64,000 bases of DNA from Fervidobacterium sp. (GTDB lineage: Bacteria > Thermotogota > Thermotogae > Thermotogales > Fervidobacteriaceae). The first letter of the stretch is position 1. Each line of letters opens with the position of its first letter. Of this stretch, positions 1 through 64,000 are shown in pieces. The notes under the pieces were generated by a model. The model was not told the origin of the DNA. It saw only the letters and a list, made by a program, of their open reading frames with translations, and ran no database searches. The position numbers were made by a program, and so were the translations under genes. Location of the stretch: positions 124,001 through 188,000 of the forward strand of contig JANZZV010000004.1 in the NCBI GenBank assembly GCA_026419195.1, in the 5' to 3' direction.

Positions 1-753
1 TCGACACGACCTGATGCCGTTAATAAAGAAACACTAAGCTTTTTAAAAGCACATAATGTGAAAACTATTGAGATAGGTGTTGAAAGCCTTGATAACGAGG
101 TCCTCACAGCGTCCAACAGAGGATACAATGCAGAAACAGTTATTGAAACACTAAAGCTAATCGAATCAGATTTTCAAGTAATTGTACATCTAATGGTTGG
201 ACTGCCGAAAGACACTAAAGAAAAATCCATCGAAACAGTTAGAACTTTACTTAATCTAAACGTTAAACAGTACAGAATTCACCCTACTATTGTGTTTAAG
301 GATACAGAATTGGAGAAGATGTTACAAAGTAATCTATATTCACCTTTGAGTATGGAGCAGGCCCTTGACACAGTAAGTGATATGGTCATTCTCATCGAAA
401 GCAACGGTGGAAATGTTTTGAGAATAGGCTACCATATTCCCCAAAGTCAGTTGAGATTTGTCGTTGCTGGTCCGTATCATCCTGCATTTGGTGACATGCT
501 CAGGGCATATTTAGTAAGGAAAATAATAAAAGGACTTGGCATAAAGAAAATCATCTATCCGGAAAAATTCGAACCGTGGTTTAATGCTTATGGCAACAAC
601 AAGTTATTGATAGAAAGAGAGAAGGTAAATTTAAAAGAAGGTAAATTATTTTTAGATAATCTATCCTATGAAGAAGCACTGAAGATTTATGTGGTGAAAT
701 ACGTTGATACAAAGCAGATAACAGTTGAACATTTAGACGAGGTGATAAAGTGA
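1..753 (+). CDS. Elp3-like radical SAM protein, 3' part (5' end outside window)
   Basis: The frame is open from base 1, so the gene starts upstream and the radical-SAM CxxxCxxC loop is not visible. What remains (about 250 residues) contains the typical second half of an Elp3-like SAM barrel: a TRPDAVNKE segment, then IEIGVESLD and HLMVGLPKDT, followed by a C-terminal region with RIHPTIVFKDTELE that resembles the radical-SAM C-terminal extension of COG1243-type proteins. Bacterial members of this family are usually annotated as radical SAM proteins; tRNA wobble-uridine modification is known for true Elp3, but no acetyltransferase domain is present here, so the substrate is unknown. The last codon overlaps the next start by four bases (GTGA), which suggests translational coupling. 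Family call is good; function is open. Confidence 0.8.
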   Translation, partial: STRPDAVNKETLSFLKAHNVKTIEIGVESLDNEVLTASNRGYNAETVIETLKLIESDFQVIVHLMVGLPKDTKEKSIETVRTLLNLNVKQYRIHPTIVFKDTELEKMLQSNLYSPLSMEQALDTVSDMVILIESNGGNVLRIGYHIPQSQLRFVVAGPYHPAFGDMLRAYLVRKIIKGLGIKKIIYPEKFEPWFNAYGNNKLLIEREKVNLKEGKLFLDNLSYEEALKIYVVKYVDTKQITVEHLDEVIK

Positions 754-1403
754 ACATACAAGAATTTGTCTTCTGGGGTATCTTTTTACTTATTGCTTCC
801 GTTTTAATAATAGGTCAGCTTTTAACAACGAATACGCAAAAAATTACTCCTCTTCCACCCCAGGTTATGGAATATTTTCCAGATGTATCAAAAACAGACA
901 AAGAAGCCTTGTTAATATACGAAAACACTGTTTATACTGAAAAACTTAAAGAAATGACTGATAAAAGGCCTATTTACGGACTTGGTGAGTACACAGGTCC
1001 TTCGTTCAACGAAGTTACGATCAAGGATGGGGCTTTTCAAATTGCTTTTCAAGCCATTATTAAAGAATTAAACAAAAAAAAGGATGAAATTAAGAAATCA
1101 CTCCTAACAGATAGTGTAAGCTCATCACAAGATTATGATGACTATATAAATTACGTAGATAAAATATTTTTAGTAATATATCAAAACCTTTCGACAGACA
1201 ACTCCCTCACCATCACGTACCGGATCTGGAAAAAAGAAAAAGGTCCGATCGTAACTTATTACATATTGAGCGTATTTCAAGATGATTATGCTCTAGCGTT
1301 AGTAAAATCAACACTTCCGGAAATATTTGTCGAGTTTTCTAAAAAATCTGTAAACTTTGAACAAATATGGCAGAATGTTTTCAACAAATCGCAGAAAAAA
1401 TAA
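750..1403 (+). CDS. hypothetical membrane-anchored protein
   Basis: A 217-residue protein starting at a GTG that overlaps the stop of the radical SAM gene. Residues about 5-26 form one hydrophobic helix; the rest is polar and Lys/Glu-rich, so the likely topology is an N-terminal anchor with an extracytoplasmic or cytoplasmic globular tail. I recognise no family motif. It ends a few bases before the 3' end of a convergent tRNA gene. The coupling to the radical SAM gene suggests co-expression but does not give a function. Confidence 0.65.
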   Translation: MNIQEFVFWGIFLLIASVLIIGQLLTTNTQKITPLPPQVMEYFPDVSKTDKEALLIYENTVYTEKLKEMTDKRPIYGLGEYTGPSFNEVTIKDGAFQIAFQAIIKELNKKKDEIKKSLLTDSVSSSQDYDDYINYVDKIFLVIYQNLSTDNSLTITYRIWKKEKGPIVTYYILSVFQDDYALALVKSTLPEIFVEFSKKSVNFEQIWQNVFNKSQKK

Positions 1404-1407
1404 AAAA

Positions 1408-1496
1408 TGGCGGAGGCGGTGGGACTCGAACCCACAAGGACCGTAAGGTCCACCGATTTTCGAGACCGGCTCCTTAGCCAGTTCGGACACGCCTCC
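1408..1496 (-). tRNA. tRNA-Ser (anticodon CGA)
   Basis: On the minus strand the 7-bp acceptor GGAGGCG pairs with CGCCTCC, followed by discriminator G and an encoded CCA (1408-1410). The anticodon loop is CTCGAAA, giving anticodon CGA, which reads serine codon UCG. The long class II variable arm (GGACC-TTAC-GGTCC) and the GGTTCGAGTCC T arm are both clear. Length of 89 nt is normal for tRNA-Ser. It lies tail-to-tail with the upstream unknown gene. Confidence 0.97.
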
Positions 1497-1508
1497 GTCC
1501 GAGTTTAA

Positions 1509-1537
1509 ATTATAACATCACGCTCTTGCTTTTTCAA
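1509..1537 (-). promoter_or_regulatory. promoter of tRNA-Ser
   Basis: Minus-strand -35 TTGAAA (1532-1537) and -10 TATAAT (1509-1514) with an exact 17-bp spacer. The tRNA 5' end is 12 bases beyond the -10, so the start site would be close to the mature end. Confidence 0.8.
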
Positions 1538-1618
1538 TATGCAAATTGACATTACTTACTTATATTAACAATTGAATAACCAAGAATGTCAAATTAGCTG
1601 CCCGAGGTGCCAAGGTTT

Positions 1619-2314
1619 ATGGAAGAAAACAAGAGAATCAAATTAATGATTATAGAAGATGACAAAAAACTGAGAAGGTTACTTGAAATGGAACTGGAGC
1701 ATGCTGGCTATGAAGTTATATCCTTTGAAAGCGGACTCGATGCCTTAGAAGAATTCAAAAACGAAGATCCAGAACTTGTAATATTGGACATCATGTTGCC
1801 TGATATAGATGGCTACGAAATTGCGGATAAGATGAGAAAACTTAATCCTGATGTAATTATATTGATGCTAACAGCACTTGGTATGAAAAAAGACAAACTT
1901 GCAGGTTTCGAAGCTGGTGCAGATGACTACATCACAAAACCATTTGACAATGAGGAATTATTGGCACGAATAAAAGCTCTTCTGAGGAGAAAAAATATAT
2001 CGATCACAAAACCAATAAAAGTAGGAAATCTTGAAATATACGAAACTCAAAGAAAGGTTGTTTTTAACTCAAAAGTTGTGGAACTTAGTAAAACAGAATT
2101 TGAATTATTGCTATACTTGGTTAAGAACAAAGATAGAGTTGTGAGTAAAGAAGAGATACTTGATGCAATCTGGGGAATCGATTACTACGGCTCAGACAAT
2201 ACTGTAGAGGTCTATGTAAATTACATCAGAAAAAAACTATCACCGGAATTAATCAAAACCGTAAGAGGTGTGGGCTACAAACTGGTTGGTGAAGCGTTTG
2301 AAACTAACAACTAA
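1619..2314 (+). CDS. OmpR/PhoB-family response regulator
   Basis: A 231-residue two-component regulator. The receiver domain (about 1-120) has the acidic pocket D14/D15, phospho-acceptor D57 in VILDIMLPD, T85 and K107 in TKPF. Residues about 130-227 form a winged-helix DNA-binding domain of the Trans_reg_C type, with the ending RGVGYKL typical of the OmpR family. I prefer ATG 1619 over GTG 1607 because GAGGTG (1604-1609) then sits at ribosome-site distance. The partner histidine kinase overlaps its 3' end. The target genes are not evident from the sequence. Confidence 0.93.
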   Translation: MEENKRIKLMIIEDDKKLRRLLEMELEHAGYEVISFESGLDALEEFKNEDPELVILDIMLPDIDGYEIADKMRKLNPDVIILMLTALGMKKDKLAGFEAGADDYITKPFDNEELLARIKALLRRKNISITKPIKVGNLEIYETQRKVVFNSKVVELSKTEFELLLYLVKNKDRVVSKEEILDAIWGIDYYGSDNTVEVYVNYIRKKLSPELIKTVRGVGYKLVGEAFETNN

Positions 2315-3521
2315 ACTTTCGCTTTTCAATACAATAGCAACTATACTAATTGTTGGTACAGTGCTCTTAATAATATACAGATACTTTTCTCTGATTGCCC
2401 GCAGAAACATAGTAAGTGACATGGGAAATATTGAGAGATCGGTAATGATTCTCCAGACTCCATTTGGAGCACAATATATAGTGACACGATGGGATCTGTA
2501 CGTTGCAGAAAGAGAAAATAAAAGTATCATCAATGACCCTTATGGGATAGGATACGTTGAAACAGAAGGCTTTCAAAAAATATCTGACAGAAATTTTTAT
2601 TTTGTAAAGTTCAAAACACTGGTGTTGGGAAGAGATGTCACACCCACTATGAAGTTCTTAGCAACTATTAGAACACTTTTCATTTTTGCTGTAATCTTCA
2701 TAGCGACTGGTGTTTTTGCATCCACTTATATCCTCTCAAAAAAAAGTGTTAGCGATTTGAAAGAGTTTATAGCAAATATAGAATCGTTAGGTGGAAGTGA
2801 CTTATCGTATCGCGTAAAAGTCAAACCGAAAAGCTCAGAAGTCTCGGAACTGGTTTCAAAATTCAATGATTTGATGAATAGGATAGAACGTTCATACAAA
2901 GCGCAAGAATCGTTTGTATCAGCTGTATCGCATGAACTAAGAACCCCTGTTACCAACTTGACTGGATACGTAAATCTACTAAAAAGATGGGGACTTAAGG
3001 ACGAAAATGTATTAGTAGAGGCAATCAATGCAATAGAAGAAAGTAGTAAGGAAATCAAAGAAATAATAGAAAACATGTTGCTAATAGCAAAAGTAGAAAC
3101 TTTGACAGAAGAGAAAATACATCTAAAACATTTTGTTGAGGACCTGGTATACCATAAATTCAAAGACAAAAGTATATCAATCGAGGGCAGCGGATTAATA
3201 AGTTCAAATAAAGAGGGGCTTGGTATAATAATTACTATAATTTTAGACAACGCTCTTATTCATGGTGCACCACCTTTTATAGTAAGACTCTTTGATAATT
3301 TAATTGAAATAGAAAATCACGGAGAAAAAATACCAGATGAAGATTTGGAAAAGATATTTAACAGATTTTACAAAGGCAAAAAGTCAAATGGAACAGGTTT
3401 AGGTCTTTATATAGCAAAAGAAATTGCAAATAAGCTTGGATTAAAAATTGTTGTTGAAAGCACAGTAGAAAAAACAGTTTTCAGGATAGTCAAAGAAACA
3501 AGGGAAACGCACAGTTCTTAA
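2289..3521 (+). CDS. sensor histidine kinase
   Basis: About 410 residues: TM1 (11-31), an extracytoplasmic sensor of roughly 95 residues, TM2 (127-149), a HAMP linker, a HisKA dimerisation domain with H215 in SHELRTP, and a HATPase domain with an N box (LDNALIHGA) and G box (GTGLGLYIAKE). It is the cognate kinase of the regulator just upstream and overlaps it by about 26 bp. The exact start is uncertain: GTG 2268, GTG 2289 and TTG 2298 are all in frame and none has an ideal ribosome site. The sensor domain is small and unrecognised, so the stimulus is unknown. Confidence 0.92.
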   Translation: MKRLKLTTKLSLFNTIATILIVGTVLLIIYRYFSLIARRNIVSDMGNIERSVMILQTPFGAQYIVTRWDLYVAERENKSIINDPYGIGYVETEGFQKISDRNFYFVKFKTLVLGRDVTPTMKFLATIRTLFIFAVIFIATGVFASTYILSKKSVSDLKEFIANIESLGGSDLSYRVKVKPKSSEVSELVSKFNDLMNRIERSYKAQESFVSAVSHELRTPVTNLTGYVNLLKRWGLKDENVLVEAINAIEESSKEIKEIIENMLLIAKVETLTEEKIHLKHFVEDLVYHKFKDKSISIEGSGLISSNKEGLGIIITIILDNALIHGAPPFIVRLFDNLIEIENHGEKIPDEDLEKIFNRFYKGKKSNGTGLGLYIAKEIANKLGLKIVVESTVEKTVFRIVKETRETHSS

Positions 3522-3536
3522 GGTTAGGTGATTGGT

Positions 3537-3758
3537 ATGAGGATCGGAGCTGTTTTGTTAAACCCTTACACTTTCCAAAACATTGTTGCAAGGAAGGTTA
3601 CTGAAAGTTCAGAATCACAGCTGCAAGTCCAACAGGCTATGAATACGATGATGCAAATTCTGGAATTTGCATTTTACAAACAACAAGATATGAACTTAAA
3701 ACTTGTGCGTATAGTAGGTGAGTTGTATCAAGGAAAGAAACTCGATGTATTAGCCTGA
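3537..3758 (+). CDS. small conserved-looking protein of unknown function
   Basis: A 73-residue protein directly after the histidine kinase, with AGGTGA at 3526-3531 placing the start at ATG 3537 (GTG 3528 is also possible). It is helical and Gln/Met-rich, with a QLQVQQAMNTMMQ segment and no membrane helix. It vaguely recalls small motility-associated proteins of the YjfB type, but I cannot confirm that. Its position suggests it is the last gene of the two-component operon, ahead of a strong terminator. Confidence 0.6.
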   Translation: MRIGAVLLNPYTFQNIVARKVTESSESQLQVQQAMNTMMQILEFAFYKQQDMNLKLVRIVGELYQGKKLDVLA

Positions 3759-3775
3759 AGAATATACAGAAAAAC

Positions 3776-3806
3776 AAAGTGCGGATTAAAATCCGCACTT
3801 TGTTTT
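3776..3806. terminator. bidirectional rho-independent terminator
   Basis: A perfect 11-bp stem (AAAGTGCGGAT / ATCCGCACTTT) with a short loop, T-rich on the plus side (TTTGTTTTT) and with an A-rich left flank that gives U residues on the minus side. It separates the two-component operon from the convergent NTPase gene. Confidence 0.85.
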
Positions 3807-3815
3807 TAAGTCAAG

Positions 3816-5156
3816 TTATTTTAAAAGTCCTTTCTGTTTTAAAAATTCTGTAAGTACCTGTTCAAGCGTTGGTTCACCTATTTCTTGAAGTTCATATCTA
3901 ACTCTTACAGCAGGTTTGTTGATGTGCATAACCCTTCTCAAGTCAATAGGAGTGCCGATAATAACAACATCTGCATCTGATTTATTTATCGTTTCTTCTA
4001 ATTCCTTAATTTGTTTCTCACCATATCCCATTGCTGGAAGTATCACATCAAGATGGTTGTACTTATTGTAAGTATCAATAATTGAACCAACAGCATAAGG
4101 TCTTGGATCAATGATTTGTTTAGCACCGAATCTTTTTGCCGCAACGTAACCTGCACCGTACCTCATATCACCGTGCGTTAGGGTTGGACCATCTTCAACA
4201 ACGAGAACTTTCTTACCTCTAATTATCGCAGGATCGTCAACAAATATCGGAGATGCGGCATCAATAACAATAGCTTTTGGATTCCATCTTGCAATATTCT
4301 TTCTTACAGTTTCAATGTCTTCTCTATTTGCTGTCTCTTCTTTGTTAATAACAATCACATCGGCCATAAGTAAGTTTGCCATACCAGGGTAATATGTAAT
4401 TTCGTGACCTGGTCTATGTGGATCTACAACTACTATCTTAAGATCCGACTTGTAAAATGGAAAATCGTTATTTCCTCCATCCCACAAGATAACATCCGGA
4501 TTTTCAGCCTCAGCAGATCTTAAAATCGCTTCATAATCTACTCCAGCGTAAATCACACTTTTTCTATCGATGTGTGGTTCATATTCTTCACGTTCTTCGA
4601 TTGTGCAGTTATGCTTGTCAAGATCTGAGTAATCAGCAAATCTTTGAACTTTCTGTGCTACTAAATCACCATATGGCATTGGGTGTCTTACCGAAATTAC
4701 TTTCATCCCTTTACTTCTAAGGATGTCGAGAACTCTTCTGGTTGTTTGACTTTTTCCACAACCTGTCCTTACAGCGCAAACGGAAACAACTGGTTTTGTC
4801 GATTGAACAGTTGTGGCTTTCGGCCCCATAAGTTTGAAATCAGCCCCACATGCTAAAGCAATAGCGGCTCTTTCCATAACATACTGATGTGGCAAATCAC
4901 TGTAGGCAAGGATAACTTCATCAACATCGTACTTTTTAATAAGTTCTGGTAAGTTTGCTTCATCTTCTATAGGAATACCATTTGGATAGAGTGAACCAGC
5001 AAGTTCTGGAGGATAAACTCGTCCCGCTATATCCGGTATTTGCGTAGCTGTAAACGCTACAACTTCGTAATCTGGGTTGTTTCTGAAAAACGTGTTGAAA
5101 TTGTGAAAGTCTCTACCTGCAGCACCAAGAATGATAACTCTCCTTCTTTTCTCCAT
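3816..5156 (-). CDS. COG2403-type NTPase, cyclic 2,3-diphosphoglycerate synthetase-like
   Basis: A 446-residue cytoplasmic protein. Residues 1-120 form a Rossmann-like half starting RRRVIILGAAGRD. A P-loop (AVRTGCGKSQT, 128-138) opens the second half, which has DGGNND and VVVDPHRPGHE segments. This architecture fits COG2403, whose members are annotated as predicted GTPases or as cyclic 2,3-diphosphoglycerate synthetase, the enzyme that makes the methanogen thermoprotectant cDPG from 2,3-DPG. Whether this bacterial version makes cDPG is not known from sequence. ATG 5156 is chosen because GGAGGTGA precedes it by seven bases. It is a single-gene unit ending at the bidirectional terminator. Confidence 0.75.
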   Translation of the reverse strand: MEKRRRVIILGAAGRDFHNFNTFFRNNPDYEVVAFTATQIPDIAGRVYPPELAGSLYPNGIPIEDEANLPELIKKYDVDEVILAYSDLPHQYVMERAAIALACGADFKLMGPKATTVQSTKPVVSVCAVRTGCGKSQTTRRVLDILRSKGMKVISVRHPMPYGDLVAQKVQRFADYSDLDKHNCTIEEREEYEPHIDRKSVIYAGVDYEAILRSAEAENPDVILWDGGNNDFPFYKSDLKIVVVDPHRPGHEITYYPGMANLLMADVIVINKEETANREDIETVRKNIARWNPKAIVIDAASPIFVDDPAIIRGKKVLVVEDGPTLTHGDMRYGAGYVAAKRFGAKQIIDPRPYAVGSIIDTYNKYNHLDVILPAMGYGEKQIKELEETINKSDADVVIIGTPIDLRRVMHINKPAVRVRYELQEIGEPTLEQVLTEFLKQKGLLK

Positions 5157-5348
5157 TCTTTCACCTCCAAGTTCTTGTAATTTAAACTTCTTAATCTCAA
5201 ACAATAACACCTGAATTATACTTTTACTTTCAACTCTAAACTTTGACTTCTATTCCCGAAAAATTATATATTATGCCATTATTCATTTCAATATCAACAT
5301 CAACCTAAAATCAAAAACATAAACTACAACATTTCCAAATACCGCTCA

Positions 5349-5388
5349 TATGCTTAAGTATGCTCAAGTATGTTTAAGTATGTTTCTC
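5349..5388. repeat. 10-bp tandem repeats upstream of malE
   Basis: Three consecutive decamers TATGCTTAAG, TATGCTCAAG, TATGTTTAAG and a partial fourth (TATGTTTCTC), all in the 387-bp gap between the NTPase gene and malE. The 10-bp period places each copy on the same DNA face. Possible regulator-binding or bent-DNA element. Confidence 0.7.
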
Positions 5389-5396
5389 CTATCATT

Positions 5397-5436
5397 TTTC
5401 TTGGAAACTATTCCGGTTTCTTGGAAACTATTCCAA
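5397..5436. promoter_or_regulatory. paired operator-like elements upstream of malE promoter
   Basis: Two copies of an 18-bp sequence (TTTCTTGGAAACTATTCC at 5397 and 5417) exactly 20 bp apart. The second contains a perfect dyad TTGGAA-ACTA-TTCCAA; the first keeps GGAA-ACTA-TTCC. They lie just upstream of the -35 box, on the same helix face, as expected for a regulator of the maltose operon. Confidence 0.65.
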
Positions 5437-5442
5437 ATTTTA

Positions 5443-5471
5443 TTTACATTCGGAAAAATTTGTAGTATAAT
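5443..5471 (+). promoter_or_regulatory. malE promoter
   Basis: -35 TTTACA (5443-5448), 17-bp spacer, -10 TATAAT (5466-5471). This gives a leader of roughly 65 nt ahead of malE. The rest of the 5157-5396 gap holds AT-rich sequence and the decamer repeats, with no gene seen. Confidence 0.8.
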
Positions 5472-5543
5472 ATGGATGGATTATCGAAAAATTATGAATG
5501 AAAACGGCCTATTTCACACTTCTTAAAAGGGGAGGTAGAGTGT

Positions 5544-6731
5544 ATGAGAAAAGTTTTGACAGTAGTTCTTGCTGTATTGTTTGTCTTCTTGGCATTTGCA
5601 CAAGCTAAGAAGATTACTATTTGGACCTCTGAAGCACAAGTTCCTATCCTTAAGAAACTTGCAGATCAGTACAAAGCAAAGTATGGTGTTCAAGTTGATG
5701 TTGTTCAAGTAAATTTCGGAGACATCAAATCCAAGTTTTTGACGGCAGCTCCAGCAGGTGAAGGTCCAGATATAATCGTTGGTGCTCATGACTGGGTTGG
5801 AGAACTCGTAGTAAACGGATTACTTGAGCCAATTAACCTTCCAGAAAGAGAAAAATACTTCCCAACACCACTTCAAGGTTTCACATACGGTGGAAAACTC
5901 TACGGTGTTCCATACGCATTTGATGGTCCAGCTATAATTTACAACAAGGATTATGTAAAAACACCACCAAAAACTTGGGACGAACTCATTGCCATGGCAA
6001 AGAAAATTGAAAAAGACTATGGCGGAGAAGTAAGAGGCTTTATTTACGATTACAAGAATTTCTACTTTAGTTCATTTGCATTCTTTGGTATGGGTGGATA
6101 TGTTTTCGGAACAGACAAATCTGGAAAATTAAACGTCAAAGACGTCGGACTTGCAAACGCAGGTGCTATTGAAGGTTTGAAGCTTATAAAGAGACTTGTT
6201 GACGAAAAAGTACTTACATCTGGCGACAACTACAACACAATGGACGGACTTTTCAAAGACGGTCTTGCAGCTATGATTCTTAATGGTCCTTGGGCAGTAC
6301 CTGGCTACAAACAAGCTGGTATAAACTTTGATGTTGCTCCAATTCCAACGCTTCCTGGCGGAAAGAATCCAAAACCATTCTTTGGAGCACAAGGTTTTAT
6401 GGTTAATGCTAAGAGCAAAAATAAACTTTTTGCACTTGACTTCTTGACAAAATTCATCGCAACAAAAGACGTCATGTTCCAAATTTGGCAAGCGGACCCA
6501 AGATGTCCATCAAGATCTGACGTTAATGAACTTGTTATGCAAAAGGATCCATTGACAAAGAAATTTGCAGATTTTCTTGGTACATATGGTTTACCAATGC
6601 CAAACGTTCCAGAAATGGCAGCAGTTTGGGGAGCTATGGGAGACGCACTTGCAAAAGCACTTGACCAAGGTGTCCCAGCAGAAAAAGCTCTTTCTGATGC
6701 TGTTGCACAAATTAAGGCGCAAATCAAGTAA
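5544..6731 (+). CDS. malE: maltose/maltodextrin ABC transporter substrate-binding protein
   Basis: A 395-residue secreted solute-binding protein. Residues 1-20 are a signal peptide (MRKVLTVVLAVLFVFLAFAQ); there is no lipobox cysteine. The mature part starts KKITIWTSE, the usual beginning of cluster-1 sugar-binding proteins, and carries GPDIIVGAHDW and PYAFDGPAIIYNKD, which match MalE of Thermotogales. A GGGGAGG ribosome site precedes ATG 5544. It is the first gene of malEFG and is followed by a strong terminator that probably allows partial read-through, so that MalE is made in excess of the permeases. Substrate is inferred as maltose/maltodextrin from family and operon. Confidence 0.93.
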   Translation: MRKVLTVVLAVLFVFLAFAQAKKITIWTSEAQVPILKKLADQYKAKYGVQVDVVQVNFGDIKSKFLTAAPAGEGPDIIVGAHDWVGELVVNGLLEPINLPEREKYFPTPLQGFTYGGKLYGVPYAFDGPAIIYNKDYVKTPPKTWDELIAMAKKIEKDYGGEVRGFIYDYKNFYFSSFAFFGMGGYVFGTDKSGKLNVKDVGLANAGAIEGLKLIKRLVDEKVLTSGDNYNTMDGLFKDGLAAMILNGPWAVPGYKQAGINFDVAPIPTLPGGKNPKPFFGAQGFMVNAKSKNKLFALDFLTKFIATKDVMFQIWQADPRCPSRSDVNELVMQKDPLTKKFADFLGTYGLPMPNVPEMAAVWGAMGDALAKALDQGVPAEKALSDAVAQIKAQIK

Positions 6732-6748
6732 TTTAGAGATCAATTGGG

Positions 6749-6778
6749 GCACGGGGGAACGCCCCCGTGCTTTTTATT
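6749..6778 (+). terminator. intercistronic terminator/attenuator between malE and malF
   Basis: A 9-bp GC-rich stem GCACGGGGG / CCCCCGTGC with a 4-nt loop followed by TTTTTATT. It lies 18 bp after malE and about 60 bp before malF. No promoter was evident between it and malF, so partial read-through is the simplest reading. Confidence 0.88.
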
Positions 6779-6839
6779 AAGTGTACAATTATTATAAAAC
6801 CAATACTTGGGGTACAAGATTCATAAGGAGGAGGAATTG

Positions 6840-8546
6840 ATGAAATTTTTTAAAATAGTAGGTTGGATTACCTTAATTTTGTTTACAATTTTTGGAATAC
6901 TTGCTGGAATATTTTTATTCGGAAGAGGTTTTTATGAGTTATCAGTAACTCTTTTCGTATTAATATTCCTTATCGATTTTTTCATAATAAATCCAAATGG
7001 GTATCCTTATAGATACATGATACCTGCTCTCATATTGCTGTTCATACTTGTTCTTTATCCAATAACTTTTACAATAAGAACGGCATTTACGAATTACGGA
7101 ACCGGGCACATAATGACAAGACAAGAAGTTGTTGAGAAACTACTCGTTGACCCAATCTACACTTACACCGTTGATGATGGAACAAAGTTTAAATACAGTG
7201 TATACGTAAAATTTGAAGGCACGCAGCCAACAAAAGATTTCAAAATAATTGTTACAGACGGACAAAACATCTATGTTGCAAGAGATTATAAACCACTAAA
7301 AACAGAAGCAGGTGAATTGATACTTGGCGAGGCAGAGTTGGTTAAATTGACAGATAGTGGTCTAAAGTACGAAAGACAGCAAGGAAAGATAGAATTGATT
7401 AACGATAGCGGAAGAATATTTAAATACTTTTACTCTCCTGAAGACCCGACGACTTTTATAAATGAAGAATATTTTAAATATTCAATTTTATTTCCAATCT
7501 TAAGCAAAATTGAATTTGTTGACAATGCTGCGAATAGATATTCAATAAGACAAAACGAAATGGGAAAGCTCCTACTTTACGAAATAAAACACATGTATAA
7601 ACTTGGTTTGGCTGAAGTCATCGAGAAAGGTAAGAGTGTCGTTAAAACTGTGTTAATAAATACCTCTACAGGTAGACCTTTGATTGAGGAAAATGGTACT
7701 ATTTATGACATAAATGAAAAGGGTGAAAAAGTTGTAGTAGCTGGCTACATTTCAGGATACGGATTTAAGAACTTCACTCGTATCTTTACAGACCCAACAG
7801 TTTCTGGACCATTCGCAAGAATTTTTGTTTGGAATTTTACATGGGCAGCTCTCAGCGTTTTATTTACCTTTGTCATAGGGCTAATTTTGGCACTCGTTTT
7901 GAACAACCCAAACCTTAGAGGAAGAGCAATCTATCGCTCACTTTTGATCATTCCATGGGCAATACCTGCTTTCATTTCGGTGCTGGTGTGGAAAAATGGA
8001 TTCTTCAATGAAACATACGGAATCATAAACAAATTTATTGTCACGAAATTATTCAATGCTGAACCAATAAGATGGTTTAACGACCCGCTTTGGGCAAAAG
8101 TAGCAGTACTTACTGTAAACACTTGGCTTGGATTTCCATACATGATGGTTGTTACGCTTGGTGCGCTTCAAAGTATACCTGAAGATTACTACGAAGCGGC
8201 GGCGATAGATGGTGCTACCAAGTGGCAAAGATTCTGGAAAATCACATTTCCACTTTTAATGACGACAGTTGCCCCACTGCTTGTAGGAAGTTTTGCGTTT
8301 AATTTCAACAATTTTGTTAACATATATCTTCTTACCGGTGGTGGACCTGCAATGCCCAACACTACAACACCAGCTGGTTCTACCGACATACTCATCTCTT
8401 ACACATACAAGCTTGCATTTGAAGGTGGTCGAGGACAAGACTTTGGATTTGCTTCTGCAATTTCCATTCTTATATTCCTTATTGTCGGAAGCTTGAGTTT
8501 CATAAACTTCAAACTATCTGGTTCGTTTGAAGAGGTGAATAGATAA
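6840..8546 (+). CDS. malF: maltose ABC transporter permease MalF
   Basis: A 568-residue inner-membrane permease. Three hydrophobic segments in residues 1-80 precede a large extracytoplasmic domain (about 85-320, equivalent to the MalF P2 domain), then the permease core from about 325 onward. The cytoplasmic EAA loop is visible as EAAAIDGATKWQRFWK near 451. An AAGGAGGAGG ribosome site fixes ATG 6840 rather than the upstream in-frame ATG at 6807. The stop overlaps the malG start by one base. It pairs with MalG in the transporter; no ATPase gene is present in the window, so a shared MsmX-type ATPase elsewhere is likely. Confidence 0.93.
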   Translation: MKFFKIVGWITLILFTIFGILAGIFLFGRGFYELSVTLFVLIFLIDFFIINPNGYPYRYMIPALILLFILVLYPITFTIRTAFTNYGTGHIMTRQEVVEKLLVDPIYTYTVDDGTKFKYSVYVKFEGTQPTKDFKIIVTDGQNIYVARDYKPLKTEAGELILGEAELVKLTDSGLKYERQQGKIELINDSGRIFKYFYSPEDPTTFINEEYFKYSILFPILSKIEFVDNAANRYSIRQNEMGKLLLYEIKHMYKLGLAEVIEKGKSVVKTVLINTSTGRPLIEENGTIYDINEKGEKVVVAGYISGYGFKNFTRIFTDPTVSGPFARIFVWNFTWAALSVLFTFVIGLILALVLNNPNLRGRAIYRSLLIIPWAIPAFISVLVWKNGFFNETYGIINKFIVTKLFNAEPIRWFNDPLWAKVAVLTVNTWLGFPYMMVVTLGALQSIPEDYYEAAAIDGATKWQRFWKITFPLLMTTVAPLLVGSFAFNFNNFVNIYLLTGGGPAMPNTTTPAGSTDILISYTYKLAFEGGRGQDFGFASAISILIFLIVGSLSFINFKLSGSFEEVNR

Positions 8547-10960
8547 TGGTAAAGAAAGAAAGAAAATTGCTTACCCATATAGTACTCATAATCGTATGTA
8601 TAGTTGTACTTTTTCCAATAGTTTGGGTTGTTTCAACATCGCTCAGAAGGGATAACGCAGCGTTTTCAACAAAATTATTTAGTAGCAGAATGACTTTTCA
8701 AAACTACATAGACCTACTAGCACCTGAGAAGAATGGCCCAAGACTTGTTTCAGATATTGACGCACTTGTACTTATGGCACCACCTCATGATAGAAATACT
8801 GTAGAAAAGGCTAAGGAATACTTTAAAAAGGATATTGAACTTTTCAAAAAATATATTGCGGAAACTCAGCAACTCAAAAAAAAGATTGATGATAGCATAA
8901 ATTCTATTGAGAAATACTTTCAAGAAAACTCGGAACAACTCATAAATTCTTTTAATAGTGAAATAGACAAGATAATCAAAGAAATTAAATTTGAAAAACC
9001 GAGCAGGTACGTTGAAATAGCAGCATACGACTTAGTAAATCAAGGTAACGATCTAACGCCTATTAAAGATATTGATCCAAACAAAGGACAAGATGAATGG
9101 TATTCCATGATAGGAGAAAGAAAGGAAAAAACAGAAGCACTTAAGATGCAAAAGCAGGAGTTAGAAATATCCTTGCAACCACTTGAAAGATCCTACAGAA
9201 TATATCAATCACAATATTTATCGACTGTGAAGACTATAAATTCTTTCTTATTGCCTCAGCTTAAAGAATATGTACTCGCATTAGAATCAGCTGACAAACT
9301 TCTTGATGCTGCCAAGGATTCAAGAGTTTCCGTTGAGATAACTCCTGATGAATCAAGCTTAAAATTAAAATTTAAAGAAACGATAAGTGGTATCGACAAT
9401 TTGCAAATTAGCATGAATAAGTTTAAAGATCTGGAAGATATAAACAATTCACTTGTAGCATTCCAAACAATTTACAGAAAAATACTTTCGAAATGGGATA
9501 ATTTTAACTACAAAAATAAAGCACCATTTGTTGATTTTCTAAATACTATAGATGTATTTACCACAAGGATTGCAGGAACAGTAAACGAAACTGTTGCACT
9601 TGTTGAAAAGCTTAACAATATAACCAATAATTTAATACAACTACAAAGCCAAATTAATTCTAAAAGAAAATCCTTAACGAGCATAAATGAACAAATAAAA
9701 AACTTAGAAGAAGAAATACAGAAAGCTTACTCTGAAATTTACGATGCTACCGTATATGTAAAATCACGTTTAGTCACCGTACAACTTAAAGATGTACAAC
9801 AAAAAGTTTCAAGGATGAAATTACCAGCACAACTCCAGCTAATGAACTTACAAGCAAGAAAGGTATTTGGTATTGTTGGAGATCTTGCAAATACGTTACC
9901 CGAGGGTTCAAAAAAGCAGAAAACCTTGAGAAGCATCATATCAAAAATTGATTGGCCTGGCACAGCTAAGGACATGTTCACAAATTACGAACTATTTGTT
10001 CAAAACTACGAACCGTTTGTAAAAGATCTGCAACTTTACTTATCGGATGTAGAAATTCAAGGTCTTAAATTTATGCCTGTAGCAAAAACGGGTATAAAAG
10101 TAAGGCCACAATCTCTTGAAAAACTGATTGATACCGTACTGTCCGTTTACAGAACCAGCGTGGTACCGAATATGAATGTAATGTCAAGAAAAGCATCTGA
10201 ACTTTCCGACAAACTTAACTTAAGAGATATAGCAGGATATTTAAAAGCTATAGACGGTGCTTCTTACAGAATAGACCAAATATGGCAGAGGAAACCAGAT
10301 CATTATATGTTAAGATGGATACTTAACAGCGTCATCGTAGCACTTACTGTTTCGATTATAATAACTGCAGTTACAGCACTTGCAGCATATCCATTCAGTA
10401 GAATGAAATTCAAGGGAAGAAAGTATGGTATAATGTCTTTACTGCTTATCCAAATGTTCCCGGCTATAATGTATATGATAGCAGTCTACACGTTCTTATC
10501 ATTTGCAGGAAAGTATATACCTGGATTTGGATTAAACAAGGTTTCTGGATTGATATTTGCATACCTTGGTGGAATAGCTTACAACATGTACCTTATAAAA
10601 GGTTACTACGACACGATACCAGACTCTCTTGAAGAAGCCGCATTGATAGATGGAGCAACAAGATGGCAGACATTTGTAAAAATCGTTCTTCCGCTTGCTT
10701 CACCAATCCTTGCAGTTATAGTTATACTCACATTCATGGGAACATTCAATGAGTTTGTACTTGCAAGAATCATACTGCAAGATGTAAAACAATACACCTA
10801 CGCTATAGGATTATACACATTTTCAACAGGTCCATTTGAAACACAATGGGGACTATTTACTGCAGCTGCTTTGATCGGTATGATACCAATGGTTACTCTC
10901 TTTTTACTGATGCAAAAGTACATAGTTGGCGGCTTAGTAAAGGGTGCCGTGAAAGGATAA
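8546..10960 (+). CDS. malG: maltose ABC transporter permease MalG with ~530-residue extracytoplasmic insertion
   Basis: At 804 residues this is almost three times a typical MalG (about 280). TM1 (about 9-30) and the NYIDLL segment near 55 are canonical, and the canonical protein resumes at residue 588 (MLRWILNSVIVAL) with the remaining helices and the EAA loop EEAALIDGATRWQTFVK near 696. Between them, residues about 60-587 are highly charged and Lys/Glu/Gln/Leu-rich, with long predicted helices and coiled-coil character and no membrane segment. By MalG topology this falls in the first extracytoplasmic loop. The insertion is in frame, and the downstream frame is intact, so it is not an assembly break. 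Large MalG proteins are, as far as I recall, a Thermotogales trait; the role of the insert is unknown. Confidence 0.9.
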   Translation: MVKKERKLLTHIVLIIVCIVVLFPIVWVVSTSLRRDNAAFSTKLFSSRMTFQNYIDLLAPEKNGPRLVSDIDALVLMAPPHDRNTVEKAKEYFKKDIELFKKYIAETQQLKKKIDDSINSIEKYFQENSEQLINSFNSEIDKIIKEIKFEKPSRYVEIAAYDLVNQGNDLTPIKDIDPNKGQDEWYSMIGERKEKTEALKMQKQELEISLQPLERSYRIYQSQYLSTVKTINSFLLPQLKEYVLALESADKLLDAAKDSRVSVEITPDESSLKLKFKETISGIDNLQISMNKFKDLEDINNSLVAFQTIYRKILSKWDNFNYKNKAPFVDFLNTIDVFTTRIAGTVNETVALVEKLNNITNNLIQLQSQINSKRKSLTSINEQIKNLEEEIQKAYSEIYDATVYVKSRLVTVQLKDVQQKVSRMKLPAQLQLMNLQARKVFGIVGDLANTLPEGSKKQKTLRSIISKIDWPGTAKDMFTNYELFVQNYEPFVKDLQLYLSDVEIQGLKFMPVAKTGIKVRPQSLEKLIDTVLSVYRTSVVPNMNVMSRKASELSDKLNLRDIAGYLKAIDGASYRIDQIWQRKPDHYMLRWILNSVIVALTVSIIITAVTALAAYPFSRMKFKGRKYGIMSLLLIQMFPAIMYMIAVYTFLSFAGKYIPGFGLNKVSGLIFAYLGGIAYNMYLIKGYYDTIPDSLEEAALIDGATRWQTFVKIVLPLASPILAVIVILTFMGTFNEFVLARIILQDVKQYTYAIGLYTFSTGPFETQWGLFTAAALIGMIPMVTLFLLMQKYIVGGLVKGAVKG

Positions 10961-10988
10961 ACAACCTAAAACTGAAAGGTGATTAGTT

Positions 10989-12149
10989 ATGGAACTTTTG
11001 CCTGACTATGAAAGAAGTATTGTAAATCTTATCTCGACATTTCTAAAAAGGTTCGGTTGTCAAGTTTATCATTCCGAATTTCCCCTCGAAGAACACTTCG
11101 AGGGTTTTTTCCAAAATATAAATAAAATAGTTATCTTCTTAATAGATGGCATGGGGTACAAGAAATTCATGCAAATTAATAACAAAGTGGGATTTAATAG
11201 TGTAATTAAAGTCTCAAGTGTTTTTCCGACAACAACAGTAGCGGCTATTACAAGCTGGTTCACTGCAAAAACACCGAAAGAACATGGATTACTTGGTTAT
11301 ATATTGTACCTTCGTGAAATTGGTTCAATTACAAACATGATAGAACACACTTACCCAGGTTTAGAAGGCGGTATTTTTTCGGGAATAATCAAAAAGAGGT
11401 TACATAGATTAGAAAATACTTTTGATCTGCTCAAGGAGAAAGAGCTTTACGGTGGTGTTCTAACACATTCAACTATAGCAAATTCTGGATTGTCTTATCT
11501 AATTCACAGAAATTGCCATTTAATGAGCTATCTTTACATGGGTGATTTATTATCAACGCTAAAAAAGAGACTATCAGAGAATTGGAGGGGAATACTTTAC
11601 GTTTATTGGGGTTACCTTGATGGACTTGGACACAAAAAGGGACCAGATTCAGATGCTTACGAAATAGAATTAGAAAGACTGCTTATAGAACTTAAAAGAT
11701 TTACACAATTCAACCTTCCAAAAGATGCACTATTTGTTATAACATCAGATCACGGAATGATCCAAATTCCAGGATCGAATAATTACTTTCTAAAACCAAC
11801 TGATAATTTTAATAGATTACTATCCTCACCACCTGGTGGTGAAATGAGAATGATGTACTTTTACCTTTCAAAAAAGGCCAATATCGAACCACTTAAATCG
11901 TACTTTGAAGAAAATTTTCCGTCTACAGTTTATTTCATGAATTCCAAAGATGCGGTTGAACAAGGACTATTCGGCTCTGGACGTTCACATCCAGAATTGT
12001 ATAATCGTATTGGGGATGTTATAATGTTAGCAAGAGAAAATTATGCATTTACATACCTTTACAGCGGCGGTGAGGAAAGACTCGTTGGAATGCATGGTAG
12101 TTTAACTGATGATGAATTGTACGTACCTGCTGTATTCATCAAAAACTAA
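10989..12149 (+). CDS. alkaline-phosphatase-fold phosphodiesterase/nucleotide pyrophosphatase
   Basis: A 386-residue protein of the type I phosphodiesterase family (PF01663). Metal-site and nucleophile motifs are visible: FLIDGMG (D53), PTTTVAAITSW with the probable Thr nucleophile near 82, GYLDGLGHKKGPDSD and the late SDHGM near 253. No signal peptide is present, so it is probably cytoplasmic. AAAGGTGAT precedes the ATG. It follows malG after 28 bp and precedes gltX; it may be read from the mal transcript. The substrate (nucleotide, phosphonate or phospholipid derivative) cannot be told from sequence. Confidence 0.82.
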   Translation: MELLPDYERSIVNLISTFLKRFGCQVYHSEFPLEEHFEGFFQNINKIVIFLIDGMGYKKFMQINNKVGFNSVIKVSSVFPTTTVAAITSWFTAKTPKEHGLLGYILYLREIGSITNMIEHTYPGLEGGIFSGIIKKRLHRLENTFDLLKEKELYGGVLTHSTIANSGLSYLIHRNCHLMSYLYMGDLLSTLKKRLSENWRGILYVYWGYLDGLGHKKGPDSDAYEIELERLLIELKRFTQFNLPKDALFVITSDHGMIQIPGSNNYFLKPTDNFNRLLSSPPGGEMRMMYFYLSKKANIEPLKSYFEENFPSTVYFMNSKDAVEQGLFGSGRSHPELYNRIGDVIMLARENYAFTYLYSGGEERLVGMHGSLTDDELYVPAVFIKN

Positions 12150-12161
12150 ATGTAGACTTAA

Positions 12162-13550
<1,389 letters not shown>

Positions 13551-13581
13551 GACTCTATCAGAAACAAGGAGATGAGAAGAA

Positions 13582-14709
13582 ATGAAAATTGCAAACCAAT
13601 ATTTAGAAACCAAAATCTTCGTAGAAAACTTTACTTCAAAAGATGGAAAGTATTTTGCTTTTTCAAAAATATCACCATTCTACCCAGATGGAAAAGGTGG
13701 TCAATTAGGTGATAGAGGATTAATAGACGGTGCAAATGTCTTGAGTGTTAAAGAAGATAATGGTTGGATAGTACACGAGCTTGATAAGCCTATAGAAGTT
13801 GGAGAATATGATACTTTAATTAATCAGGAAAGAAGACTAGACATTGCACAGCAACATACGGGACAACATATCCTTTCAGCAGCTTTTGTCCATGTTGCTG
13901 AAATACAAACTGTTAGCTTTCGTATGGGAGATGAATATTCAACCATAGATCTGGATGTTCCATACATTGAACCCCAGGTAATTAAAGAAGTTGAGTATCT
14001 TTCAAACAAGATAACACAAACCAATCTTTCAATTCAGGAGATTAACACCAGTGTTGAAGAAGCTAATAAGCAACCACTCAGAAAGAAACTCAGTGAAAAA
14101 ATAAAGGACACAGTTAGACTTATAAAAATAGGAGATTTTGACACAGCAGCTTGCAGTGGTTTTCACACAGATTTTACTGGCGAAGTGGGAATGATAAAGA
14201 TCATTGGCTACGAAAAAGTCAAAGGTAACCTAACAAGAATTTATGCAGTGTCTGGTATGAGAGCACTTAAGTACTTTCAAAAATACAATGATGTATTGAA
14301 AGAAATTTCAAAAAATTTAACATCTTCCGTTGAAGAACTACCGTTAAGAATAGAAAAACTTCAAAATCAAGCACGCGAACAAGCTCTGACGCTTTCGAAG
14401 CTTTCCGAAGAATATGCTAAGTTACTATCAACAAATTTACCCAAAGAAGGTCTAATATACTTAGAAGGCTATTCCGAAATTGGTAACAGCTTATGGAAAA
14501 TATTAGATTTAGAAAAATCAATACTTGTTTTCTACGATGGAGCTAAATACACCATAGCTTCAAAGAGGTATAATGTAAAAGAGTTCATAAAAGTTCTCAC
14601 AGAAAGATTTGGTGGAAAAGGTGGTGGAAAAGAAGAGCTTGGAACTTACCAATCACCGAGAAAAATAAATCGCACTGAATTCGACAGCATACTGAAAGAT
14701 ATGGGATAA
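13582..14709 (+). CDS. AlaX-type alanyl-tRNA editing protein (long form with DHHA1-like tail)
   Basis: A 375-residue protein related to the editing and C-terminal parts of alanyl-tRNA synthetase. The metal-binding motifs are complete: H92-x3-H96 (QQHTGQH) and C191-x3-H195 (CSGFH). The start is YPDGKGGQLGDRG-like, as in the threonyl/alanyl second additional domain, a helical region spans about 235-285, and the C-terminus has a GGKGGGK loop typical of DHHA1. The expected role is trans-hydrolysis of mischarged Ser- or Gly-tRNA(Ala). There is no aminoacylation domain, so it is not a broken alaS. It sits 31 bp after gltX with its own GGAGATGAG site. Confidence 0.9.
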   Translation: MKIANQYLETKIFVENFTSKDGKYFAFSKISPFYPDGKGGQLGDRGLIDGANVLSVKEDNGWIVHELDKPIEVGEYDTLINQERRLDIAQQHTGQHILSAAFVHVAEIQTVSFRMGDEYSTIDLDVPYIEPQVIKEVEYLSNKITQTNLSIQEINTSVEEANKQPLRKKLSEKIKDTVRLIKIGDFDTAACSGFHTDFTGEVGMIKIIGYEKVKGNLTRIYAVSGMRALKYFQKYNDVLKEISKNLTSSVEELPLRIEKLQNQAREQALTLSKLSEEYAKLLSTNLPKEGLIYLEGYSEIGNSLWKILDLEKSILVFYDGAKYTIASKRYNVKEFIKVLTERFGGKGGGKEELGTYQSPRKINRTEFDSILKDMG

Positions 14710-14770
14710 CCTATTATATAATCAGCTTTTTCAAATAATACCTAATTACACGTACACTGGAGGTGCAAAG

Positions 14771-15988
14771 ATGAAAAAGTTACTAACAAGTGTGGTTATA
14801 TTATTGACGGTTATCTATTCTTTTGCAAATGCACTAAAGTTTTTACCGAAAGATTATTCTACACTTATTTACGTACCGGATTTGCCAAAAGCGTATGATG
14901 CGTTCAAAGCCACACCTATCGGACAGACATTACTTGCCGACACAGGTATAGGATTGGAATCTTTGTTTACCGGTATCTTGGAACAACAACTTCTTTCATT
15001 GAAGTATACAAAAGACGATTTCGATCTATTTAGCAAAGAATTGCTAGTCACAACAGATAACAACGGAAACATAACTGTAGTGCTTGGTCCTGTCAAAAAC
15101 ACAAATAAAATGAGAAAAATTCTTGAAACATTCTTAGAAGCAGAGACTCTAAAAAAAGTTAAGTTTGTCGAAAATTACTTCATATTCTCTGAGGTGCAGA
15201 CTGGCGGTGGAAAAGCACCTACCAATTTACAAAACATACTAAAAGGAAATCTTGGAGTTACTTACACAAACATTGTGGATGGAAAAATTGCTTTTGAGGG
15301 TTACGGTTACGTGAAAGTGGAAGGTAATGGGCTGTCATTTTATCAAAAAATCGACGCAAAAACGACAGAAGCAAAGAACGCCCTCAAAGATTTGCAAAAC
15401 AAGAAACCAATAGACATACTTGCTGACAAAAACGTTGGAGGAGATTTCTTAATTTTCGTAAACAGAGAAATACCACAAGCCTTAAGAAAATCCACAATTG
15501 ATTCAATAATGTCTTTTTTAAATATAGCAAACGTTCAGGTGTCTGGAGTAATGTATGCTTGTGCCGATGTTGCAAGTGTATTTTCGCAGATGATGAATAC
15601 AGGAAACCAGAACAGTCAACAGCAGACTCCAAGTATTTCTGCTTATTCGGTAGTTTTTGGATCAGGCTTTAAAATGCCAGACGAAGTGAAAAAATACGTA
15701 AATATCGGCTCAGATAGATACGGAGTTTTGACAGCCGAGGATAACTTAGAAACATACATACTTATAAAGAATGACAGAATGATTACATACTCAACATCAC
15801 CAAACAAATACAAACCTGGAGACAAAACATTTTTCACTGCAAACTATGATCCAAAATACTTTGCTGGAGTTTTGATAAACTTAGAGCCATTAATAAACAA
15901 TATGCTCGGGAAGAAAGTCAAATCTTCAGCAATATTTGTAATTTATGTTGAGGGTGAATCAATAATACAGAAAGGAACGATAAAATAA
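14771..15988 (+). CDS. secreted protein of unknown function
   Basis: A 405-residue protein with a clear signal peptide (about 1-21, ending SFANA) and no further membrane helix. The mature part opens LKFLPKDYSTLIYVPDLPKAYDAF and contains alternating strands and helices that recall DUF3352-like exported proteins, but I cannot assign it. A TGGAGGTG ribosome site precedes the ATG. It is followed after one base by two small membrane proteins, so it may belong to a three-gene envelope unit. Function unknown. Confidence 0.7.
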   Translation: MKKLLTSVVILLTVIYSFANALKFLPKDYSTLIYVPDLPKAYDAFKATPIGQTLLADTGIGLESLFTGILEQQLLSLKYTKDDFDLFSKELLVTTDNNGNITVVLGPVKNTNKMRKILETFLEAETLKKVKFVENYFIFSEVQTGGGKAPTNLQNILKGNLGVTYTNIVDGKIAFEGYGYVKVEGNGLSFYQKIDAKTTEAKNALKDLQNKKPIDILADKNVGGDFLIFVNREIPQALRKSTIDSIMSFLNIANVQVSGVMYACADVASVFSQMMNTGNQNSQQQTPSISAYSVVFGSGFKMPDEVKKYVNIGSDRYGVLTAEDNLETYILIKNDRMITYSTSPNKYKPGDKTFFTANYDPKYFAGVLINLEPLINNMLGKKVKSSAIFVIYVEGESIIQKGTIK

Positions 15989-15989
15989 C

Positions 15990-16505
15990 ATGCCTACAGA
16001 TAATCGAAAATTAAATGCTATTGGTTGTATTATACTTCTTGTGATTGTTTTCTTGTTTTTTCTGGGTTTCTTAAGTCCAGCACTTGGGACCTTTAGCATC
16101 GTCCCGGTGCTTTTTGTATTAATTCAAATATTATTTTTTTACGGAATTCTAAGAACAATATTTAAAATAATAAGACAAACAAAAGAAACCAAAAATCTAT
16201 CTGACAAACAACATAAAACTAGTCTTCCGAATGTGAACGAACAGAACCAACAGGAAAATCACGAGATCGATTCTGAGCAAACAAACTTAGAACAATCCGA
16301 ACCATTGTCAATAGACGTCCAAAAAGCTTTTCTACTACTTGGATTATCACCAAACGTTAGCTATACAAAAGTAAGTGAAAGATACTACGAACTAACTAAA
16401 AAAATAAATTCAAAGAAAATGGATGAAGCACAAAGGCAAAAGAGACTTGAAGAAATCAATAAAGCTTATGAAGTACTAACTGACTACTATTCTAAAATGT
16501 CGTAA
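15990..16505 (+). CDS. membrane protein with degenerate J-like domain (1)
   Basis: A 171-residue protein with two hydrophobic segments (about 10-32 and 34-56), a polar Gln/Glu/Asn-rich linker (about 70-105) and a C-terminal helical domain (about 108-171). That domain begins AFLLLGLSPNVSYTKVSERY, close to the opening of a DnaJ J-domain (LGL-x-xxxSY-xxxxxxY), but the HPD tripeptide needed to stimulate DnaK is absent. It is paralogous in layout to the next gene. Likely a tethered J-like scaffold, not a normal co-chaperone. Function is inference. Confidence 0.6.
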   Translation: MPTDNRKLNAIGCIILLVIVFLFFLGFLSPALGTFSIVPVLFVLIQILFFYGILRTIFKIIRQTKETKNLSDKQHKTSLPNVNEQNQQENHEIDSEQTNLEQSEPLSIDVQKAFLLLGLSPNVSYTKVSERYYELTKKINSKKMDEAQRQKRLEEINKAYEVLTDYYSKMS

Positions 16506-16527
16506 ACTCATACAAAGGGGGAAAAGC

Positions 16528-16890
16528 ATGATTCTTGTACTATTTATGGTTTTAAGAATCGTTGCAATAATACTACTAATATACACATTTGCTTTGATAT
16601 TCAGATTTTTCACATCACCAGAATCTCCTACTGAGGTAGGAAGACCCAGGCAAATTCACAAACAAAAGGTACCAAACATTGAAGACGAAACACTTCGAAA
16701 GGCTTTTAAAGTTTTTGGGTTAACCCTAGACAGTGATTATTCAACAGCCTCATACAGGTATTACCAAATTCGAAGAAACGTACAAAATTCACCTTTACCA
16801 GAACAAATTAAAGAAGCTCGACTGAAAGAACTGGACATGTTGTTTGATGTATTGACCGAGGAGTATTACAGAAAGTTAGGAAAGATTTGA
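16528..16890 (+). CDS. membrane protein with degenerate J-like domain (2)
   Basis: A 120-residue protein with one N-terminal membrane helix (about 2-24), a short linker and a J-like C-terminal domain starting AFKVFGLTLDSDYSTASYRY. As in its neighbour, no HPD motif is present. AAAGGGGGAAAAGC precedes the ATG. The two genes lie 22 bp apart and look like an old tandem duplication in which the upstream copy gained a second helix. Confidence 0.6.
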   Translation: MILVLFMVLRIVAIILLIYTFALIFRFFTSPESPTEVGRPRQIHKQKVPNIEDETLRKAFKVFGLTLDSDYSTASYRYYQIRRNVQNSPLPEQIKEARLKELDMLFDVLTEEYYRKLGKI

Positions 16891-17062
16891 ATCGATTGAT
16901 AATGTTTTAAATTTCTATCTAAGAAAACTAAAAATTAGGAAATCAAACAGCGTGATTCATGTAAATGGTTTATGTTTTCATCCTCGCAGGCTTTTACTTT
17001 CCAGCGGTTCTTAATTAAGCCTCTTTGCTTCAAAATTACGCGAATTTAAGATTATATATAAT

Positions 17063-17088
17063 AAAAAAATCCCCCGGTAAAACCGGGG
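17063..17088 (-). terminator. terminator of hydCBA-rex
   Basis: On the minus strand a CCCCGG-TTTTA-CCGGGG hairpin is followed by GATTTTTTT. It lies about 90 bp beyond the rex stop. Confidence 0.85.
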
Positions 17089-17109
17089 TGGGAAGGTGTG
17101 GTGGCCGTT

Positions 17110-17161
17110 GTGAGGTCGCATCCTCACTATATTTTGTAATTTGTTAATCAGTTGATAACAA
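17110..17161. repeat. inverted repeats in the rex 3' untranslated region
   Basis: Two dyads lie between rex and its terminator: GTGAGG-TCGCAT-CCTCAC (17110-17127) and TTGTTA-9-TAACAA (17141-17161). The second resembles a Rex site half-pair but has unusual spacing. The remaining gap from 16891 to 17062 shows no gene that I can support. Confidence 0.55.
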
Positions 17162-17174
17162 TTCCCTGTTAAGA

Positions 17175-17837
17175 TTATCTTTCAATATTTGCTCTCTCAG
17201 CTAACATATGCTTTATACCAAGCAAGCCTCTTGTTATATCTTCATTTTGAATAATGATCTCGTCTGGTAAGTTAAGTATTTTTGTTGAAAAATTCCATAT
17301 CGCTTTTATTCCGTATCCAACAAGCAAGTCTGCAACTTCTTGAGCTGCTTTCTCTGGAACACATATAGCAGCGATTTTTACTTTAAATCTACGTATAACT
17401 CTTGGCAAATCTTTGAGTGGGAGTATCATAAATTCTCCAACCATTTGTCCAATTTTTTCTGGATCGTTATCGAATAAGGCAACTACCTGAGCACCTATGT
17501 CTTTAAAACCTTTGTAGTTTGCTAATGCTTTACCCAAATGACCTACTCCAACTATGATTATGTTTTCCCTTTCTTTTGTTCCGAAAAGTTCGTCTAATTC
17601 ACCAAGTAGTTCTGGTATATAGTATCCTACTTTTGGTTTACCATTTGTTTCAAGGAACGAAAAATCTTTTCTAACTTGCTCGGGTGTAATTCTCAAAGCC
17701 TCTGCGATTTCCTCCGAGAGTATGTATTCACGTTTTCTTTCCAACATTATTTGGGTTAGTAATGCATGGTAAAGTTTCAACCTTTCAAATGTTGCTTTTG
17801 GAAACTTCAGTATCCCCTTTCTTTCTTCCAATTTCAT
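17175..17837 (-). CDS. rex: redox-sensing transcriptional repressor Rex
   Basis: A 220-residue repressor that senses the NADH/NAD+ ratio. Residues 1-75 form a winged helix (LSEEIAEALRITPEQVRKDFS is the recognition region), and 93-200 a Rossmann fold with GVGHLG (97-102) and the acidic residues of FDNDP. The C-terminus has the domain-swap helix. The gene overlaps the 3' end of hydA by 53 bp and has AGAGGTGG upstream, so it is translated from the same message as the hydrogenase it probably controls. Expected DNA target is the palindrome at 22250-22283. Confidence 0.95.
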   Translation of the reverse strand: MKLEERKGILKFPKATFERLKLYHALLTQIMLERKREYILSEEIAEALRITPEQVRKDFSFLETNGKPKVGYYIPELLGELDELFGTKERENIIIVGVGHLGKALANYKGFKDIGAQVVALFDNDPEKIGQMVGEFMILPLKDLPRVIRRFKVKIAAICVPEKAAQEVADLLVGYGIKAIWNFSTKILNLPDEIIIQNEDITRGLLGIKHMLAERANIER

Positions 17838-19791
17838 TCAAAGCCACCTCTTTTATTTTTTCAACTGTTGCTTCGTCAACTATTATATCATTAACAACGA
17901 CATTTGGTGCTTTACCACAATTCTCTACACAAAATGTTCCTTTTATTTCCAAATTCTTTGCCCAATCTTCTTTGTTAGATAAAAAGATAAGTTCCTCAAG
18001 TATTTCATACGACCCCTTTGAATAACATGAAGTTCCCAGACAAACACTAACTTTTATCTTATCTTCAACATCCTCAGGAAGAGGAAGAATATCTATTTCC
18101 TTTTCTCCTATCCTTCTTCTGTGTTTGTATTCAGTGTGTATTATTTCGTGTGTTTTGTGGCTTAGTGGTGCATCAAAATACTTTGTGTAAAGTTCTCTCA
18201 TGTGGAAGTTTTCAGTTGGTGAGATAAGTACATCAACACTTTGTGTTTCTTTTAGTATTTTTGCTCTCCTTGTACGTGTTCTTACATCGTTTGGATATGG
18301 TTGCCCACCTCCACCAATACATCCGAAGTTACATGCCATAACTTCGACAATATCAGCTTGTAACTTTCCTTCTTTTATTTCAGAAATAACCTTTCTAACA
18401 TTACCAAGTCCAAATACTGCTAAGCCTCTAACACGCTTACCATTCTCAAGTTCGATTTCTGTTGAAGTGACTCCCTGATGAATTTCTTCAAATTTTATAT
18501 TCTTGACGTTTACTTTGTCTTCAATTACTTTAACAACACTACCAAGTACTCCTCCAGATTTTCCAAAGCTCAAACCTGATTGTGAAGAAAGTCCGAACGG
18601 TCTATCAAATGGCATTGGTTCAACCATTTTTATGTTCATACCTGTAGATTTAAACAATTTAACGAGTTCCCTTGTAGTAAGAACTATATCAACATCACCT
18701 ACAAATTCTTCCCTTTCAGCCTCAAATTTTTTTGCTGTACACGGCATTATCGATACAAGTACAATATCCGTCGGATCTATTCCTATTTCTTTCGAATAAT
18801 ATCTTTTAATTATCGCACCAAGTGCCATCTGAGGTGATTTCACACTTGAAAGGTTTGACAAGTATTCAGGATAATATTGCTCGGCAAATTTAACCCAACC
18901 TGGACAACAAGATGTAAATTGCGGTAGTTTCTCCCCTTTCTCAAGCCTTTCCATAAACTCATGAGCTTCTTCGTAAGCTACAAGATCTGCAGCGAAAGCA
19001 ACATCGAATACCTTTTTGAATCCTATCATTTTCATTACCGAGACCATTCTACCTGCCATCGCTATATCATCTTCGAGTCCAAACTCTTCTTGCAGCGATG
19101 CTCTTACAGCCGGCGCTATCATACCTATAACATATTTTCCTTCCTCAATTGCCTTGTAAACCTTATCTATATCATTTCTGATTGAAAGCGCTCCCGTTGG
19201 ACAATATGCTACACATTGACCACAAAAGACACATTCAGTATTTTCAAGCTTTTCCTCAAATGATGGAACAACTTGTGCTTCAAAACCTCTGTAAGCAAAA
19301 TCTATTGCTGCTATTGTTTGTAATTCATCACATGCCCTGACACAATCCCCACAAAGTATACATTTTGAATTATCTCTTACAATTATTGATTTTTCATCTG
19401 TTATGGTCTTTTTTGAAATCTTTTCAAACTTGTTTGAATTTAGTCCAAAATCTTGAGCGTACTTTTGTAACTTGCACTTGCCATTCATCTCACATGTAGT
19501 ACAATCACCATCATGTGATGCAAGTAATAATTGAAGTATACCCTTTCTCATTTCATATATCTTTGGTGTATGAGTTCTTATCTGCATACCCTCTCTTGGA
19601 GCAAGTGTACACGAAGTCACAATATCTTTTCCATCTACTTCAACAAGACACATCCGGCAAGCACCGTAAACAGATGTTTCAGACAAATAACACAGATTTG
19701 GTATCTCAATTCCAACTTCTCTTAAGGCTTCAAGCATATTTTTTGCATCGTTCCTTATTTCAATTTCTCTTCCATTAACCACTACTTTCAT
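17785..19791 (-). CDS. hydA: Fe-Fe hydrogenase alpha (catalytic) subunit HydA
   Basis: A 668-residue catalytic subunit of the trimeric, probably electron-bifurcating hydrogenase that reduces protons using NADH and reduced ferredoxin. In order: an N-terminal [2Fe-2S] domain (C34, C45, C48, C61), a His/Cys cluster (HDGDCTTCEMNGKC), two 4Fe-4S motifs (CILCGDC and CVFCGQC), and the H-cluster motifs TSCCPGW (about 291), MPCTAKKFEAE (about 346) and MACNFGCIGGGGQP (about 480). A C-terminal thioredoxin-like [2Fe-2S] domain (CLGTSC ... CVENCG) is present, as in the Thermotoga enzyme. GGGAGGGTGAT precedes the ATG. Confidence 0.96.
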   Translation of the reverse strand: MKVVVNGREIEIRNDAKNMLEALREVGIEIPNLCYLSETSVYGACRMCLVEVDGKDIVTSCTLAPREGMQIRTHTPKIYEMRKGILQLLLASHDGDCTTCEMNGKCKLQKYAQDFGLNSNKFEKISKKTITDEKSIIVRDNSKCILCGDCVRACDELQTIAAIDFAYRGFEAQVVPSFEEKLENTECVFCGQCVAYCPTGALSIRNDIDKVYKAIEEGKYVIGMIAPAVRASLQEEFGLEDDIAMAGRMVSVMKMIGFKKVFDVAFAADLVAYEEAHEFMERLEKGEKLPQFTSCCPGWVKFAEQYYPEYLSNLSSVKSPQMALGAIIKRYYSKEIGIDPTDIVLVSIMPCTAKKFEAEREEFVGDVDIVLTTRELVKLFKSTGMNIKMVEPMPFDRPFGLSSQSGLSFGKSGGVLGSVVKVIEDKVNVKNIKFEEIHQGVTSTEIELENGKRVRGLAVFGLGNVRKVISEIKEGKLQADIVEVMACNFGCIGGGGQPYPNDVRTRTRRAKILKETQSVDVLISPTENFHMRELYTKYFDAPLSHKTHEIIHTEYKHRRRIGEKEIDILPLPEDVEDKIKVSVCLGTSCYSKGSYEILEELIFLSNKEDWAKNLEIKGTFCVENCGKAPNVVVNDIIVDEATVEKIKEVALNEIGRKKGDTEVSKSNI

Positions 19792-19825
19792 TATCTATCA
19801 CCCTCCCAAAAAAGTTACAAATGGA

Positions 19826-21721
19826 TTAGCTAATAAGTTCGATAGCGCCAAATTTACACTTTGTCACACATAAACCGCATTTTATACACTTTTCCTGGTC
19901 AATTACATAAGGTTTACCTCTTTCTCCACTTATAGCGCCGTTTGGACAGCTTCTTGCACACAAACTGCAGCTCTTACATTTTTCTGGAATAATTACGTAC
20001 TTTTGGAAGGCTGTACACATACCGCTTGGACATCTACCTTCAATATGATCAATGTACTCCTGTCTAAAGTATTTCAGTGTACTGATTATCGGGTTCGGAG
20101 CTGTTTTTCCAAGTCCACATAAAGAAGCTGTTTTAACAATTTCTGACACATATTCAAGTGTATCAAGATCTTCGTATGTCGCCTTACCTTGAGTGAATTT
20201 TTCAAGGATATTGTAAGCCTGAGTTGTTCCCTCTCTACATGGCACACATTTACCGCACGATTCACGCTTTGTGAAATCTAAGAAAAATCTTGCGACTTCA
20301 ACCATACATCTGTCTTCGGTTATTGCAACGATTCCACCAGATCCGACCATTGCTCCAACGGATTTTAGCGTGTCATAATCGAGTGGTAAATCGAAAAGTT
20401 CTTCAGGCAAACACGCACCAGATGGACCTCCAATTTGTATTGCTTTTATCTTTTGTCCATTTGATGTTCCTCCACATATATTATCAAGAATATATCTAAG
20501 CGTTGTACCAAACTGGATTTCAATAATACCCGTAAGTTTAAGAGGACCTGTTACAGAGAACATCTTAGTACCTGGTGAACCTTGAACACCATATTTTCTG
20601 TACTTATCAACACCGTCTCTTAATATTTTTGGTACATTGGCATATGATTCGACATTGTTAATAAGTGTTGGTTTGCCCCATAATCCTGCCTGGGCAGGGA
20701 ACGGTGGTCTTGGTCTTGGAACTCCTCTTTTTCCTTCAATAGAGGCGAGCAAAGCAGTTTCTTCTCCACAAACAAACGCTCCGGCACCTTCTTTTACATA
20801 CAACTCAAAAGAAAATCCTGTACCCAGTATATTTTCACCAAGTAGCCCGTATTCTTTTGCATCTTCAATTGCTTTATTAAACATCTCAACGGCAATTGGA
20901 TACTCTGCCCTTATATATGCATATCCTTTCTGAGCACCTATAGCATAAGCAGCTATTATCATACCCTCAAGCACGGAATGTGGATCTCTTTCAAGTAAGG
21001 TTCTGTTCATAAATGCTCCTGGGTCACCTTCATCAGCGTTGCATACAACATACTTTATATCACCATTGCTATTGTAAGCAGCTTCCCACTTAAGACCTGT
21101 GGGGAATCCTCCACCACCACGTCCTCTCAATCCTGATGCCTTAATTTGTTCTATTATCCCTCTTCTATCCATAGAAAGTGCCTTCGCAAGTGCTGCATAT
21201 CCACCACGTGCCATGTAGTCTTCTATACTCTCGCATTCACTTGTGCCAATAGCTTCCATAATGTAGAACGTTTGATTTTTGAAAAACGTTGCATCTTCAA
21301 GACGTACAACTTTTTTATCAGAAATAGGATCGATAAGGAGCAACCTTTCAATCACTTCACCTTTGATCAAAGTTTTTTCAACTATCTCTTCAACATCATT
21401 GACAGTCACATGACTGTATGTAATCCCAGATGGCATAATCTTTACAAGAGGACCAAGTGAGCAAAGTCCACAACAACCTGTTCTTTTTACTGGTTCCTCA
21501 TTCTCGTCAATCCTTTCGATCTGTACATCAAGCCCTTTTGCCTTCACAACTTCGACAAACTTTGCATAAACCTTTCTTGAACCACTTGCAGTACAACCTG
21601 TACCAACACAAACATAAACCGATAACTTCTGAAGTTTTTTCTCCCTCTGTTCTCTTAACTTTTCTATATGTTTAAGCAACTCACTTGCACTATTGAACTT
21701 TTTCTCAACAGCTACAGCCAT
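19826..21721 (-). CDS. hydB: Fe-Fe hydrogenase beta subunit HydB (NuoF-like)
   Basis: A 631-residue flavoprotein subunit that binds NAD(H) and FMN. The N-terminal 120 residues are a thioredoxin-like [2Fe-2S] domain (CVGTGC ... CCGLCSLGP). The core follows with SGLRGRGGGGFPTGLKW for nucleotide/FMN binding, and the NuoF 4Fe-4S motif ESCGKCVPCREGT. The tail (about 565-631) is a ferredoxin with two clusters (CKSCSLCARSC, CIKCGLCVTKC). All cluster cysteines are in place. The start follows the hydC stop by one base. Confidence 0.96.
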   Translation of the reverse strand: MAVAVEKKFNSASELLKHIEKLREQREKKLQKLSVYVCVGTGCTASGSRKVYAKFVEVVKAKGLDVQIERIDENEEPVKRTGCCGLCSLGPLVKIMPSGITYSHVTVNDVEEIVEKTLIKGEVIERLLLIDPISDKKVVRLEDATFFKNQTFYIMEAIGTSECESIEDYMARGGYAALAKALSMDRRGIIEQIKASGLRGRGGGGFPTGLKWEAAYNSNGDIKYVVCNADEGDPGAFMNRTLLERDPHSVLEGMIIAAYAIGAQKGYAYIRAEYPIAVEMFNKAIEDAKEYGLLGENILGTGFSFELYVKEGAGAFVCGEETALLASIEGKRGVPRPRPPFPAQAGLWGKPTLINNVESYANVPKILRDGVDKYRKYGVQGSPGTKMFSVTGPLKLTGIIEIQFGTTLRYILDNICGGTSNGQKIKAIQIGGPSGACLPEELFDLPLDYDTLKSVGAMVGSGGIVAITEDRCMVEVARFFLDFTKRESCGKCVPCREGTTQAYNILEKFTQGKATYEDLDTLEYVSEIVKTASLCGLGKTAPNPIISTLKYFRQEYIDHIEGRCPSGMCTAFQKYVIIPEKCKSCSLCARSCPNGAISGERGKPYVIDQEKCIKCGLCVTKCKFGAIELIS

Positions 21722-21722
21722 A

Positions 21723-22232
<510 letters not shown>

Positions 22233-22249
22233 CTAGTACCTTCTATCTT

Positions 22250-22283
22250 TTCGTGAAAATAATAACGTTATATTTTTCACGAA
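22250..22283. promoter_or_regulatory. 34-bp palindrome at the hydC start site, probable Rex operator
   Basis: Near-perfect dyad: arms TTCGTGAAAA and TTTTCACGAA flank a symmetrical core ATAACGTTAT. It begins one base downstream of the hydC -10 box and therefore covers the transcription start, a classic repressor position. The TCGTGAAA half-site is similar in style to Rex sites, and rex is in the operon. Assignment to Rex is inference. Confidence 0.7.
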
Positions 22284-22284
22284 T

Positions 22285-22313
22285 ATGATAAACCTGTTTT
22301 TGCTTTCAGTCAA
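22285..22313 (-). promoter_or_regulatory. hydCBA-rex promoter
   Basis: Minus-strand -35 TTGACT (22308-22313), 17-bp spacer, -10 TATCAT (22285-22290), leading into the palindrome. The 303-bp divergent gap toward the glycosyltransferase also holds a TTTTGTGAAAA half-site-like sequence near 22330-22340. Confidence 0.75.
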
Positions 22314-22404
22314 GAGTATTTTTAGAATTTTTTCACAAAATTTACTTAGGCACAATGAATTATATTTGTTGGTTTTTAAGATGAGTTTTTCAAAGAGAAG
22401 TAGG

Positions 22405-22432
22405 TTTACACGTTGAGAATGTGAGATAAAAT
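22405..22432 (+). promoter_or_regulatory. candidate promoter of the glycosyltransferase gene
   Basis: -35 TTTACA (22405-22410), 16-bp spacer, -10 TAAAAT (22427-22432), about 65 bp before the TTG start. Confidence 0.45.
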
Positions 22433-22499
22433 TGTTTTAGTGTAAGTGGCAATTTGTTGCAAAATTCGGACTAAGCTTACTTAGAAGGAGTGGTAACTT

Positions 22500-23516
22500 T
22501 TGGAAACAAGATCTAAGAAGGTATCTGTTGTTATACCAGTAAGGAATGAAGAACATACGATCGGTAAATGTATAGAAAGTCTACTGAGTAATACGTACGA
22601 GAATTTTGAAATTGTCATAGTTGACGGGATGAGTGTTGATAAAACGGTTGACGTTGTGCAAGGTTATGTAGGAAAATACGGTGATAAAATCAGGATAGTT
22701 GAAAATCCACGGATGCACACGCCTTCTGGTTTGAACATTGGCATTCAAAAATCCACAGGAGATTATGTAATGATTGCAAGTGGACATGCTCGATATTCGG
22801 AAAATTATATTTCAGAGTGTGTTGATGCAATACAAAAAGGTGAATGTGACGTTGCGGGAGGTGTTATGGAAGTAACTCCAAGATACAATTCTCCTAAAGC
22901 AGTTGCCATAAGCGAGGTTTTAAAGAATCCTTTTGGAATAGGCGGGGCCAAGTACAGAATAGGTGCACCGACCAAGATTTATGTTGATACAGTAGCATAC
23001 GGAATATATAAACGCGAAATTTTTGAAAATGTCGGTCTTTTCAATGAAAAGCTTATAAGAAATCAGGATATCGAATTTAACTTGAGATTGAAAAGAGCAG
23101 GATACAAAATAATGCTTATTCCTCAAGCACGCTCATATTATTTTGCAAGAGATACCTATGGCAAGCTTTGGAAAAATAATTTTTCAAATGGATTCTGGGT
23201 AACTTACAGTTCAAGGTTTGTTAAAAAAGCTTACAAAATAAGACATTTAATACCTTTGTTTTTCGTTATTTATTTGTTCTTATCTATGATGAGCTTGTCA
23301 TTCATATCCCTACCAAGCGTTTTTTCTATTTTGATACTTGTTCCACTTGTTTTGTATTTTGCCCTTATAATTTATTCTTCGTTTAAAATTTCTTTGAAGC
23401 ACCATAATTTGTTGGTTTTTACCTACGCTGTACTGGCTTTCTTGACCCTCCATATTTCCTATGGAACAGGTTCGTTCTTAGGCTTTTTAAGATCTGTAGT
23501 GATCAAAAGTTCATAA
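22500..23516 (+). CDS. family 2 glycosyltransferase, membrane-associated
   Basis: A 338-residue GT2 enzyme: GT-A fold start VSVVIPVRNEEHTIGKC, IVDGMSVDKT for nucleotide-sugar binding, and RNQDIEFNLRLKRAGYK, which carries the acceptor/catalytic ED-like segment. Two to three hydrophobic helices at about 248-330 anchor it to the membrane, as in exopolysaccharide glycosyltransferases. Start is TTG 22500 behind AAGGAG. It faces the convergent wecB gene, so a shared surface-polysaccharide role is plausible. The sugar and acceptor are unknown. Confidence 0.85.
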   Translation: METRSKKVSVVIPVRNEEHTIGKCIESLLSNTYENFEIVIVDGMSVDKTVDVVQGYVGKYGDKIRIVENPRMHTPSGLNIGIQKSTGDYVMIASGHARYSENYISECVDAIQKGECDVAGGVMEVTPRYNSPKAVAISEVLKNPFGIGGAKYRIGAPTKIYVDTVAYGIYKREIFENVGLFNEKLIRNQDIEFNLRLKRAGYKIMLIPQARSYYFARDTYGKLWKNNFSNGFWVTYSSRFVKKAYKIRHLIPLFFVIYLFLSMMSLSFISLPSVFSILILVPLVLYFALIIYSSFKISLKHHNLLVFTYAVLAFLTLHISYGTGSFLGFLRSVVIKSS

Positions 23517-23520
23517 ATTG

Positions 23521-23559
23521 GCAAGAAAGTCAGGTAGAGGTGGGAAAAAACTTTCTTGC
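23521..23559 (+). terminator. possible terminator after the glycosyltransferase
   Basis: Ten-base arms GCAAGAAAGT and ACTTTCTTGC separated by a 19-nt loop, followed by a moderately T-rich stretch (TTCTTGCTT). Weaker than the other terminators in the window. Confidence 0.4.
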
Positions 23560-23647
23560 TTCTTGCTTAAATGTAAGGAAAATCTCAAAAAAAGTTGTTG
23601 AATTTTCATACAAGACTATCCAGTCTAAGCTTTTAATAAACCAAATT

Positions 23648-23669
23648 TTGATTCACTTAAGTGAATCAA
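23648..23669. repeat. 22-bp perfect palindrome
   Basis: TTGATTCACTT followed directly by its reverse complement AAGTGAATCAA, with no loop. It lies between two convergent genes and lacks a T tract, so it is not a standard terminator. Confidence 0.75.
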
Positions 23670-23734
23670 TCAAACACGGTGTTGCTTACAACAACGAACC
23701 TTTTCTACTTTAACCAAAACTTCTTAATTCAAAA

Positions 23735-24802
23735 TCAATAAATTGCGTTCAAAATCCTCTCAGATGCCTTTCCATCTCCAAATGGATTCATTTTATCACC
23801 TGGTACAAATTCAAGAGCTCTGTTAAGGCTAATGTAGACATGCTCTACATTTGTTCCTGCTAACACTCCGAAACCACTTTCTATAACCTCGGGTCTTTCT
23901 GTTGTTTCTCTGCATACAACTATGAACTTTTTGAAAGTAGGAGCCTCTTCCTGTAATCCACCACTATCACTTGCTACAAACAGGCAGTCTTTAAGTAATG
24001 CTGTCATTTCTAAATAATTTATCGGCTCAATAAGATGAGCATATCTACATCCATCAAGCTCATTATAAACAATTTCACGAACCTTTGGATTTTTGTGAAC
24101 AGGAAAGATAAACTCTATTTTTCTTTCTTCTGAAAATTTTCTTATTGCCCTTAATATGTTTCTCATGCGTTCACCTATGTTTTCTCTTCTGTGCAATGTT
24201 ACAACAAAATAATTTGTATGCTCAATAAATTTTCTTCTTACACTATCTAAGTCGAATTTCTCAATAACATACATCTGGGCATCTACAACAGTGTTACCTG
24301 TCACTATTATACGTTTGATGGAAAAGTTTTCTTTGAGAAGTGTGTTCATCGCATGTTGGGTTGGTGCAAAAAGTTTTTCGGAAACTTGGTCAATTACTCT
24401 CCTGTTCATTTCTTCTGGAAAAGGATCATACAGATTGCCACTTCTCAAACCAGCCTCTATATGACCAACTTTTATTCTTCTGTTGAAAGCAGCAATCGAT
24501 GCTGCCATAGCTGTCGTCGTATCACCTTGAACAAATATCCAATCGTAATTTTTTTCTTTCAATAGCTTCTCAAATTCGGCTATTACCTTGTATGCAATTT
24601 CGTTGAGTGTTTGGTTTTGAGTCATTATGCTCATGTCATAATCTGAATCAATACCAAAGATATCCTTCATCATATCAACCATTTCTCTGTGTTGACCAGT
24701 ACATATAAAATCCGCATCAATTCCCATTTCTCTCGCTTTTAGATAAACTGGGGCAACCTTTATAATTTCAGGTCTTGTACCAAATATGATGCCTATTCTC
24801 AT
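23735..24802 (-). CDS. wecB: UDP-N-acetylglucosamine 2-epimerase
   Basis: A 355-residue non-hydrolysing epimerase that interconverts UDP-GlcNAc and UDP-ManNAc for surface polysaccharide synthesis. The family start IIFGTRPEIIKVAPV, TGQHREMVDMM, VQGDTTTAMA, GHIEAGLRSG and SDSGGLQEEAP are all present, and length is normal. GGATGGAGGATTC precedes the ATG. It is converging on the glycosyltransferase and follows comM on the same strand with about 60 bp between. Confidence 0.95.
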   Translation of the reverse strand: MRIGIIFGTRPEIIKVAPVYLKAREMGIDADFICTGQHREMVDMMKDIFGIDSDYDMSIMTQNQTLNEIAYKVIAEFEKLLKEKNYDWIFVQGDTTTAMAASIAAFNRRIKVGHIEAGLRSGNLYDPFPEEMNRRVIDQVSEKLFAPTQHAMNTLLKENFSIKRIIVTGNTVVDAQMYVIEKFDLDSVRRKFIEHTNYFVVTLHRRENIGERMRNILRAIRKFSEERKIEFIFPVHKNPKVREIVYNELDGCRYAHLIEPINYLEMTALLKDCLFVASDSGGLQEEAPTFKKFIVVCRETTERPEVIESGFGVLAGTNVEHVYISLNRALEFVPGDKMNPFGDGKASERILNAIY

Positions 24803-24862
24803 TTGAATCCTCCATCCCTAACAAGTGTGCAAAATGTAAAAGTTTTTGAATGGTTTACTAAA

Positions 24863-26392
24863 TTATGAATGGAAAGACAAAAAGTCAGGATCGATAGTTG
24901 TAAACCTGTATTGGATAGCCTCACTAACGCATTTTGAATCAACAATTTCTAAGTCATTTAGATCGGCAACTGTCTTACTAACTTTTAGTATTTTATCAAT
25001 CGCCCGCGCTGAGAGTTTAAACTTTTTTGCGTATATTTTGAGCATATTTTCTGCCTCTTCTGTTAGTCTTATATATTTCTCAATCATTTTATGATTTAAT
25101 TTAGCATTTAGTTTAATTTTTTCATCCTTATATCTTTGAGCCTGTTTATGTCTTGCGCTTATAACTCTTTCTCTTATTTTCTCGCTACTTTCTCCCCCAT
25201 GTTTACTACGCAATTCTTCGTAAGTTACTCTCGGTATCTGTATTTGAATATCTATCCTGTCAAGTATAGGCCCTGAGATGTTTTTCCAATACCTTTTAAT
25301 CTCATATGAAGAACATTTGCATGCTATTTCTTTGTCACCGTAATATCCGCAAGGACATGGATTCATGGCAGCTATTAATTGGAAGTTTGCAGGGAATGTA
25401 TGTGTACCTTTCGATCGCGATACAGTAACTACACCATCTTCGAGAGGCTCTCTGAGTGCTTCTAAAACATCCCTCCTAAACTCTGGAAGCTCATCGAGGA
25501 AAAGTACGCCGTTGTGTGAAAGGGTTACTTCACCTGGTTTAACATTTGTTCCACCACCAATTATTGCTACTGTACTTGAAGTATGATGCGGACTTCTGAA
25601 TGGTCTTTGAGTTACAAGTGACGAATTAAGCATACCAACAGCACTGTATATCCTTGATGTCTCAATTATCTCTGTTTCGTCCATTGGTGGAAGAATTGTA
25701 GGAAATCGACGGGCAAACATGGTTTTGCCAGTACCTGGTGGCCCAACCATTAAAAGATTGTGTCCACCTGCAGCTGCTATTTCGAGTGCTCGCTTTGGAA
25801 GAACATGCCCTTTTATATCAGAAAAGTCCTCATCGTATGCGCAAGTGTTTCTTAGTTCAATTTTCCCTTGAGTTTGATAATACGAACTTTGTCCGTCTTT
25901 AAGAGTAGCGATTGCTTGCTGAAGATTTGAAAAACACAAAAACTTGCATTTTGTAGCGGCAGCTTCAAGAAAGTTCTCTTGCGGAATTATAAAAGTTCTG
26001 TCGCTGTTTTGAAATTCCAGTAAAATTGGCAAGACACCGCGTACCTTTCTTATTGTACCATCAAGTCCAAGTTCACCAATTACTATGCTATCGAAAGATT
26101 TAATAATCTTTGCAGCACCAAGAATACCGAGGGCTATTGCAAGATCTAAGAATGTGCCTTCCTTTTTGATATCACTCGGAGCCAAATTTACTGTTATCAA
26201 TCCACTGGGTAATACATTTCCTGAGTTTTTGAAAGCACTGAGAATTCTTTGTTTACTCTCTTTTACAGCCGTGTCAGGAAGTCCAACGATATTTATATCT
26301 CTCTTAACAGATCTTGTATTAATGTCGACTTCCACAGTCACAAGGACTGGAGTGATTCCAACCAGTACAGTTGATTGTGTACTGAAAAACAT
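24863..26392 (-). CDS. comM: YifB/ComM-family Mg-chelatase-like AAA+ ATPase
   Basis: A 509-residue AAA+ protein of the ComM family, a helicase of branch migration in natural transformation in other bacteria. The N-terminal Lon-like fold has NIVGLPDTAVKESKQR, followed by Walker A GPPGTGKTMFARR, Walker B/sensor LFLDELPEF, and a zinc-like CPCGYYGDKEIACKCS loop. The C-terminal Mg_chelatase_C segment has LSARAIDKILKVSKTVAD. Full length. AAGGGGGATA precedes the ATG. The competence role is taken from the family; no other competence genes are seen nearby. Confidence 0.92.
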   Translation of the reverse strand: MFFSTQSTVLVGITPVLVTVEVDINTRSVKRDINIVGLPDTAVKESKQRILSAFKNSGNVLPSGLITVNLAPSDIKKEGTFLDLAIALGILGAAKIIKSFDSIVIGELGLDGTIRKVRGVLPILLEFQNSDRTFIIPQENFLEAAATKCKFLCFSNLQQAIATLKDGQSSYYQTQGKIELRNTCAYDEDFSDIKGHVLPKRALEIAAAGGHNLLMVGPPGTGKTMFARRFPTILPPMDETEIIETSRIYSAVGMLNSSLVTQRPFRSPHHTSSTVAIIGGGTNVKPGEVTLSHNGVLFLDELPEFRRDVLEALREPLEDGVVTVSRSKGTHTFPANFQLIAAMNPCPCGYYGDKEIACKCSSYEIKRYWKNISGPILDRIDIQIQIPRVTYEELRSKHGGESSEKIRERVISARHKQAQRYKDEKIKLNAKLNHKMIEKYIRLTEEAENMLKIYAKKFKLSARAIDKILKVSKTVADLNDLEIVDSKCVSEAIQYRFTTIDPDFLSFHS

Positions 26393-26425
26393 AACAAACC
26401 TATCCCCCTTGATTTGAAAAAAATT

Positions 26426-26971
26426 CTATAACCCATTTTTCAATATCTCATACGTTCGCTTAGCAATCCGAGCAGTAATTCCCCATATTATGTAATCTTT
26501 CCATTTGTAAAATATAACTTCATAACGACCTTTTTTCCACGGATAATTTTTACCATTTGGTATCAAATCGTATGGAAAATCGTCTGGAGGTTGTAAAATA
26601 ATATCAACTGTTGATTTTTTATAAGGCTCAGCAAAAAAATTTATTGGTACAGTGAAAACTTCTGATACCTCAAATTTGTTAATTCTAAAGTCCAAAGTGC
26701 CTATTTCCACTATATAGGAAAATACTACCGTGTTAAATGGAGTAACTATAGGTTCAATGTCAGATATTTTTCTCAAAACATCTACATTTATTTCCTCTTT
26801 AAGCTCTCTCACTGCTGCAACATACGGAGTTTCACCATTTTCTATCCGACCACCCGGGAACGATACCTCTAGCGGTTGAGGGACGTAAGGAGAGCGGACT
26901 TCAAAAATAAGCTTGTCTTGATAAACTGGTGCACAGACAGCATAGTAATTATACTCACCCAAAAATTTCAC
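26426..26971 (-). CDS. Nudix hydrolase, CoA-pyrophosphatase-like
   Basis: A 181-residue Nudix enzyme. The box is GRIENGETPYVAAVRELKEE, preceded by RSPYVPQPLEVSFPGG, which resembles the motif of NudL-type CoA pyrophosphatases. The box glycine after REUxEE is replaced by Asn (EEINV), a mild deviation; the metal-binding glutamates are kept. GTG 26971 is selected because GGAGG is seven bases upstream, trimming the longer frame by nine codons. The substrate is uncertain. It is read from the same strand as comM with a 33-bp gap. Confidence 0.8.
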   Translation of the reverse strand: MKFLGEYNYYAVCAPVYQDKLIFEVRSPYVPQPLEVSFPGGRIENGETPYVAAVRELKEEINVDVLRKISDIEPIVTPFNTVVFSYIVEIGTLDFRINKFEVSEVFTVPINFFAEPYKKSTVDIILQPPDDFPYDLIPNGKNYPWKKGRYEVIFYKWKDYIIWGITARIAKRTYEILKNGL

Positions 26972-27001
26972 ATTGTTACCTCCGCTTTGTATGGTCAAAG
27001 C

Positions 27002-28852
27002 CTATTTAACCGCAGAGTTCCAGTTAAACTGATTGGCGTATAAACTATTCCAAAAACCTGTAGGATTATCGTTTGTGTAATAACATCTGATCTCTCTGCC
27101 GAATACGTAAAGATACCCATTACTAAGTCCTATATATTTGCCTCCAGGTACAACATCTGTAAACAATGTTTTTCGTGTATCTTTGTCGATTACATAGAAC
27201 CTTCCACTGTTCCCAATGGCATATACATAGTTTCTTCCAAGTACAGCATCGATCACTTGATCGTTTATCGTTACAAAAACATTTTTATTTTCTTTCACAA
27301 CTTGAGTTTCTCGTTCAAGTGGTATGAATTGATAAGATACACCCAGCTCATCTATTAGTGTAAAGCCAAGTTCTTTTGTGATGTAATGATTTTCGTATAA
27401 TATAGGGAGATTCTTGACTTTTCCAACAAAACCAACTGATGTTTTGTCTCGCCATAAATTCCCAAGACCATCTATCACGTAAATTTTTCCAGCAAGAGAA
27501 ACGGATGGTGGTAGAACTGGATACGCTGCTGTTTTGTACGAGCTGACAATTCTTCCACTCTTTATTTCATCACGAATTACGTATACTGTTCCATTATCGG
27601 TAAGAACATACAAATTGTAACCATCCCATGAAGGACCCTGAGATATGTCACTATCGAGCTTAATTTTCCAGTTTAATGCTCCATTTTCATTGATTGCATA
27701 AACTGTGTCATCCCATGAAACCACGTAGATGTTATTACCAACAGTCACGTGACCAACAACTACAAATCCTGCTCTAAAGGTCCAATCGATTTTTCCACCA
27801 GATATGTTTATAACTGAACCTTTTAACAATGGGATATAAAGCTGTTCTCCCTTAATTGCTGGTTTACCAGAAATTTGGTCATTCAATATCACTTTCCAAA
27901 CCATTTCAAAAAGCTTTGGAGTTCTCTGTATAGGTTTGCTTTCAACTGGTTTCACAATTGTTTGCTCTTCGGGAGCTTCTTGTTGGACCGATTGAGTCGG
28001 TTGCTGACTTTGTTGAGTGATATTCATAGATGTGTCAGTTTGAGATTGTTTGATTGGTTCTTGTGGAATATTGGTTTCTACTTTTGTTTCACTACCACCA
28101 TTTGAAGGGTAAGGAACAAGAGACTTAACGTAGAATTTCAAGTCCTTCTGAAGCAATTCATCATTTACTATAATGTTACCTGAATAAAGATTTTCACCAT
28201 CAGAAAAAAGTGGACCTTTATATGGGAAGGTTGTACTCAATCTTGACGGACCTTTGTATATGTATATCTTTGTTCCGTCACTAAATGCATGATACTCAGA
28301 AAAATATGCATAATCTTTGAATGGTGGGTATATTCTCTCAAGTTTTAAGTACTGTGGATTCGATATGTTAATTAATAGTGTTTGGGCACCAAATGCAGCA
28401 AGGTAATTACCACTTACTTTAAAGCTATTCACAATCGTGCTCATTGACCATACTATTTTTCCTTCGTAATAGCAAGTTACTTGTCCTTTTTCAATTCCTA
28501 AGACAAAACCATCCTTTACGTGAATATTTTGTATTGCTGAACTAATTGTAGCAACTACAGTTGCTGTACCATTCGAGATTTTATAAACCTTCGAAGAAGC
28601 CAAAACATAATTCGTACCAACCTTTTGAGCGTTTTTAATATCAATTTTTGTTTTACCATCTAACGTGTAAATACCATCTTGTAAGATATAATACACATTC
28701 TTCCCATCAAAAAGCAAATCAAGGAACGCACCATTTTTAAACTGATTGCCTGCCTCATCAACTATCGAATTATTAGTAAGTATTAATGCACCAGAAAACA
28801 ATATATTAAACAAAGACAAAAGTTGCAATAAAATCAACATCTGCCTATTCAT
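27002..28852 (-). CDS. secreted beta-propeller protein with PQQ-like repeats
   Basis: A 616-residue exported protein. Residues 1-20 form a signal peptide or anchor. Two repeat-rich regions (about 25-235 and 315-600) show short beta repeats of the type VYAINENGALNWKIKL and LYVLTDNGTVYVI, typical of PQQ-like/quinoprotein propellers. A Gln/Thr/Pro/Glu-rich linker (about 250-310) separates them. No quinone-binding residues can be assigned, so a binding or scaffold role at the cell surface is more likely than a dehydrogenase. CAAGGAGGATT precedes the ATG. Confidence 0.75.
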   Translation of the reverse strand: MNRQMLILLQLLSLFNILFSGALILTNNSIVDEAGNQFKNGAFLDLLFDGKNVYYILQDGIYTLDGKTKIDIKNAQKVGTNYVLASSKVYKISNGTATVVATISSAIQNIHVKDGFVLGIEKGQVTCYYEGKIVWSMSTIVNSFKVSGNYLAAFGAQTLLINISNPQYLKLERIYPPFKDYAYFSEYHAFSDGTKIYIYKGPSRLSTTFPYKGPLFSDGENLYSGNIIVNDELLQKDLKFYVKSLVPYPSNGGSETKVETNIPQEPIKQSQTDTSMNITQQSQQPTQSVQQEAPEEQTIVKPVESKPIQRTPKLFEMVWKVILNDQISGKPAIKGEQLYIPLLKGSVINISGGKIDWTFRAGFVVVGHVTVGNNIYVVSWDDTVYAINENGALNWKIKLDSDISQGPSWDGYNLYVLTDNGTVYVIRDEIKSGRIVSSYKTAAYPVLPPSVSLAGKIYVIDGLGNLWRDKTSVGFVGKVKNLPILYENHYITKELGFTLIDELGVSYQFIPLERETQVVKENKNVFVTINDQVIDAVLGRNYVYAIGNSGRFYVIDKDTRKTLFTDVVPGGKYIGLSNGYLYVFGREIRCYYTNDNPTGFWNSLYANQFNWNSAVK

Positions 28853-28875
28853 ACTTTTTAAATCCTCCTTGAGAA

Positions 28876-30060
28876 CTAAATTTTGTTAAGATAAACTATC
28901 TGCAAAATCAAGAATTTTAAGTATATAGTTTCCAAGATATTATAAACCTGGGGATGATCTAAAGATTGACCGCCTTTGTAAAGTAACTTCAACATCACTT
29001 TCGCGTCTATTCCTGCATCAATAATTACGTGTTCGAACTCTTCATAAGAGATCACTTGTGTGCACGATGCTGTTGCAAGTATGCCTTCATTCCTGAGAAT
29101 TTTCATACTCCTGTAATTTATCTCCTTATATCCCTTGAATGCCGCTTCTTTATTTGATGAACTTTTTGCAAATGAAGGTGGATCTAAGACCACTATATCG
29201 TATAACTTTGAATCCTCAAACTCCTGTTTAAGAAAGTCAAAGGCGTTTGCAACTATAAAACTGCAATTATTGAAACCATTAATACTTGCTGTTTGTTTTG
29301 CTATTTCTATTGCACGTTCTGAGTAATCTACAAAAGTTACGTGTTTTGCCCCCCCCTTTAACATGTGCATGCCAAAGTTTCCCGTATAACAAAAGCAATC
29401 CAAGCATACCTTACCTGTAGAAAATTCCATCAATCTTTTTGCATTGTCTCTTTGATCAAGAAAAGCACCGGTCTTTTGCCCTTTTGTATCTGCCAAAAAT
29501 TTTATATCGTTCATTTCAAAAGGTATCAATTCGGGACCTTCTTTGTAAATCCACCCTATGTTCTCATCAAGTCCTTCTTTTTTAATTGCACTTCCTTCTG
29601 TTCTTTCAAATATGCCCTTAGGTTCGAAAAATTTTATTAATACACTCAATATTTCCTGACGATACCTATTTATCCCGAGAGTGTTAAACTGTACTGATAA
29701 ATAATCTCCGAATTTATCCACAATTAATCCAGGTATACCATCAGCTTCACTAAAAATAACCCTAAAAGCTCCCTGATGAGAAATAGCATACCTGTTTCTA
29801 ATAGCACTTGCTATTTTTTGCTCGAAAAAATCATAATTGATATCCACAGGCTTTCTGCTAAGTAATCTAACAGTTATCTTTGATCTTGTATTGATATAAC
29901 CAACACCGAGAAACTGATGGGCGTAAGTAAAAACATCGACTGTGTCACCATCTTCAAAAGCACCTTCCACTCTTTCAATTTCGTTGTCGTAAATCCAAGG
30001 ATGCCCAGTTAATATTCTTCTTTTTATATCCTTTTTTAGAATCACTTTTGCCCTTTTCAT
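28876..30060 (-). CDS. RlmI-like class I SAM-dependent rRNA methyltransferase
   Basis: A 394-residue enzyme of the PUA-plus-methyltransferase family that makes m5C in 23S rRNA. The N-terminal PUA part has TGHPWIYDNEIE; the SAM fold has CLDCFCYTGNFGMH, the motif IV loop VVLDPPSFAKS, and SCTQV for motif VI. The gene has a run of eight G residues on its coding strand (8 C at 29350-29357) encoding KGGA, which is unusual in AT-rich DNA. GAGGTGGTGCA precedes the ATG. Confidence 0.88.
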   Translation of the reverse strand: MKRAKVILKKDIKRRILTGHPWIYDNEIERVEGAFEDGDTVDVFTYAHQFLGVGYINTRSKITVRLLSRKPVDINYDFFEQKIASAIRNRYAISHQGAFRVIFSEADGIPGLIVDKFGDYLSVQFNTLGINRYRQEILSVLIKFFEPKGIFERTEGSAIKKEGLDENIGWIYKEGPELIPFEMNDIKFLADTKGQKTGAFLDQRDNAKRLMEFSTGKVCLDCFCYTGNFGMHMLKGGAKHVTFVDYSERAIEIAKQTASINGFNNCSFIVANAFDFLKQEFEDSKLYDIVVLDPPSFAKSSSNKEAAFKGYKEINYRSMKILRNEGILATASCTQVISYEEFEHVIIDAGIDAKVMLKLLYKGGQSLDHPQVYNILETIYLKFLILQIVYLNKI

Positions 30061-30289
30061 TGCACCACCTCAAATAAAATTTTATCATACAGTAAGGAAA
30101 TTACAAATACAAATCTTGGGTTTCCTTAGAATCATTGCTCATATCTAAGTCATCCGTGGTATTCGATTTTATGAAAATTCTAGTCTTGTGTAATAACGTT
30201 TCTTTACAAAAAACAATTAATATAAAGAAAAGAATTGGTTTTCAACTTAAAACAATTGTTCATTTCGCAAAACGAATAATTTCAGTATT

Positions 30290-30317
30290 TTGTGAGCCAA
30301 CTTGCGACAAATATAAT
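30290..30317 (+). promoter_or_regulatory. promoter of the three-gene dehydrogenase operon
   Basis: -35 TTGTGA (30290-30295), 16-bp spacer, -10 TATAAT (30312-30317). The gap from 30061 to 30289 is AT-rich and shows no gene. Confidence 0.6.
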
Positions 30318-30359
30318 ATTTAGTGTAGATAAACATATTCGTAAATTGGAGGGGGATAG

Positions 30360-30686
30360 ATGGGTAAAGCTCTTAGAATATATCAACATCCTATAATTGA
30401 AGTAAGTATACCTGCAGAAAAGGAATATGTAAAGTTTCTTTTCGAAGGTAAAGTCATTCAAGCAACAGTTGACGATACTATCGCCAGTGCACTCATAGCA
30501 AATGGTTTTGATATATTTGGTTTAACAGAACATAACCATCCACGTGGCTTTTTTTGTGCTATTGGAAAATGCTCAGCTTGTTTGGTAGAAGTGGATGGTA
30601 TTCCGAATATAAGAGCTTGCATTACCCCTGTTCGGGAAGGTATGAATGTTCGCATGCAAACCGGAAGGGGGAAACCTGTATGGTAG
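30360..30686 (+). CDS. small [2Fe-2S] ferredoxin subunit of a flavin dehydrogenase
   Basis: A 108-residue Fer2-type domain with cysteines in CAIGKCSACL and a fourth in RACITP (C-x4-C-x2-C...C). This small subunit is known from multi-subunit amine/amino-acid dehydrogenases such as heterotrimeric sarcosine oxidase-like, hydrogen cyanide synthase (HcnA) and archaeal proline dehydrogenase complexes. GGAGGGGGATAG precedes the ATG. It overlaps the next gene by seven bases, so it is the first gene of the operon. Confidence 0.85.
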   Translation: MGKALRIYQHPIIEVSIPAEKEYVKFLFEGKVIQATVDDTIASALIANGFDIFGLTEHNHPRGFFCAIGKCSACLVEVDGIPNIRACITPVREGMNVRMQTGRGKPVW

Positions 30687-32515
30687 GAAAGGTAATAGAC
30701 CATGTTAAAGTATTAGTTGTTGGCGCAGGTCCAGCAGGTTTGACAGGAGCACTTGCAATTGCTGAGACACTTGGTAAAGGTAGCGATGTTCTAATCGTGG
30801 ATGAAGGAATAGAGCCAGGTGGTCAATTACCAAAACAAACTCACAAGTTTTTCGGACATGAAGGTTTTTTTGCCTCTGTAAGAGGATTTGAAATAGGTAA
30901 GAAGTTAGTAAAGAAAGTAATGGAATTAGGTGTGGATATGAGGTTACAGACCACAGTTACAGGAATTTATGAAGACGGAATCGTATTGTACGACAGATCT
31001 AAGAATATTGTTGAACATTTGCAAGCCGATTATATAGTACTTGCAACGGGAGCTACCGAAAGATTTATAGCATTTAAAAATAATACACTTCCAGGTGTGT
31101 ATGGTGCGGGAGCTGTACAGACGTTAATGAACCAGTACAAAGTACTTCCTGGTCGTTCTTTTCTTATAGTTGGTGCTGGAAATATTGGACTTATTGTGGC
31201 TTACCAGCTTATACAAGCTGGTGCTAAAGTAAAAGCTATTGTAGAGGGATCTTCAAAAATCGGCGGGTATATGGTACATGCAAACAAAGTCAAAAGACTC
31301 GGTGTTCCAATTCTTTTAAACCACACTATAATAGAAGCTATCGGAGAAGAAAGAGTTGAAGGTGCGGTTGTTGCCCAAGTAGACAAAAACTTCAAACCGA
31401 TATATGATACAGAAAAGCAATTTGTAGTGGATGCTATATGTCTTGCGGTAGGCTTACAACCTAACATCGACCTTGCTGCTCAAGCCGGAGTAAAAATAAC
31501 ATATGTTCCAGAACTCGGTGGTTATGTGCCATTTAGAGACGAGAATATGAAAACAAATATAGATAACATTTACATAGCTGGTGATTTATCAAGCATAGAA
31601 GAAGCTACGACAGCTATGATAGAAGGATATATAGCCGGTTATAATATAGCCCAAAAACTATCGGGAAAGGATGTAAGTGATAAAATAGAGAAGATGAAAA
31701 GAGAGCTTATAGAATTCAGAAAGGGACCTTTTTCTCAGAAAGTTAGAAGTGGATTAGAAAGATTTGGTATACATTTTCCATCTGGCGGATACAGAGAACA
31801 ATTGCAAATTGATACCGGACCTAAAGGAAAGTTAAGAGCAATTATAGAGTGTCCGCAAGCTATTCCGTGTAATCCGTGCGAAACTTCTTGTCCAAGTGGC
31901 GCAATAGATGTTGGTGATAACATAAACGGTATTCCTCATATAGATTACAACAAATGTACAGGTTGTGGCATCTGTGTTATAAAATGTCCTGGACTTGCTA
32001 TTTTTCTTGTTCAAGAAAAAGAAGATTATTCTTTAGTAGGTATACCTTATGAATTGCTTCCAATTCCAGAAAAGGGTCAACACGTTAACCTACTTGACAA
32101 AGAAGGAAAAATTGTTGGAAAAGGCATGGTTGAGAATATTATCTTAAACAAGAAAGATAAAACACACATTGTCTACTTACGCGTTCCGGCTGGGCTGGAA
32201 AATATTGTAAGGAGCTTCTCATTCATCGAGCATTTTAAAGAGTTCATATGCAGATGCGAAGAGATAACAAAAGATGATATTGAAAGACTTATCGAACTTG
32301 GCATTACAGATTACGAAGAAATGCGACGTATGTTAAGAATAGGTATGGGACCTTGTGGTGGAAAGACTTGCAGAAACTTAACACTACAAATCATCTCTGA
32401 AAAAACTGGTACACCAATTTCTGAGATCGAACTTGGTGCATTTCGTCCACCGACAACGCCGCTACCTTTTGAAGCAATATTAAATTACCACAACTTCAAA
32501 AATAAGAAGGAGTGA
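30680..32515 (+). CDS. FAD/NAD(P)-binding oxidoreductase with ferredoxin and BFD-like clusters (alpha subunit)
   Basis: A 611-residue subunit: N-terminal FAD Rossmann motif VVGAGPAGLTG (14-23), a second nucleotide motif IVGAGNIGL, and IYIAGD in the FAD C-terminal motif. A ferredoxin insert follows with CNPCETSCPSG and CTGCGICVIKC, and the C-terminal BFD-like [2Fe-2S] site has CRCEE and CGGKTC (C-x-C, C-x4-C). This matches alpha subunits of dye-linked proline dehydrogenases and HcnB-like proteins. ATG 30680 is chosen behind GGAAGGGG. Which amine or amino acid is oxidised is unknown. Confidence 0.88.
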   Translation: MVGKVIDHVKVLVVGAGPAGLTGALAIAETLGKGSDVLIVDEGIEPGGQLPKQTHKFFGHEGFFASVRGFEIGKKLVKKVMELGVDMRLQTTVTGIYEDGIVLYDRSKNIVEHLQADYIVLATGATERFIAFKNNTLPGVYGAGAVQTLMNQYKVLPGRSFLIVGAGNIGLIVAYQLIQAGAKVKAIVEGSSKIGGYMVHANKVKRLGVPILLNHTIIEAIGEERVEGAVVAQVDKNFKPIYDTEKQFVVDAICLAVGLQPNIDLAAQAGVKITYVPELGGYVPFRDENMKTNIDNIYIAGDLSSIEEATTAMIEGYIAGYNIAQKLSGKDVSDKIEKMKRELIEFRKGPFSQKVRSGLERFGIHFPSGGYREQLQIDTGPKGKLRAIIECPQAIPCNPCETSCPSGAIDVGDNINGIPHIDYNKCTGCGICVIKCPGLAIFLVQEKEDYSLVGIPYELLPIPEKGQHVNLLDKEGKIVGKGMVENIILNKKDKTHIVYLRVPAGLENIVRSFSFIEHFKEFICRCEEITKDDIERLIELGITDYEEMRRMLRIGMGPCGGKTCRNLTLQIISEKTGTPISEIELGAFRPPTTPLPFEAILNYHNFKNKKE

Positions 32516-32519
32516 AAAA

Positions 32520-33683
32520 ATGAGCAATATGAAAAATGAAGACAGAAAATACAAAATATGTATAATTGGTGGTGGAATAACAGGTACTGCATTGGCATAT
32601 TTTCTTTGTAAATTAGGCGAAACATCAGTGGCCGTGTTTGAAAAATCCTACCTTTCATCTGGTTCAACAGGTCGGTGTGCCGGTGGGATTAGACAACAAT
32701 GGTCTACGAGGGCAAATGTTAGACTTGCAATGAGGAGTGTTAAACTATTTGAACGTTTTAAAGAAGATGTTGGAGTGGATATAGAATATTACCAAGGTGG
32801 TTATCTTGTACTATCCTATAACGAAGAAGAGGCATCGCAATTTGAAAGAAACGTTAAAATGCAAAAAGAAGAAGGATTAAATGTTGAAATATTATCTGCA
32901 AAACAAGTAAAAGAACGTTATCCTTATATAAATACAGATAACTTGCTACTTGCAACTTTTTGCCAAACCGACGGACACGCCAATCCACACAAAGCGGTAA
33001 TTGGTTATGCGCAAGCAGTAAAAAGGATGGGGGGACAGATCTATACTCATACAGAGGTTAAAGGTATTGATGTTCAAAACAATAGAGTTGTAGGTATTGA
33101 GACTTCAAATGGGTACTTTAAATGCGAAGCGGTTGTAAATGCTTCAGGACCTTGGTCAAAAGAAGTTTCAAATATGATTGGAGTAGACCTTCCTGTGGAA
33201 AGTTACAGACACCAGATTTTAGTCACAGAACCACTTGAAAATTTCTTCCCAATGATGGCTATAAGTTTCTCTGGAAATTTCTATATGCGTCAAACGCAAC
33301 ATGGGCAATTCATAATGGGTCAGGGAGACAAAGACGAAAAACCTGGAATTAATTACAACGTGACCTTCAAATTTGAACAAGAGCTTATTACAAAAATGGT
33401 AAAATTGTTTCCATTTTTAAAGCATGTTAGATTGATGAGACATTGGAGCGGTATGTACGAAATGTCACCGGACGCCCAACCAATAATAGGTCAAAGTGAC
33501 AAGATAAAAGGCTATTACTATGCGGTTGGTTACTCTGGACATGGTTTTATGGTAGCGCCTGCTGTTGGTGAAGCACTTGCTGAGACAATACTGTTTGGCA
33601 AAACACTTCACACAGATATATCTTATCTCAACGTAAAAAGATTTGAACAACTCAGTATAGAAAGGGAAAAGAATGTTGTATAA
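32520..33683 (+). CDS. DAO-family FAD-dependent dehydrogenase (beta subunit)
   Basis: A 387-residue D-amino-acid-oxidase-fold protein with the FAD dinucleotide motif IIGGGITGTALAYFL, a FAD loop SSGSTGRCAGGIRQQWS, and the C-terminal GYSGHGFMVAPAVGEALAE. This is the catalytic subunit type of sarcosine oxidase beta, HcnC and proline dehydrogenase beta. It starts four bases after the alpha subunit behind AAGGAG. With its two neighbours it would make an amine/amino-acid dehydrogenase that passes electrons to an iron-sulfur chain rather than to oxygen. Glycerol-3-phosphate is an alternative substrate because family members are similarly annotated. Confidence 0.87.
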   Translation: MSNMKNEDRKYKICIIGGGITGTALAYFLCKLGETSVAVFEKSYLSSGSTGRCAGGIRQQWSTRANVRLAMRSVKLFERFKEDVGVDIEYYQGGYLVLSYNEEEASQFERNVKMQKEEGLNVEILSAKQVKERYPYINTDNLLLATFCQTDGHANPHKAVIGYAQAVKRMGGQIYTHTEVKGIDVQNNRVVGIETSNGYFKCEAVVNASGPWSKEVSNMIGVDLPVESYRHQILVTEPLENFFPMMAISFSGNFYMRQTQHGQFIMGQGDKDEKPGINYNVTFKFEQELITKMVKLFPFLKHVRLMRHWSGMYEMSPDAQPIIGQSDKIKGYYYAVGYSGHGFMVAPAVGEALAETILFGKTLHTDISYLNVKRFEQLSIEREKNVV

Positions 33684-33726
33684 TTTTAGATAGAACGACG
33701 CAGTATTTGTACAGGGAGATGGAAAG

Positions 33727-35139
33727 TTGAAAAAGGTTTTGATAGTTGATGACAGCAGGTTTTGGAGACTTATACTTGAAAATCTGCTAACTAAAAATGG
33801 TTATAACGTCATTACGGCGGATAATGCAATGCAAGCTGTGGACCTGGCGTTAAAAGAGTACCCAGATGCAATCATTAGTGATTACAATATGCCTGGAGTA
33901 TCAGGTCTGCAATTGTGCCTTTACATTCGTTCTGTATCTGCATTTCAAAATGCTGGAATAGCAATTTTGACTGGCTCTGACGATGTTATAAACGAATTCT
34001 GGGCACGAAATAGCGGAGCAAATAGATTCATATCTAAACTTCTCCCAAAAGAAGAATTAGAAAAAACGATTTTGGAATTCTTAAATCAAGACTTTCGTAG
34101 CGATAAAGCTTCAAAAAATGTTATGTTTAATAGTATTTACGATGTTTTGGAACAAAAAATGAGAATGGAAATACTAAACAGAGAAGTTTTATCCCTGGTT
34201 CAGTTTGCAAGAGATGAATACTATGTTGTGAAAGAGCTAAAAAACTTCTTTTCAAATTTTACTTCATTCGAATCATGTGCTTTTCTTATACTTTCACCCG
34301 TTGAAGGACGTATATACAATTTTGGAATCCAGCTGCAGAGAAATGTCCTTAAAGATAAATTATTGAAAATTTTAGAAAAGCCTTTAGAACCTTCAAATTG
34401 GTCGTTTTTTGGCACCTATGGTCTTGAGACAAGCCTGAATGACGTTTTTTATCATACTATAAAATACGATGGTAATGAAATAGGTGCTATAGCCCTTTAT
34501 AAGATCTTGGAACCGCGTAATTTAGTTAAAGTTTTCAACGATGCAAAAGAAAGTATTAGCTTGTTATTCAACACATTAAATACATTCAGAGAGCTCAAAG
34601 TAGCTTCAACTGTTGATGGTTTAACAGGTTTGTTCAACAAAAAAGAACTTTTAAGATTCCTGGAGGAGACGCATTCTCTATTCAAAAAGAGTGATAAAAC
34701 GTATTTTGTTGCAATGATAGACATAGATGACTTTAAAAAAATAAATGATACTTACGGACATTTAGTTGGTGATGAAACTTTAAGATTAGTAGGAAAAATC
34801 CTAAGGGAAATGGTTAGCGAAAAGGGAATAGCTGGAAGATATGGCGGCGAGGAGTTCACGGTGGTATTAACCAAGACCACTAAGGATGAGGTAGTAGATA
34901 TAATTGAAAATATCCTTCAAAAGATAAGAACTACAGAATTCCCCTATGGTCGATGCACGGTTTCAGCGGGAGTTGTCAGTTCTAACGATTTCCAATCACC
35001 TACGGAAGTTTTAAAAGCAGCTGATGAGCTTTTATACATTGCTAAGAAATCAGGAAAAGACAAAGCTGTGTATATGCTCCTACCAAGCCAAGAAGAATTT
35101 GAATCAATTATCCAAGCAGAACATCGAGGGCAGACATGA
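33727..35139 (+). CDS. receiver-GGDEF diguanylate cyclase response regulator
   Basis: A 470-residue protein. Residues 1-125 form a receiver domain with D8/D9 and phospho-acceptor D52 (IISDYNMPG). A GAF-like middle (about 150-290) leads into a GGDEF domain with DGLTGLFNKKE, DIDDFKKINDTYGH and active site GRYGGEEF (GGEEF about 373-377), which makes cyclic di-GMP. An RxxD inhibitory site is not visible just upstream. Start is TTG behind GGGAGATGG. No kinase gene is adjacent. Its last 32 bases overlap the convergent ZIP transporter gene. Confidence 0.92.
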   Translation: MKKVLIVDDSRFWRLILENLLTKNGYNVITADNAMQAVDLALKEYPDAIISDYNMPGVSGLQLCLYIRSVSAFQNAGIAILTGSDDVINEFWARNSGANRFISKLLPKEELEKTILEFLNQDFRSDKASKNVMFNSIYDVLEQKMRMEILNREVLSLVQFARDEYYVVKELKNFFSNFTSFESCAFLILSPVEGRIYNFGIQLQRNVLKDKLLKILEKPLEPSNWSFFGTYGLETSLNDVFYHTIKYDGNEIGAIALYKILEPRNLVKVFNDAKESISLLFNTLNTFRELKVASTVDGLTGLFNKKELLRFLEETHSLFKKSDKTYFVAMIDIDDFKKINDTYGHLVGDETLRLVGKILREMVSEKGIAGRYGGEEFTVVLTKTTKDEVVDIIENILQKIRTTEFPYGRCTVSAGVVSSNDFQSPTEVLKAADELLYIAKKSGKDKAVYMLLPSQEEFESIIQAEHRGQT

Positions 35140-35854
35140 TAAAAAATCCAAATATAACAAAATATGTTGATAATCTTTCGTTGCCTCTCAAATGAGTTTC
35201 TGGGATAACTTCATCACTCACAACGAAAATCATTGCACCTGCTGCAAAAGCAAGCATATAAGGTAATAGTCCTTTACTGATTAGTATCAAACCTGCACCA
35301 AACATTCCACCTATCATCTCAACAACACCAGTTAAGAAAGTTACAAACAAAGAAAACCTTACCGAATATCCGGCATTAATCAAGGCAATCATTGTAGCTG
35401 CACCTTCAGGTATATTTTGAGCCCCAATAGCAATTGCCACACTCAAGGCCTCTGGAGTATAACCACTTATACCCACAGCCATACCTTCCGGAAAATTATG
35501 AATAGTAATGGCAATAACAAACAGCCAAATCTTTGCCACGCGTTTCGTATCAAATCCTTCGTGACCTTTTAGAAAATGCTCATGTGGTGAAAACTTGTCA
35601 ATCAAATCTACCAAAATTGCTCCCAATATAAATCCTATCAAAAATCTCAAAACGCCCCCAATTTCAAGAGCCGGTAAAGTAAGACTAAACGAACTAGCAG
35701 CTAACATAATACCAGCTGCCATACCAAGAAGTGCATCTATTACCTTTTCTCCCAAATGCTTATGAATAGCCAACAAAGGCACAGCACCAAGTACGGTTGA
35801 TAAACCAGCTAAAGTACTAAATATTACCCCTTTGAAAAAATCATTCAAAGACAT
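35108..35854 (-). CDS. ZIP-family divalent metal transporter
   Basis: A 248-residue membrane protein of about eight helices. The metal-pathway motifs in helices 4 and 5 are HNFPEGMAVG and GAQNIPEGAA. This puts it in the GufA/ZupT group, which imports zinc, iron or manganese. A His/Glu-containing cytoplasmic loop (KFSPHEHFLKGHEG) fits a metal-sensing loop. The reading frame ends inside the convergent cyclase gene (32-bp tail-to-tail overlap). Confidence 0.9.
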   Translation of the reverse strand: MSLNDFFKGVIFSTLAGLSTVLGAVPLLAIHKHLGEKVIDALLGMAAGIMLAASSFSLTLPALEIGGVLRFLIGFILGAILVDLIDKFSPHEHFLKGHEGFDTKRVAKIWLFVIAITIHNFPEGMAVGISGYTPEALSVAIAIGAQNIPEGAATMIALINAGYSVRFSLFVTFLTGVVEMIGGMFGAGLILISKGLLPYMLAFAAGAMIFVVSDEVIPETHLRGNERLSTYFVIFGFFIMSALDVLLG

Positions 35855-35937
35855 TCTCTCCTCACTCCATAAACTCTACTAACGTGAACCTTAACTTGCT
35901 TTATTATTATACCATAAACAATCAGTTGAAATTAAAC

Positions 35938-37188
35938 TTATTTAGTTGTTACCAAATTTGGGTCATAGGCTTCTTGTGGGGCGTTCACTATAAAAATAAG
36001 CACAACAAACAAAGTCAAAATGTTAACTGATAAGAAAAACCAAAGAGGTTGGATCTTATCTAATAAGTATCCATAAATCAGGGATGAAAGTGGTATCATA
36101 CACGTTGCAAGAAACTCAAGTACAGAAAACACCCTCGAACGTAATTCGGAAGGTATTAAAATTTGCAAATTTGCATTAATGGGTATATTAACAAGCACAT
36201 TAAAAAAACTAATTATTACCAAAGCCCCGGCAAACATCAGATAAATATTTAAAGTACTTAGACCAACCCACGGCATGATCACAAAGGAAAAAACAATGCT
36301 AAAAAGCGATTGTAACACAAGTCCAGTTGTTATAAGACCCTTAGAACTCACCTTTCTCAGAAATACGATTATAGAAATATTTCCAAGAAGCGCTCCAACA
36401 GTAGCAAACGTTTGTAAAGAACCAAATTGAGCAGCCGAAAATTTAAAAACAATCCTTGATAAATATGGAAAAACAACCATAAAAAGTGGACTTGCCAAAA
36501 AATTTAAAATAATTGCAAAGAAAAACAAAAATCTTAAACCCCTATTGTTCCAAACAAAAGCTATACCCTCCCCTATTTCGGAGAAAAATTTAAGCTTCTC
36601 ACTATTTGGTGAAAACCTATATACAATAAACATCTCGGTAACCCCTGAGAAAATGTACAACACTCCAGTGAAAAGAATAACATTTTTAAACCCATACATT
36701 CCATAAATCAATCCGCCAAGCATAGGTCCTACTATGTTTCCCAGTCCGTGTGATGCAGAATTTAATGAAGTAGCTAATTTCATATGCTCCTTTCTTACCA
36801 CATCTCCGAACATAGCTGCCGTAGGTGCACTGAATAACCCATCAAGGATCGACAATATTCCTATAAAAATCAATAAAACCGGTAAACTTAAAAACCCACG
36901 TTGCAATATTAACCACATAAGAAGCAGCAAAATACCTCGTAACTCATCAAGCCCCACCATCCACCACTTTCGATTCACTCTATCTCCAATAACTCCTCCA
37001 AAGGGTAACACTAACAACCTCGGGAGTATCTGAAAAACAGTTACAAATCCCATAATAGCTCCTGATTTTGTTAGATCCAGTATGTAAAGCGGCATAGCCA
37101 CCATAAGTGCCGCGGCTCCAACAATCGATTCAAAACGACCACTTAACACTAAAGCAAGATTCCTCTTCTCATGCTTGTATATATCCAT
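35938..37188 (-). CDS. major facilitator superfamily transporter
   Basis: A 416-residue protein with 12 predicted helices; an MFS loop 2-3 motif is recognisable as GGVIGDRVNRKW. The overall type resembles drug or macrolide efflux proteins (MFS_3-like), but the substrate cannot be told. A GGGGGTATTTTA ribosome site is upstream. It has its own promoter overlapped by direct repeats (37234-37267). Confidence 0.88.
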   Translation of the reverse strand: MDIYKHEKRNLALVLSGRFESIVGAAALMVAMPLYILDLTKSGAIMGFVTVFQILPRLLVLPFGGVIGDRVNRKWWMVGLDELRGILLLLMWLILQRGFLSLPVLLIFIGILSILDGLFSAPTAAMFGDVVRKEHMKLATSLNSASHGLGNIVGPMLGGLIYGMYGFKNVILFTGVLYIFSGVTEMFIVYRFSPNSEKLKFFSEIGEGIAFVWNNRGLRFLFFFAIILNFLASPLFMVVFPYLSRIVFKFSAAQFGSLQTFATVGALLGNISIIVFLRKVSSKGLITTGLVLQSLFSIVFSFVIMPWVGLSTLNIYLMFAGALVIISFFNVLVNIPINANLQILIPSELRSRVFSVLEFLATCMIPLSSLIYGYLLDKIQPLWFFLSVNILTLFVVLIFIVNAPQEAYDPNLVTTK

Positions 37189-37221
37189 TAAAATACCCCC
37201 TTTTTATGTTTTGACAACAAT

Positions 37222-37251
37222 ATTGTATCATATGGCAAATATTTTTGTCAA
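37222..37251 (-). promoter_or_regulatory. MFS transporter promoter
   Basis: Minus-strand -35 TTGACA (37246-37251), 18-bp spacer, -10 TACAAT (37222-37227). Confidence 0.75.
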
Positions 37252-37267
37252 CAAGGCAAATATTTTT
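37234..37267. repeat. two 13-bp direct repeats in the MFS promoter
   Basis: GGCAAATATTTTT occurs at 37234 and 37255, exactly 21 bp apart; one copy lies in the promoter spacer and the other just upstream of the -35. The arrangement suggests a pair of regulator sites on the same DNA face. Confidence 0.65.
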
Positions 37268-37301
37268 TACGAGAAAATATTTCGTATCACGAATGAATTT
37301 G

Positions 37302-37310
37302 TGGTATAAT
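37302..37310 (+). promoter_or_regulatory. extended -10 promoter of the M42 peptidase gene
   Basis: TGGTATAAT: a TG-n extension directly before a perfect TATAAT. No convincing -35. The start codon lies about 32 bases downstream. Confidence 0.55.
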
Positions 37311-37341
37311 AAAATAGATGAAACTGAAGGGAGGAATGAAC

Positions 37342-38361
37342 GTGGAATACACAAAAAGCAAGGATGCGATTATTCAAGAATTGATAAGTTTGTGTAAAGT
37401 ACCAGGAGTTTCGGGCAGAGAGGAATTAGTAAGAGAGAAAATTATTTCTTTGATTGGAGACAAAAATTATGAAATAGATAATATAGGAAACTTGATTGCA
37501 CGTAAGCAATCAGGAATAAAAAGTAAAAATGTTATACTGTTAGCCCACATGGATGAAATAGGCTTTTACATAACTGGATTAAGGGATGATGGAAAACTTG
37601 AGATAAGAAATGTTGGAGGAATTATCGAAGACAGTATACAAGGTTCATTTGTTCAGGTTATAACACAAAGTGGAGTTATAGACGGTGTTATTGGAACTGT
37701 CCCACCACACCTTAAGGCTGATGGTGTGACATTTGACAAGTGTATAGACGTGGGTGCAAAATCTAAAGACGAGCTTTTAAGTATGGGAATTTCTATTATG
37801 GATTATGCTGTTTTTAGAAAAGAGTATGCAATTTTAAATAACGATTTTCTTTCTGCAAGAAGTCTCGACGATAGATTTGGATGTTATACACTCATTGAAG
37901 TTATGAAAAGCGATAAATTAAGAGCAAACTGCACATTTGCCTGGACAGTGCAAGAAGAAGTAGGCTTAAAAGGAGCGAAAGCTCTGATAAACAGACTCTC
38001 CACTTTTGAAAATTCAATATATGATTTAGCTATTGCTGTGGATTCGTTCGCTTGTTGCAGTAAGCAAAATAAACATATAGAGCTTGGCAAAGGACCTGTA
38101 ATAAGAGCATATGATAATAGTTCAATATCTGATATTGGGATTGTAAAATTACTTATAAAAATTGCCGATGAAAATGGTATTCCGATACAAATTGGAACAA
38201 CTGGTGGTGGAAATGATGCAAGTGTTTTTACAGATTACGGTGTTCCTATGGTAGCCTTAAGTGTACCTATAAGATATTTACACTCCCAAGTAGAAATGTT
38301 AAATATAAAAGATGTCCTCAATCTCATAAAGTTGATTATTTTATTCCTCTCAAAATTTTGA
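37342..38361 (+). CDS. M42-family metallopeptidase
   Basis: A 339-residue aminopeptidase of the M42/TET type. Metal and catalytic residues appear in AHMDEIGFY (His, Asp), SLDDRFGCY (bridging Asp), QEEVGLKGAK (catalytic and metal Glu), AVDSF (Asp) and RYLHSQVEM (final His). GTG 37342 is selected because GGAGG is seven bases upstream; ATG 37336 would be too close. These enzymes form dodecamers and trim peptides in the cytoplasm, useful to a peptide-fermenting organism. The stop is 11 bases before the TauE-like gene. Confidence 0.92.
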   Translation: MEYTKSKDAIIQELISLCKVPGVSGREELVREKIISLIGDKNYEIDNIGNLIARKQSGIKSKNVILLAHMDEIGFYITGLRDDGKLEIRNVGGIIEDSIQGSFVQVITQSGVIDGVIGTVPPHLKADGVTFDKCIDVGAKSKDELLSMGISIMDYAVFRKEYAILNNDFLSARSLDDRFGCYTLIEVMKSDKLRANCTFAWTVQEEVGLKGAKALINRLSTFENSIYDLAIAVDSFACCSKQNKHIELGKGPVIRAYDNSSISDIGIVKLLIKIADENGIPIQIGTTGGGNDASVFTDYGVPMVALSVPIRYLHSQVEMLNIKDVLNLIKLIILFLSKF

Positions 38362-38372
38362 GGTGGGTTACG

Positions 38373-39107
38373 ATGTGGATGATGATACTACTGTTTATCG
38401 GCGGTTTCTTATCGGGAATAATAAATGTTTTGGCTGGTGGTGGCTCATTTTTGACATTACCATTGTTAAGTCTATATGGACTATCACCAAGTGTTGCAAA
38501 CGCAACTAATAGAATAGCCATTTTGCTTCAAAACATTTCTGCTACAGGAAATTTCTTGAAAAATAGAATGTTGCAACCAAAGAATGCTTTGTTTCTTGGT
38601 ATTCCAACGATAATCGGAGGGATCGTCGGCAGCTTAATTGTTCTTAAACTTCCTGAGAATTTCATAAAGCTTAGCTTAGGTGTTATATTTTTAGTAATGG
38701 CATACTTTGTAATTTTCTCGCCAAAAGTGTGGGAAGAAGGAAAAAGGGAAGTTAAAAGAAAAAAGACAGTTAGTTTTTTGGTTTTCTTTCTTATCGGTTT
38801 ATACGGAGGATACATTCAAGCCGGTGTAGGCTTTTTCTTGATATATGCACTAACGATTTTAGAAGGATATAACTTAAAAAACGCAAACGCGATGAAGATT
38901 TTGTTGACGCTCCTATTTACAGTTTTCGCACTTGCAATATTTTCAGTAGGAAAGAAAATTGAATTCGTTCCAGGTATTGTAATGGGTTTAGGTTCTTTTG
39001 TGGGAGGATATTTCGGTTCGCATTTGAATATGAAAGTTAATATCAAGATAATACGCATTATCCTTGCTGCAATGATGGTTATCTCTGCACTGAGTTATTT
39101 AATATAG
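38373..39107 (+). CDS. TauE/SafE-family sulfite/organic-anion permease
   Basis: A 244-residue membrane protein with seven to eight helices. The family signature is visible in both halves: GGFLSGIINVLAGGGSFLTLP near the N-terminus and GLYGGYIQAGVGFFLIYAL in the second. GAGGTGGGTTACG precedes ATG 38373. It is probably co-transcribed with the peptidase gene. Substrate is unknown; family members export sulfite, sulfoacetate or related anions. Confidence 0.87.
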   Translation: MWMMILLFIGGFLSGIINVLAGGGSFLTLPLLSLYGLSPSVANATNRIAILLQNISATGNFLKNRMLQPKNALFLGIPTIIGGIVGSLIVLKLPENFIKLSLGVIFLVMAYFVIFSPKVWEEGKREVKRKKTVSFLVFFLIGLYGGYIQAGVGFFLIYALTILEGYNLKNANAMKILLTLLFTVFALAIFSVGKKIEFVPGIVMGLGSFVGGYFGSHLNMKVNIKIIRIILAAMMVISALSYLI

Positions 39108-39128
39108 TACAAAAGATATTACCAAAGA

Positions 39129-39566
39129 CTATTCTGATGTACCTTTTATATCATCCATCTTCTTCTTGATTTTCGAAGCTTTATGGTAATTTTCCTTTTT
39201 TACTGCCTTTCTTAACCTATGATTCAACAGTACAAGTTTTCTTTTTTTTATGTCTGTAATGATCTTCTTGTAAGAATTCGACTCTTGCCTAAAAATACTA
39301 AGTTGTATAGTGGTTGGCATAACTGAGTATATTTCTTCAAGAGATTGCTCAAAAACACCGTCTTTCACAGGTGCTTCTTCTACAAAATTCATATGACTTG
39401 CGACAGCTCTAACACCTACTTTAACATAATTCTTACTCTCATATTTTAACATCTCCACAAAACATCTTACACAGTAACTAATAGTTTTTGTTGCGCCATC
39501 TATGTAAACGTTTTGAATAATCCTTGCTTGTTTTCCACATTTAATACAAAAAGTATCTTTTTCCAA
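39129..39566 (-). CDS. UVR-motif protein with zinc-finger-like CxxC pairs, McsA-like
   Basis: A 145-residue protein with CIKC (7-10) and CVRC near 32-35, a spacing that fits one zinc site, and a C-terminal basic coiled region (about 105-140) that matches an UvrB/UvrC interaction motif (AVKKENYHKASKIKKKMDD). The layout recalls McsA, which works with ClpC and McsB in Firmicutes. No mcsB or clpC is adjacent. Start is TTG 39566 behind AAAGGGTGAT. It follows pth with a 34-bp gap. Confidence 0.72.
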   Translation of the reverse strand: MEKDTFCIKCGKQARIIQNVYIDGATKTISYCVRCFVEMLKYESKNYVKVGVRAVASHMNFVEEAPVKDGVFEQSLEEIYSVMPTTIQLSIFRQESNSYKKIITDIKKRKLVLLNHRLRKAVKKENYHKASKIKKKMDDIKGTSE

Positions 39567-39600
39567 GATATCACCCTTTCGTTTTCAATAATTAACCTTA

Positions 39601-40137
39601 TCACTTAGCTACCTGTAATGAGTTGTACTTACTCATAGCTTTGTCTATTCCTTCCTTAAGAATGAACTCAATTGCTTCTATACAGAGTTTAACAACATCG
39701 CTTAATACTATGAACTCTTCTTTTGAGAACGCAGATAAAACAAAATCAGCCGCATCAATATTATCTGGCTTGGGCCCAATACCTACTCTTATTCTTGGGA
39801 AATCTTTTCCTATGTAAGATATTATAGACTTTATACCGTTATGTCCTCCAGCACTTCCTTCCTTTCTTATTCTAATCTTTCCCAATGGTATATCCAAATC
39901 ATCGTACACTACAATTATACCATCATGTGGCAGATATTTGAATACCTCTCCACTTAAATTCATATAAGTCATTGGTTTGATAAGTTTGACTTTTTCACCA
40001 GATATTTGAACATCGGAGTATAAGTAGTTTGGTCCTTTTTTCCAATTCTTACTTATTTTATCAAGTACCATAAATCCAACATTATGTCTTGTATTCTCAT
40101 ATTTTTCTCCAGGATTACCTAATCCAATTACAATCAT
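39601..40137 (-). CDS. pth: peptidyl-tRNA hydrolase
   Basis: A 178-residue Pth that frees tRNA from stalled peptidyl-tRNA. The family start IGLGNPGEKYENTRHNVGF carries the catalytic His and the Asn; DDLDIPLGKIRIRKEGSAGGHNG is also conserved. GAGAGGTG precedes the ATG. A hairpin lies only 15 bp upstream, so this gene is probably reached by read-through from rplY. Confidence 0.96.
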   Translation of the reverse strand: MIVIGLGNPGEKYENTRHNVGFMVLDKISKNWKKGPNYLYSDVQISGEKVKLIKPMTYMNLSGEVFKYLPHDGIIVVYDDLDIPLGKIRIRKEGSAGGHNGIKSIISYIGKDFPRIRVGIGPKPDNIDAADFVLSAFSKEEFIVLSDVVKLCIEAIEFILKEGIDKAMSKYNSLQVAK

Positions 40138-40151
40138 GCTTTTACACCTCT

Positions 40152-40176
40152 CAAAAAAATCCCCCTTTCGGGGGAT
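40152..40176 (-). terminator. terminator/attenuator between rplY and pth
   Basis: On the minus strand ATCCCCC-GAAA-GGGGGAT is followed by TTTTTT. It falls 25 bp after rplY and 15 bp before pth. Confidence 0.85.
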
Positions 40177-40200
40177 CTTATAGACTTTACGTTTTTACAA

Positions 40201-40863
40201 TTATTTTTCTTCCTCTTCTTCTTTCTTACCTTTCTTCACAACTTCTGGCTCAGTAGTTGTCGTCGTAGCAGTTGTTGTCTCCACTTCAAGTCCTCTTGGA
40301 ACAACTATAGTTATTAAAACATCTTCGTCATCCATATCAATCTCGACACCTTCTGGCAACACAACATCCTTAACTCTCAGCGTACTTCCCAAATCAAGGC
40401 TTGTTACATCTATTTTGATCACTTCAGGTACCTTATCCGGCAAAGCTTTAACAGGTACTTCGTGGTGAATAACTTCCAATATACCACCTTTTTCAACACC
40501 GATTGCTTTACCAACAACTTCAACTGGAACATTTATCTTCATCTTATGGTGTGCTTCTGGTATGTAGAAATCAACGTGTTTAAGTTCGTCTGTAATCTTA
40601 TCGTACTGTACCATCTTTATGAATGCTAAATGTTCGAAGGCTTTCTTACCATTTTCATCTACCACAACGAGTGTGAGTGGTGTGGATTCTGTTATGTGTT
40701 TGAATATCTTTAAAAAATCCGCCTTGCTTAGTACCAAACTGAGTGGCTTTTCAATACCGGGCCCATAAGCAACCGCAGGAATAGCGCCTTGCGTCCTCAG
40801 CCTTCGAACGGCGCGCTTGTTTCCTACAATGGACCTTATCTGCGCACTGACAACATGTTCCAT
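40201..40863 (-). CDS. rplY: ribosomal protein bL25 (CTC form)
   Basis: A 220-residue 5S-rRNA-binding protein of the long bL25/Ctc type. The N-terminal half is the L25 fold with RRLRTQGAIPAVAYGPG; the C-terminal half is the TL5 domain. The tail is low-complexity: a Thr-rich run followed by KKGKKEEEEEK, probably disordered. GAAGGAGGAAGAAGT precedes the ATG. It lies after prs with a 131-bp gap. Confidence 0.93.
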   Translation of the reverse strand: MEHVVSAQIRSIVGNKRAVRRLRTQGAIPAVAYGPGIEKPLSLVLSKADFLKIFKHITESTPLTLVVVDENGKKAFEHLAFIKMVQYDKITDELKHVDFYIPEAHHKMKINVPVEVVGKAIGVEKGGILEVIHHEVPVKALPDKVPEVIKIDVTSLDLGSTLRVKDVVLPEGVEIDMDDEDVLITIVVPRGLEVETTTATTTTTEPEVVKKGKKEEEEEK

Positions 40864-40994
40864 ACTTCTTCCTCCTTCTCTTTTTATTTTAAAGGTTTAT
40901 TATTATTATCACTTCAAAATACAAAAATGAGATTCCAGACTCAAAATCACGGAACCCGGTTTTTGAAATCTAAAGAATATATTCTGAGCGTATA

Positions 40995-41921
40995 TTACTT
41001 AAATAGTATACTCACAGAAAGATTTTTTCTTACTCTAATTATCGCTTCTCCTAGTAACGGAGCAACAGACACCACCTTAAATTTTTGTGGTAGACTCTGA
41101 TGATATATTGTATCACTAATATAAATCTTTTCAATACTCGAATTCTCTATTCTTTCAGGTGCACCTGATGAGAGCACAGGATGTGTTATACATGCAACTA
41201 CTTTCTTGGCTCCGGCGCTTTTAATAGCATTTGCACCCTCAACTAAGGATCGAGCAGTATCAACTATATCATCAACTATTATAGCAGTTTTATCTTTCAC
41301 ATCACCAATTATATTCAGTATTTCAGCAACATTATCTTTTGGTCTTCGTTTATCAAGTATAGCAAGTGGTAGACCCACCTTTTCCGCAATCTGTCTTGCG
41401 CGCTTCACCCCACCTACATCCGGTGAAACTATCACAGTATCATCTTGGATTAGTCCATCTTTCTTCAGCTCTTCAAGGAAGACAGGAAAACTCCACAGGT
41501 TATCAACTGGTATATCGAAAAATCCTTGCACCTGTTCAGCATGCAAATCCACAGTCATTACCCTTGTTGCACCAGCCACTGTGAGCAAGTTCGCGATCAA
41601 TTTTGCTGTAATAGGATCTCTACCTTTTGCTTTCCTATCTTGCCTTGCGTATCCATAATATGGAATAACGACAGCAACACTATTTGCAGAAGCTCTTTTA
41701 AATGCATCTATCATTATAAGAAGTTCCATTAAATTCTCATTTACAGGAGGACATGTTGGTTGTATAACAAATACATCATGTCCTCTAACTGTTTCTTCAA
41801 TGCGGACGTTAATCTCACCATCTGCGAATCTTCCAACAGTTATGTCTCCAAGTCGCATTCCTATATAACTTGCAACCTTTTCCGCTAAAACTCTATTAGC
41901 ATTTCCTGTGAAAATCTTCAT
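40995..41921 (-). CDS. prs: ribose-phosphate pyrophosphokinase
   Basis: A 308-residue PRPP synthase. The N-terminus MKIFTGNANRVLAEKVA, FIQPTCPPVNENLMELLIM, the flexible-loop YARQDRKAKGRDPI and the PRPP loop VDDIVDTARS are conserved. ATG 41921 lies one base after the glmU stop behind AAGGAATG, so an upstream ATG at 41942 inside glmU is rejected. Product feeds nucleotide, histidine and NAD synthesis. Same operon as glmU. Confidence 0.95.
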   Translation of the reverse strand: MKIFTGNANRVLAEKVASYIGMRLGDITVGRFADGEINVRIEETVRGHDVFVIQPTCPPVNENLMELLIMIDAFKRASANSVAVVIPYYGYARQDRKAKGRDPITAKLIANLLTVAGATRVMTVDLHAEQVQGFFDIPVDNLWSFPVFLEELKKDGLIQDDTVIVSPDVGGVKRARQIAEKVGLPLAILDKRRPKDNVAEILNIIGDVKDKTAIIVDDIVDTARSLVEGANAIKSAGAKKVVACITHPVLSSGAPERIENSSIEKIYISDTIYHQSLPQKFKVVSVAPLLGEAIIRVRKNLSVSILFK

Positions 41922-41922
41922 C

Positions 41923-43281
41923 TCATTCCTTGTTATCTGCATTCTCCATTTCCTCCCTTTTTTTCTTTGCCCACCCTTCTTTAATTACCTGCCTTGCCCT
42001 ACCAAGCGCAAGTGCATCGTCAGGCACGTCTTCGGTGATTACAGAACCAGCACCTGTAATTGCACCTTTGCCAATTTTTACAGGTGCTACAAGAGAAGAG
42101 TTACTTCCAATAAATGCTCCATCACCTATATATGTTTTATGTTTTCTGTAACCATCGTAGTTACATGTAATTGTACCCGCACCAACATTTACATTCTCAC
42201 CAACTGTTGCGTCCCCAAGGTATGTAAGATGTTGCGCTTTCGAATTCTTGCCGATAGTTGCCTTTTTTGTCTCGACAAAGTTCCCTATCTTAACTTTTTC
42301 CTTTAACCAGGTTCCCTCCCTTAACCTTGCAAATGGACCGATAGAAACCTCACTTTCAATTATACTTTTTTCAATTTCAGATCTTATGATCTTCACATTG
42401 TTACCTATTACTGAATCCACAACGTGAGTATAAGGACCGATTTCACAATCTTGTCCGATCTTTGTTTTTCCTTCTATTATGGTAAATGGATGAACGACTG
42501 TATCCATCTCAATTTCAACATCTGGACCGATGAATGTGGAAGATGGATCAACTATAGTTACCCCGGAGAGCATAAGTGCTCTCAAGATTCTTTGACGGGC
42601 TATAGATTCAAGTTCGGCAAGCTGAACACGATCATTTACACCGCTTACCTCAAGAACATCTTCTAAAAGTACCGTAGAAACTTTATCAGCTATTCCAACA
42701 AGGTCTGTTAGATAATATTCACCTTGTGCATTGTTGTTTTTTAAACTATCAATATTTTCATGCAAAAATTTTCCAGAGAAAATATATATACCGCTGTTAA
42801 CTTCCTTTATTTGTTTTTCTTCATGCGATGCATCTTTGTCTTCTACAATTCTTATTTTTCCATCATTCCTCACGATTCTACCATACCCCGTTGGATTTTC
42901 TGTAACAAATGTTAATACAGTCACCTGATTACCTTTTTCGCTATGTTCTTTTCTGAGCTTCTCAACGGTCTCTTTTCTTAAAAGTGGTACATCACCATAA
43001 AGCACCAGTAACTCATCATCAATACTGATGAACTCTCTTGCACACATAACCGCATGTCCAGTGCCAAGTTGAGGTTCTTGAAGATAAATTTTAACATCAT
43101 GAGGCAGAAAATTCTTAACAATTTCTGCTTTGTGACCAATTACGACACCTACTTCTCCGAAATTTTTGGCAAGGTCTATAACCCAGTTTATCATTGGTTT
43201 CCCAAGAATTTTGTGGATTACCTTTGGATATTTTGACTTCATTCTTTTCCCAAGGCCGGCTGCCAAAATTAACACTTTCAT
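41923..43281 (-). CDS. glmU: bifunctional GlmU (GlcNAc-1-P uridyltransferase/GlcN-1-P acetyltransferase)
   Basis: A 452-residue enzyme making UDP-GlcNAc for peptidoglycan and surface sugars. The uridyltransferase half has [16 protein letters not shown] (5-20) and LYGDVPLL; the acetyltransferase half is a left-handed beta helix of hexapeptide repeats (from about 255) with the [11 protein letters not shown] signature near 380. Full length. CAGCGGGGGCGAAG precedes the ATG. The glmU-prs order is also seen in many other bacteria. It overlaps the small membrane gene upstream by four bases. Confidence 0.95.
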
Positions 43282-43724
43282 TTCTCTTCGCCCCCGCTGA
43301 AGGTTTTATTTTCACTCGATAACTTTTTTTGTAAGCTGTATTCCCTTAAAACAACTGGAATAAGAATAAGTCCGAAGAAATATCCCACTTTTCCGAATTT
43401 AATTGAGCTTATCAAACTTATTCCTATTCCAGTTAAGAAAAACATGGGAATAACGTAGTACCACTTTTTAAAAATATCATAAACTACAGATAAAAACGCA
43501 CCGTAAATAACAAAATTTAGTCCGTCTTGACTGTAAGATCTGAACTTTCCGAAGAGAGCTATCGCACTGATCAATATTAAGTTAAGTGCGGTAAAAGTTT
43601 CTGCTTTGCTTTCTTTTCTAAAAAGGTAATACAGTCCTATGGTGATTATAAAAAAATACATATAATTATCAGTTAGAAAAAAAGCAAGGATTGCTGCTAC
43701 AACGCTAAGTACAAATGTGAACAT
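43278..43724 (-). CDS. hypothetical membrane protein upstream of glmU
   Basis: A 148-residue protein with four to five hydrophobic segments and a polar C-terminal tail ([14 protein letters not shown]). I do not recognise the family. ATG 43724 is fixed by GAGGTGATTTGT; a longer frame to 43787 lacks a ribosome site. Its stop overlaps the glmU start by four bases, so it is the first gene of the glmU-prs-rplY operon. Confidence 0.7.
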
Positions 43725-43786
43725 ACAAATCACCTCACACATGAAAACTGATTGCACGTAGATTACCAAATACTTAAACATAGACA

Positions 43787-43816
43787 ATACTATTAGAAAT
43801 CGAGAAGTATCAGCAA
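43787..43816 (-). promoter_or_regulatory. candidate promoter of the glmU operon
   Basis: Minus-strand -35 TTGCTG (43811-43816), 18-bp spacer, -10 TAGTAT (43787-43792). Box matches are moderate. Confidence 0.4.
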
Positions 43817-43842
43817 TTTTAGCTCCTTATCACCTTTGACTT

Positions 43843-43861
43843 TTGAGATTTAAAATCTCAA
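43843..43861. repeat. 19-bp palindrome upstream of the glmU operon
   Basis: TTGAGATTT-A-AAATCTCAA: two 9-base arms around one base. It lies between the ppdK terminator and the candidate glmU-operon promoter and has no T tract of its own. Confidence 0.6.
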
Positions 43862-43867
43862 CTTACT

Positions 43868-43894
43868 ATAATATAAGGGGCGCAAAAGCGCCCC
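43868..43894 (-). terminator. ppdK terminator
   Basis: GGGGCGC-TTTT-GCGCCCC stem on the minus strand followed by TTATATTAT. It lies 18 bp beyond the ppdK stop. Confidence 0.8.
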
Positions 43895-43911
43895 TGTGTA
43901 GAGATGAAAAA

Positions 43912-46557
43912 TTAGCTTCTGTATTTAATACTTGCTTGTGCAGCAGCAAGTCTTGCAACTGGAATTCTGTATGGTGAAGCACTCACATAATCGAGCTTTG
44001 TCTGGGCAAAGAACATTATTGATTTTGGATCTCCACCATGTTCTCCACAAACTCCACATTTAAGATTTGGTTTGACAGATTTACCCTTTTCTGTTGCCAA
44101 CTTAACAAGTTGTCCAACACCTTCTGTATCTATGTGTTTGAACGGATCGTCTTCAAGTATACCTTTCTCAAGGTACTCCGGCAGGAATTTACCAACATCG
44201 TCACGGCTAAATCCAAACGTCATTTGTGTAAGATCGTTAGTACCAAAGCTGAAGAAATCTGCCTCTTGCGCAATTTGATCAGCTGTAACAGCAGCCCTTG
44301 GTACCTCAATCATTGTACCAACAAGGTATTTAAGGTCCACACCGTGTTCTTTAAGGAGTGCATCTGCTGTCTCAATTACCACTTTCTTTATATAATTCAA
44401 TTCGTTAACATGTCCTACGAGTGGAATCATTATTTCTGGTACAACTTCTATTCCTTCTTCTTTCTTAAGTTCTATAGCTGCAAGTATTATAGCTTTTGTT
44501 TGCATCACAGCAATTTCTGGATATGTAATAACAAGTCTCACGCCTCTGTGCCCAAGCATTGGATTAAGTTCATGGAGTTGTTCGACGACTTTTTTAAGTT
44601 CATCAACAGTTGTCCCTATCTGTTGAGCAACTTCTAACATCTGATCTTCCTCTTGAGGTAAGAATTCATGAAGTGGTGGATCTATAAGTCTTATTGTAAC
44701 TGGATAACCTTTCATTTCCCTGAACAATCCTTTGAAATCTTCTTTTTGGAGTGGCAACAATTCCGCAAGAGCTGCTTCTCTTTCTTCAACTGTCCTGGCA
44801 ACAATCATTCTTCTGACTTTTGGAATTCTATCTTTTTCAAAGAACATGTGCTCTGTTCTGCAGAGTCCTATACCTTCTGCTCCAAACTCTCTTGCCACTT
44901 TTGCATCTCTTGGAACATCAGCGTTTGCTCTGACACCAAGTTTTCTAAACTCGTCAGCCCAAGCTAAAAGTTCGGCAACTGGTCCTTCAAGTCCTCTTGG
45001 TTTAACTGTAGTTATTTTACCAAGGAAAACCTCACCAGTTGTACCGTCTATAGACAGCCATTCGCCTTCTTTTACAATAATATCTCCAACTTTGAGATAT
45101 CCTTCTTCTTCATTCACAAATATGCTTTCTGCACCGACTACTGCTGGTTTACCAAGTCCTCTTGCAACAACTGCTGCGTGCGATGTCATCCCACCACGTG
45201 CTGTAAGTATACCTTCTGCAGCATTCATACCGCCAACATCTTCCGGACTTGTTTCAGGTCTGGCAAGCAAGACTTTTTCACCAGCTTCCGCTGCTTTTTC
45301 TGCCTTGTGAGCATCAAAATATACTTTACCAGTTGCTGCACCTGGTGAAGCAGGTAATCCTCTAGCGATAATCTTCGCATTCTTCCTTTCATTTTCATCG
45401 AATTTTGGATGTAAAACCCTTTCAATATCGCTTGGTTGCACCCTAAGCACTGCTGTTTTCTTATCGATAAGTCCTTCGTGAACCATATCAACAGCAATTC
45501 TAATTGCTGCTTGGCTTGTTCTTTTTGCGTTCCTTGTTTGTAAAATGTAAAGCTTGTTCTTTTCCACCGTGAATTCGATATCCTGCATATCTTTGAAGTA
45601 AGCTTCTAATCTATCCATTATGCTGATTAGTTCTTCGTAAGCTTGTGGCATCATTTCCTTCATCTTTTCAAGTGGATAAGGGGTTCGTATACCAGCAACA
45701 ACATCCTCACCTTGCGCATTTGGTAAAAATTCTCCATAGTGAACTTTTTCTCCTGTGTTTGGATCTCTTGTGAAACAGACACCTGTACCACTGTCATCGC
45801 CCATGTTACCAAAAACCATAGCTACAATGTTTACTGCAGTACCGAGCAATTGTCCTTCCTTTATGCCATGGATTTCCCTGTACTTGATTGCCCTATCACT
45901 CATCCACGACCAAATGACTGCCTCTATAGCAGCCCAAAGTTGCTTGTACACATCTTGTGGAAATTCCTTGTCGTATTTTTTGTAAATTTCTTTGTAAATT
46001 TCAACAAGTTTTTTGAGATCATCAGCATCAAGTTCGGTATCAAGTTTCACACCTTTTTTGGCTTTCATTTCAGAAAGCGCATTTTCAAAATCCGCATGGG
46101 GGATTCCAAGGGCTGTGTCACCGAACATTTGAAGGAACCTTCTGTAAGAGTCGTAAGCAAATCTTTCGTTGTTTGTCATTTCAACAAGACCCTTAACAGT
46201 TTCATCGTTAAGTCCAAGGTTAAGAATCGTATCCATCATACCAGGCATAGAGATAGCTGCACCAGATCTAACGGAAACAAGTAGCGGTTTCTTTGGATCT
46301 CCAAAGCCTTTTCCTGTTACTGCCTCAAGTTCTTTCATTGCCTTATCAACTTGTTCTTTCAACTCAGTTGGATAAGTTCTGTTGTTGTCATAATAATACT
46401 TACAAACTTCTGCTGATATAGTAAAGCCGGGAGGCACCGGTACACCTGCATTTGTCATTTCTGCAAGATTTGCACCTTTACCACCAAGAATATCCTTCAT
46501 CTGGGCGGTACCTTCTGCCTTTCCATTAGCAAAGAAATAAACCCACTTTTTACTCAT
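43912..46557 (-). CDS. ppdK: pyruvate, phosphate dikinase
   Basis: An 881-residue PPDK that interconverts pyruvate, ATP and phosphate with PEP, AMP and PPi. The nucleotide-binding N-terminal part has GGKGANLAEM; the swivelling His domain has GGMTSHAAVVARGLGKPAVVG; the C-terminal PEP domain ends with GVCGEHGGDP, which carries the catalytic Cys. Full length. ATG 46557 is preferred with GGAGG seven bases upstream. In Thermotogales the enzyme probably works in glycolysis or PPi recycling. Own terminator; monocistronic. Confidence 0.96.
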   Translation of the reverse strand: MSKKWVYFFANGKAEGTAQMKDILGGKGANLAEMTNAGVPVPPGFTISAEVCKYYYDNNRTYPTELKEQVDKAMKELEAVTGKGFGDPKKPLLVSVRSGAAISMPGMMDTILNLGLNDETVKGLVEMTNNERFAYDSYRRFLQMFGDTALGIPHADFENALSEMKAKKGVKLDTELDADDLKKLVEIYKEIYKKYDKEFPQDVYKQLWAAIEAVIWSWMSDRAIKYREIHGIKEGQLLGTAVNIVAMVFGNMGDDSGTGVCFTRDPNTGEKVHYGEFLPNAQGEDVVAGIRTPYPLEKMKEMMPQAYEELISIMDRLEAYFKDMQDIEFTVEKNKLYILQTRNAKRTSQAAIRIAVDMVHEGLIDKKTAVLRVQPSDIERVLHPKFDENERKNAKIIARGLPASPGAATGKVYFDAHKAEKAAEAGEKVLLARPETSPEDVGGMNAAEGILTARGGMTSHAAVVARGLGKPAVVGAESIFVNEEEGYLKVGDIIVKEGEWLSIDGTTGEVFLGKITTVKPRGLEGPVAELLAWADEFRKLGVRANADVPRDAKVAREFGAEGIGLCRTEHMFFEKDRIPKVRRMIVARTVEEREAALAELLPLQKEDFKGLFREMKGYPVTIRLIDPPLHEFLPQEEDQMLEVAQQIGTTVDELKKVVEQLHELNPMLGHRGVRLVITYPEIAVMQTKAIILAAIELKKEEGIEVVPEIMIPLVGHVNELNYIKKVVIETADALLKEHGVDLKYLVGTMIEVPRAAVTADQIAQEADFFSFGTNDLTQMTFGFSRDDVGKFLPEYLEKGILEDDPFKHIDTEGVGQLVKLATEKGKSVKPNLKCGVCGEHGGDPKSIMFFAQTKLDYVSASPYRIPVARLAAAQASIKYRS

Positions 46558-46768
46558 TTTCACACCTCCACATAAAAAATTCTGAAAAAGGTCCTGTTTA
46601 ATTTTATCATACTTCTTATTGCTCTCGTATACACTATGTGATAAATTGTTTTTTTCTTTTTTGTTAATTCCAGAAAAAACTCGCCTGAAGCGCGCTTATA
46701 ATTGTATTATAATTGTATAATTTAAAATGAAACGTGTTTTAACTAATCTGAAAAAAGTGAGGTGTGTG

Positions 46769-47776
46769 ATGTTGATACTAAATAACACTGTATTTAAAAC
46801 TATTCTGTTTAGTATTATATCATTCTTCTTGCTGAGTTACTATAACTCTTTCAAAATTGTAGACAAACTCAGAAAAGATGCGAAATTTGTTAAAGTAAGT
46901 GGTATAGACATAGCTTACAGAGAATTTGGGAAGGAAAATACACATTCTGGTACAGTTGTTTTTCTCCATGGCTTTACTGGCTCCTCTGCTGATTGGGGCT
47001 ACATAATAGGTAGCGTTTCTAAAAATTACCATTGTATAGCTATAGATATTCCTCCGTTCGGACTCTCAGGAAAGTCAAAAGAGTTCGACTACTCAGATAG
47101 AAATATTGTAGATGCGCTAATTGAGACCTTAAATAAGCTAAAAATAGAAAAATTCACACTCGTTGGACATTCGATGGGAGGATATCTATCTATCCTTATC
47201 TCAAATAGGATCCCGGAAAAAATAAATAGTCTTATCCTAGTAGACAGTGCATTTAACTATCCCATAGAAAGTCAGACTGATGCAATTAACTTGCAAATAT
47301 CACAGCCAACTAATCGTACAATTTTCTTAGATTCTCCTATTGAGTTTTCAATTTTACTTGATATTGGACTGAAAATATACCCACTCTTGAAGTATGTATA
47401 CACTTCGGTAGTTGGTGAAGCAAACGTCCTACAAACTAAACATTTTGACCTTCTATTTTCACAAAATTTCTTCTTACCCGGTGAAATCCTTGTTAAATTC
47501 TCTATCGATAAGTTGAATCAAAAAATTGAAACAGTTGACTTCTCTAAATTCTTATTTCCTACGTTAATCATTTACGGTGAAAACGATAACGTTACTCCCC
47601 CTAAAATAGGTGAATTCTTCCACAGTGTATTACCAAACTCGCAGTTCGTTTTGTTACCTAACGAAGGACATATGCCGTTATTCAACGAAACTATTGTGGA
47701 GAAAATAATGCAATTTTTGGAAAAAAATAAAAATTGTCGGGAGTTCCCCGACAACCATATAAAACCAATGTTTTAA
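46769..47776 (+). CDS. membrane-anchored alpha/beta hydrolase
   Basis: About 335 residues. An N-terminal helix (about 9-26) anchors it. The hydrolase fold shows an oxyanion region FLHGFTGSSADW, a nucleophile elbow GHSMGGYL, an acid in YGENDNVTPP and a late His in NEGHMPLF. Esterase or lipase activity is likely; the substrate is unknown. GAGGTGTG precedes ATG 46769 (an ATG at 46727 is less well placed). Three TATAAT-like hexamers lie at 46697-46721. The last codons contain the terminator hairpin of the convergent fab operon. Confidence 0.85.
   Translation: MLILNNTVFKTILFSIISFFLLSYYNSFKIVDKLRKDAKFVKVSGIDIAYREFGKENTHSGTVVFLHGFTGSSADWGYIIGSVSKNYHCIAIDIPPFGLSGKSKEFDYSDRNIVDALIETLNKLKIEKFTLVGHSMGGYLSILISNRIPEKINSLILVDSAFNYPIESQTDAINLQISQPTNRTIFLDSPIEFSILLDIGLKIYPLLKYVYTSVVGEANVLQTKHFDLLFSQNFFLPGEILVKFSIDKLNQKIETVDFSKFLFPTLIIYGENDNVTPPKIGEFFHSVLPNSQFVLLPNEGHMPLFNETIVEKIMQFLEKNKNCREFPDNHIKPMF
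47721..47754 (-). terminator. fab operon terminator inside a convergent coding region
   Basis: On the minus strand the TTGTCGGG / CCCGACAA stem is followed by TTTTTATTTTTTT. It lies 43 bp beyond fabG and inside the C-terminal codons of the alpha/beta hydrolase gene. Confidence 0.85.
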
Positions 47777-47796
47777 ATCAGATTTCAGAGAGGAGC

Positions 47797-48495
47797 TTAC
47801 AATTCCATGCCACCATCAATTACAATCACTTGACCATTAATATAAGTACCGTCTGTTACAAGAAACCTTACAAGTTTTGCAACTTCTTCTGGTTTACCAA
47901 ATCTGCGCATCGATATCTTTTCTAAAGCCACTTTTTTTACTTCATCCGGTAATTTTTCAGTCATAGGAGTCTCTATAAAACCTGGTGCAACAGCATTCAC
48001 ACGTACATTTTTCCGACCAAATTCCTTTGCCAAAGATTTGGTAAGACCTATTAATCCCGCTTTCGAAGCTGCGTAATTTGCCTGACCTACGTTTCCTTCA
48101 ATACCTACAACAGAAGATACGTTGATGATATTTCCTTCATTCTTAACAATTTCTCGAATGCAACTTTTTATCATATTAAATGCACCAGTAAGATTTGTAT
48201 TCAAGACTTCGTCCCAATCCTTATAACTCATCCTGTACAAAATGTTGTCCTTTGTAATACCTGCGTTGTTAATGAGTATGTCAATCCGCCCATATTTTGC
48301 GATGACGTTTTCAATAGCATTCTCAACAGCTTCTCTGTTTGTTATATCAACAATATACTCATTTCCTTCGCCAGAAGGTGAGTAGTTGAAACCAACTACC
48401 ATGCAGCCTTCTTCTGACAATTCCTTAACTATAGCTCTCCCAATTCCTCCAGACGCACCTGTAACTATAGCTACTTTACCCTCAAGTTTCTTCAT
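47797..48495 (-). CDS. fabG: 3-oxoacyl-ACP reductase FabG
   Basis: A 232-residue short-chain dehydrogenase. The NADPH motif is GASGGIGRA, NNAG follows, and the catalytic triad is Ser in SSVVG with Tyr-x3-Lys in YAASK. The ending VIDGGM is typical. It performs the first reduction of each elongation round. It overlaps bioY by 14 bp behind GGAGGAATTG. Last gene of the operon. Confidence 0.95.
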   Translation of the reverse strand: MKKLEGKVAIVTGASGGIGRAIVKELSEEGCMVVGFNYSPSGEGNEYIVDITNREAVENAIENVIAKYGRIDILINNAGITKDNILYRMSYKDWDEVLNTNLTGAFNMIKSCIREIVKNEGNIINVSSVVGIEGNVGQANYAASKAGLIGLTKSLAKEFGRKNVRVNAVAPGFIETPMTEKLPDEVKKVALEKISMRRFGKPEEVAKLVRFLVTDGTYINGQVIVIDGGMEL

Positions 48496-49012
48496 TTACA
48501 ATTCCTCCTATTATTTTCTCGCTCTTTTTCCATACATACAGTGCAATGAACATTTTAACAAGATCAATTGGAACAAATGGTAAAACTCCAAGCATAAAAG
48601 CTTTTATAAAACTATTTATAGACACACCAAGCCATATCCAACCTAATAGGTAAACAATCAATAAACCAACCATACCTGCCAAAAATTGATTACTTTTTTT
48701 CAAAAAACTGATAGCGAAAGCAGATATTGGAAACGCCCAAAGATATCCTGCAGTAGGTCCTACGAGATGTTGTGCACCACCTGAAAAATTTGCAAAGACA
48801 GGCAGACCTGCACCACCAAGAGTTAAATAAAGTAACATCGAAATAAGGGCATCATAAGGTTTGAGCATAAACCCTGCTAAGAAAATAAACAACATCTGCA
48901 AAGTTATAGGTACATTTCCTATAGGTATAGAAATTTGTGCTCCTATCGCTGTTAATGCAGTAAACATAGGAATGAACACAACACGAAAGATTCTATCCTT
49001 TTTATCTTTCAT
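48482..49012 (-). CDS. bioY: biotin transporter substrate-binding subunit BioY
   Basis: A 176-residue ECF S-component with six helices. The family segments GNVPITLQ and GGAGLPVFANFSGG are visible, along with GPTAGYLWAFP. ATG 49012 is selected behind CAGGAGGCG. No bioM/bioN ATPase or T-component is adjacent. Placement between fabD and fabG couples biotin uptake to fatty-acid synthesis, because acetyl-CoA carboxylase needs biotin; this suggests that the strain relies on external biotin. Confidence 0.93.
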   Translation of the reverse strand: MKDKKDRIFRVVFIPMFTALTAIGAQISIPIGNVPITLQMLFIFLAGFMLKPYDALISMLLYLTLGGAGLPVFANFSGGAQHLVGPTAGYLWAFPISAFAISFLKKSNQFLAGMVGLLIVYLLGWIWLGVSINSFIKAFMLGVLPFVPIDLVKMFIALYVWKKSEKIIGGIVNEET

Positions 49013-49901
49013 CAAGAACGCCTCCTGTAACAAAGGCTGTAAAGTGTTTTGCGTTAAGCTTTGCTTTCTTAAGCATAGATGTCAAGACATTTTTAGGCCC
49101 CACTTCTACAAATTCTTCTACGCCAAGTTCAACAAATCTGTCAATCGATTGTTTCCAGTACACTGGTCCACTGATCTGCTCAAGTATATAATGTTTAATA
49201 TGCTCAGGATCTGTAACTTCTTTTGCTATACTGTTCATAACTATTGGAAACTTTGGAGTTTTGAATTTTATATGTTCAACTTCCCTTATCATATTTTCTC
49301 GAGCTTTGTCAAGGAATGGTGTGTGGAAAGGTCCGGATACTTTTAGCTCTATAGCTCTTAACCCTTGATTAGTTACATCTGCCACAAATTTTTTTACACT
49401 CTCAGTTTTTCCGCTAACCACTATTTGATCCGCTGAATTATAGTTAGCTATGTATAATTCATCATAATTACTTAACAACTCTTGTACTCTTTCAGCTGGA
49501 ACACCAAGTACAGCTGCCATACTACCCTCACCAGGTCTAATAGCTTGCGATATGTACTCTCCTCTTTTTCTCACCAAATATATTCCAGTTTCAAAATCGT
49601 AAACACCAGCAACAGCAAGTGCCGTATATTCACCAAGGCTGTGTCCAGCAACAAAATTTGGTAAAATTTTCTTTTGCAATTCAACATAGGCAACATAACT
49701 TGCAAGAAAAATAGCAGGTTGCGCGTTTTCTGTAATCTTCAGTATCTCTTCATCCCCGTCCATTATCTCAACAATATCGAAACCAAGTACATCTATAGCT
49801 TTTTGTGCGTATTCATCCCATGATGGATATACCGAAAAATCGGTTGCCATGCCGCTGTATTGGGAACCTTGTCCAGGAAAAATAAAAGCCCTATTTGACA
49901 T
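49002..49901 (-). CDS. fabD: malonyl-CoA:ACP transacylase FabD
   Basis: A 299-residue transacylase that loads malonate onto ACP. The start IFPGQGSQYSGM, the active-site Ser in GHSLGEYTALAVAG, and the late His in SGPFHTPFL are visible. ATG 49901 is preferred behind GAGGTGAATGCGT; ATG 49907 is too close to the ribosome site. It overlaps both neighbours, fabK (11 bp) and bioY (11 bp). Confidence 0.95.
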   Translation of the reverse strand: MSNRAFIFPGQGSQYSGMATDFSVYPSWDEYAQKAIDVLGFDIVEIMDGDEEILKITENAQPAIFLASYVAYVELQKKILPNFVAGHSLGEYTALAVAGVYDFETGIYLVRKRGEYISQAIRPGEGSMAAVLGVPAERVQELLSNYDELYIANYNSADQIVVSGKTESVKKFVADVTNQGLRAIELKVSGPFHTPFLDKARENMIREVEHIKFKTPKFPIVMNSIAKEVTDPEHIKHYILEQISGPVYWKQSIDRFVELGVEEFVEVGPKNVLTSMLKKAKLNAKHFTAFVTGGVLDER

Positions 49902-50865
49902 ACGCATTCACCTCTTTCATTTGCAGTCTTAGCTTACTGTGTTCCTGATTTAAGTTCTCGACTGCCTTAAAGAATTCATTCATAATATCTCTTATAACTT
50001 CCTCAACACATTTAATCTCATTTATGAGTCCAACACATTGTCCAGCCATGAATGAACCTTCGTCTATGTTGCCGTCGATAACGGCTTTTCTCAAGCTACC
50101 GACTAACAATTCTTCTGCTTCTTGTAAGTTCTTCACTTCAAGTTCACGGATCTTCTTTGCAAACTTTGTTTCAATCACCCTTGCCGGATGACCAAGTGTG
50201 GCACCTGTTACAATGGTATCTCTTATTCCTGATTTAATTATCAATCTTTTGAAATTCTCATGTGTATCAGCTTCCAAAGTAGCTATAAACCTTGTCCCCA
50301 TTTGAATACCTTCTGCGCCCAGAGCAAACATAGCAGCCATTGCTTTACCATCCGCAATTCCGCCAGCTGCTATAACTGGAATACTAACAACTTTACAAAC
50401 AGCATTTACAAGCACAAGAGTAGTCACTTCGCCTATGTGTCCACCGGATTCCATACCCTCAGCTATGACTGCGTCAGCCCCAATGCGTTCCATCATCTTA
50501 GCCATGCTATCTGAAGCTACTACAGGAATAACTTTTATACCGGCCTGCTTTAGCTTTGAAATGTATTTTGATGGATTTCCTGCTCCAAATGTTACGACAG
50601 GAACCTGTTTTTTTATCACAACTTCAACAAGTTCGTCTGCAAACGGTGAAACAAGAATTATGTTTACACCAAAAGGTTTATCGGTAAGTGCTTTTGTTTG
50701 CTCGATAGCAATTTCAAGATGTTCTGCCTTCATCGGACCAGAGCCTATTATTCCAAGTCCTCCAGCGTTTGAAACTGCGGCAGCTAACTTTGGAGTACCC
50801 GCCCATGACATACCACCCATAATTATTGGATACTTTATGTCAAGCATTTTGCACACTCTATTCAT
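49891..50865 (-). CDS. fabK: FMN-dependent enoyl-ACP reductase FabK
   Basis: A 324-residue nitronate-monooxygenase-fold enzyme reducing enoyl-ACP with NAD(P)H. YPIIMGGMSWAGTPKLAAAVSNAGG, GADAVIAEGMESGGHIG and PVIAAGGIADG (FMN phosphate site) place it in the FabK group, and the operon supports that over nitronate monooxygenase. ATG 50865 follows GCAGGTG; the in-frame extension to 50910 lies inside fabZ. It overlaps fabZ by eight bases. Confidence 0.93.
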   Translation of the reverse strand: MNRVCKMLDIKYPIIMGGMSWAGTPKLAAAVSNAGGLGIIGSGPMKAEHLEIAIEQTKALTDKPFGVNIILVSPFADELVEVVIKKQVPVVTFGAGNPSKYISKLKQAGIKVIPVVASDSMAKMMERIGADAVIAEGMESGGHIGEVTTLVLVNAVCKVVSIPVIAAGGIADGKAMAAMFALGAEGIQMGTRFIATLEADTHENFKRLIIKSGIRDTIVTGATLGHPARVIETKFAKKIRELEVKNLQEAEELLVGSLRKAVIDGNIDEGSFMAGQCVGLINEIKCVEEVIRDIMNEFFKAVENLNQEHSKLRLQMKEVNAYVK

Positions 50866-51328
50866 CTGAAACACCTGCCAGTTTTTGAAGATTACCTTCT
50901 TTCGTACCAACCATCAACTTAGCTTTTGCAACAACCTGACTTTCCACGTAAGCTTTCGCATCGATAATAGCAATTGTTCCTTTTCTCTCTAACACTTTCG
51001 CGTGATAAACAAGTTCACATGTTGGTCTGACCTCTTTCTTAAATCTTGCCTCGTCAATACCCAAGAAAAGAGGGATAGGATTATTTTTCAACTTACTTAA
51101 TAAAAGCACACCGGCACTTTGCGCAAGTCCTTCGATTATGTATACCCCTGGATAGATAGGATAACCTGGAAAATGCCCTTTTAGGACTGGTTCATTAATA
51201 TCTATATATTTTCTTGCGATAATATAATCTTCTCCCATTTCAATCACTTCATCAACAAGCAATATAGGTTCTCTATGAGGTAAAATTTTCATTATCTCTT
51301 CTTTTTTCATAACAACACTTTCATTCAT
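50858..51328 (-). CDS. fabZ: 3-hydroxyacyl-ACP dehydratase FabZ
   Basis: About 156 residues of hot-dog fold. The active-site His lies in KGHFPGYPIYPGV; LPHREPILLVDEV is the typical start. ATG 51328 overlaps the fabF stop, giving coupled translation; ATG 51310 (MKKEE) is an alternative and would match the usual 140-150 residue length. It dehydrates 3-hydroxyacyl-ACP between FabG and FabK. Confidence 0.93.
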   Translation of the reverse strand: MNESVVMKKEEIMKILPHREPILLVDEVIEMGEDYIIARKYIDINEPVLKGHFPGYPIYPGVYIIEGLAQSAGVLLLSKLKNNPIPLFLGIDEARFKKEVRPTCELVYHAKVLERKGTIAIIDAKAYVESQVVAKAKLMVGTKEGNLQKLAGVSDE

Positions 51329-52559
51329 AAAATCCCACCACCAACGAGGCGTTGTGTCCACCAAAACCAAACGAATTCTTTACAAAATTTCTGATTTTAG
51401 CCTGAGTAGTAGATCTTGGTATATTGAAGTAATCTGGTCCATCTAAATCTTCGAGGTTTGGCATTCCGTGTACAAAATTACCATTCATCTGAAGAATAGC
51501 ACCTATAAGCTCCACAACACCAGCGGCGCCAAGTAAATGTCCAATAAGTGTTTTGGTAGAATTTACGTACAGTTTTCTCACGTGATCACCAAAAACATTC
51601 TCGATTGCTTTCAATTCAACTTCATCTCCAGCCGGTGTACTGGTGGCATGACAATTTACAAAATCGATATCACTTAGCTCAATTTGCGCATCTTCTAATG
51701 CCATCTTCATAGCTTTTGTTGAACCTTTAGCTTCCGGATCTGGTGCGCTAAAATGATATGCATCATCGTTCATGGAGAAACCTTTAATTTCTGCTATAAT
51801 GTTTGCTCCCCTGGATTTTGCAAATTCTTCAGCCTCGAGAACTATTACGCCTGCACCCTCTCCCATAACAAATCCATCCCTTGCTTTGTCAAATGGTCGA
51901 GAAGCCTTCTTAGGCTCTTCGTTCCTTGTAGATAATGCTCTCATAGAAGCAAATCCGGCAATAGGTAACGGAGCGATTGTTGCCTCTGAACCACCTGCTA
52001 TCACTACATCCGCATATCCATGTCTAATAAGCATGCTACCCAAAATTATTGAATGAATTGACGTAGCACACGCACTCACAGGTGCAAAGTTTGGACCTTT
52101 AAGTCCAAACTCCATCGCGACGATCCCACTTGCCATGTTAATTAAGATCATAGGTATTAAAAAAGGGCTAACTCTTTCAGGACCTTTTTCTCTTAACACC
52201 TCGTTTTGTTCTGAGAGCGTCAAAAATCCTCCCATGCCAGAAGAAATGACAACTCCTACTCTATCCTCAATACCAACAAAATTCAAGCCGCTCATTTCAA
52301 CTGCTTGACGAGCTGCTGCAAGCGCAAATTGAGAAAAACGATCTAACCTTTTGGCAAGCTTTTTATCCATATAATCTTCTGGTTTGAAGTCTTTAACCTC
52401 TGCAGCGATTCGAACGGGTAGATTTGTAGCATCAAAAGATGATATCTTATCAATCGCTATGTTCGTTTCCCTAAGGTTTTTCTCAAAATCTGATAATGTA
52501 CATCCAAGCGGTGAAACAACCCCCATTCCGGTAATAACTATCCTTCTTCTTAGTCCCAT
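51321..52559 (-). CDS. fabF: 3-oxoacyl-ACP synthase II FabF
   Basis: A 412-residue condensing enzyme. The catalytic Cys is in SACATSIHS, with two His in CHATSTPAGD and GHLLGAAGVVE; the start is RRIVITGMGVVSPLG. It elongates acyl chains with malonyl-ACP. ATG 52559 shares a base with the stop of the DegV gene. It is the only condensing enzyme in the window, so a FabH must be encoded elsewhere. Confidence 0.95.
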   Translation of the reverse strand: MGLRRRIVITGMGVVSPLGCTLSDFEKNLRETNIAIDKISSFDATNLPVRIAAEVKDFKPEDYMDKKLAKRLDRFSQFALAAARQAVEMSGLNFVGIEDRVGVVISSGMGGFLTLSEQNEVLREKGPERVSPFLIPMILINMASGIVAMEFGLKGPNFAPVSACATSIHSIILGSMLIRHGYADVVIAGGSEATIAPLPIAGFASMRALSTRNEEPKKASRPFDKARDGFVMGEGAGVIVLEAEEFAKSRGANIIAEIKGFSMNDDAYHFSAPDPEAKGSTKAMKMALEDAQIELSDIDFVNCHATSTPAGDEVELKAIENVFGDHVRKLYVNSTKTLIGHLLGAAGVVELIGAILQMNGNFVHGMPNLEDLDGPDYFNIPRSTTQAKIRNFVKNSFGFGGHNASLVVGFYE

Positions 52560-53407
52560 CAATCCAAATGCACCCCCTTGCCTATGACTAAACCAAATGC
52601 CTCTGGTCCCACGTGTGCTGCAATGGCAGAACCTATGTTAGTTAATCCTATTAACTGTTTCTTATAGAACTCTGAAAGTTTCTCCGCATACTTTTTAGTC
52701 TCTGGAATTGTATAGGCTCCTATCACTGAATAATCGTTTGAAAGATTTTTTGCTTCCAGGAATTTGTTGATGATATTTTGCATAGTATTTATACCTGCCT
52801 CTATGGAACGCGTTGTTCCAAGTGTGTTAACTTCTCCTTCGTTATCGGTTGTCAATATCGGCTTTAAACTGAGCATTTTACCTATCAAAGCTTTTGCTTT
52901 GCCTATTCGTCCTCCTCTGTAAAGATAGTCAAGAGTTGGTACCAAGAAAACAAGCAAGGATTCATCTACAAAACGATCTATGTCTCTTTGAGTTAAGACA
53001 CCAGTTTGCTTGACATGCTCCATAGCTCTTAGCAGTACATATCCTTGCTTTATGCAGGCTGTCTTTGAATCAAATATTTCTACGTTATTAAATTTTAAAG
53101 ATGATAGCACATTCTTAATCAAATCGTGGGTGTTACTTAGTTTTGCAGAAATTGTAATAATAAAAACTTTCTCGCTCCTAGCTGCACTTTCTTTGATTGT
53201 GCTTTCAATAACCTCTGGTTTTGGGAGAGAAGTTGTGGCCAATTCTCCAGCAAGTTCTAAACGGTAAAGCTCATTTGCATCGATTGTAACCTTATCTTCG
53301 TATTCTTTTTCTTTCAAAAACACACGCAATGGCAAGACCTTCAACTCAAATGGCAGCTTTACATCGTTTGGCAAATCATAACCTGAATCAGTAATAAAAA
53401 TGTACAC
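52559..53407 (-). CDS. DegV-family fatty-acid-binding protein
   Basis: A 282-residue DegV/FakB-type protein that binds a fatty acid in its hydrophobic groove. The start ITDSGYDLP, the TTSLPKP ligand motif and the central RGGRIGKAKALIG are visible, along with GAY and GPEAFGLVI near the C-terminus. FakB partners deliver exogenous fatty acids to a kinase (FakA); none is adjacent. Start is GTG 53407 behind GGAGGTGG. It leads the fab operon, implying a link between fatty-acid uptake and synthesis. Confidence 0.9.
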   Translation of the reverse strand: MYIFITDSGYDLPNDVKLPFELKVLPLRVFLKEKEYEDKVTIDANELYRLELAGELATTSLPKPEVIESTIKESAARSEKVFIITISAKLSNTHDLIKNVLSSLKFNNVEIFDSKTACIKQGYVLLRAMEHVKQTGVLTQRDIDRFVDESLLVFLVPTLDYLYRGGRIGKAKALIGKMLSLKPILTTDNEGEVNTLGTTRSIEAGINTMQNIINKFLEAKNLSNDYSVIGAYTIPETKKYAEKLSEFYKKQLIGLTNIGSAIAAHVGPEAFGLVIGKGVHLD

Positions 53408-53419
53408 AGAACCACCTCC

Positions 53420-53442
53420 ATATCATGAAAAATTATATCATG
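53420..53442. repeat. direct repeats in the fab operon promoter
   Basis: ATATCATG occurs at 53420 and 53435, 15 bp apart, overlapping the -10 box and start region of the fab promoter. A related ATATGATA inverted half occurs near 53478-53484 on the acpP side. Candidate lipid regulator sites. Confidence 0.45.
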
Positions 53443-53460
53443 TTCAACTTTTTTAGTCAA
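53432..53460 (-). promoter_or_regulatory. fab operon promoter
   Basis: Minus-strand -35 TTGACT (53455-53460), 17-bp spacer, -10 TATAAT (53432-53437). Confidence 0.8.
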
Positions 53461-53494
53461 TGCTAAATTTCATAAATATATGATAACTTACTTA

Positions 53495-53523
53495 TTGACA
53501 ACGAAAGATTTATATGGTAAATT
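53495..53523 (+). promoter_or_regulatory. acpP promoter candidate
   Basis: -35 TTGACA (53495-53500), 17-bp spacer, -10 TAAATT (53518-53523). The leader to acpP would be about 125 nt, long for a small gene; the -10 is weak. Confidence 0.5.
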
Positions 53524-53655
53524 AACTTTGTAAACACAATTAAAAGTGTAAAAATGTATCTATGTAAACTTTTTTACTGAGATAGTTTCACAAAACTGTT
53601 GCTATTTAAGGTAACCAAGCACGCATAGAATTTTGTCGTTAAGGGGGTATGGATC

Positions 53656-53880
53656 ATGGAAAAAAGAGTATGCGAAATTATAGCTGAACAACTTGGTATT
53701 GATTTGAACGATGTGCAGCCTGACAAAAACCTGATGGAAGACCTTGGAGCTGACTCACTTGACATAGTAGACTTGGTTATGGCATTTGAAGATGAGTTTG
53801 GTGTAAAGATAAGTGATCAGGACCTTTCTAAAATCAAAACAGTTCAAGATGTAATTGAAGCTATCAAGCAAAGAAGTTAA
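53656..53880 (+). CDS. acpP: acyl carrier protein
   Basis: A 74-residue acidic helical protein with the phosphopantetheine Ser in GADSLDIVDLVM. It carries growing acyl chains for the fab enzymes encoded divergently. An AAGGGGGTATGGATC ribosome site is strong. Monocistronic, with its own terminator. Separate transcription fits the higher demand for ACP. Confidence 0.95.
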   Translation: MEKRVCEIIAEQLGIDLNDVQPDKNLMEDLGADSLDIVDLVMAFEDEFGVKISDQDLSKIKTVQDVIEAIKQRS

Positions 53881-53908
53881 GTTTAAATTCAATTTCTTAA
53901 AACAAAGA

Positions 53909-53948
53909 CCCCGATACAAAAGAAAGATTGTATCGGGGTTTGTTTTTT
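53909..53948 (+). terminator. acpP terminator
   Basis: Stem CCCCGATACAA / TTGTATCGGGG (11 bp, 8-nt loop) followed by TTTGTTTTTTT. Confidence 0.93.
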
Positions 53949-53961
53949 TCAAGAAAATTTA

Positions 53962-53970
53962 TGATATAAT
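53962..53970 (+). promoter_or_regulatory. extended -10 promoter of the GDPD gene
   Basis: TGATATAAT, a TG-n extension before a perfect TATAAT; start codon 43 bases downstream. Confidence 0.55.
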
Positions 53971-54012
53971 CTATTTTGAAAACCTAAAATTACTCAAAGG
54001 AGATAGATACAG

Positions 54013-54702
54013 ATGAAGCTCTTGGGACATCGCGGCGTACCGGTTCTACTAAAAGAAAATACAATACCTTCCTTACTTAAGGCATTTGAGCTTGGAGCCG
54101 ATGGAATTGAGACAGATCTTAGAATTACTAAGGATGGTAAAATTGTTTTGATACATGACGAAACTTTGAAAAGTTTCTGTGGTGAGGACATTAGAATCAA
54201 GGATCTGGAATTGAGTGATTTGAGGAAATTTTCCTCGGATGGTTTAAAAGTCCCAACATTAGAGGAATTTCTTGAAGTTGTTCCGAAATATAAGTGCCTC
54301 AACTTGGAAATAAAAGATTACGAGGCTGGGGAACTGGCAGTTGAACTTTCAAAAGACTACGAAGGAGAGGTAATATACAGCTCATTCAATCACAGACTTA
54401 TAGACCAGCTCAAACAAATGTATCCAAACTTAAAGTTCGGTTATCTTTTCAGTAAAGAGCATTCAAACATGTCTGAGGAAGAATTTTTTAACTTATTTAC
54501 TTTCAACACCTACAGTGCACATTTACCTATAATAGCTTATGAGCAAGAACCTGAGATCATTGAGAAAATTGTAGAAAAACTCAAAAATATGGGGATAAAA
54601 ATAGTCTTTTGGACAGTTAATTCAAAGGAAGCCATAAAATCTATACAACATTGTATAGATTACTTAATTACAGATGATATAAGAATTTTTAGTGGATTTT
54701 AA
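54013..54702 (+). CDS. glycerophosphodiester phosphodiesterase
   Basis: A 229-residue cytoplasmic GDPD that splits glycerophosphodiesters into glycerol-3-phosphate and an alcohol. The N-terminal motif GHRGVPVLLKENT, the metal pair in ETDLRITKDGKIV and the catalytic His in HDETL are visible. AAAGGAGATAG precedes the ATG. It starts a run of genes on the plus strand that has loosely related functions. Confidence 0.92.
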   Translation: MKLLGHRGVPVLLKENTIPSLLKAFELGADGIETDLRITKDGKIVLIHDETLKSFCGEDIRIKDLELSDLRKFSSDGLKVPTLEEFLEVVPKYKCLNLEIKDYEAGELAVELSKDYEGEVIYSSFNHRLIDQLKQMYPNLKFGYLFSKEHSNMSEEEFFNLFTFNTYSAHLPIIAYEQEPEIIEKIVEKLKNMGIKIVFWTVNSKEAIKSIQHCIDYLITDDIRIFSGF

Positions 54703-54751
54703 TCCATTGTTCAGACCAATTATACCAAAAACCTTTGCTGGGGTGATTTCG

Positions 54752-55672
54752 GTGAACCGTCTTTTCATAACAGTATTTTTAATGTTTGGAATTGCTATTT
54801 TTTGGCACGAGTACTCGTCGAAATATGTCGGGTTCTTGTACAATCCGGCAACTCAGTCAAAGGAATTTTTGCACAACAATCGTAGCGATCTGAACTTTTT
54901 AGCTTCTGATTCTACTAAAATGAACGAAGCGTTTAAGTTGTTTTCTTCAAGAGGAGTAAAAATAATACTCGGACCACCAACATCTGCGGAAGGTGAAAAT
55001 GCACTATCGTTTTTAAAAAGTTTGAATATGGTAGCTGTTTCTGCAACGATTTCTTCTTCGAAATTACTTAGCACTAATTACATATTTTCCTTTACGCCAT
55101 CAAACAGTCTTATAATCAGTCGTATAAGGGAATTACTCGAAGATCTTGAGACCAAGAATTTATTGCTAATATCAGATCCTAAAAACAGGCAATACAGTGA
55201 CGAGTTCATGGAACTTTTAAAAACGTTTAAGGGTACGAATGTTTACTACTATAACGAAAATTCATTGAAGAGTTTGAATTTGAAAGATTACGACTCTGTC
55301 GTTATGACTATTTTCTCGAGGGATGCAGTCGATTGTGTTAAGATTCTCAAATCTTCAAATCCAACAATAAGGATAATAGGTACCGAAAGTGTTATGTCTG
55401 CAGATTACCTAAGTTATGGTGGTAATTCTGTTGAAGGTACTTACTTAGTTTACCCAATGCCTTACCTTGAAAACCCAGAAGTAGAACTGATAAGTGAGGT
55501 AGCTGACTTTCTTTCCAAACATAGGTTCTTATCTGCTGATCAGTTCAGGAGATTTTTGAAACACTGTGTGGTGGAGACAAAAACTGGAAGGCATACCTTT
55601 TCAAATAACAGTATGAACAGAAAAATAAGGCTCTTCCAGGTTGTAAACGGTAAGTTTGTAGAAAAGGATTGA
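54752..55672 (+). CDS. membrane-tethered periplasmic-binding-fold protein of unknown ligand
   Basis: About 306 residues with an N-terminal hydrophobic helix (3-17) and then alternating alpha/beta segments such as VKIILGPPTSAEGENALSFL, NYIFSFTPSN and YDSVVMTIFS. These resemble type I periplasmic-binding/receptor folds (branched-chain amino acid type). No transporter genes are adjacent, so it may be a sensory or orphan binding protein. GTG 54752 is chosen behind GGGGTGATTTC; an in-frame extension to 54692 would overlap the GDPD gene. Family call is moderate. Confidence 0.6.
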   Translation: MNRLFITVFLMFGIAIFWHEYSSKYVGFLYNPATQSKEFLHNNRSDLNFLASDSTKMNEAFKLFSSRGVKIILGPPTSAEGENALSFLKSLNMVAVSATISSSKLLSTNYIFSFTPSNSLIISRIRELLEDLETKNLLLISDPKNRQYSDEFMELLKTFKGTNVYYYNENSLKSLNLKDYDSVVMTIFSRDAVDCVKILKSSNPTIRIIGTESVMSADYLSYGGNSVEGTYLVYPMPYLENPEVELISEVADFLSKHRFLSADQFRRFLKHCVVETKTGRHTFSNNSMNRKIRLFQVVNGKFVEKD

Positions 55673-55716
55673 AAAAGATTTTTGAAAACTCGTTGTATCA
55701 AAAAGGGTGACATAGT

Positions 55717-56265
55717 GTGAAAAAGACAAAGTTTGAAAAGATACTTTTGATATTTACAACCTTATTTGCTTTAATGTTCATCTTTACATACTTTTACAAT
55801 GTTAATCAGTTTAACCAACTGACAAGACTTAGAAAGGTTGTGAAAGCTTATGAACTGTACTTGCTAGAAAGCAAAGAATTTACCGATTTTGTAAAACAAA
55901 ATGATTTGAAAGAATTAGATTGGCTTCTTTCAAAAAGATTAATGAGTGAAATAAGATCAAAACTTGACAAAGCGAAGATATCCTACAGAGAAGGAAATTA
56001 CGCTGAGTCTGCCAGTTTGTTGAGAGAGATAAAAGATTCTGAAAATCCATGGATGGATGAAATTTATTTTTATTTAGGTATGTCTTTGTACAGAATTGGA
56101 GAACTTGAAAGCGCCAAATTGTTTTTGTCGTCTTTCTTAGATAATTTTCAATATTCCATCTACAGAAAAGAATCGCTGCTAATTTTGAAAGAAATTTCCA
56201 GTGAAGATTTAAAAAAACAAATAGATAAAATATTATCGGAGCAAAATTCAAAAAGCTTGAGATGA
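55717..56265 (+). CDS. membrane-anchored TPR-like protein
   Basis: A 182-residue protein with one N-terminal helix (about 8-26) and helical pairs from about 85 that resemble tetratricopeptide repeats (YREGNYAESASLLREI, YFYLGMSLYRIGELESAKLF). Start is GTG 55717 behind AAAGGGTGAC. A scaffold role in the envelope is likely; partners are unknown. It follows the binding-fold gene after 44 bp. Confidence 0.65.
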   Translation: MKKTKFEKILLIFTTLFALMFIFTYFYNVNQFNQLTRLRKVVKAYELYLLESKEFTDFVKQNDLKELDWLLSKRLMSEIRSKLDKAKISYREGNYAESASLLREIKDSENPWMDEIYFYLGMSLYRIGELESAKLFLSSFLDNFQYSIYRKESLLILKEISSEDLKKQIDKILSEQNSKSLR

Positions 56266-56307
56266 ACCACTAAACCAACTTTGTTGTTACCTTGGAGGTT
56301 ATGCAAG

Positions 56308-57099
56308 ATGCTTGTAGATGTTCAAAATCAACTTGACGGAAGGAATATCTATCTCAAAAGAGTAGGAGTCAAGAATTTGAAATACCCAGTAGTTGTGCTT
56401 GATAAAACAAACGGTAACCAGCACACCATAGCCACACTGAATATGTTTGTCGATCTTCCTGAAAATTATCGAGGCACACATATGAGTAGGTTCATTGAGG
56501 TTTTAAATGAATATCATTTGGAAATAAATCCGAAAAAAATAAGAGAAATATTGAATAGTTTGAAAAAAGTTCTCAACGCTAAAAGAGCTGTTATCGAGCT
56601 GGAATTTCCGTATTTTATACTAAAGAAGGCTCCTATAACAAATATTGAAAGCTATCTTGAATATACTTGCGCTTTCGAAGCAGAAATTTACAATGATCAT
56701 CTTGATTTCTCATCTTCTGTAAGTATTCCAATACATACACTTTGCCCATGTTCAAGAGAAATCAGTAGATACGGTGCACATAATCAACGAGCAGTATGTA
56801 AAGTTACATTTAAAAGCAAAGAAATGGTATGGTTTGAGGACATTGTAAACATTGTTGAGGAAAGTGCCAGTGCACCAATATTCACTCTTTTGAAAAGACC
56901 TGATGAAAAATATCTAACAGAAAAAGCTTATGACAACCCAAAGTTTGTAGAAGACGTTGCCAGGGACGTTGCTGTAAAGCTTAAAATGCATGATAAAATT
57001 GTTTGGTACAAAATAGAGGTTGAAAGCTTTGAATCTATACATGCGCATAACGCTTATGCTTGTGTAACAAGCGATGAAATAAGTTCTCAAAATTTGTAA
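56308..57099 (+). CDS. folE2: GTP cyclohydrolase FolE2 (type IB)
   Basis: A 263-residue GCYH-IB that converts GTP to dihydroneopterin triphosphate for folate or queuosine-type pathways. The catalytic Cys is in CPCSREISRYGAHNQR (C146). A type IA folE is not in the window. ATG 56308 is chosen behind GGAGGT; the longer frame from 56281 is rejected. FolE2 can use metals other than zinc. Confidence 0.94.
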   Translation: MLVDVQNQLDGRNIYLKRVGVKNLKYPVVVLDKTNGNQHTIATLNMFVDLPENYRGTHMSRFIEVLNEYHLEINPKKIREILNSLKKVLNAKRAVIELEFPYFILKKAPITNIESYLEYTCAFEAEIYNDHLDFSSSVSIPIHTLCPCSREISRYGAHNQRAVCKVTFKSKEMVWFEDIVNIVEESASAPIFTLLKRPDEKYLTEKAYDNPKFVEDVARDVAVKLKMHDKIVWYKIEVESFESIHAHNAYACVTSDEISSQNL

Positions 57100-57147
57100 A
57101 TGTCCAACTTACCAATCAAAGAGTAACAGCCAAAGAGGTGTGGAAGA

Positions 57148-57483
57148 GTGATTGATAAGCCTATGATTGACGAACAAAAGCTGAAAAAAATCTTATCCTA
57201 CCTTGGTTTTGCAGCAAAATCGAATAAAATAGTTTATGGCAAGGACATGTTACGAGATTATATAACTGATCCACGTATTAAAACTAAGGTAATAATTATC
57301 GCAACAGATACTGGTCAACGTGTAAAAAAAGACTTAAAAATAAGATGTGAAATTAATAAAGTCAATTTGTTTGAACTGTGTGAAAAGACAGTTCTATCTA
57401 AAGCAGTAGGATTAAAACAAGTCGCAGCAATAGGTATCGGCGACGAAAACCTTGCAAAGTCTATAATAGATGCTTTGAAATAA
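57148..57483 (+). CDS. L7Ae/L30e-family RNA-binding protein (YlxQ-like)
   Basis: A 111-residue protein of the L7Ae/L30e fold: LGFAAKSNKIVYGKD near the start, VIIIATDTGQRVKKDLKI, and the ending AVGLKQVAAIGIGDENLA. It resembles YlxQ/RplGA proteins that bind kink-turn RNA. GTG 57148 is behind GAGGTGTGG; ATG 57163 is possible. The usual nusA-infB context is absent here. Confidence 0.87.
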   Translation: MIDKPMIDEQKLKKILSYLGFAAKSNKIVYGKDMLRDYITDPRIKTKVIIIATDTGQRVKKDLKIRCEINKVNLFELCEKTVLSKAVGLKQVAAIGIGDENLAKSIIDALK

Positions 57484-57507
57484 AATGCTTTCTTAGGGGG
57501 GAAATTT

Positions 57508-58365
57508 ATGTTTGAAGAAAGAATTGTTACTTTGTCTGAATACTCTTTAATTGATTTTGTAGAGTTAGTGAACAAAATTTTCGCTGACTATGTACTTCCA
57601 ATAAATTGGAATGTTCTGAATTTTAAAATGGATGCAAGAGAAAATTCTGTATCTTTTGCCGATTCGTTTGTTTTCATTAAGAAAAATGAACCTGTTGGGT
57701 TTATACTCAATGCAGTTAGAGGAAAAAGGGCGCGTATAGATGCTATGGGAGTTGTTGAAAGTGAACGTGGAAAAGGATTAGCAGAAAGGATTTTAAAACA
57801 TACATTTCATCATCTGAAACTCAAAAACGTAGAGCAAATATTCCTTGAAGTTGCAGCTTCCGATGAGAGGGCTGTTAAATTTTACGATAAAAATGGTTTT
57901 AGAAAAGTGCGAGAACTTCATACGTTTATACTTGAGAACCCGTATGAGGTAAATATTAACTACTCTCATATAATAACTGATTGCAAGTACGTATACTCAG
58001 TATCTCTGAATAACGAATTGCAGCTTCAAAGAAAAGTAAATTGGCAAAGGGAACCAATAACACTTCTTTTAGCAAATGGTAGATATAACTATGTTAGATT
58101 TCACACCTCGAATGTGGAAGGTTATCTTGTTTGGGGAAAAAACGAAGATAACAGTGCTTTTATAGTCGATCTTGCTACAAAGTCAGCAAAGATAGAAGAC
58201 TGGTACACAATATGTCAAATTGCTGTCGATTACATCACAACTCAACTTAATCCGAAACTCATAAGTGTTGTTTGTGTTCCGGAAGATGATATACTTCATA
58301 AGGCTTTGACATTTCTAAGTTTCAAACACATCTTCACACAATACGAAATGCAAAGAAAACTCTAA
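57508..58365 (+). CDS. GNAT-family N-acetyltransferase with extra C-terminal domain
   Basis: A 285-residue protein. The GNAT core is in residues about 10-150: MGVVESERGKGLAERIL is the acetyl-CoA-binding motif A and AVKFYDKNGFRKVRE the motif B. A second domain (about 155-285) has no recognised motif and may be a degenerate GNAT copy. AGGGGGGAAATTT precedes the ATG. Substrate unknown. Confidence 0.85.
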   Translation: MFEERIVTLSEYSLIDFVELVNKIFADYVLPINWNVLNFKMDARENSVSFADSFVFIKKNEPVGFILNAVRGKRARIDAMGVVESERGKGLAERILKHTFHHLKLKNVEQIFLEVAASDERAVKFYDKNGFRKVRELHTFILENPYEVNINYSHIITDCKYVYSVSLNNELQLQRKVNWQREPITLLLANGRYNYVRFHTSNVEGYLVWGKNEDNSAFIVDLATKSAKIEDWYTICQIAVDYITTQLNPKLISVVCVPEDDILHKALTFLSFKHIFTQYEMQRKL

Positions 58366-58386
58366 AGCTAATCTGAGTATTTACTT

Positions 58387-60822
58387 TCAAAAATACTCCA
58401 AAATATTCCATAGCTGTGTACCTTCGTAAAAAAACGAAAGTATTTTCGTGTATTCCCAGTTATACTTACGCGCAAAGTTGTTTGCAGCTACTTGGCTCAT
58501 ACCAACACCGTGACCGTATCCACGTCCATAAAGGATTATCTGAGCCTTTCCATCAGTATTTTTTGTTAATTCTGTTGTAAATACCATACTTGGTAAAGAT
58601 GTTAAATCGTTACGGGTTGAATTGTTGAAAAGTTGTATAGCCTTATTTGCAGGTGAAAATAACCTTTTTACATCGTCTTTGAATATCGTTATTTCTTTAT
58701 CATCAAACTCTATTTTAACTTCAAGTACAATTCCACCAGCTCCACGTTTAGAAACATACAATTTTTGAATAGGTAGGTATTCATTCTGTTGAGAGTTTGT
58801 TGATGTTGTTTCTGTTGTTACAAAGGATGATTCTGTTAAACTCAAGACAGAAGCTTCTGTTGTTACGTTTGTGGCTTTTGTATCGTTTTGAGAGTTTGAC
58901 TCATTGTTATTTTTAACTGATATTTTTGGTATAACCACGGGATTTTTCAGAAGATTAATTCTTTGAACAATTTCATCAACAGAATAAACAACCTTCCACC
59001 CGAAAAATGCACTACTTACTTCAACAAAACCCATACTCTCCAAAACATCTTTATCCCAGATTTTCAAAAAGTTATCAATTCCCCCCTCAGACTTTATCAA
59101 TTCAAGGACATTGTCAAACACAGAAATTGGTTTAGATTTGAGGTATCTTAGCCTCATATTAAAAACATCACCAGGATCAAGTGTGAATCCACCAGAGACA
59201 GCATAATAAAACGTCGCAACCGGTTTACCGTTGAACATTAAAATCTGTCCTGCCGTTTCTTTAACTGCGCGAATGGCGTTTTCCGAAGTTTTTTGAGTAT
59301 TGTACACCTGGAAATTAATACTGTCGTCTAAATTGGCGCCCAGTGAATAGTATCTCCTGTCTGAAAGTATCTTCTCAACAGCGTAAGTTCTCGCAGCAAT
59401 TGCCTGCGCTTTTAACGCTTCAATGTGATAGAATGACGGCATTTCCCCGGAAACAACTGAACAAAGGTATTCCTCGATAAATATATCGTTGATAACAGCA
59501 AATCCTTTAGCACTCACATAGACAACTTCGATTGAACCTTTGTATTTGTTGTTTCGGCCCTTTATAATAAAGCTTGCACTTTCAGAAGTTGGTTTAAAAT
59601 ATAACCTTGTATCCTTTGAAAAAGGACCTAAGGTATTCTCATAATTATCGGTCCTGATTGTTATAAAAATGGAATTGTTTGCTTCGTAAACATCACAAAA
59701 ACCCTTCTTAAGTTCACTATCGAAGACCTGATTATAAAAAGGAAAATCTTGACCAGAAACAAATATTTTGAAACCTGCGTCAAATTCAAGTCTGACACTT
59801 TCGAATAAATACGATATCATGCCACCTACCGAGTTCATCTTTGAACTGATTAATATTCTTACAAAAGCAGGAAATTTCTCCTGAAATTTTATCTTGTAGA
59901 CCTTACCATTACTGAACCATGTGTAAACATTCCTTAGTCCAGGATATATCATCGAAGACCAATCAGCAACTATCTTATCGTTTATCTCAACACTACGGTC
60001 CAGTGGTATTACCCCTTCTTTCTCAAAGTGCAACAAACCTTTTGAAGTATCAGCAGCAACAACCTTACTAAATAATCCTCTATTTTTTAAAATAGAGAAA
60101 TCGTTATCAACTTTTGTAATTAACAATCCAGATAAAACATTCGCAAACACATCGAACTTTTCTGTGCACAATATTGTTTCTTCTTTTCCCGAATCATTTT
60201 TTGTGTCGCTTATATGACTAATTTCTGTAGGAGTAACTTCTTGAGATATTTTTATTTTTACAACACTTACCTCCCACGTACCTGGTGGCAATAGAAGATA
60301 TAAAGGTTCGACAGGCAGTTTCAAGTTCAAGGAATATTGGTAATTATAGGTAAGATTATTAAAGTATACTATCAAATTCTCTTCGTTGGTTAGTGAAAAA
60401 CCCTTATCAAATCCATCAAATGTGATCAAAACATTTCCAAACACTTTTGAAAGTTTAACTTCTACCTTCTTTTTATCCGTTATATCTTCAACTCCTAGTA
60501 CGGTTTCACCTTTCAAAACTAAAAATCCTTTTAAGTATGCCTCACAAACCAGTTTCAAGACTTTCGACGGTTGTCCGTTGTAATTAAAAATGAACACAGG
60601 GTTGTAAGATTCAAGTTTTGAAACTAATTTTCCATCCGAAAACACACTGACAACATAACGAATATCTTTTAAGTTTTCTTGACTAAAATTATACTCGTTT
60701 TCGAAGTTTAGAAACACTTCGAAAGAATACTCGGTCTTAAATTCTTCTTGAGGAGATGAAAATATACTAGAAGATAAAACGATAATGACTAAAGTACTAA
60801 AAAGAAAAGAAGATAATCTCAT
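58387..60822 (-). CDS. SpoIID/LytB-domain protein, long form
   Basis: An 811-residue exported protein. Residues 1-22 are a signal peptide. A beta-rich N-terminal region (about 25-430) precedes the SpoIID domain, with EEYLCSVVSGEMPSFYHIEA and LKAQAIAARTYAVEK; the domain resumes after a Thr/Ser/Asn-rich insert (about 650-700) and ends with GRGYGHGVGMSQ. SpoIID cleaves denuded glycan strands in sporulating bacteria, but Thermotogales do not sporulate, so a cell-wall remodelling role is likely. TAGGAGGGAAGGT precedes the ATG. Confidence 0.87.
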   Translation of the reverse strand: MRLSSFLFSTLVIIVLSSSIFSSPQEEFKTEYSFEVFLNFENEYNFSQENLKDIRYVVSVFSDGKLVSKLESYNPVFIFNYNGQPSKVLKLVCEAYLKGFLVLKGETVLGVEDITDKKKVEVKLSKVFGNVLITFDGFDKGFSLTNEENLIVYFNNLTYNYQYSLNLKLPVEPLYLLLPPGTWEVSVVKIKISQEVTPTEISHISDTKNDSGKEETILCTEKFDVFANVLSGLLITKVDNDFSILKNRGLFSKVVAADTSKGLLHFEKEGVIPLDRSVEINDKIVADWSSMIYPGLRNVYTWFSNGKVYKIKFQEKFPAFVRILISSKMNSVGGMISYLFESVRLEFDAGFKIFVSGQDFPFYNQVFDSELKKGFCDVYEANNSIFITIRTDNYENTLGPFSKDTRLYFKPTSESASFIIKGRNNKYKGSIEVVYVSAKGFAVINDIFIEEYLCSVVSGEMPSFYHIEALKAQAIAARTYAVEKILSDRRYYSLGANLDDSINFQVYNTQKTSENAIRAVKETAGQILMFNGKPVATFYYAVSGGFTLDPGDVFNMRLRYLKSKPISVFDNVLELIKSEGGIDNFLKIWDKDVLESMGFVEVSSAFFGWKVVYSVDEIVQRINLLKNPVVIPKISVKNNNESNSQNDTKATNVTTEASVLSLTESSFVTTETTSTNSQQNEYLPIQKLYVSKRGAGGIVLEVKIEFDDKEITIFKDDVKRLFSPANKAIQLFNNSTRNDLTSLPSMVFTTELTKNTDGKAQIILYGRGYGHGVGMSQVAANNFARKYNWEYTKILSFFYEGTQLWNILEYF

Positions 60823-60868
60823 ACCTTCCCTCCTAATGCTAAACTAATTTTTCTTATCCTAAAAGCAA

Positions 60869-61516
60869 CTAATTTACAATGCTAAAGACAGCAAAAAAAT
60901 GCAAAATACTTCCAAACAAGACAAATAAATGCCATATCATATGTCCGTATCTCAATCTCCTGAATATGTAAAAAATAGTGCCAAGGGTATAAGAAAGACC
61001 ACCAAATACAAGCAGCCAAATTGTCAACTTGCTGACTGAATTTACAAGAGGTTTGAAGGCAAACACAATGAACCAACCGAGGGCTATATATACAATTGTT
61101 GAAAGAATCATAAACTTCTTAACAAAAAAAACTTTCAGAACAACTCCAACAATCGAAAGCGCCCATACTATAGTGAAAATTATCCATCCAATCCTACCTT
61201 TCAGAGGAATCAACGTAAAAGGAGTATAAGTGCCAGCAATCAATAAGTATATCGCTGAATGATCGATAATTTCCAAAACCTTTTTAGCGGCTTTGTGCTG
61301 GATGGAATGGTACAGTGTCGATGCCAAATACATAATAATTAAAGATGCACCATAGATCGCAAACGAAGTTATTTTCAAAGGATCTTTACTAAGTCCACCG
61401 AAAACAATCAAAACAACCAAACCAGCTATACCTAAAATCGCACCTATTCCATGTGTCACTGAATTGGCAATCTCTTCGCCTATGCTGTAGCTTTCGTTGT
61501 TCTCAAAATCTCTCAT
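60869..61516 (-). CDS. hemolysin III-family (PAQR-like) membrane protein
   Basis: A 215-residue seven-helix protein of the YqfA/hemolysin III family. The conserved motifs EEIANSVTHGIG, STLYHS, DHSAIYLLIAGTYTPF and the late HLFVLFGSILHFF supply the usual Ser/Asp/His metal site. The hemolysin name is historical; PAQR proteins are membrane hydrolase-like proteins. GGGAGGC precedes the ATG. It is 46 bp upstream of the SpoIID gene on the same strand. Confidence 0.9.
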   Translation of the reverse strand: MRDFENNESYSIGEEIANSVTHGIGAILGIAGLVVLIVFGGLSKDPLKITSFAIYGASLIIMYLASTLYHSIQHKAAKKVLEIIDHSAIYLLIAGTYTPFTLIPLKGRIGWIIFTIVWALSIVGVVLKVFFVKKFMILSTIVYIALGWFIVFAFKPLVNSVSKLTIWLLVFGGLSYTLGTIFYIFRRLRYGHMIWHLFVLFGSILHFFAVFSIVN

Positions 61517-61599
61517 AAAAAGCCTCCCATTGTTTACACAAATTTGTCAAAACTGAAAACAAATCATATACAGATTATACCTTATCATCTACCCAATGT

Positions 61600-61636
61600 C
61601 AAAAAACTCTCCCTCCTTTCTTAGGAGGGAGAGTTT
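61600..61636 (-). terminator. terminator of the cytochrome-like gene pair
   Basis: A 12-bp arm AACTCTCCCTCC pairs with GGAGGGAGAGTT across a 7-nt loop and is followed on the minus strand by TTTT. It lies just past the stop of the small membrane gene. Confidence 0.88.
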
Positions 61637-61639
61637 TCA

Positions 61640-62017
61640 CTAAAATATCCAGGGGAAAAAATAATGGACAAAAAACAAAATTATCAAAACAAAGCCTAAG
61701 ATACGATGCCCAAAAACCCATTTTTTGCCTATTTTTCCTTTTAATAGGAACCCAAGAAAGGATAAGAATATTCCAAACCATAAAATCCAACCTGTGTGTA
61801 GTTTTAAAGCTCGAAGCATAAATATTCCATGTGTTAAACTAATTATAAGTAGTGTAACTCCGGTGTAGATATGAGAATTCTTAAGGAATTGTAAAATAGG
61901 AACAATGAAATTTGGCTTTTTTGGCAGATATTTATATAACCTTCTTAACACAAAAAGTGAAATTTGGTAAAACAACAAAATCGCACTCAAATTTCCAAGC
62001 AGTCTAAAAAACTCCAT
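61640..62017 (-). CDS. small four-helix membrane protein with two H-x13-H helices, probable diheme b-type cytochrome
   Basis: A 125-residue protein with four predicted membrane helices (about 5-25, 48-68, 74-93, 103-122). Helix 2 has H49 and H63, and helix 4 has H104 and H118; both pairs are exactly H-x13-H. That spacing in two helices of the same orientation is the bis-histidyl diheme arrangement known from ferric reductase/NOX and cytochrome bc families. A further His, H74, opens helix 3. ATG 62017 is chosen behind GGGGTGACCTT. It lies 29 bp after the b5-repeat gene, so the two are co-transcribed. Heme binding is inferred, not shown. Confidence 0.72.
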   Translation of the reverse strand: MEFFRLLGNLSAILLFYQISLFVLRRLYKYLPKKPNFIVPILQFLKNSHIYTGVTLLIISLTHGIFMLRALKLHTGWILWFGIFLSFLGFLLKGKIGKKWVFGHRILGFVLIILFFVHYFFPWIF

Positions 62018-62046
62018 AAGGTCACCCCATTCATTTACTGCTTCCG

Positions 62047-62925
62047 TCATTTAAACCTATAACCAACCAAAAGCCATTCCTTTCGAACTTCCCCGACAAA
62101 CACTTTTCCTGGCTGAACACCTTGTGAGTTTCTTGATATATCGTAAACCTTATCACCAACAGAAACGAACGGTTTATTGTCTTTACCATCAAATTTTGAG
62201 ACGTTCTTTTCATCAAAAACCAAAAGGCCTATAGGGAATAATTTATTCAATAGCTGAACGTGACCTTCAAGAGAGAGTATCTCTTTTGTTAAATCCACTC
62301 CCATAGGATGACCGTAATGTTCACCACCTGCAAATTTTTTCGAATACGTGGCATCGTAAACCACACCATAAACCGACAGATAAATCTTCTTTGTACTCTT
62401 GCCATCAAACTTAATTAACTCATCAGGACTAAAAACAAGAACTCCGTAACTTGGAAAACTCCTTATCCTTGAAACACCATGAGGCGAAAGCTTTAAAATA
62501 TCGTACGTTAAATCCTGACCAGCAACATGTTGATTTTTATGCATGCCATTTGCCCATGATCGTGAGTTTGACAGATTATACACAATACCGTTTACAGAAA
62601 CCATAACAGGAGCATTTTTACCGTTCATTTTCGACAACTCACTAAATGTTACACATAAAAAACCAACTACCTTGTCTTTTGTTAATAACTTAGAATCAAC
62701 CTCCGACAAATTCACGTGTTTCTTCAGATTGACGTTTCCAAGGTTATATACAACTCCCTCAACAGAAATCCACCCAGAGGTTCTCTCGAGAGTAGCTGTT
62801 GAGATTAAAGGATACTCTCCTGAATACTTACCAAGTTGAAAAAACGAATCCAAGTGCCCTGAGTACAACAAAGTGTAAAAGGCAATTGCACAGATTAAAA
62901 CAAAAAGCCTCAACTTACCTCCCAT
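62047..62925 (-). CDS. secreted protein with four cytochrome-b5-like (COG4892-type) repeats
   Basis: A 292-residue exported protein with an N-terminal signal anchor (about 5-21). Four repeats of about 50-70 residues follow (44-90, 93-164, 166-237, 238-288), each with an FDGK/MNGK-type opening or equivalent and a V-x-G-V-V-Y-(N/D) strand, as in predicted heme/steroid-binding proteins of COG4892. Only repeats 2 and 3 keep the paired histidines with identical spacing: H133/H149 and H206/H222, after G-x-(D)-L-T. Repeats 1 and 4 lack them. TGGAGGTGATTC precedes ATG 62925. It is probably an extracytoplasmic heme protein that works with the small membrane protein downstream. Confidence 0.78.
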   Translation of the reverse strand: MGGKLRLFVLICAIAFYTLLYSGHLDSFFQLGKYSGEYPLISTATLERTSGWISVEGVVYNLGNVNLKKHVNLSEVDSKLLTKDKVVGFLCVTFSELSKMNGKNAPVMVSVNGIVYNLSNSRSWANGMHKNQHVAGQDLTYDILKLSPHGVSRIRSFPSYGVLVFSPDELIKFDGKSTKKIYLSVYGVVYDATYSKKFAGGEHYGHPMGVDLTKEILSLEGHVQLLNKLFPIGLLVFDEKNVSKFDGKDNKPFVSVGDKVYDISRNSQGVQPGKVFVGEVRKEWLLVGYRFK

Positions 62926-62951
62926 ATGAATCACCTCCATTACTCTAATTT

Positions 62952-62960
62952 ATTATACCA
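62952..62960 (-). promoter_or_regulatory. extended -10 promoter of the cytochrome-like pair
   Basis: Minus-strand TGGTATAAT, a TG-n-TATAAT extended -10 about 27 bases before the start codon. A -35 box is not convincing. Confidence 0.55.
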
Positions 62961-63158
62961 TATTTATCTCAAAAACGCATCAAATATTGGAATTAGTACA
63001 GTTTAAAATAAAAGAAGATAAAAAAAAGTAAGCAAGAGATTTTGAAAGAATTCTTTGTATATCTTCAATAAAAATGATTAAATCAATCCAAAGTACTGTA
63101 AATTGTTCTCGGATTCCTTTTGCTAATTTGATAAAATATCTTTGTAGATTTTCGGTTA

Positions 63159-63172
63159 CGTTACCGGTAACG
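63159..63172. promoter_or_regulatory. 14-bp palindrome upstream of the sugar-binding protein gene, probable operator
   Basis: CGTTACCGGTAACG is a perfect dyad located 34 bp before the start codon, next to an extra GTTAC half. The central CG dyad suits a LacI- or ROK-type sugar regulator; the regulator gene is not in the window. Confidence 0.65.
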
Positions 63173-63205
63173 ATATTCTTCATCTTGAAAAGGGAGGGGT
63201 ATAGT

Positions 63206-64000
63206 ATGAAAAGGGCACTTCTGGTGGTTTTGATGATTTTGGTGGCTGCTTTTACGTTTGCCAAAGAGAAGATAGTCATCAACAGTTACATGAGTGATCC
63301 AGCACCACGAAAAACATTCGCCGAACTTGTAAAAATGTTTGAAGCAAAGTATCCGAACTACGAAGTAGTTGTAAATACATTTGCACACGAAGACTTTAAG
63401 ACTCTTTTGAGAACGTGGCTTGCTGCTTCAGAGGGTCCAGACGTAGTGACATGGTTTGCTGGTGAAAGGATGAGGTATTTTGCTGAAAAGGGTTTAATTG
63501 CTCCAGTATCAGACATCTTTGCAGGCAAGAAGTTCACCGACTTTTTCCCAGGCTCATTCGAAAGCACATGTTCTTACAAAGGAAAAGTGTACTTTGTCCC
63601 ACAGAGTTGGTACTGGTGGGGTGTTTACTACAGAAAGTCTGTCTTCCAAAAGTACGGACTTAAGGAGCCAAAGACATGGGACGAATTTTTAAGTGTTTGC
63701 GAAACGTTAAAAAAGAATGGTATTACTCCAATAACAATCGGTACAAAATTTCCGTGGACAGCAGCAGGATGGTTTGACATCTTGAATTTAAGAATCAACG
63801 GTCTTGATTTTCATATTAAACTGACAGCTGGTGAAATTCCTTATAATGATGCAAGAGTATTAAAAGTATTTAATTATTGGAAACAACTTATTGACAGAGG
63901 TTATTTGCTGCCCAACCACACTTCTTACGAATGGCAGGAGGCTGCTCAATTTCTTTTCAGAGGAGAAGCCGGAATGTACTACATGGGACAATTTATAAAA
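63206..64000 (+). CDS. ABC transporter sugar-binding protein, 5' part (3' end outside window)
   Basis: An open frame runs from ATG 63206 to the last base (265 codons), so the gene is cut by the window edge. Residues 1-19 are a signal peptide (KRALLVVLMILVAAFTFA). The mature part starts KEKIVINSYMSDPAPRKTF and has EGPDVVTWFAGERMRYFAE and PQSWYWWGVYYRKS, fitting the cluster-1 sugar-binding family with several Trp residues that would line a sugar site. AAAGGGAGGGG precedes the ATG. The permease genes presumably follow beyond the window. Specificity is unknown and differs from MalE. Confidence 0.9.
   Translation, partial: MKRALLVVLMILVAAFTFAKEKIVINSYMSDPAPRKTFAELVKMFEAKYPNYEVVVNTFAHEDFKTLLRTWLAASEGPDVVTWFAGERMRYFAEKGLIAPVSDIFAGKKFTDFFPGSFESTCSYKGKVYFVPQSWYWWGVYYRKSVFQKYGLKEPKTWDEFLSVCETLKKNGITPITIGTKFPWTAAGWFDILNLRINGLDFHIKLTAGEIPYNDARVLKVFNYWKQLIDRGYLLPNHTSYEWQEAAQFLFRGEAGMYYMGQFIK

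Follow-up and report, generated by a model that had tools for sequence, protein, structure and literature searches.

A large predicted helical domain in the first periplasmic loop of Thermotogota MalG and its possible role as a second arm beside MalF P2

Among type I ABC importers, the maltose system serves as the model, and in E. coli its binding protein, MalE, contacts both permeases as well as the P2 loop of MalF. What role, then, could be played by more than 500 additional residues that separate the first two transmembrane (TM) helices of the permease MalG? This question is raised by a malE-malF-malG operon of Fervidobacterium sp., located in a 64,000-nucleotide stretch of DNA that is referred to as the window. 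The three genes lie tightly packed on the forward strand. malE (5544..6731, 395 aa) encodes a maltose/maltodextrin-binding protein whose closest solved structures are those of T. maritima MalE2/MalE1 (6dts, 2fnc); it possesses a signal peptide and, as judged by eye, no lipobox cysteine, and looks like a soluble periplasmic protein. It is followed by malF (6807..8546, 579 aa), whose product has eight TM stretches and scores above the NCBIfam cut-off for MalF, and by malG (8546..10960, 804 aa), which overlaps malF by one base. Directly after malG lies a gene of the type I phosphodiesterase/nucleotide pyrophosphatase family (PF01663; window positions 10989-12149); of the 26 genomes in which this gene was matched, 11 share the arrangement as judged by position, the distant families f5 and f11 among them. 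Upstream of the operon, the reverse strand encodes a 464-aa protein (3816-5210) in which a P-loop-like GTGCGKSQ stretch was recognized by eye; a Pfam search at E 0.001 gave no match.

The malG frame (8546-10960, forward strand) is free of internal stops, and its product could be aligned to E. coli MalG (2r6g_G) only over residues 3-42 and 584-804 (phmmer, E 4.9e-59), the loop between TM1 and TM2 comprising about 540 residues here, compared to about 30 in the E. coli protein. Residues 582-804 match the NCBIfam MalG model (NF008231) and residues 614-794 match Pfam BPD_transp_1 (E 4.5e-17). MalG is by far the best family for this protein, and the score of 250.9 bits does not reach its curated NCBIfam cut-off of 261, and the interruption of the loop by the insert lowers the score; we therefore use the name for the Thermotogota MalG clade, as delimited by core similarity and operon context, and not for the NCBIfam equivalog. 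By hydropathy, six TM stretches are seen at residues 2-36, 586-618, 627-655, 666-684, 707-744 and 767-798, with TM1 (residues 2-36, 8549..8653) preceding the insert and the core (residues 588-804, 10307..10957), including an EAA loop at residue 694, following it. The insert itself is intact and in frame at 8726-10306, corresponding to residues 61-587. An initial annotation of this DNA had described an 804-residue MalG in which both TM1 and the core, beginning at residue 588, are normal, which is borne out by the reading frame, the phmmer alignment and the family matches; the insert of about 528 residues that it placed at 8725-10306 is equally real, but has 527 residues and starts at 8726, position 8725 being one base out of frame.

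Searches with the insert yielded no Pfam or NCBIfam model above its curated cut-off, the only matches being weak ones to coiled coils, and just two PDB sequences at E 0.16-0.17. A TM-like stretch was absent from the insert in 65 of 65 aligned MalGs (Kyte-Doolittle, 19 residues, threshold 1.6). Positive charge is found at the N-terminus of MalG and in the TM2-TM3 loop (+5); on the basis of the positive-inside rule and homology, the insert can thus be assigned to the outside of the membrane, as a predicted periplasmic domain on the outer face between TM1 and TM2. This agrees with the initial annotation, which had located it where MalE docks, with topology supporting the position and homology the docking site; a cytoplasmic location finds no support in topology or in the positive-inside rule. 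The GC content of the insert stretch (0.32-0.36) is slightly lower than that of its surroundings (0.34-0.40), and we do not build a case for a foreign gene on that. An origin of the insert from repeats was considered and rejected, as it contains a single short tandem repeat (a 21-base unit in 2.1 copies, 9975-10020).

As an observation, the insert is not new. A hydrophilic region of about 500 aa in Thermotogales MalG1/MalG2 was described by Noll et al. in 2008 (PMC2246101), and the T. maritima proteins belong to the same family and carry a region of the same size, about 500 residues, at the same TM1-TM2 site, such that nothing fundamental distinguishes them from the protein described here. The passages of that paper devoted to the region assign it no function, in agreement with the initial annotation, which knew of none, and they do not deal with its fold, its occurrence outside Thermotogales or a link to the loop length of MalF. 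Our literature search, which covered open-licence PMC papers, found no later description. The insert is real, conserved and previously reported; new are its fixation throughout the phylum, a confident predicted fold, the link to the length of MalF P2, copies outside the phylum and a lineage poor in hairpin.

For the full MalG, AlphaFold2 with 22 sequences returned pLDDT values mostly of 80-95 over residues 61-580, together with a poor core (mean 73.1); for the insert alone, it returned an all-helical model with a mean pLDDT of 93.0 and a pTM of 0.69. In this prediction, a membrane-proximal base of shorter helices is assembled from both ends of the insert (residues 61-146, 8726..8983, and residues 423-587, 9812..10306) and carries a lobe of variable length (residues 147-177, 8984..9076; 29 to 164 residues in relatives) and a hairpin. 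The latter would consist of two very long helices, residues 178-256 (9077..9313) and 326-422 (9521..9811), predicted as an antiparallel coiled-coil pair, with a distal part (residues 257-325, 9314..9520) between the two arms. The longest helix has 97 residues, or about 14.5 nm. Averaged over the alignment, the two long helices have hydrophobicity periods of 3.57 and 3.45, in either case above every one of 1000 shuffles; taken by itself, the window sequence has a significant period in the second helix (5/1000 shuffles as high) and not in the first (380/1000). The description of the whole segment as coiled-coil-like in the initial annotation fits residues 178-422, but not the remainder, which is predicted as the base of shorter helices.

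None of the 154 Foldseek matches to the insert alone reached E 0.001, and a viral structure library gave no match at E 0.001 or better; the best Z in VIA, 10.2, lies under the level that the tool deems meaningful for long helices. The Foldseek and VIA rows, among them the dynein stalk, SMC, chemoreceptor, MmpL5 and other long coiled coils, were considered as candidates for fold homology and taken as generic. The alignment of the hairpin helices to the dynein stalk (3wuq; Z 9.8, rmsd 2.5 over 143 residues), for example, is at a generic level for long helices according to the tool. The periplasmic coiled coil of MmpL5 (9mvz) is likewise a long helical hairpin in the periplasmic part of a transporter; however, MmpL5 is an RND transporter of unrelated sequence, and the fit is at the generic coiled-coil level.

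How widespread is this architecture? The insert was detected in 49 of the 61 genomes searched, including that of the window. A survey of MalG length and insert conservation, which the initial annotation had proposed as a check, was run on 103 Thermotogota genomes, in which a search with the MalG core (E 1e-45) gave 112 matches in 99 genomes. By our own count from the match list, 101 of the 112 are close cores (core identity of 56% or more), of which 98 are found in open frames of 786-963 aa. The other three have frames of 230 aa at a contig start (G071), of 613 aa in a genome in which the neighbouring malF is likewise broken into two frames (G089) and of 683 aa (G048). All 11 distant cores, with at most 54% identity, lie in frames of 280-311 aa. 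Counted by genome, close orthologues of the long type are present in 96 of the 103, short ones alone in three (G054, G059, G068) and neither in four. In a tree computed from the N-terminus and core without the insert, the 57 long rows fall on one side of a branch with an SH-aLRT support of 88; three short Thermotogota rows adjoin the long clade on a quick tree for which the program warned of long branches. The simplest reading of these data would be a single gain of the insert early in the phylum.

A first scan of genome contigs with a single insert as query returned no loci; a second one, in which GTDB species genomes were searched with an alignment of 20 sequences covering the first 600 residues, returned 23. 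Copies beyond Thermotogota were found in a Candidatus Atribacteria MAG (L078) and a Dictyoglomaceae MAG (L088), which pair with a support of 100 inside a group of Thermotogales rows (support 87). They are placed as after transfer. L088 is a 4.3-kb contig and L078 lies on one of 53 kb, and they may have been binned wrongly. Thermosipho has a second long malG (L087 in the Thermosipho MAG GB_MAG9_058, L154 in G014), which groups with the Thermotogaceae copies on the tree, as if gained by transfer. In three genera (g8, g12 and g14; L079, L080, L082, L083 and L156-L158), the insert-bearing malG is unlinked from malE and malF, with malF located elsewhere in these genomes and, at L083, malG sitting after a BmpA-type ABC operon. 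We regard this unlinking as neutral for the role proposed below.

MalG is accompanied in these genomes by a second long permease of its type. Outside the window, the locus L094:5871-8036 (G000:C1:322370-324535) encodes a MalG-type permease of 721 aa with an insert of about 450 residues, again in the TM1-TM2 loop, and by our own count the long form occurs in 58 of 61 genomes. A common origin of the two inserts was considered and rejected: they enter at different points, before an NYxxAW motif in the second permease and after NYxDLL in MalG, and hhalign gave probabilities of 4.7-11.6%, for which reasons the second insert was probably gained independently. The adjoining partner permease (L094:4529-5857, 442 aa, BPD_transp_1) contains additional hydrophobic segments located between the first TM and the core, as judged by eye, and inspection of L094 by eye revealed no binding-protein gene beside the second permease.

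Within the MalG insert, conservation is concentrated in the base. Among eight Fervidobacterium and sister-genus sequences, mean pairwise identity amounts to 0.85 for residues 61-85 and 0.77 for residues 515-587, compared to 0.39 for the distal part, the least conserved, and 0.93 for the core; W580 is identical in every row with a letter at this position. Across 27 genomes, the median identity is 13-14% in the hairpin and 26% in the base. Spacing in the base is nearly constant, with 46 residues from W470 to G516 in 53 of 53 rows having both residues and 17 from N63 to P80 in 48 of 48, whereas the lobe region from Y103 to L246 varies between 140 and 280 residues. The segment table had first suggested a strict molecular ruler, an idea that we dropped because the hairpin region from L246 to W470 spans 193-242 residues, leaving the base alone constant. 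Between the window and G005, dN/dS was estimated at about 0.12 across the insert and at 0.25 within the hairpin, at dS values of 1.6-2.4, that is, near saturation, most other pairs giving no estimate; these values suggest that the insert as a whole and the hairpin are under purifying selection. Since the architecture recurs across the phylum and dN/dS, against this one congener and with dS near saturation, is low, the insert is not a product of chance. At one locus (L162:761-2674, G048:C52), the N-terminus, base and core are kept, and the hairpin region has about 95 residues compared to about 245 in the others, suggesting that this lineage lost most of the hairpin and retained the base. The same genome also encodes a canonical MalG (L163). 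The initial annotation had named poor conservation and dispensability as arguments against a function. The sequence does evolve fast and one lineage has lost most of the hairpin; the presence of the insert, however, is fixed.

The position of the insert can be related to that of a known periplasmic domain. As the EAA loop comes after six TM stretches in MalF and after four in MalG, the TM1-TM2 loop of MalG corresponds to the TM3-TM4 loop of MalF, the site of P2. The P2 domain of E. coli MalF (2r6g_F) is likewise large and periplasmic and occupies the pseudo-symmetric loop, but it sits in the partner permease, MalF, has about 180 residues and contains beta sheet, whereas the insert sits in MalG and is predicted to be all-helical. 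The parts of PMC3150292 concerned with P2 delimit it as residues 91-271 and hint at the beta sheet. In the MalF of the window, the P2-equivalent region (residues 101-309, 7107..7733) is longer than in systems with a short MalG. It measures 208-234 residues in 48 of 48 long-MalG operons in which MalF is uncut by a contig end. Canonical MalG proteins, from E. coli (2r6g_G) and from the short Thermotogota systems, have the same TM core, EAA loop and C-terminus, but no insert and only 285-303 aa, and the P2 region of their partner MalF measures 152-154 residues in the three Thermotogota cases (3/3). The difference of 55-80 residues is clear, in a comparison that is small on the side of the short operons (three), and shared ancestry of the long operons accounts for part of it.

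With the MalG core held constant, pairwise insert and MalF P2 distances over 27 genomes gave partial correlations of 0.53/0.51/0.49 for base, middle and hairpin, compared to 0.34/0.16/0.22 for GltX as a control; MalE gave 0.43/0.24/0.14 and the MalF core negative values. Over 21 genomes, the phosphodiesterase, a faster control, gave 0.39/0.47/0.35, P2 0.56/0.58/0.47 and MalE 0.46/0.34/0.32. The link between insert and P2 lies modestly above the controls and is suggestive only. Covariation with MalE had looked strong as support for docking in a permutation test; however, unrelated control proteins then scored similarly, and we therefore give it no weight.

We propose that the insert forms a folded domain in the periplasm, accommodated by the first periplasmic loop of MalG. 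Its conserved helical base would rest on the MalF-MalG pair at the outer face, and the antiparallel coiled-coil hairpin, roughly 10-14 nm in length, would project from it. Under the pseudo-twofold symmetry of the two permeases, the loop is the counterpart of the MalF P2 loop, and insert and enlarged P2 together would form a two-sided cradle in which soluble MalE is kept near and well placed over the translocation path. We assign a probability of roughly 40% to this reading of the insert as a second arm that, with MalF P2, holds or orients MalE; from it we infer contacts with P2 and MalE, the direction of the hairpin and an effect on transport. MalE would be contacted by the base or a flank of the hairpin, its end being disfavoured as a binding site because the distal part is poorly conserved. 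Position opposite P2, P2 length, the P2 distance link, the conserved base, the confident fold, the outside topology and retention in 98 of 101 close orthologues all speak for such a cradle; against it, the distal part evolves fastest, MalE distances track the insert no better than controls do, and other permeases of the genome do without such a domain. A docking arm, one of the functions considered in the initial annotation, is thus a plausible and the leading reading.

The same annotation had also considered a spacer through the toga, which is unlikely. According to the relevant part of PMC3387000, OmpA1 keeps the toga about 50 nm from the membrane, a gap that the insert cannot bridge with a 97-residue helix of about 14.5 nm. 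Omp alpha/OmpA1 of T. maritima is, as described there, likewise a periplasmic coiled coil from the same phylum, but a separate protein with an SLH domain and a 316-residue rod spanning the 50 nm; the insert has neither, and a Pfam search found no SLH match in MalG. Moreover, the ten other MalG-type permeases of the genome are ordinary, with frames of 275-342 aa, so the envelope as such demands no arm, and copies occur in Dictyoglomota and Atribacterota MAGs. These points, the last of them unless the MAGs are misbinned, also weigh on a more modest version, in which the hairpin anchors the transporter where sugar arrives by binding the wall, the amorphous layer, a toga protein or an anchored amylase, without extending as far as the toga. 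A rod-like hairpin with a fast-evolving end, as expected for a changing partner, and the near universality of the insert in a phylum with an unusual envelope would suit an anchor; Pfam and NCBIfam searches matched no wall-binding family in the insert. We judge such an anchor unlikely, yet retain it because the hairpin could reach the wall or the amorphous layer, if not the toga.

The low identity of hairpin and base and the loss of most of the hairpin, with retention of the base, at L162 would also be expected of an old, well-folding insertion that does little and persists as a passenger or stabilizer since its base joined the permease fold. We consider this quite unlikely in view of the near-complete retention among close orthologues, the signature of purifying selection, the invariant spacing of the base and the longer MalF P2 in the same operons. 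Hairpins of adjacent transporters might instead pair and gather importers in patches, a notion encouraged by MmpL5, the mycobacterial RND transporter whose long periplasmic coiled coil forms a tube in the trimer (as stated in the part of PMC12501195 on this structure) and to which the hairpin aligns at Z 7.9 over 160 residues with an rmsd of 7.7; with the predicted arms pairing within one chain, such clustering appears very doubtful. Highly improbable, finally, is a sensor that reads the load or position of MalE and signals to the ATPase. The initial annotation had likewise raised the sensing of binding-protein load, and nothing specific came to light in favour of this idea or against it. MalF P2, the topological counterpart of the insert, communicates substrate availability to MalK according to the title of a reference in PMC8134467; Pfam and NCBIfam searches matched no ligand-binding or signalling family in the insert.

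If the cradle reading is adopted, the maltose system of Thermotogota might represent a two-armed type I ABC importer, in which MalG has a structurally unrelated arm opposite MalF P2. Both arms would have grown jointly and would keep MalE captive at the transporter, so that substrate capture in an unusually wide periplasm is achieved without a lipid anchor; the same loop would have been colonized a second time, by a different domain, in another permease. We offer this wider picture tentatively, as possible at best. Repeated colonization of the TM1-TM2 loop is itself a question raised by the second permease, with its seemingly unrelated insert. Now that the fold of the insert is predicted with confidence, its boundaries are defined and a natural homologue without most of the hairpin is at hand, the insert is directly testable, and a domain larger than the permease itself, fixed in a phylum together with a larger MalF P2, provides a natural variant for studying how binding proteins are retained.

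Follow-up and report, generated by a model that had tools for sequence, protein, structure and literature searches.

Thermotogota are regarded as fermenters that produce hydrogen, with Rnf and hydrogenases as their membrane redox enzymes. Our searches of the Thermotogota literature for cytochromes turned up none, and the paper on the Rnf complex of T. maritima mentions neither cytochrome nor heme. The window analysed here, a stretch of 64,000 nucleotides from a genome of Fervidobacterium sp., contains two adjacent genes that raise the question of whether such an organism moves electrons through hemes across its membrane. One gene encodes an exported protein with cytochrome b5-like repeats (P0001), the other a small membrane protein with regularly spaced histidines (P0002). 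Together with their relatives they are called below the b5 protein and the membrane protein, respectively.

Gene layout

The features of the locus are listed in Table 1. The b5 protein has 292 amino acids when counted from the ATG at 62925, which is preceded by GGAGGTGAT; the reading frame is open from 62940, and the positions of its histidines are given in the 297-aa numbering. The ATG of the membrane protein gene (62017) is preceded by GGGGTGA, and each of the two genes has a clear Shine-Dalgarno sequence. A longer form of the membrane protein, starting at 62050 and overlapping the b5 stop codon, is possible. The hairpin starts directly 3' of the stop codon of the membrane protein gene, and a shorter form of it is called on the plus strand. 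The gene positions, the spacer of exactly 29 bp between the genes and the shared terminator given in the initial annotation were confirmed. The promoter assigned there to the pair is weaker than claimed: an extended −10-like site is present upstream of the b5 gene, but promoter-like sites are not enriched relative to shuffled sequences (6 found, 5.9 expected), which leaves this site without statistical support.

The HlyIII/PAQR-family gene was rejected as a third member, given its position behind the terminator and its own perfect promoter TTGACA-17-TATAAT (12/12) at 61574–61602. The module therefore consists of two genes.

Table 1. Features of the locus (positions in the window) and the DOMON genes behind the membrane protein gene in two other genomes.
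Feature	Position	Strand	Basis
HlyIII/PAQR-family gene, neighbour outside the module	60869-61516	minus	PF03006, 147 bits
14-bp perfect hairpin, shared terminator	61603-61637	minus	T run after it on either strand
125-aa four-helix membrane protein gene (P0002)	61640-62017	minus	invariant His, AF2 model
Codon of H118	61664-61666	minus	
Codon of H104	61706-61708	minus	
Codon of H63	61829-61831	minus	
Codon of H49	61871-61873	minus	
Exported b5-repeat protein gene (P0001)	62047-62925	minus	PF00173 match, AF2 model, orthologues aligned
b5-like repeat 4, truncated, without heme pocket helices	62053-62172	minus	model secondary structure
b5 repeat 3, complete; candidate ligands H211 (or H208) and H227	62215-62385	minus	phmmer to 6nzx, E 6.4e-4
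b5 repeat 2, complete; candidate ligands H138 (or H134) and H154	62431-62649	minus	6nzx match, E 6.3e-12
b5-like repeat 1, truncated, without heme pocket helices	62647-62772	minus	model secondary structure
Sec signal peptide or N-terminal anchor of the b5 protein	62863-62925	minus	hydrophobic start GGKLRLFVLICAIAFYTLLYSG, model helix H7-25
Extended −10-like site TGGTATAAT upstream of the b5 gene	62952-62960	minus	by-eye reading
Exported DOMON protein behind the membrane protein gene	L140:1548-2090		
Exported DOMON protein behind the membrane protein gene	L147:6056-6571		

The membrane protein

Helices 2 and 4 of P0002 contain one H-x13-H pair each, H49/H63 and H104/H118. Two such pairs arise in 615 of 100,000 shuffles of this sequence. 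Both are kept in all 32 aligned Thermotogota relatives, and the four histidines stayed invariant as the alignment grew from 18 relatives to 32 and then to a set with two Clostridia; this invariance across phyla rules out a chance origin of the pattern. Conservation of the histidines had been named beforehand as a check on the proposal, as had structure prediction. The AF2 model built from the 32-relative alignment is confident (mean pLDDT 94.7) and consists of four helices (residues 2–30, 38–68, 75–91 and 99–120), so that sequence and model agree with the original placement of H-x13-H in two of four helices.

The mean net charge is +6.5 in loop 1 and +4.2 in loop 3, and about 0 in the outer loop and the termini. 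By the positive-inside rule, this distribution points to an N-out/C-out topology. Helices 2 and 4 would therefore both run from the inside to the outside, with one heme site near each face: H49 and H104 would lie near the inner face, and H63 and H118 near the outer one.

Scanning P0002 against Pfam and NCBIfam gave nothing over the cut-offs, a profile search of the PDB with the membrane protein gave no match, and a scan of genome contigs with the alignment of 18 relatives revealed no conserved stretch. Foldseek with its model yielded no match at E ≤ 1e-3; by probability, the top matches (all with E > 1e-3) were complex III cytochrome b (0.94), heme A synthase (0.75) and NOX5 (0.57). With regard to the diheme cytochrome b superfamily, we thus have four invariant histidines and weak fold matches, none of them at E ≤ 1e-3. 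P0002 is probably a small four-helix membrane protein holding two hemes.

The exported protein

P0001 matches PF00173 with 65.2 bits (cut-off 23.7) in three stretches, and its AF2 model has a pLDDT of 91. The best Foldseek match of the whole model is that of repeat 2 to 6nzx, a b5 domain from Hadesarchaea (TMt 0.90, rmsd 1.1, 44% identity), whereas bovine b5 (1cyo) gives a TMt of 0.54. The partner initially described as b5-like and exported has, indeed, a true b5 fold in the model and a hydrophobic N-terminal export signal. Structures of MAPR-like b5 proteins (6nzx, and 6vz6 from Methanococcoides burtonii) share the fold of repeat 2 but are single 78-residue domains, whereas the protein in the window has four repeats behind a signal sequence and is tied to a membrane protein. 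The count of four repeats stands in part: repeats 2 and 3 are complete and each have the two axial histidines of PF00173 as an H-x15-H pair (H138/H154 and H211/H227), whereas repeats 1 and 4 are truncated in the model.

On the modelled fold, the complete domains 2 and 3 would carry heme b. In repeat 3 of the Pseudothermotoga b5 proteins, tyrosine replaces the first histidine. In L146 and in the Clostridial b5 proteins the histidine before AG is absent and the GxH histidine is kept. Since some relatives keep only the latter, both the GxH and the HxAG histidines are candidates for the first ligand. All four repeats are full-length in a family f10 relative (L142), repeat 1 included, and three keep both histidines; the b5 protein of the window's genus therefore looks like a reduced form. 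Repeat 4 of the Pseudothermotoga type (L056, L057, L060–L065) bears an insertion FECExxxxCxHxH, with two cysteines and several histidines, which is absent in the window.

Distribution of the gene pair

A search for the same pair in relatives had been suggested at the outset, and the pair does recur. Among 103 genomes of the phylum, the profile of the membrane protein matches in 43, that of the b5 protein in 40 (four of them added from a separate search), and both in 34. The b5 protein is present in 34 of the 43 genomes with the membrane protein and in 6 of the 60 others (Fisher p 5e-13, no phylogenetic correction). The genes are adjacent and on the same strand in about 25 genomes. Linked pairs occur in both orders, always on one strand: the b5 gene comes first in the window's genus and in Pseudothermotoga, and the membrane protein gene in Thermosipho, G037 and family f10. 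In G024 and in genus g27 of family f9, the genes lie apart. The membrane protein occurs without a detected b5 protein in G001 and G004, and in G047 a b5 fragment lies next to it at a contig edge. An intact b5 gene stands beside a broken membrane protein gene at L048 (G003; internal deletion and stop codons) and beside apparently frame-broken ones at L062 (G030) and L065 (G036), where an assembly error is possible.

Outside the phylum, Peptoclostridium acidaminophilum and Acetoanaerobium noterae have a gene for a b5 lipoprotein followed directly by a relative of the membrane protein with two H-x13-H pairs. As the Clostridial b5 partners are lipoproteins, they should be extracytoplasmic.

In two genomes, G078 and G086, the membrane protein occurs without the b5 protein, and directly downstream of its gene lies that of an exported DOMON protein (48.9 and 53.9 bits, cut-off 32.7). 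DOMON matches are found in 2 of the 103 genomes of the phylum, both times directly behind the membrane protein. DOMON and b5 domains have unrelated folds, and both are able to bind heme b. The apparent exchange of one outer heme-b domain for the other speaks for electrons passing between the membrane protein and a heme on the outside, and we consider it the best evidence for such transfer.

Several b5 domains were seen in other settings. G048–G051 (L100–L102, L104) encode a signal-less b5 domain fused to a DUF2231 membrane domain, checked with Pfam for L101; here too, a b5 domain is combined with a small membrane protein of several helices. At L067:5237-6033 and L068:4747-5543, in genomes without the membrane protein, a 77-aa single-domain b5 gene overlaps a ferritin-like gene by 4 bp. 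A lipoprotein-like protein of Methanocellales (L154:4623-5459) has a long Pro-Thr linker and two b5 domains, and a flavodoxin-like gene follows; no relative of the membrane protein was seen in this stretch.

Gene neighbourhood

In six relatives from the window's genus (G001, G003, G004, G006, G007 and G008), an operon of NqrB-C-D-E-F-like genes and a 149-aa gene is divergent from the pair or its remnant; it was read fully in G001 and G007, and the first genes only in the other four. In the window's genome, the NQR-type operon is on contig C6 (L162:4604-8988). Its F subunit passes the NqrF cut-off (296.3 vs 295), and its D subunit passes that of NqrD. NQR-type operons are also present at L052, L047 and L163–L167, those at L164 and L167 being assigned without a check of each subunit. 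A conserved gene of 149–152 aa (MKMTPxYxKAQxNMKPGxITAxGFLGDDDRN) without a Pfam or NCBIfam match follows the operon in most loci. NqrA is absent from the NQR operons read. PF05896 matches elsewhere were rejected as NqrA: they are weak and lie about 1–1.3 kb from the first RnfD, as expected for RnfC. A second NQR copy is found in 37 of the 43 genomes with the membrane protein and in 16 of the 60 others (p 2e-9, no phylogenetic correction); G032, G034 and G037 keep the pair without a second NQR match.

In two genomes of the Thermosipho family, the membrane protein gene lies 15 bp after genes of a PorB/Kor-type 2-oxoacid:ferredoxin oxidoreductase, and in three Pseudothermotoga-type genomes a gene for an FNR-like subunit follows it at some distance. 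The neighbours suggest a link of the module to ferredoxin or NADH. Neither a cytoplasmic dehydrogenase domain nor a consistent neighbour marks the donor; no acceptor reductase is linked to the pair.

Heme supply

Profile searches found ferrochelatase in none of 61 genomes (positive in 8 of 14 controls) and no AhbD over the cut-off. Weak matches to TIGR04545 (AhbD) in every genome were ascribed to radical-SAM homology. HemB occurs in 4 of the 61 genomes, three of them in the family containing Thermosipho and none in the window's genus. By its gene content, this genus appears unable to make heme, a point that the initial annotation did not raise. With ferrochelatase and HemB missing, these bacteria must scavenge the heme, unless the sites are without it. 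The missing pathway is the main fact against a heme relay.

Comparison with known systems

The flavinylation-associated cytochromes of DUF4405 (PF14358) and of the MsrQ-like type (PF01794) resemble the pair: they are small and have four conserved histidines, two hemes and an extracytoplasmic redox partner. That DUF4405 is a heme b cytochrome, with six helices, was demonstrated in 2024 (PMC11334425). Members of these families span the membrane six times and have a flavinylated protein as partner, whereas the protein studied here fits four helices into about 120 aa and has a putative heme protein in that place. The DUF4405 profile matches 8 of 32 relatives of P0002 at E ≤ 0.01 (best 3.5e-5), and P0002 itself has no match; for PF01794, the best relative has E 5.5e-4, and P0002 again has no match. 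With four helices and no profile match, P0002 was assigned to neither family, although it shares the four histidines with DUF4405. Assignment to prokaryotic cytochrome b561 (PF01292) was rejected at 16.2 bits against a cut-off of 30.1.

CYBDOM proteins such as Arabidopsis HYP1, for which trans-membrane electron transport has been demonstrated (PMC10784544), likewise combine a diheme membrane cytochrome with an extracytoplasmic heme-b domain, and G078 and G086 would have a two-gene counterpart with DOMON. CYBDOM is a single fused eukaryotic protein with a membrane part from another family, whereas the window has separate genes and b5 repeats instead of DOMON; lacking the DOMON-b561 fusion, the module was not counted as CYBDOM. 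Complex III cytochrome b and NADPH oxidases share with the membrane protein the H-x13-H pattern in two parallel helices with one helix between, and a weak fold match. In contrast to them, it has no detectable sequence relation and no dehydrogenase domain, and there is no sign of complex III partner subunits.

Alternative explanations

Electrons from NADH could cross the membrane through the NqrA-less NQR to the outer FMN of NqrC, instead of passing from a cytoplasmic donor through the small cytochrome, with the b5 protein and the membrane protein serving as acceptor and as membrane anchor or return path. NQR electrons do pass the extracytosolic NqrC flavin (PMC11334425), and the six divergent NqrBCDEF operons, the enrichment of a second copy and the reading of the operons without NqrA, with PF05896 matches beside the first RnfD, speak for this route. 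We nevertheless find it doubtful, since G032 and G034 (99% complete) and G037 keep the pair with a single NQR/Rnf match, a second NQR occurs without the membrane protein in 16 genomes, and the co-occurrence statistic carries no phylogenetic correction.

Organisms without heme synthesis genes would be well served by a heme-acquisition system, with the b5 repeats capturing heme for the membrane protein to carry inward; b5 and MAPR-type proteins do bind heme. It is quite improbable that the pair has this role, given that the membrane protein is built of four helices, keeps four histidines invariant and shows no homology to transporters, that its DOMON partner in G078 and G086 belongs to a family known for electron-transfer domains, and that redox operons are linked to the pair and no other heme-using protein was found beside it. 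A ferric reductase that serves the uptake or storage of iron, instead of an outlet for electrons from respiration or fermentation, appears unlikely: among the loci read no iron transporter is a consistent neighbour, a FeoB-like gene being found, a few genes off, in L054 only. The overlap of the single-domain b5 gene with the ferritin gene in L067 counts in its favour, as does the reduction of ferric iron by the CYBDOM protein HYP1 with its DOMON and b561 parts (PMC10784544). Finally, the histidines may be structural or hold another cofactor, neither protein being a cytochrome. The lack of a heme pathway in the genus fits this reading, but the same membrane protein is found with two unrelated heme-b families, b5 and DOMON, and H-x13-H in parallel helices is the pattern of diheme cytochromes b; we regard it as very improbable.

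Proposed function

We consider it fairly probable that the pair works as a transmembrane electron relay of b hemes. The path across the membrane proposed in the initial annotation gains from the invariant histidines, the four-helix model, the N-out/C-out topology, the b5 fold, the recurrence of the pair and the DOMON exchange. In the relay, helices 2 and 4 would run parallel in a minimal diheme cytochrome b, with one heme bound by H49/H104 close to the cytoplasm and a second by H63/H118 close to the outside. The exported protein would form a complex with it at the outer face, with heme in its two complete b5 domains. Electrons from the oxidation of sugars or amino acids would pass through ferredoxin or NADH to the cytochrome and on to the b5 protein, and the final acceptor would be periplasmic or external, most likely a sulfur compound or ferric iron. 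The basic conserved inner loop 1 could dock an acidic ferredoxin. The NqrA-less NQR, with its outward FMN subunit, may feed or share the outer heme protein, as neighbourhood and co-occurrence suggest. The heme of the relay would be scavenged. An unlikely extension is an apparently quinone-free chain on scavenged heme, in which NADH or ferredoxin would feed an NqrA-less Na+-pumping NQR and/or the diheme cytochrome, and these the b5 or DOMON hemes, so that electrons reach an external acceptor instead of protons.

The reduction of keratin, offered initially as one possible role, was not borne out: the module also occurs in Pseudothermotoga, Thermosipho, Peptoclostridium and Acetoanaerobium, a distribution that a keratin-specific role fails to explain, and the papers on keratin and Fervidobacterium that were searched make no mention of a cytochrome. 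Such a role is unlikely, though conceivable within a single genus.

The pair is a real, previously unannotated form of the combination of a transmembrane diheme cytochrome with an outer heme domain. If heme-bearing, the membrane proteins are a family of compact (about 120 aa) diheme membrane cytochromes without a profile model, and the replacement of b5 by DOMON would be a natural case of outer heme domain exchange. If both proteins are cytochromes, their heme is scavenged, which implies dependence on neighbours or on the medium. The relay, if true, is conserved in roughly 40% of the genomes searched within the phylum and would give Thermotogota an extra membrane outlet for electrons.
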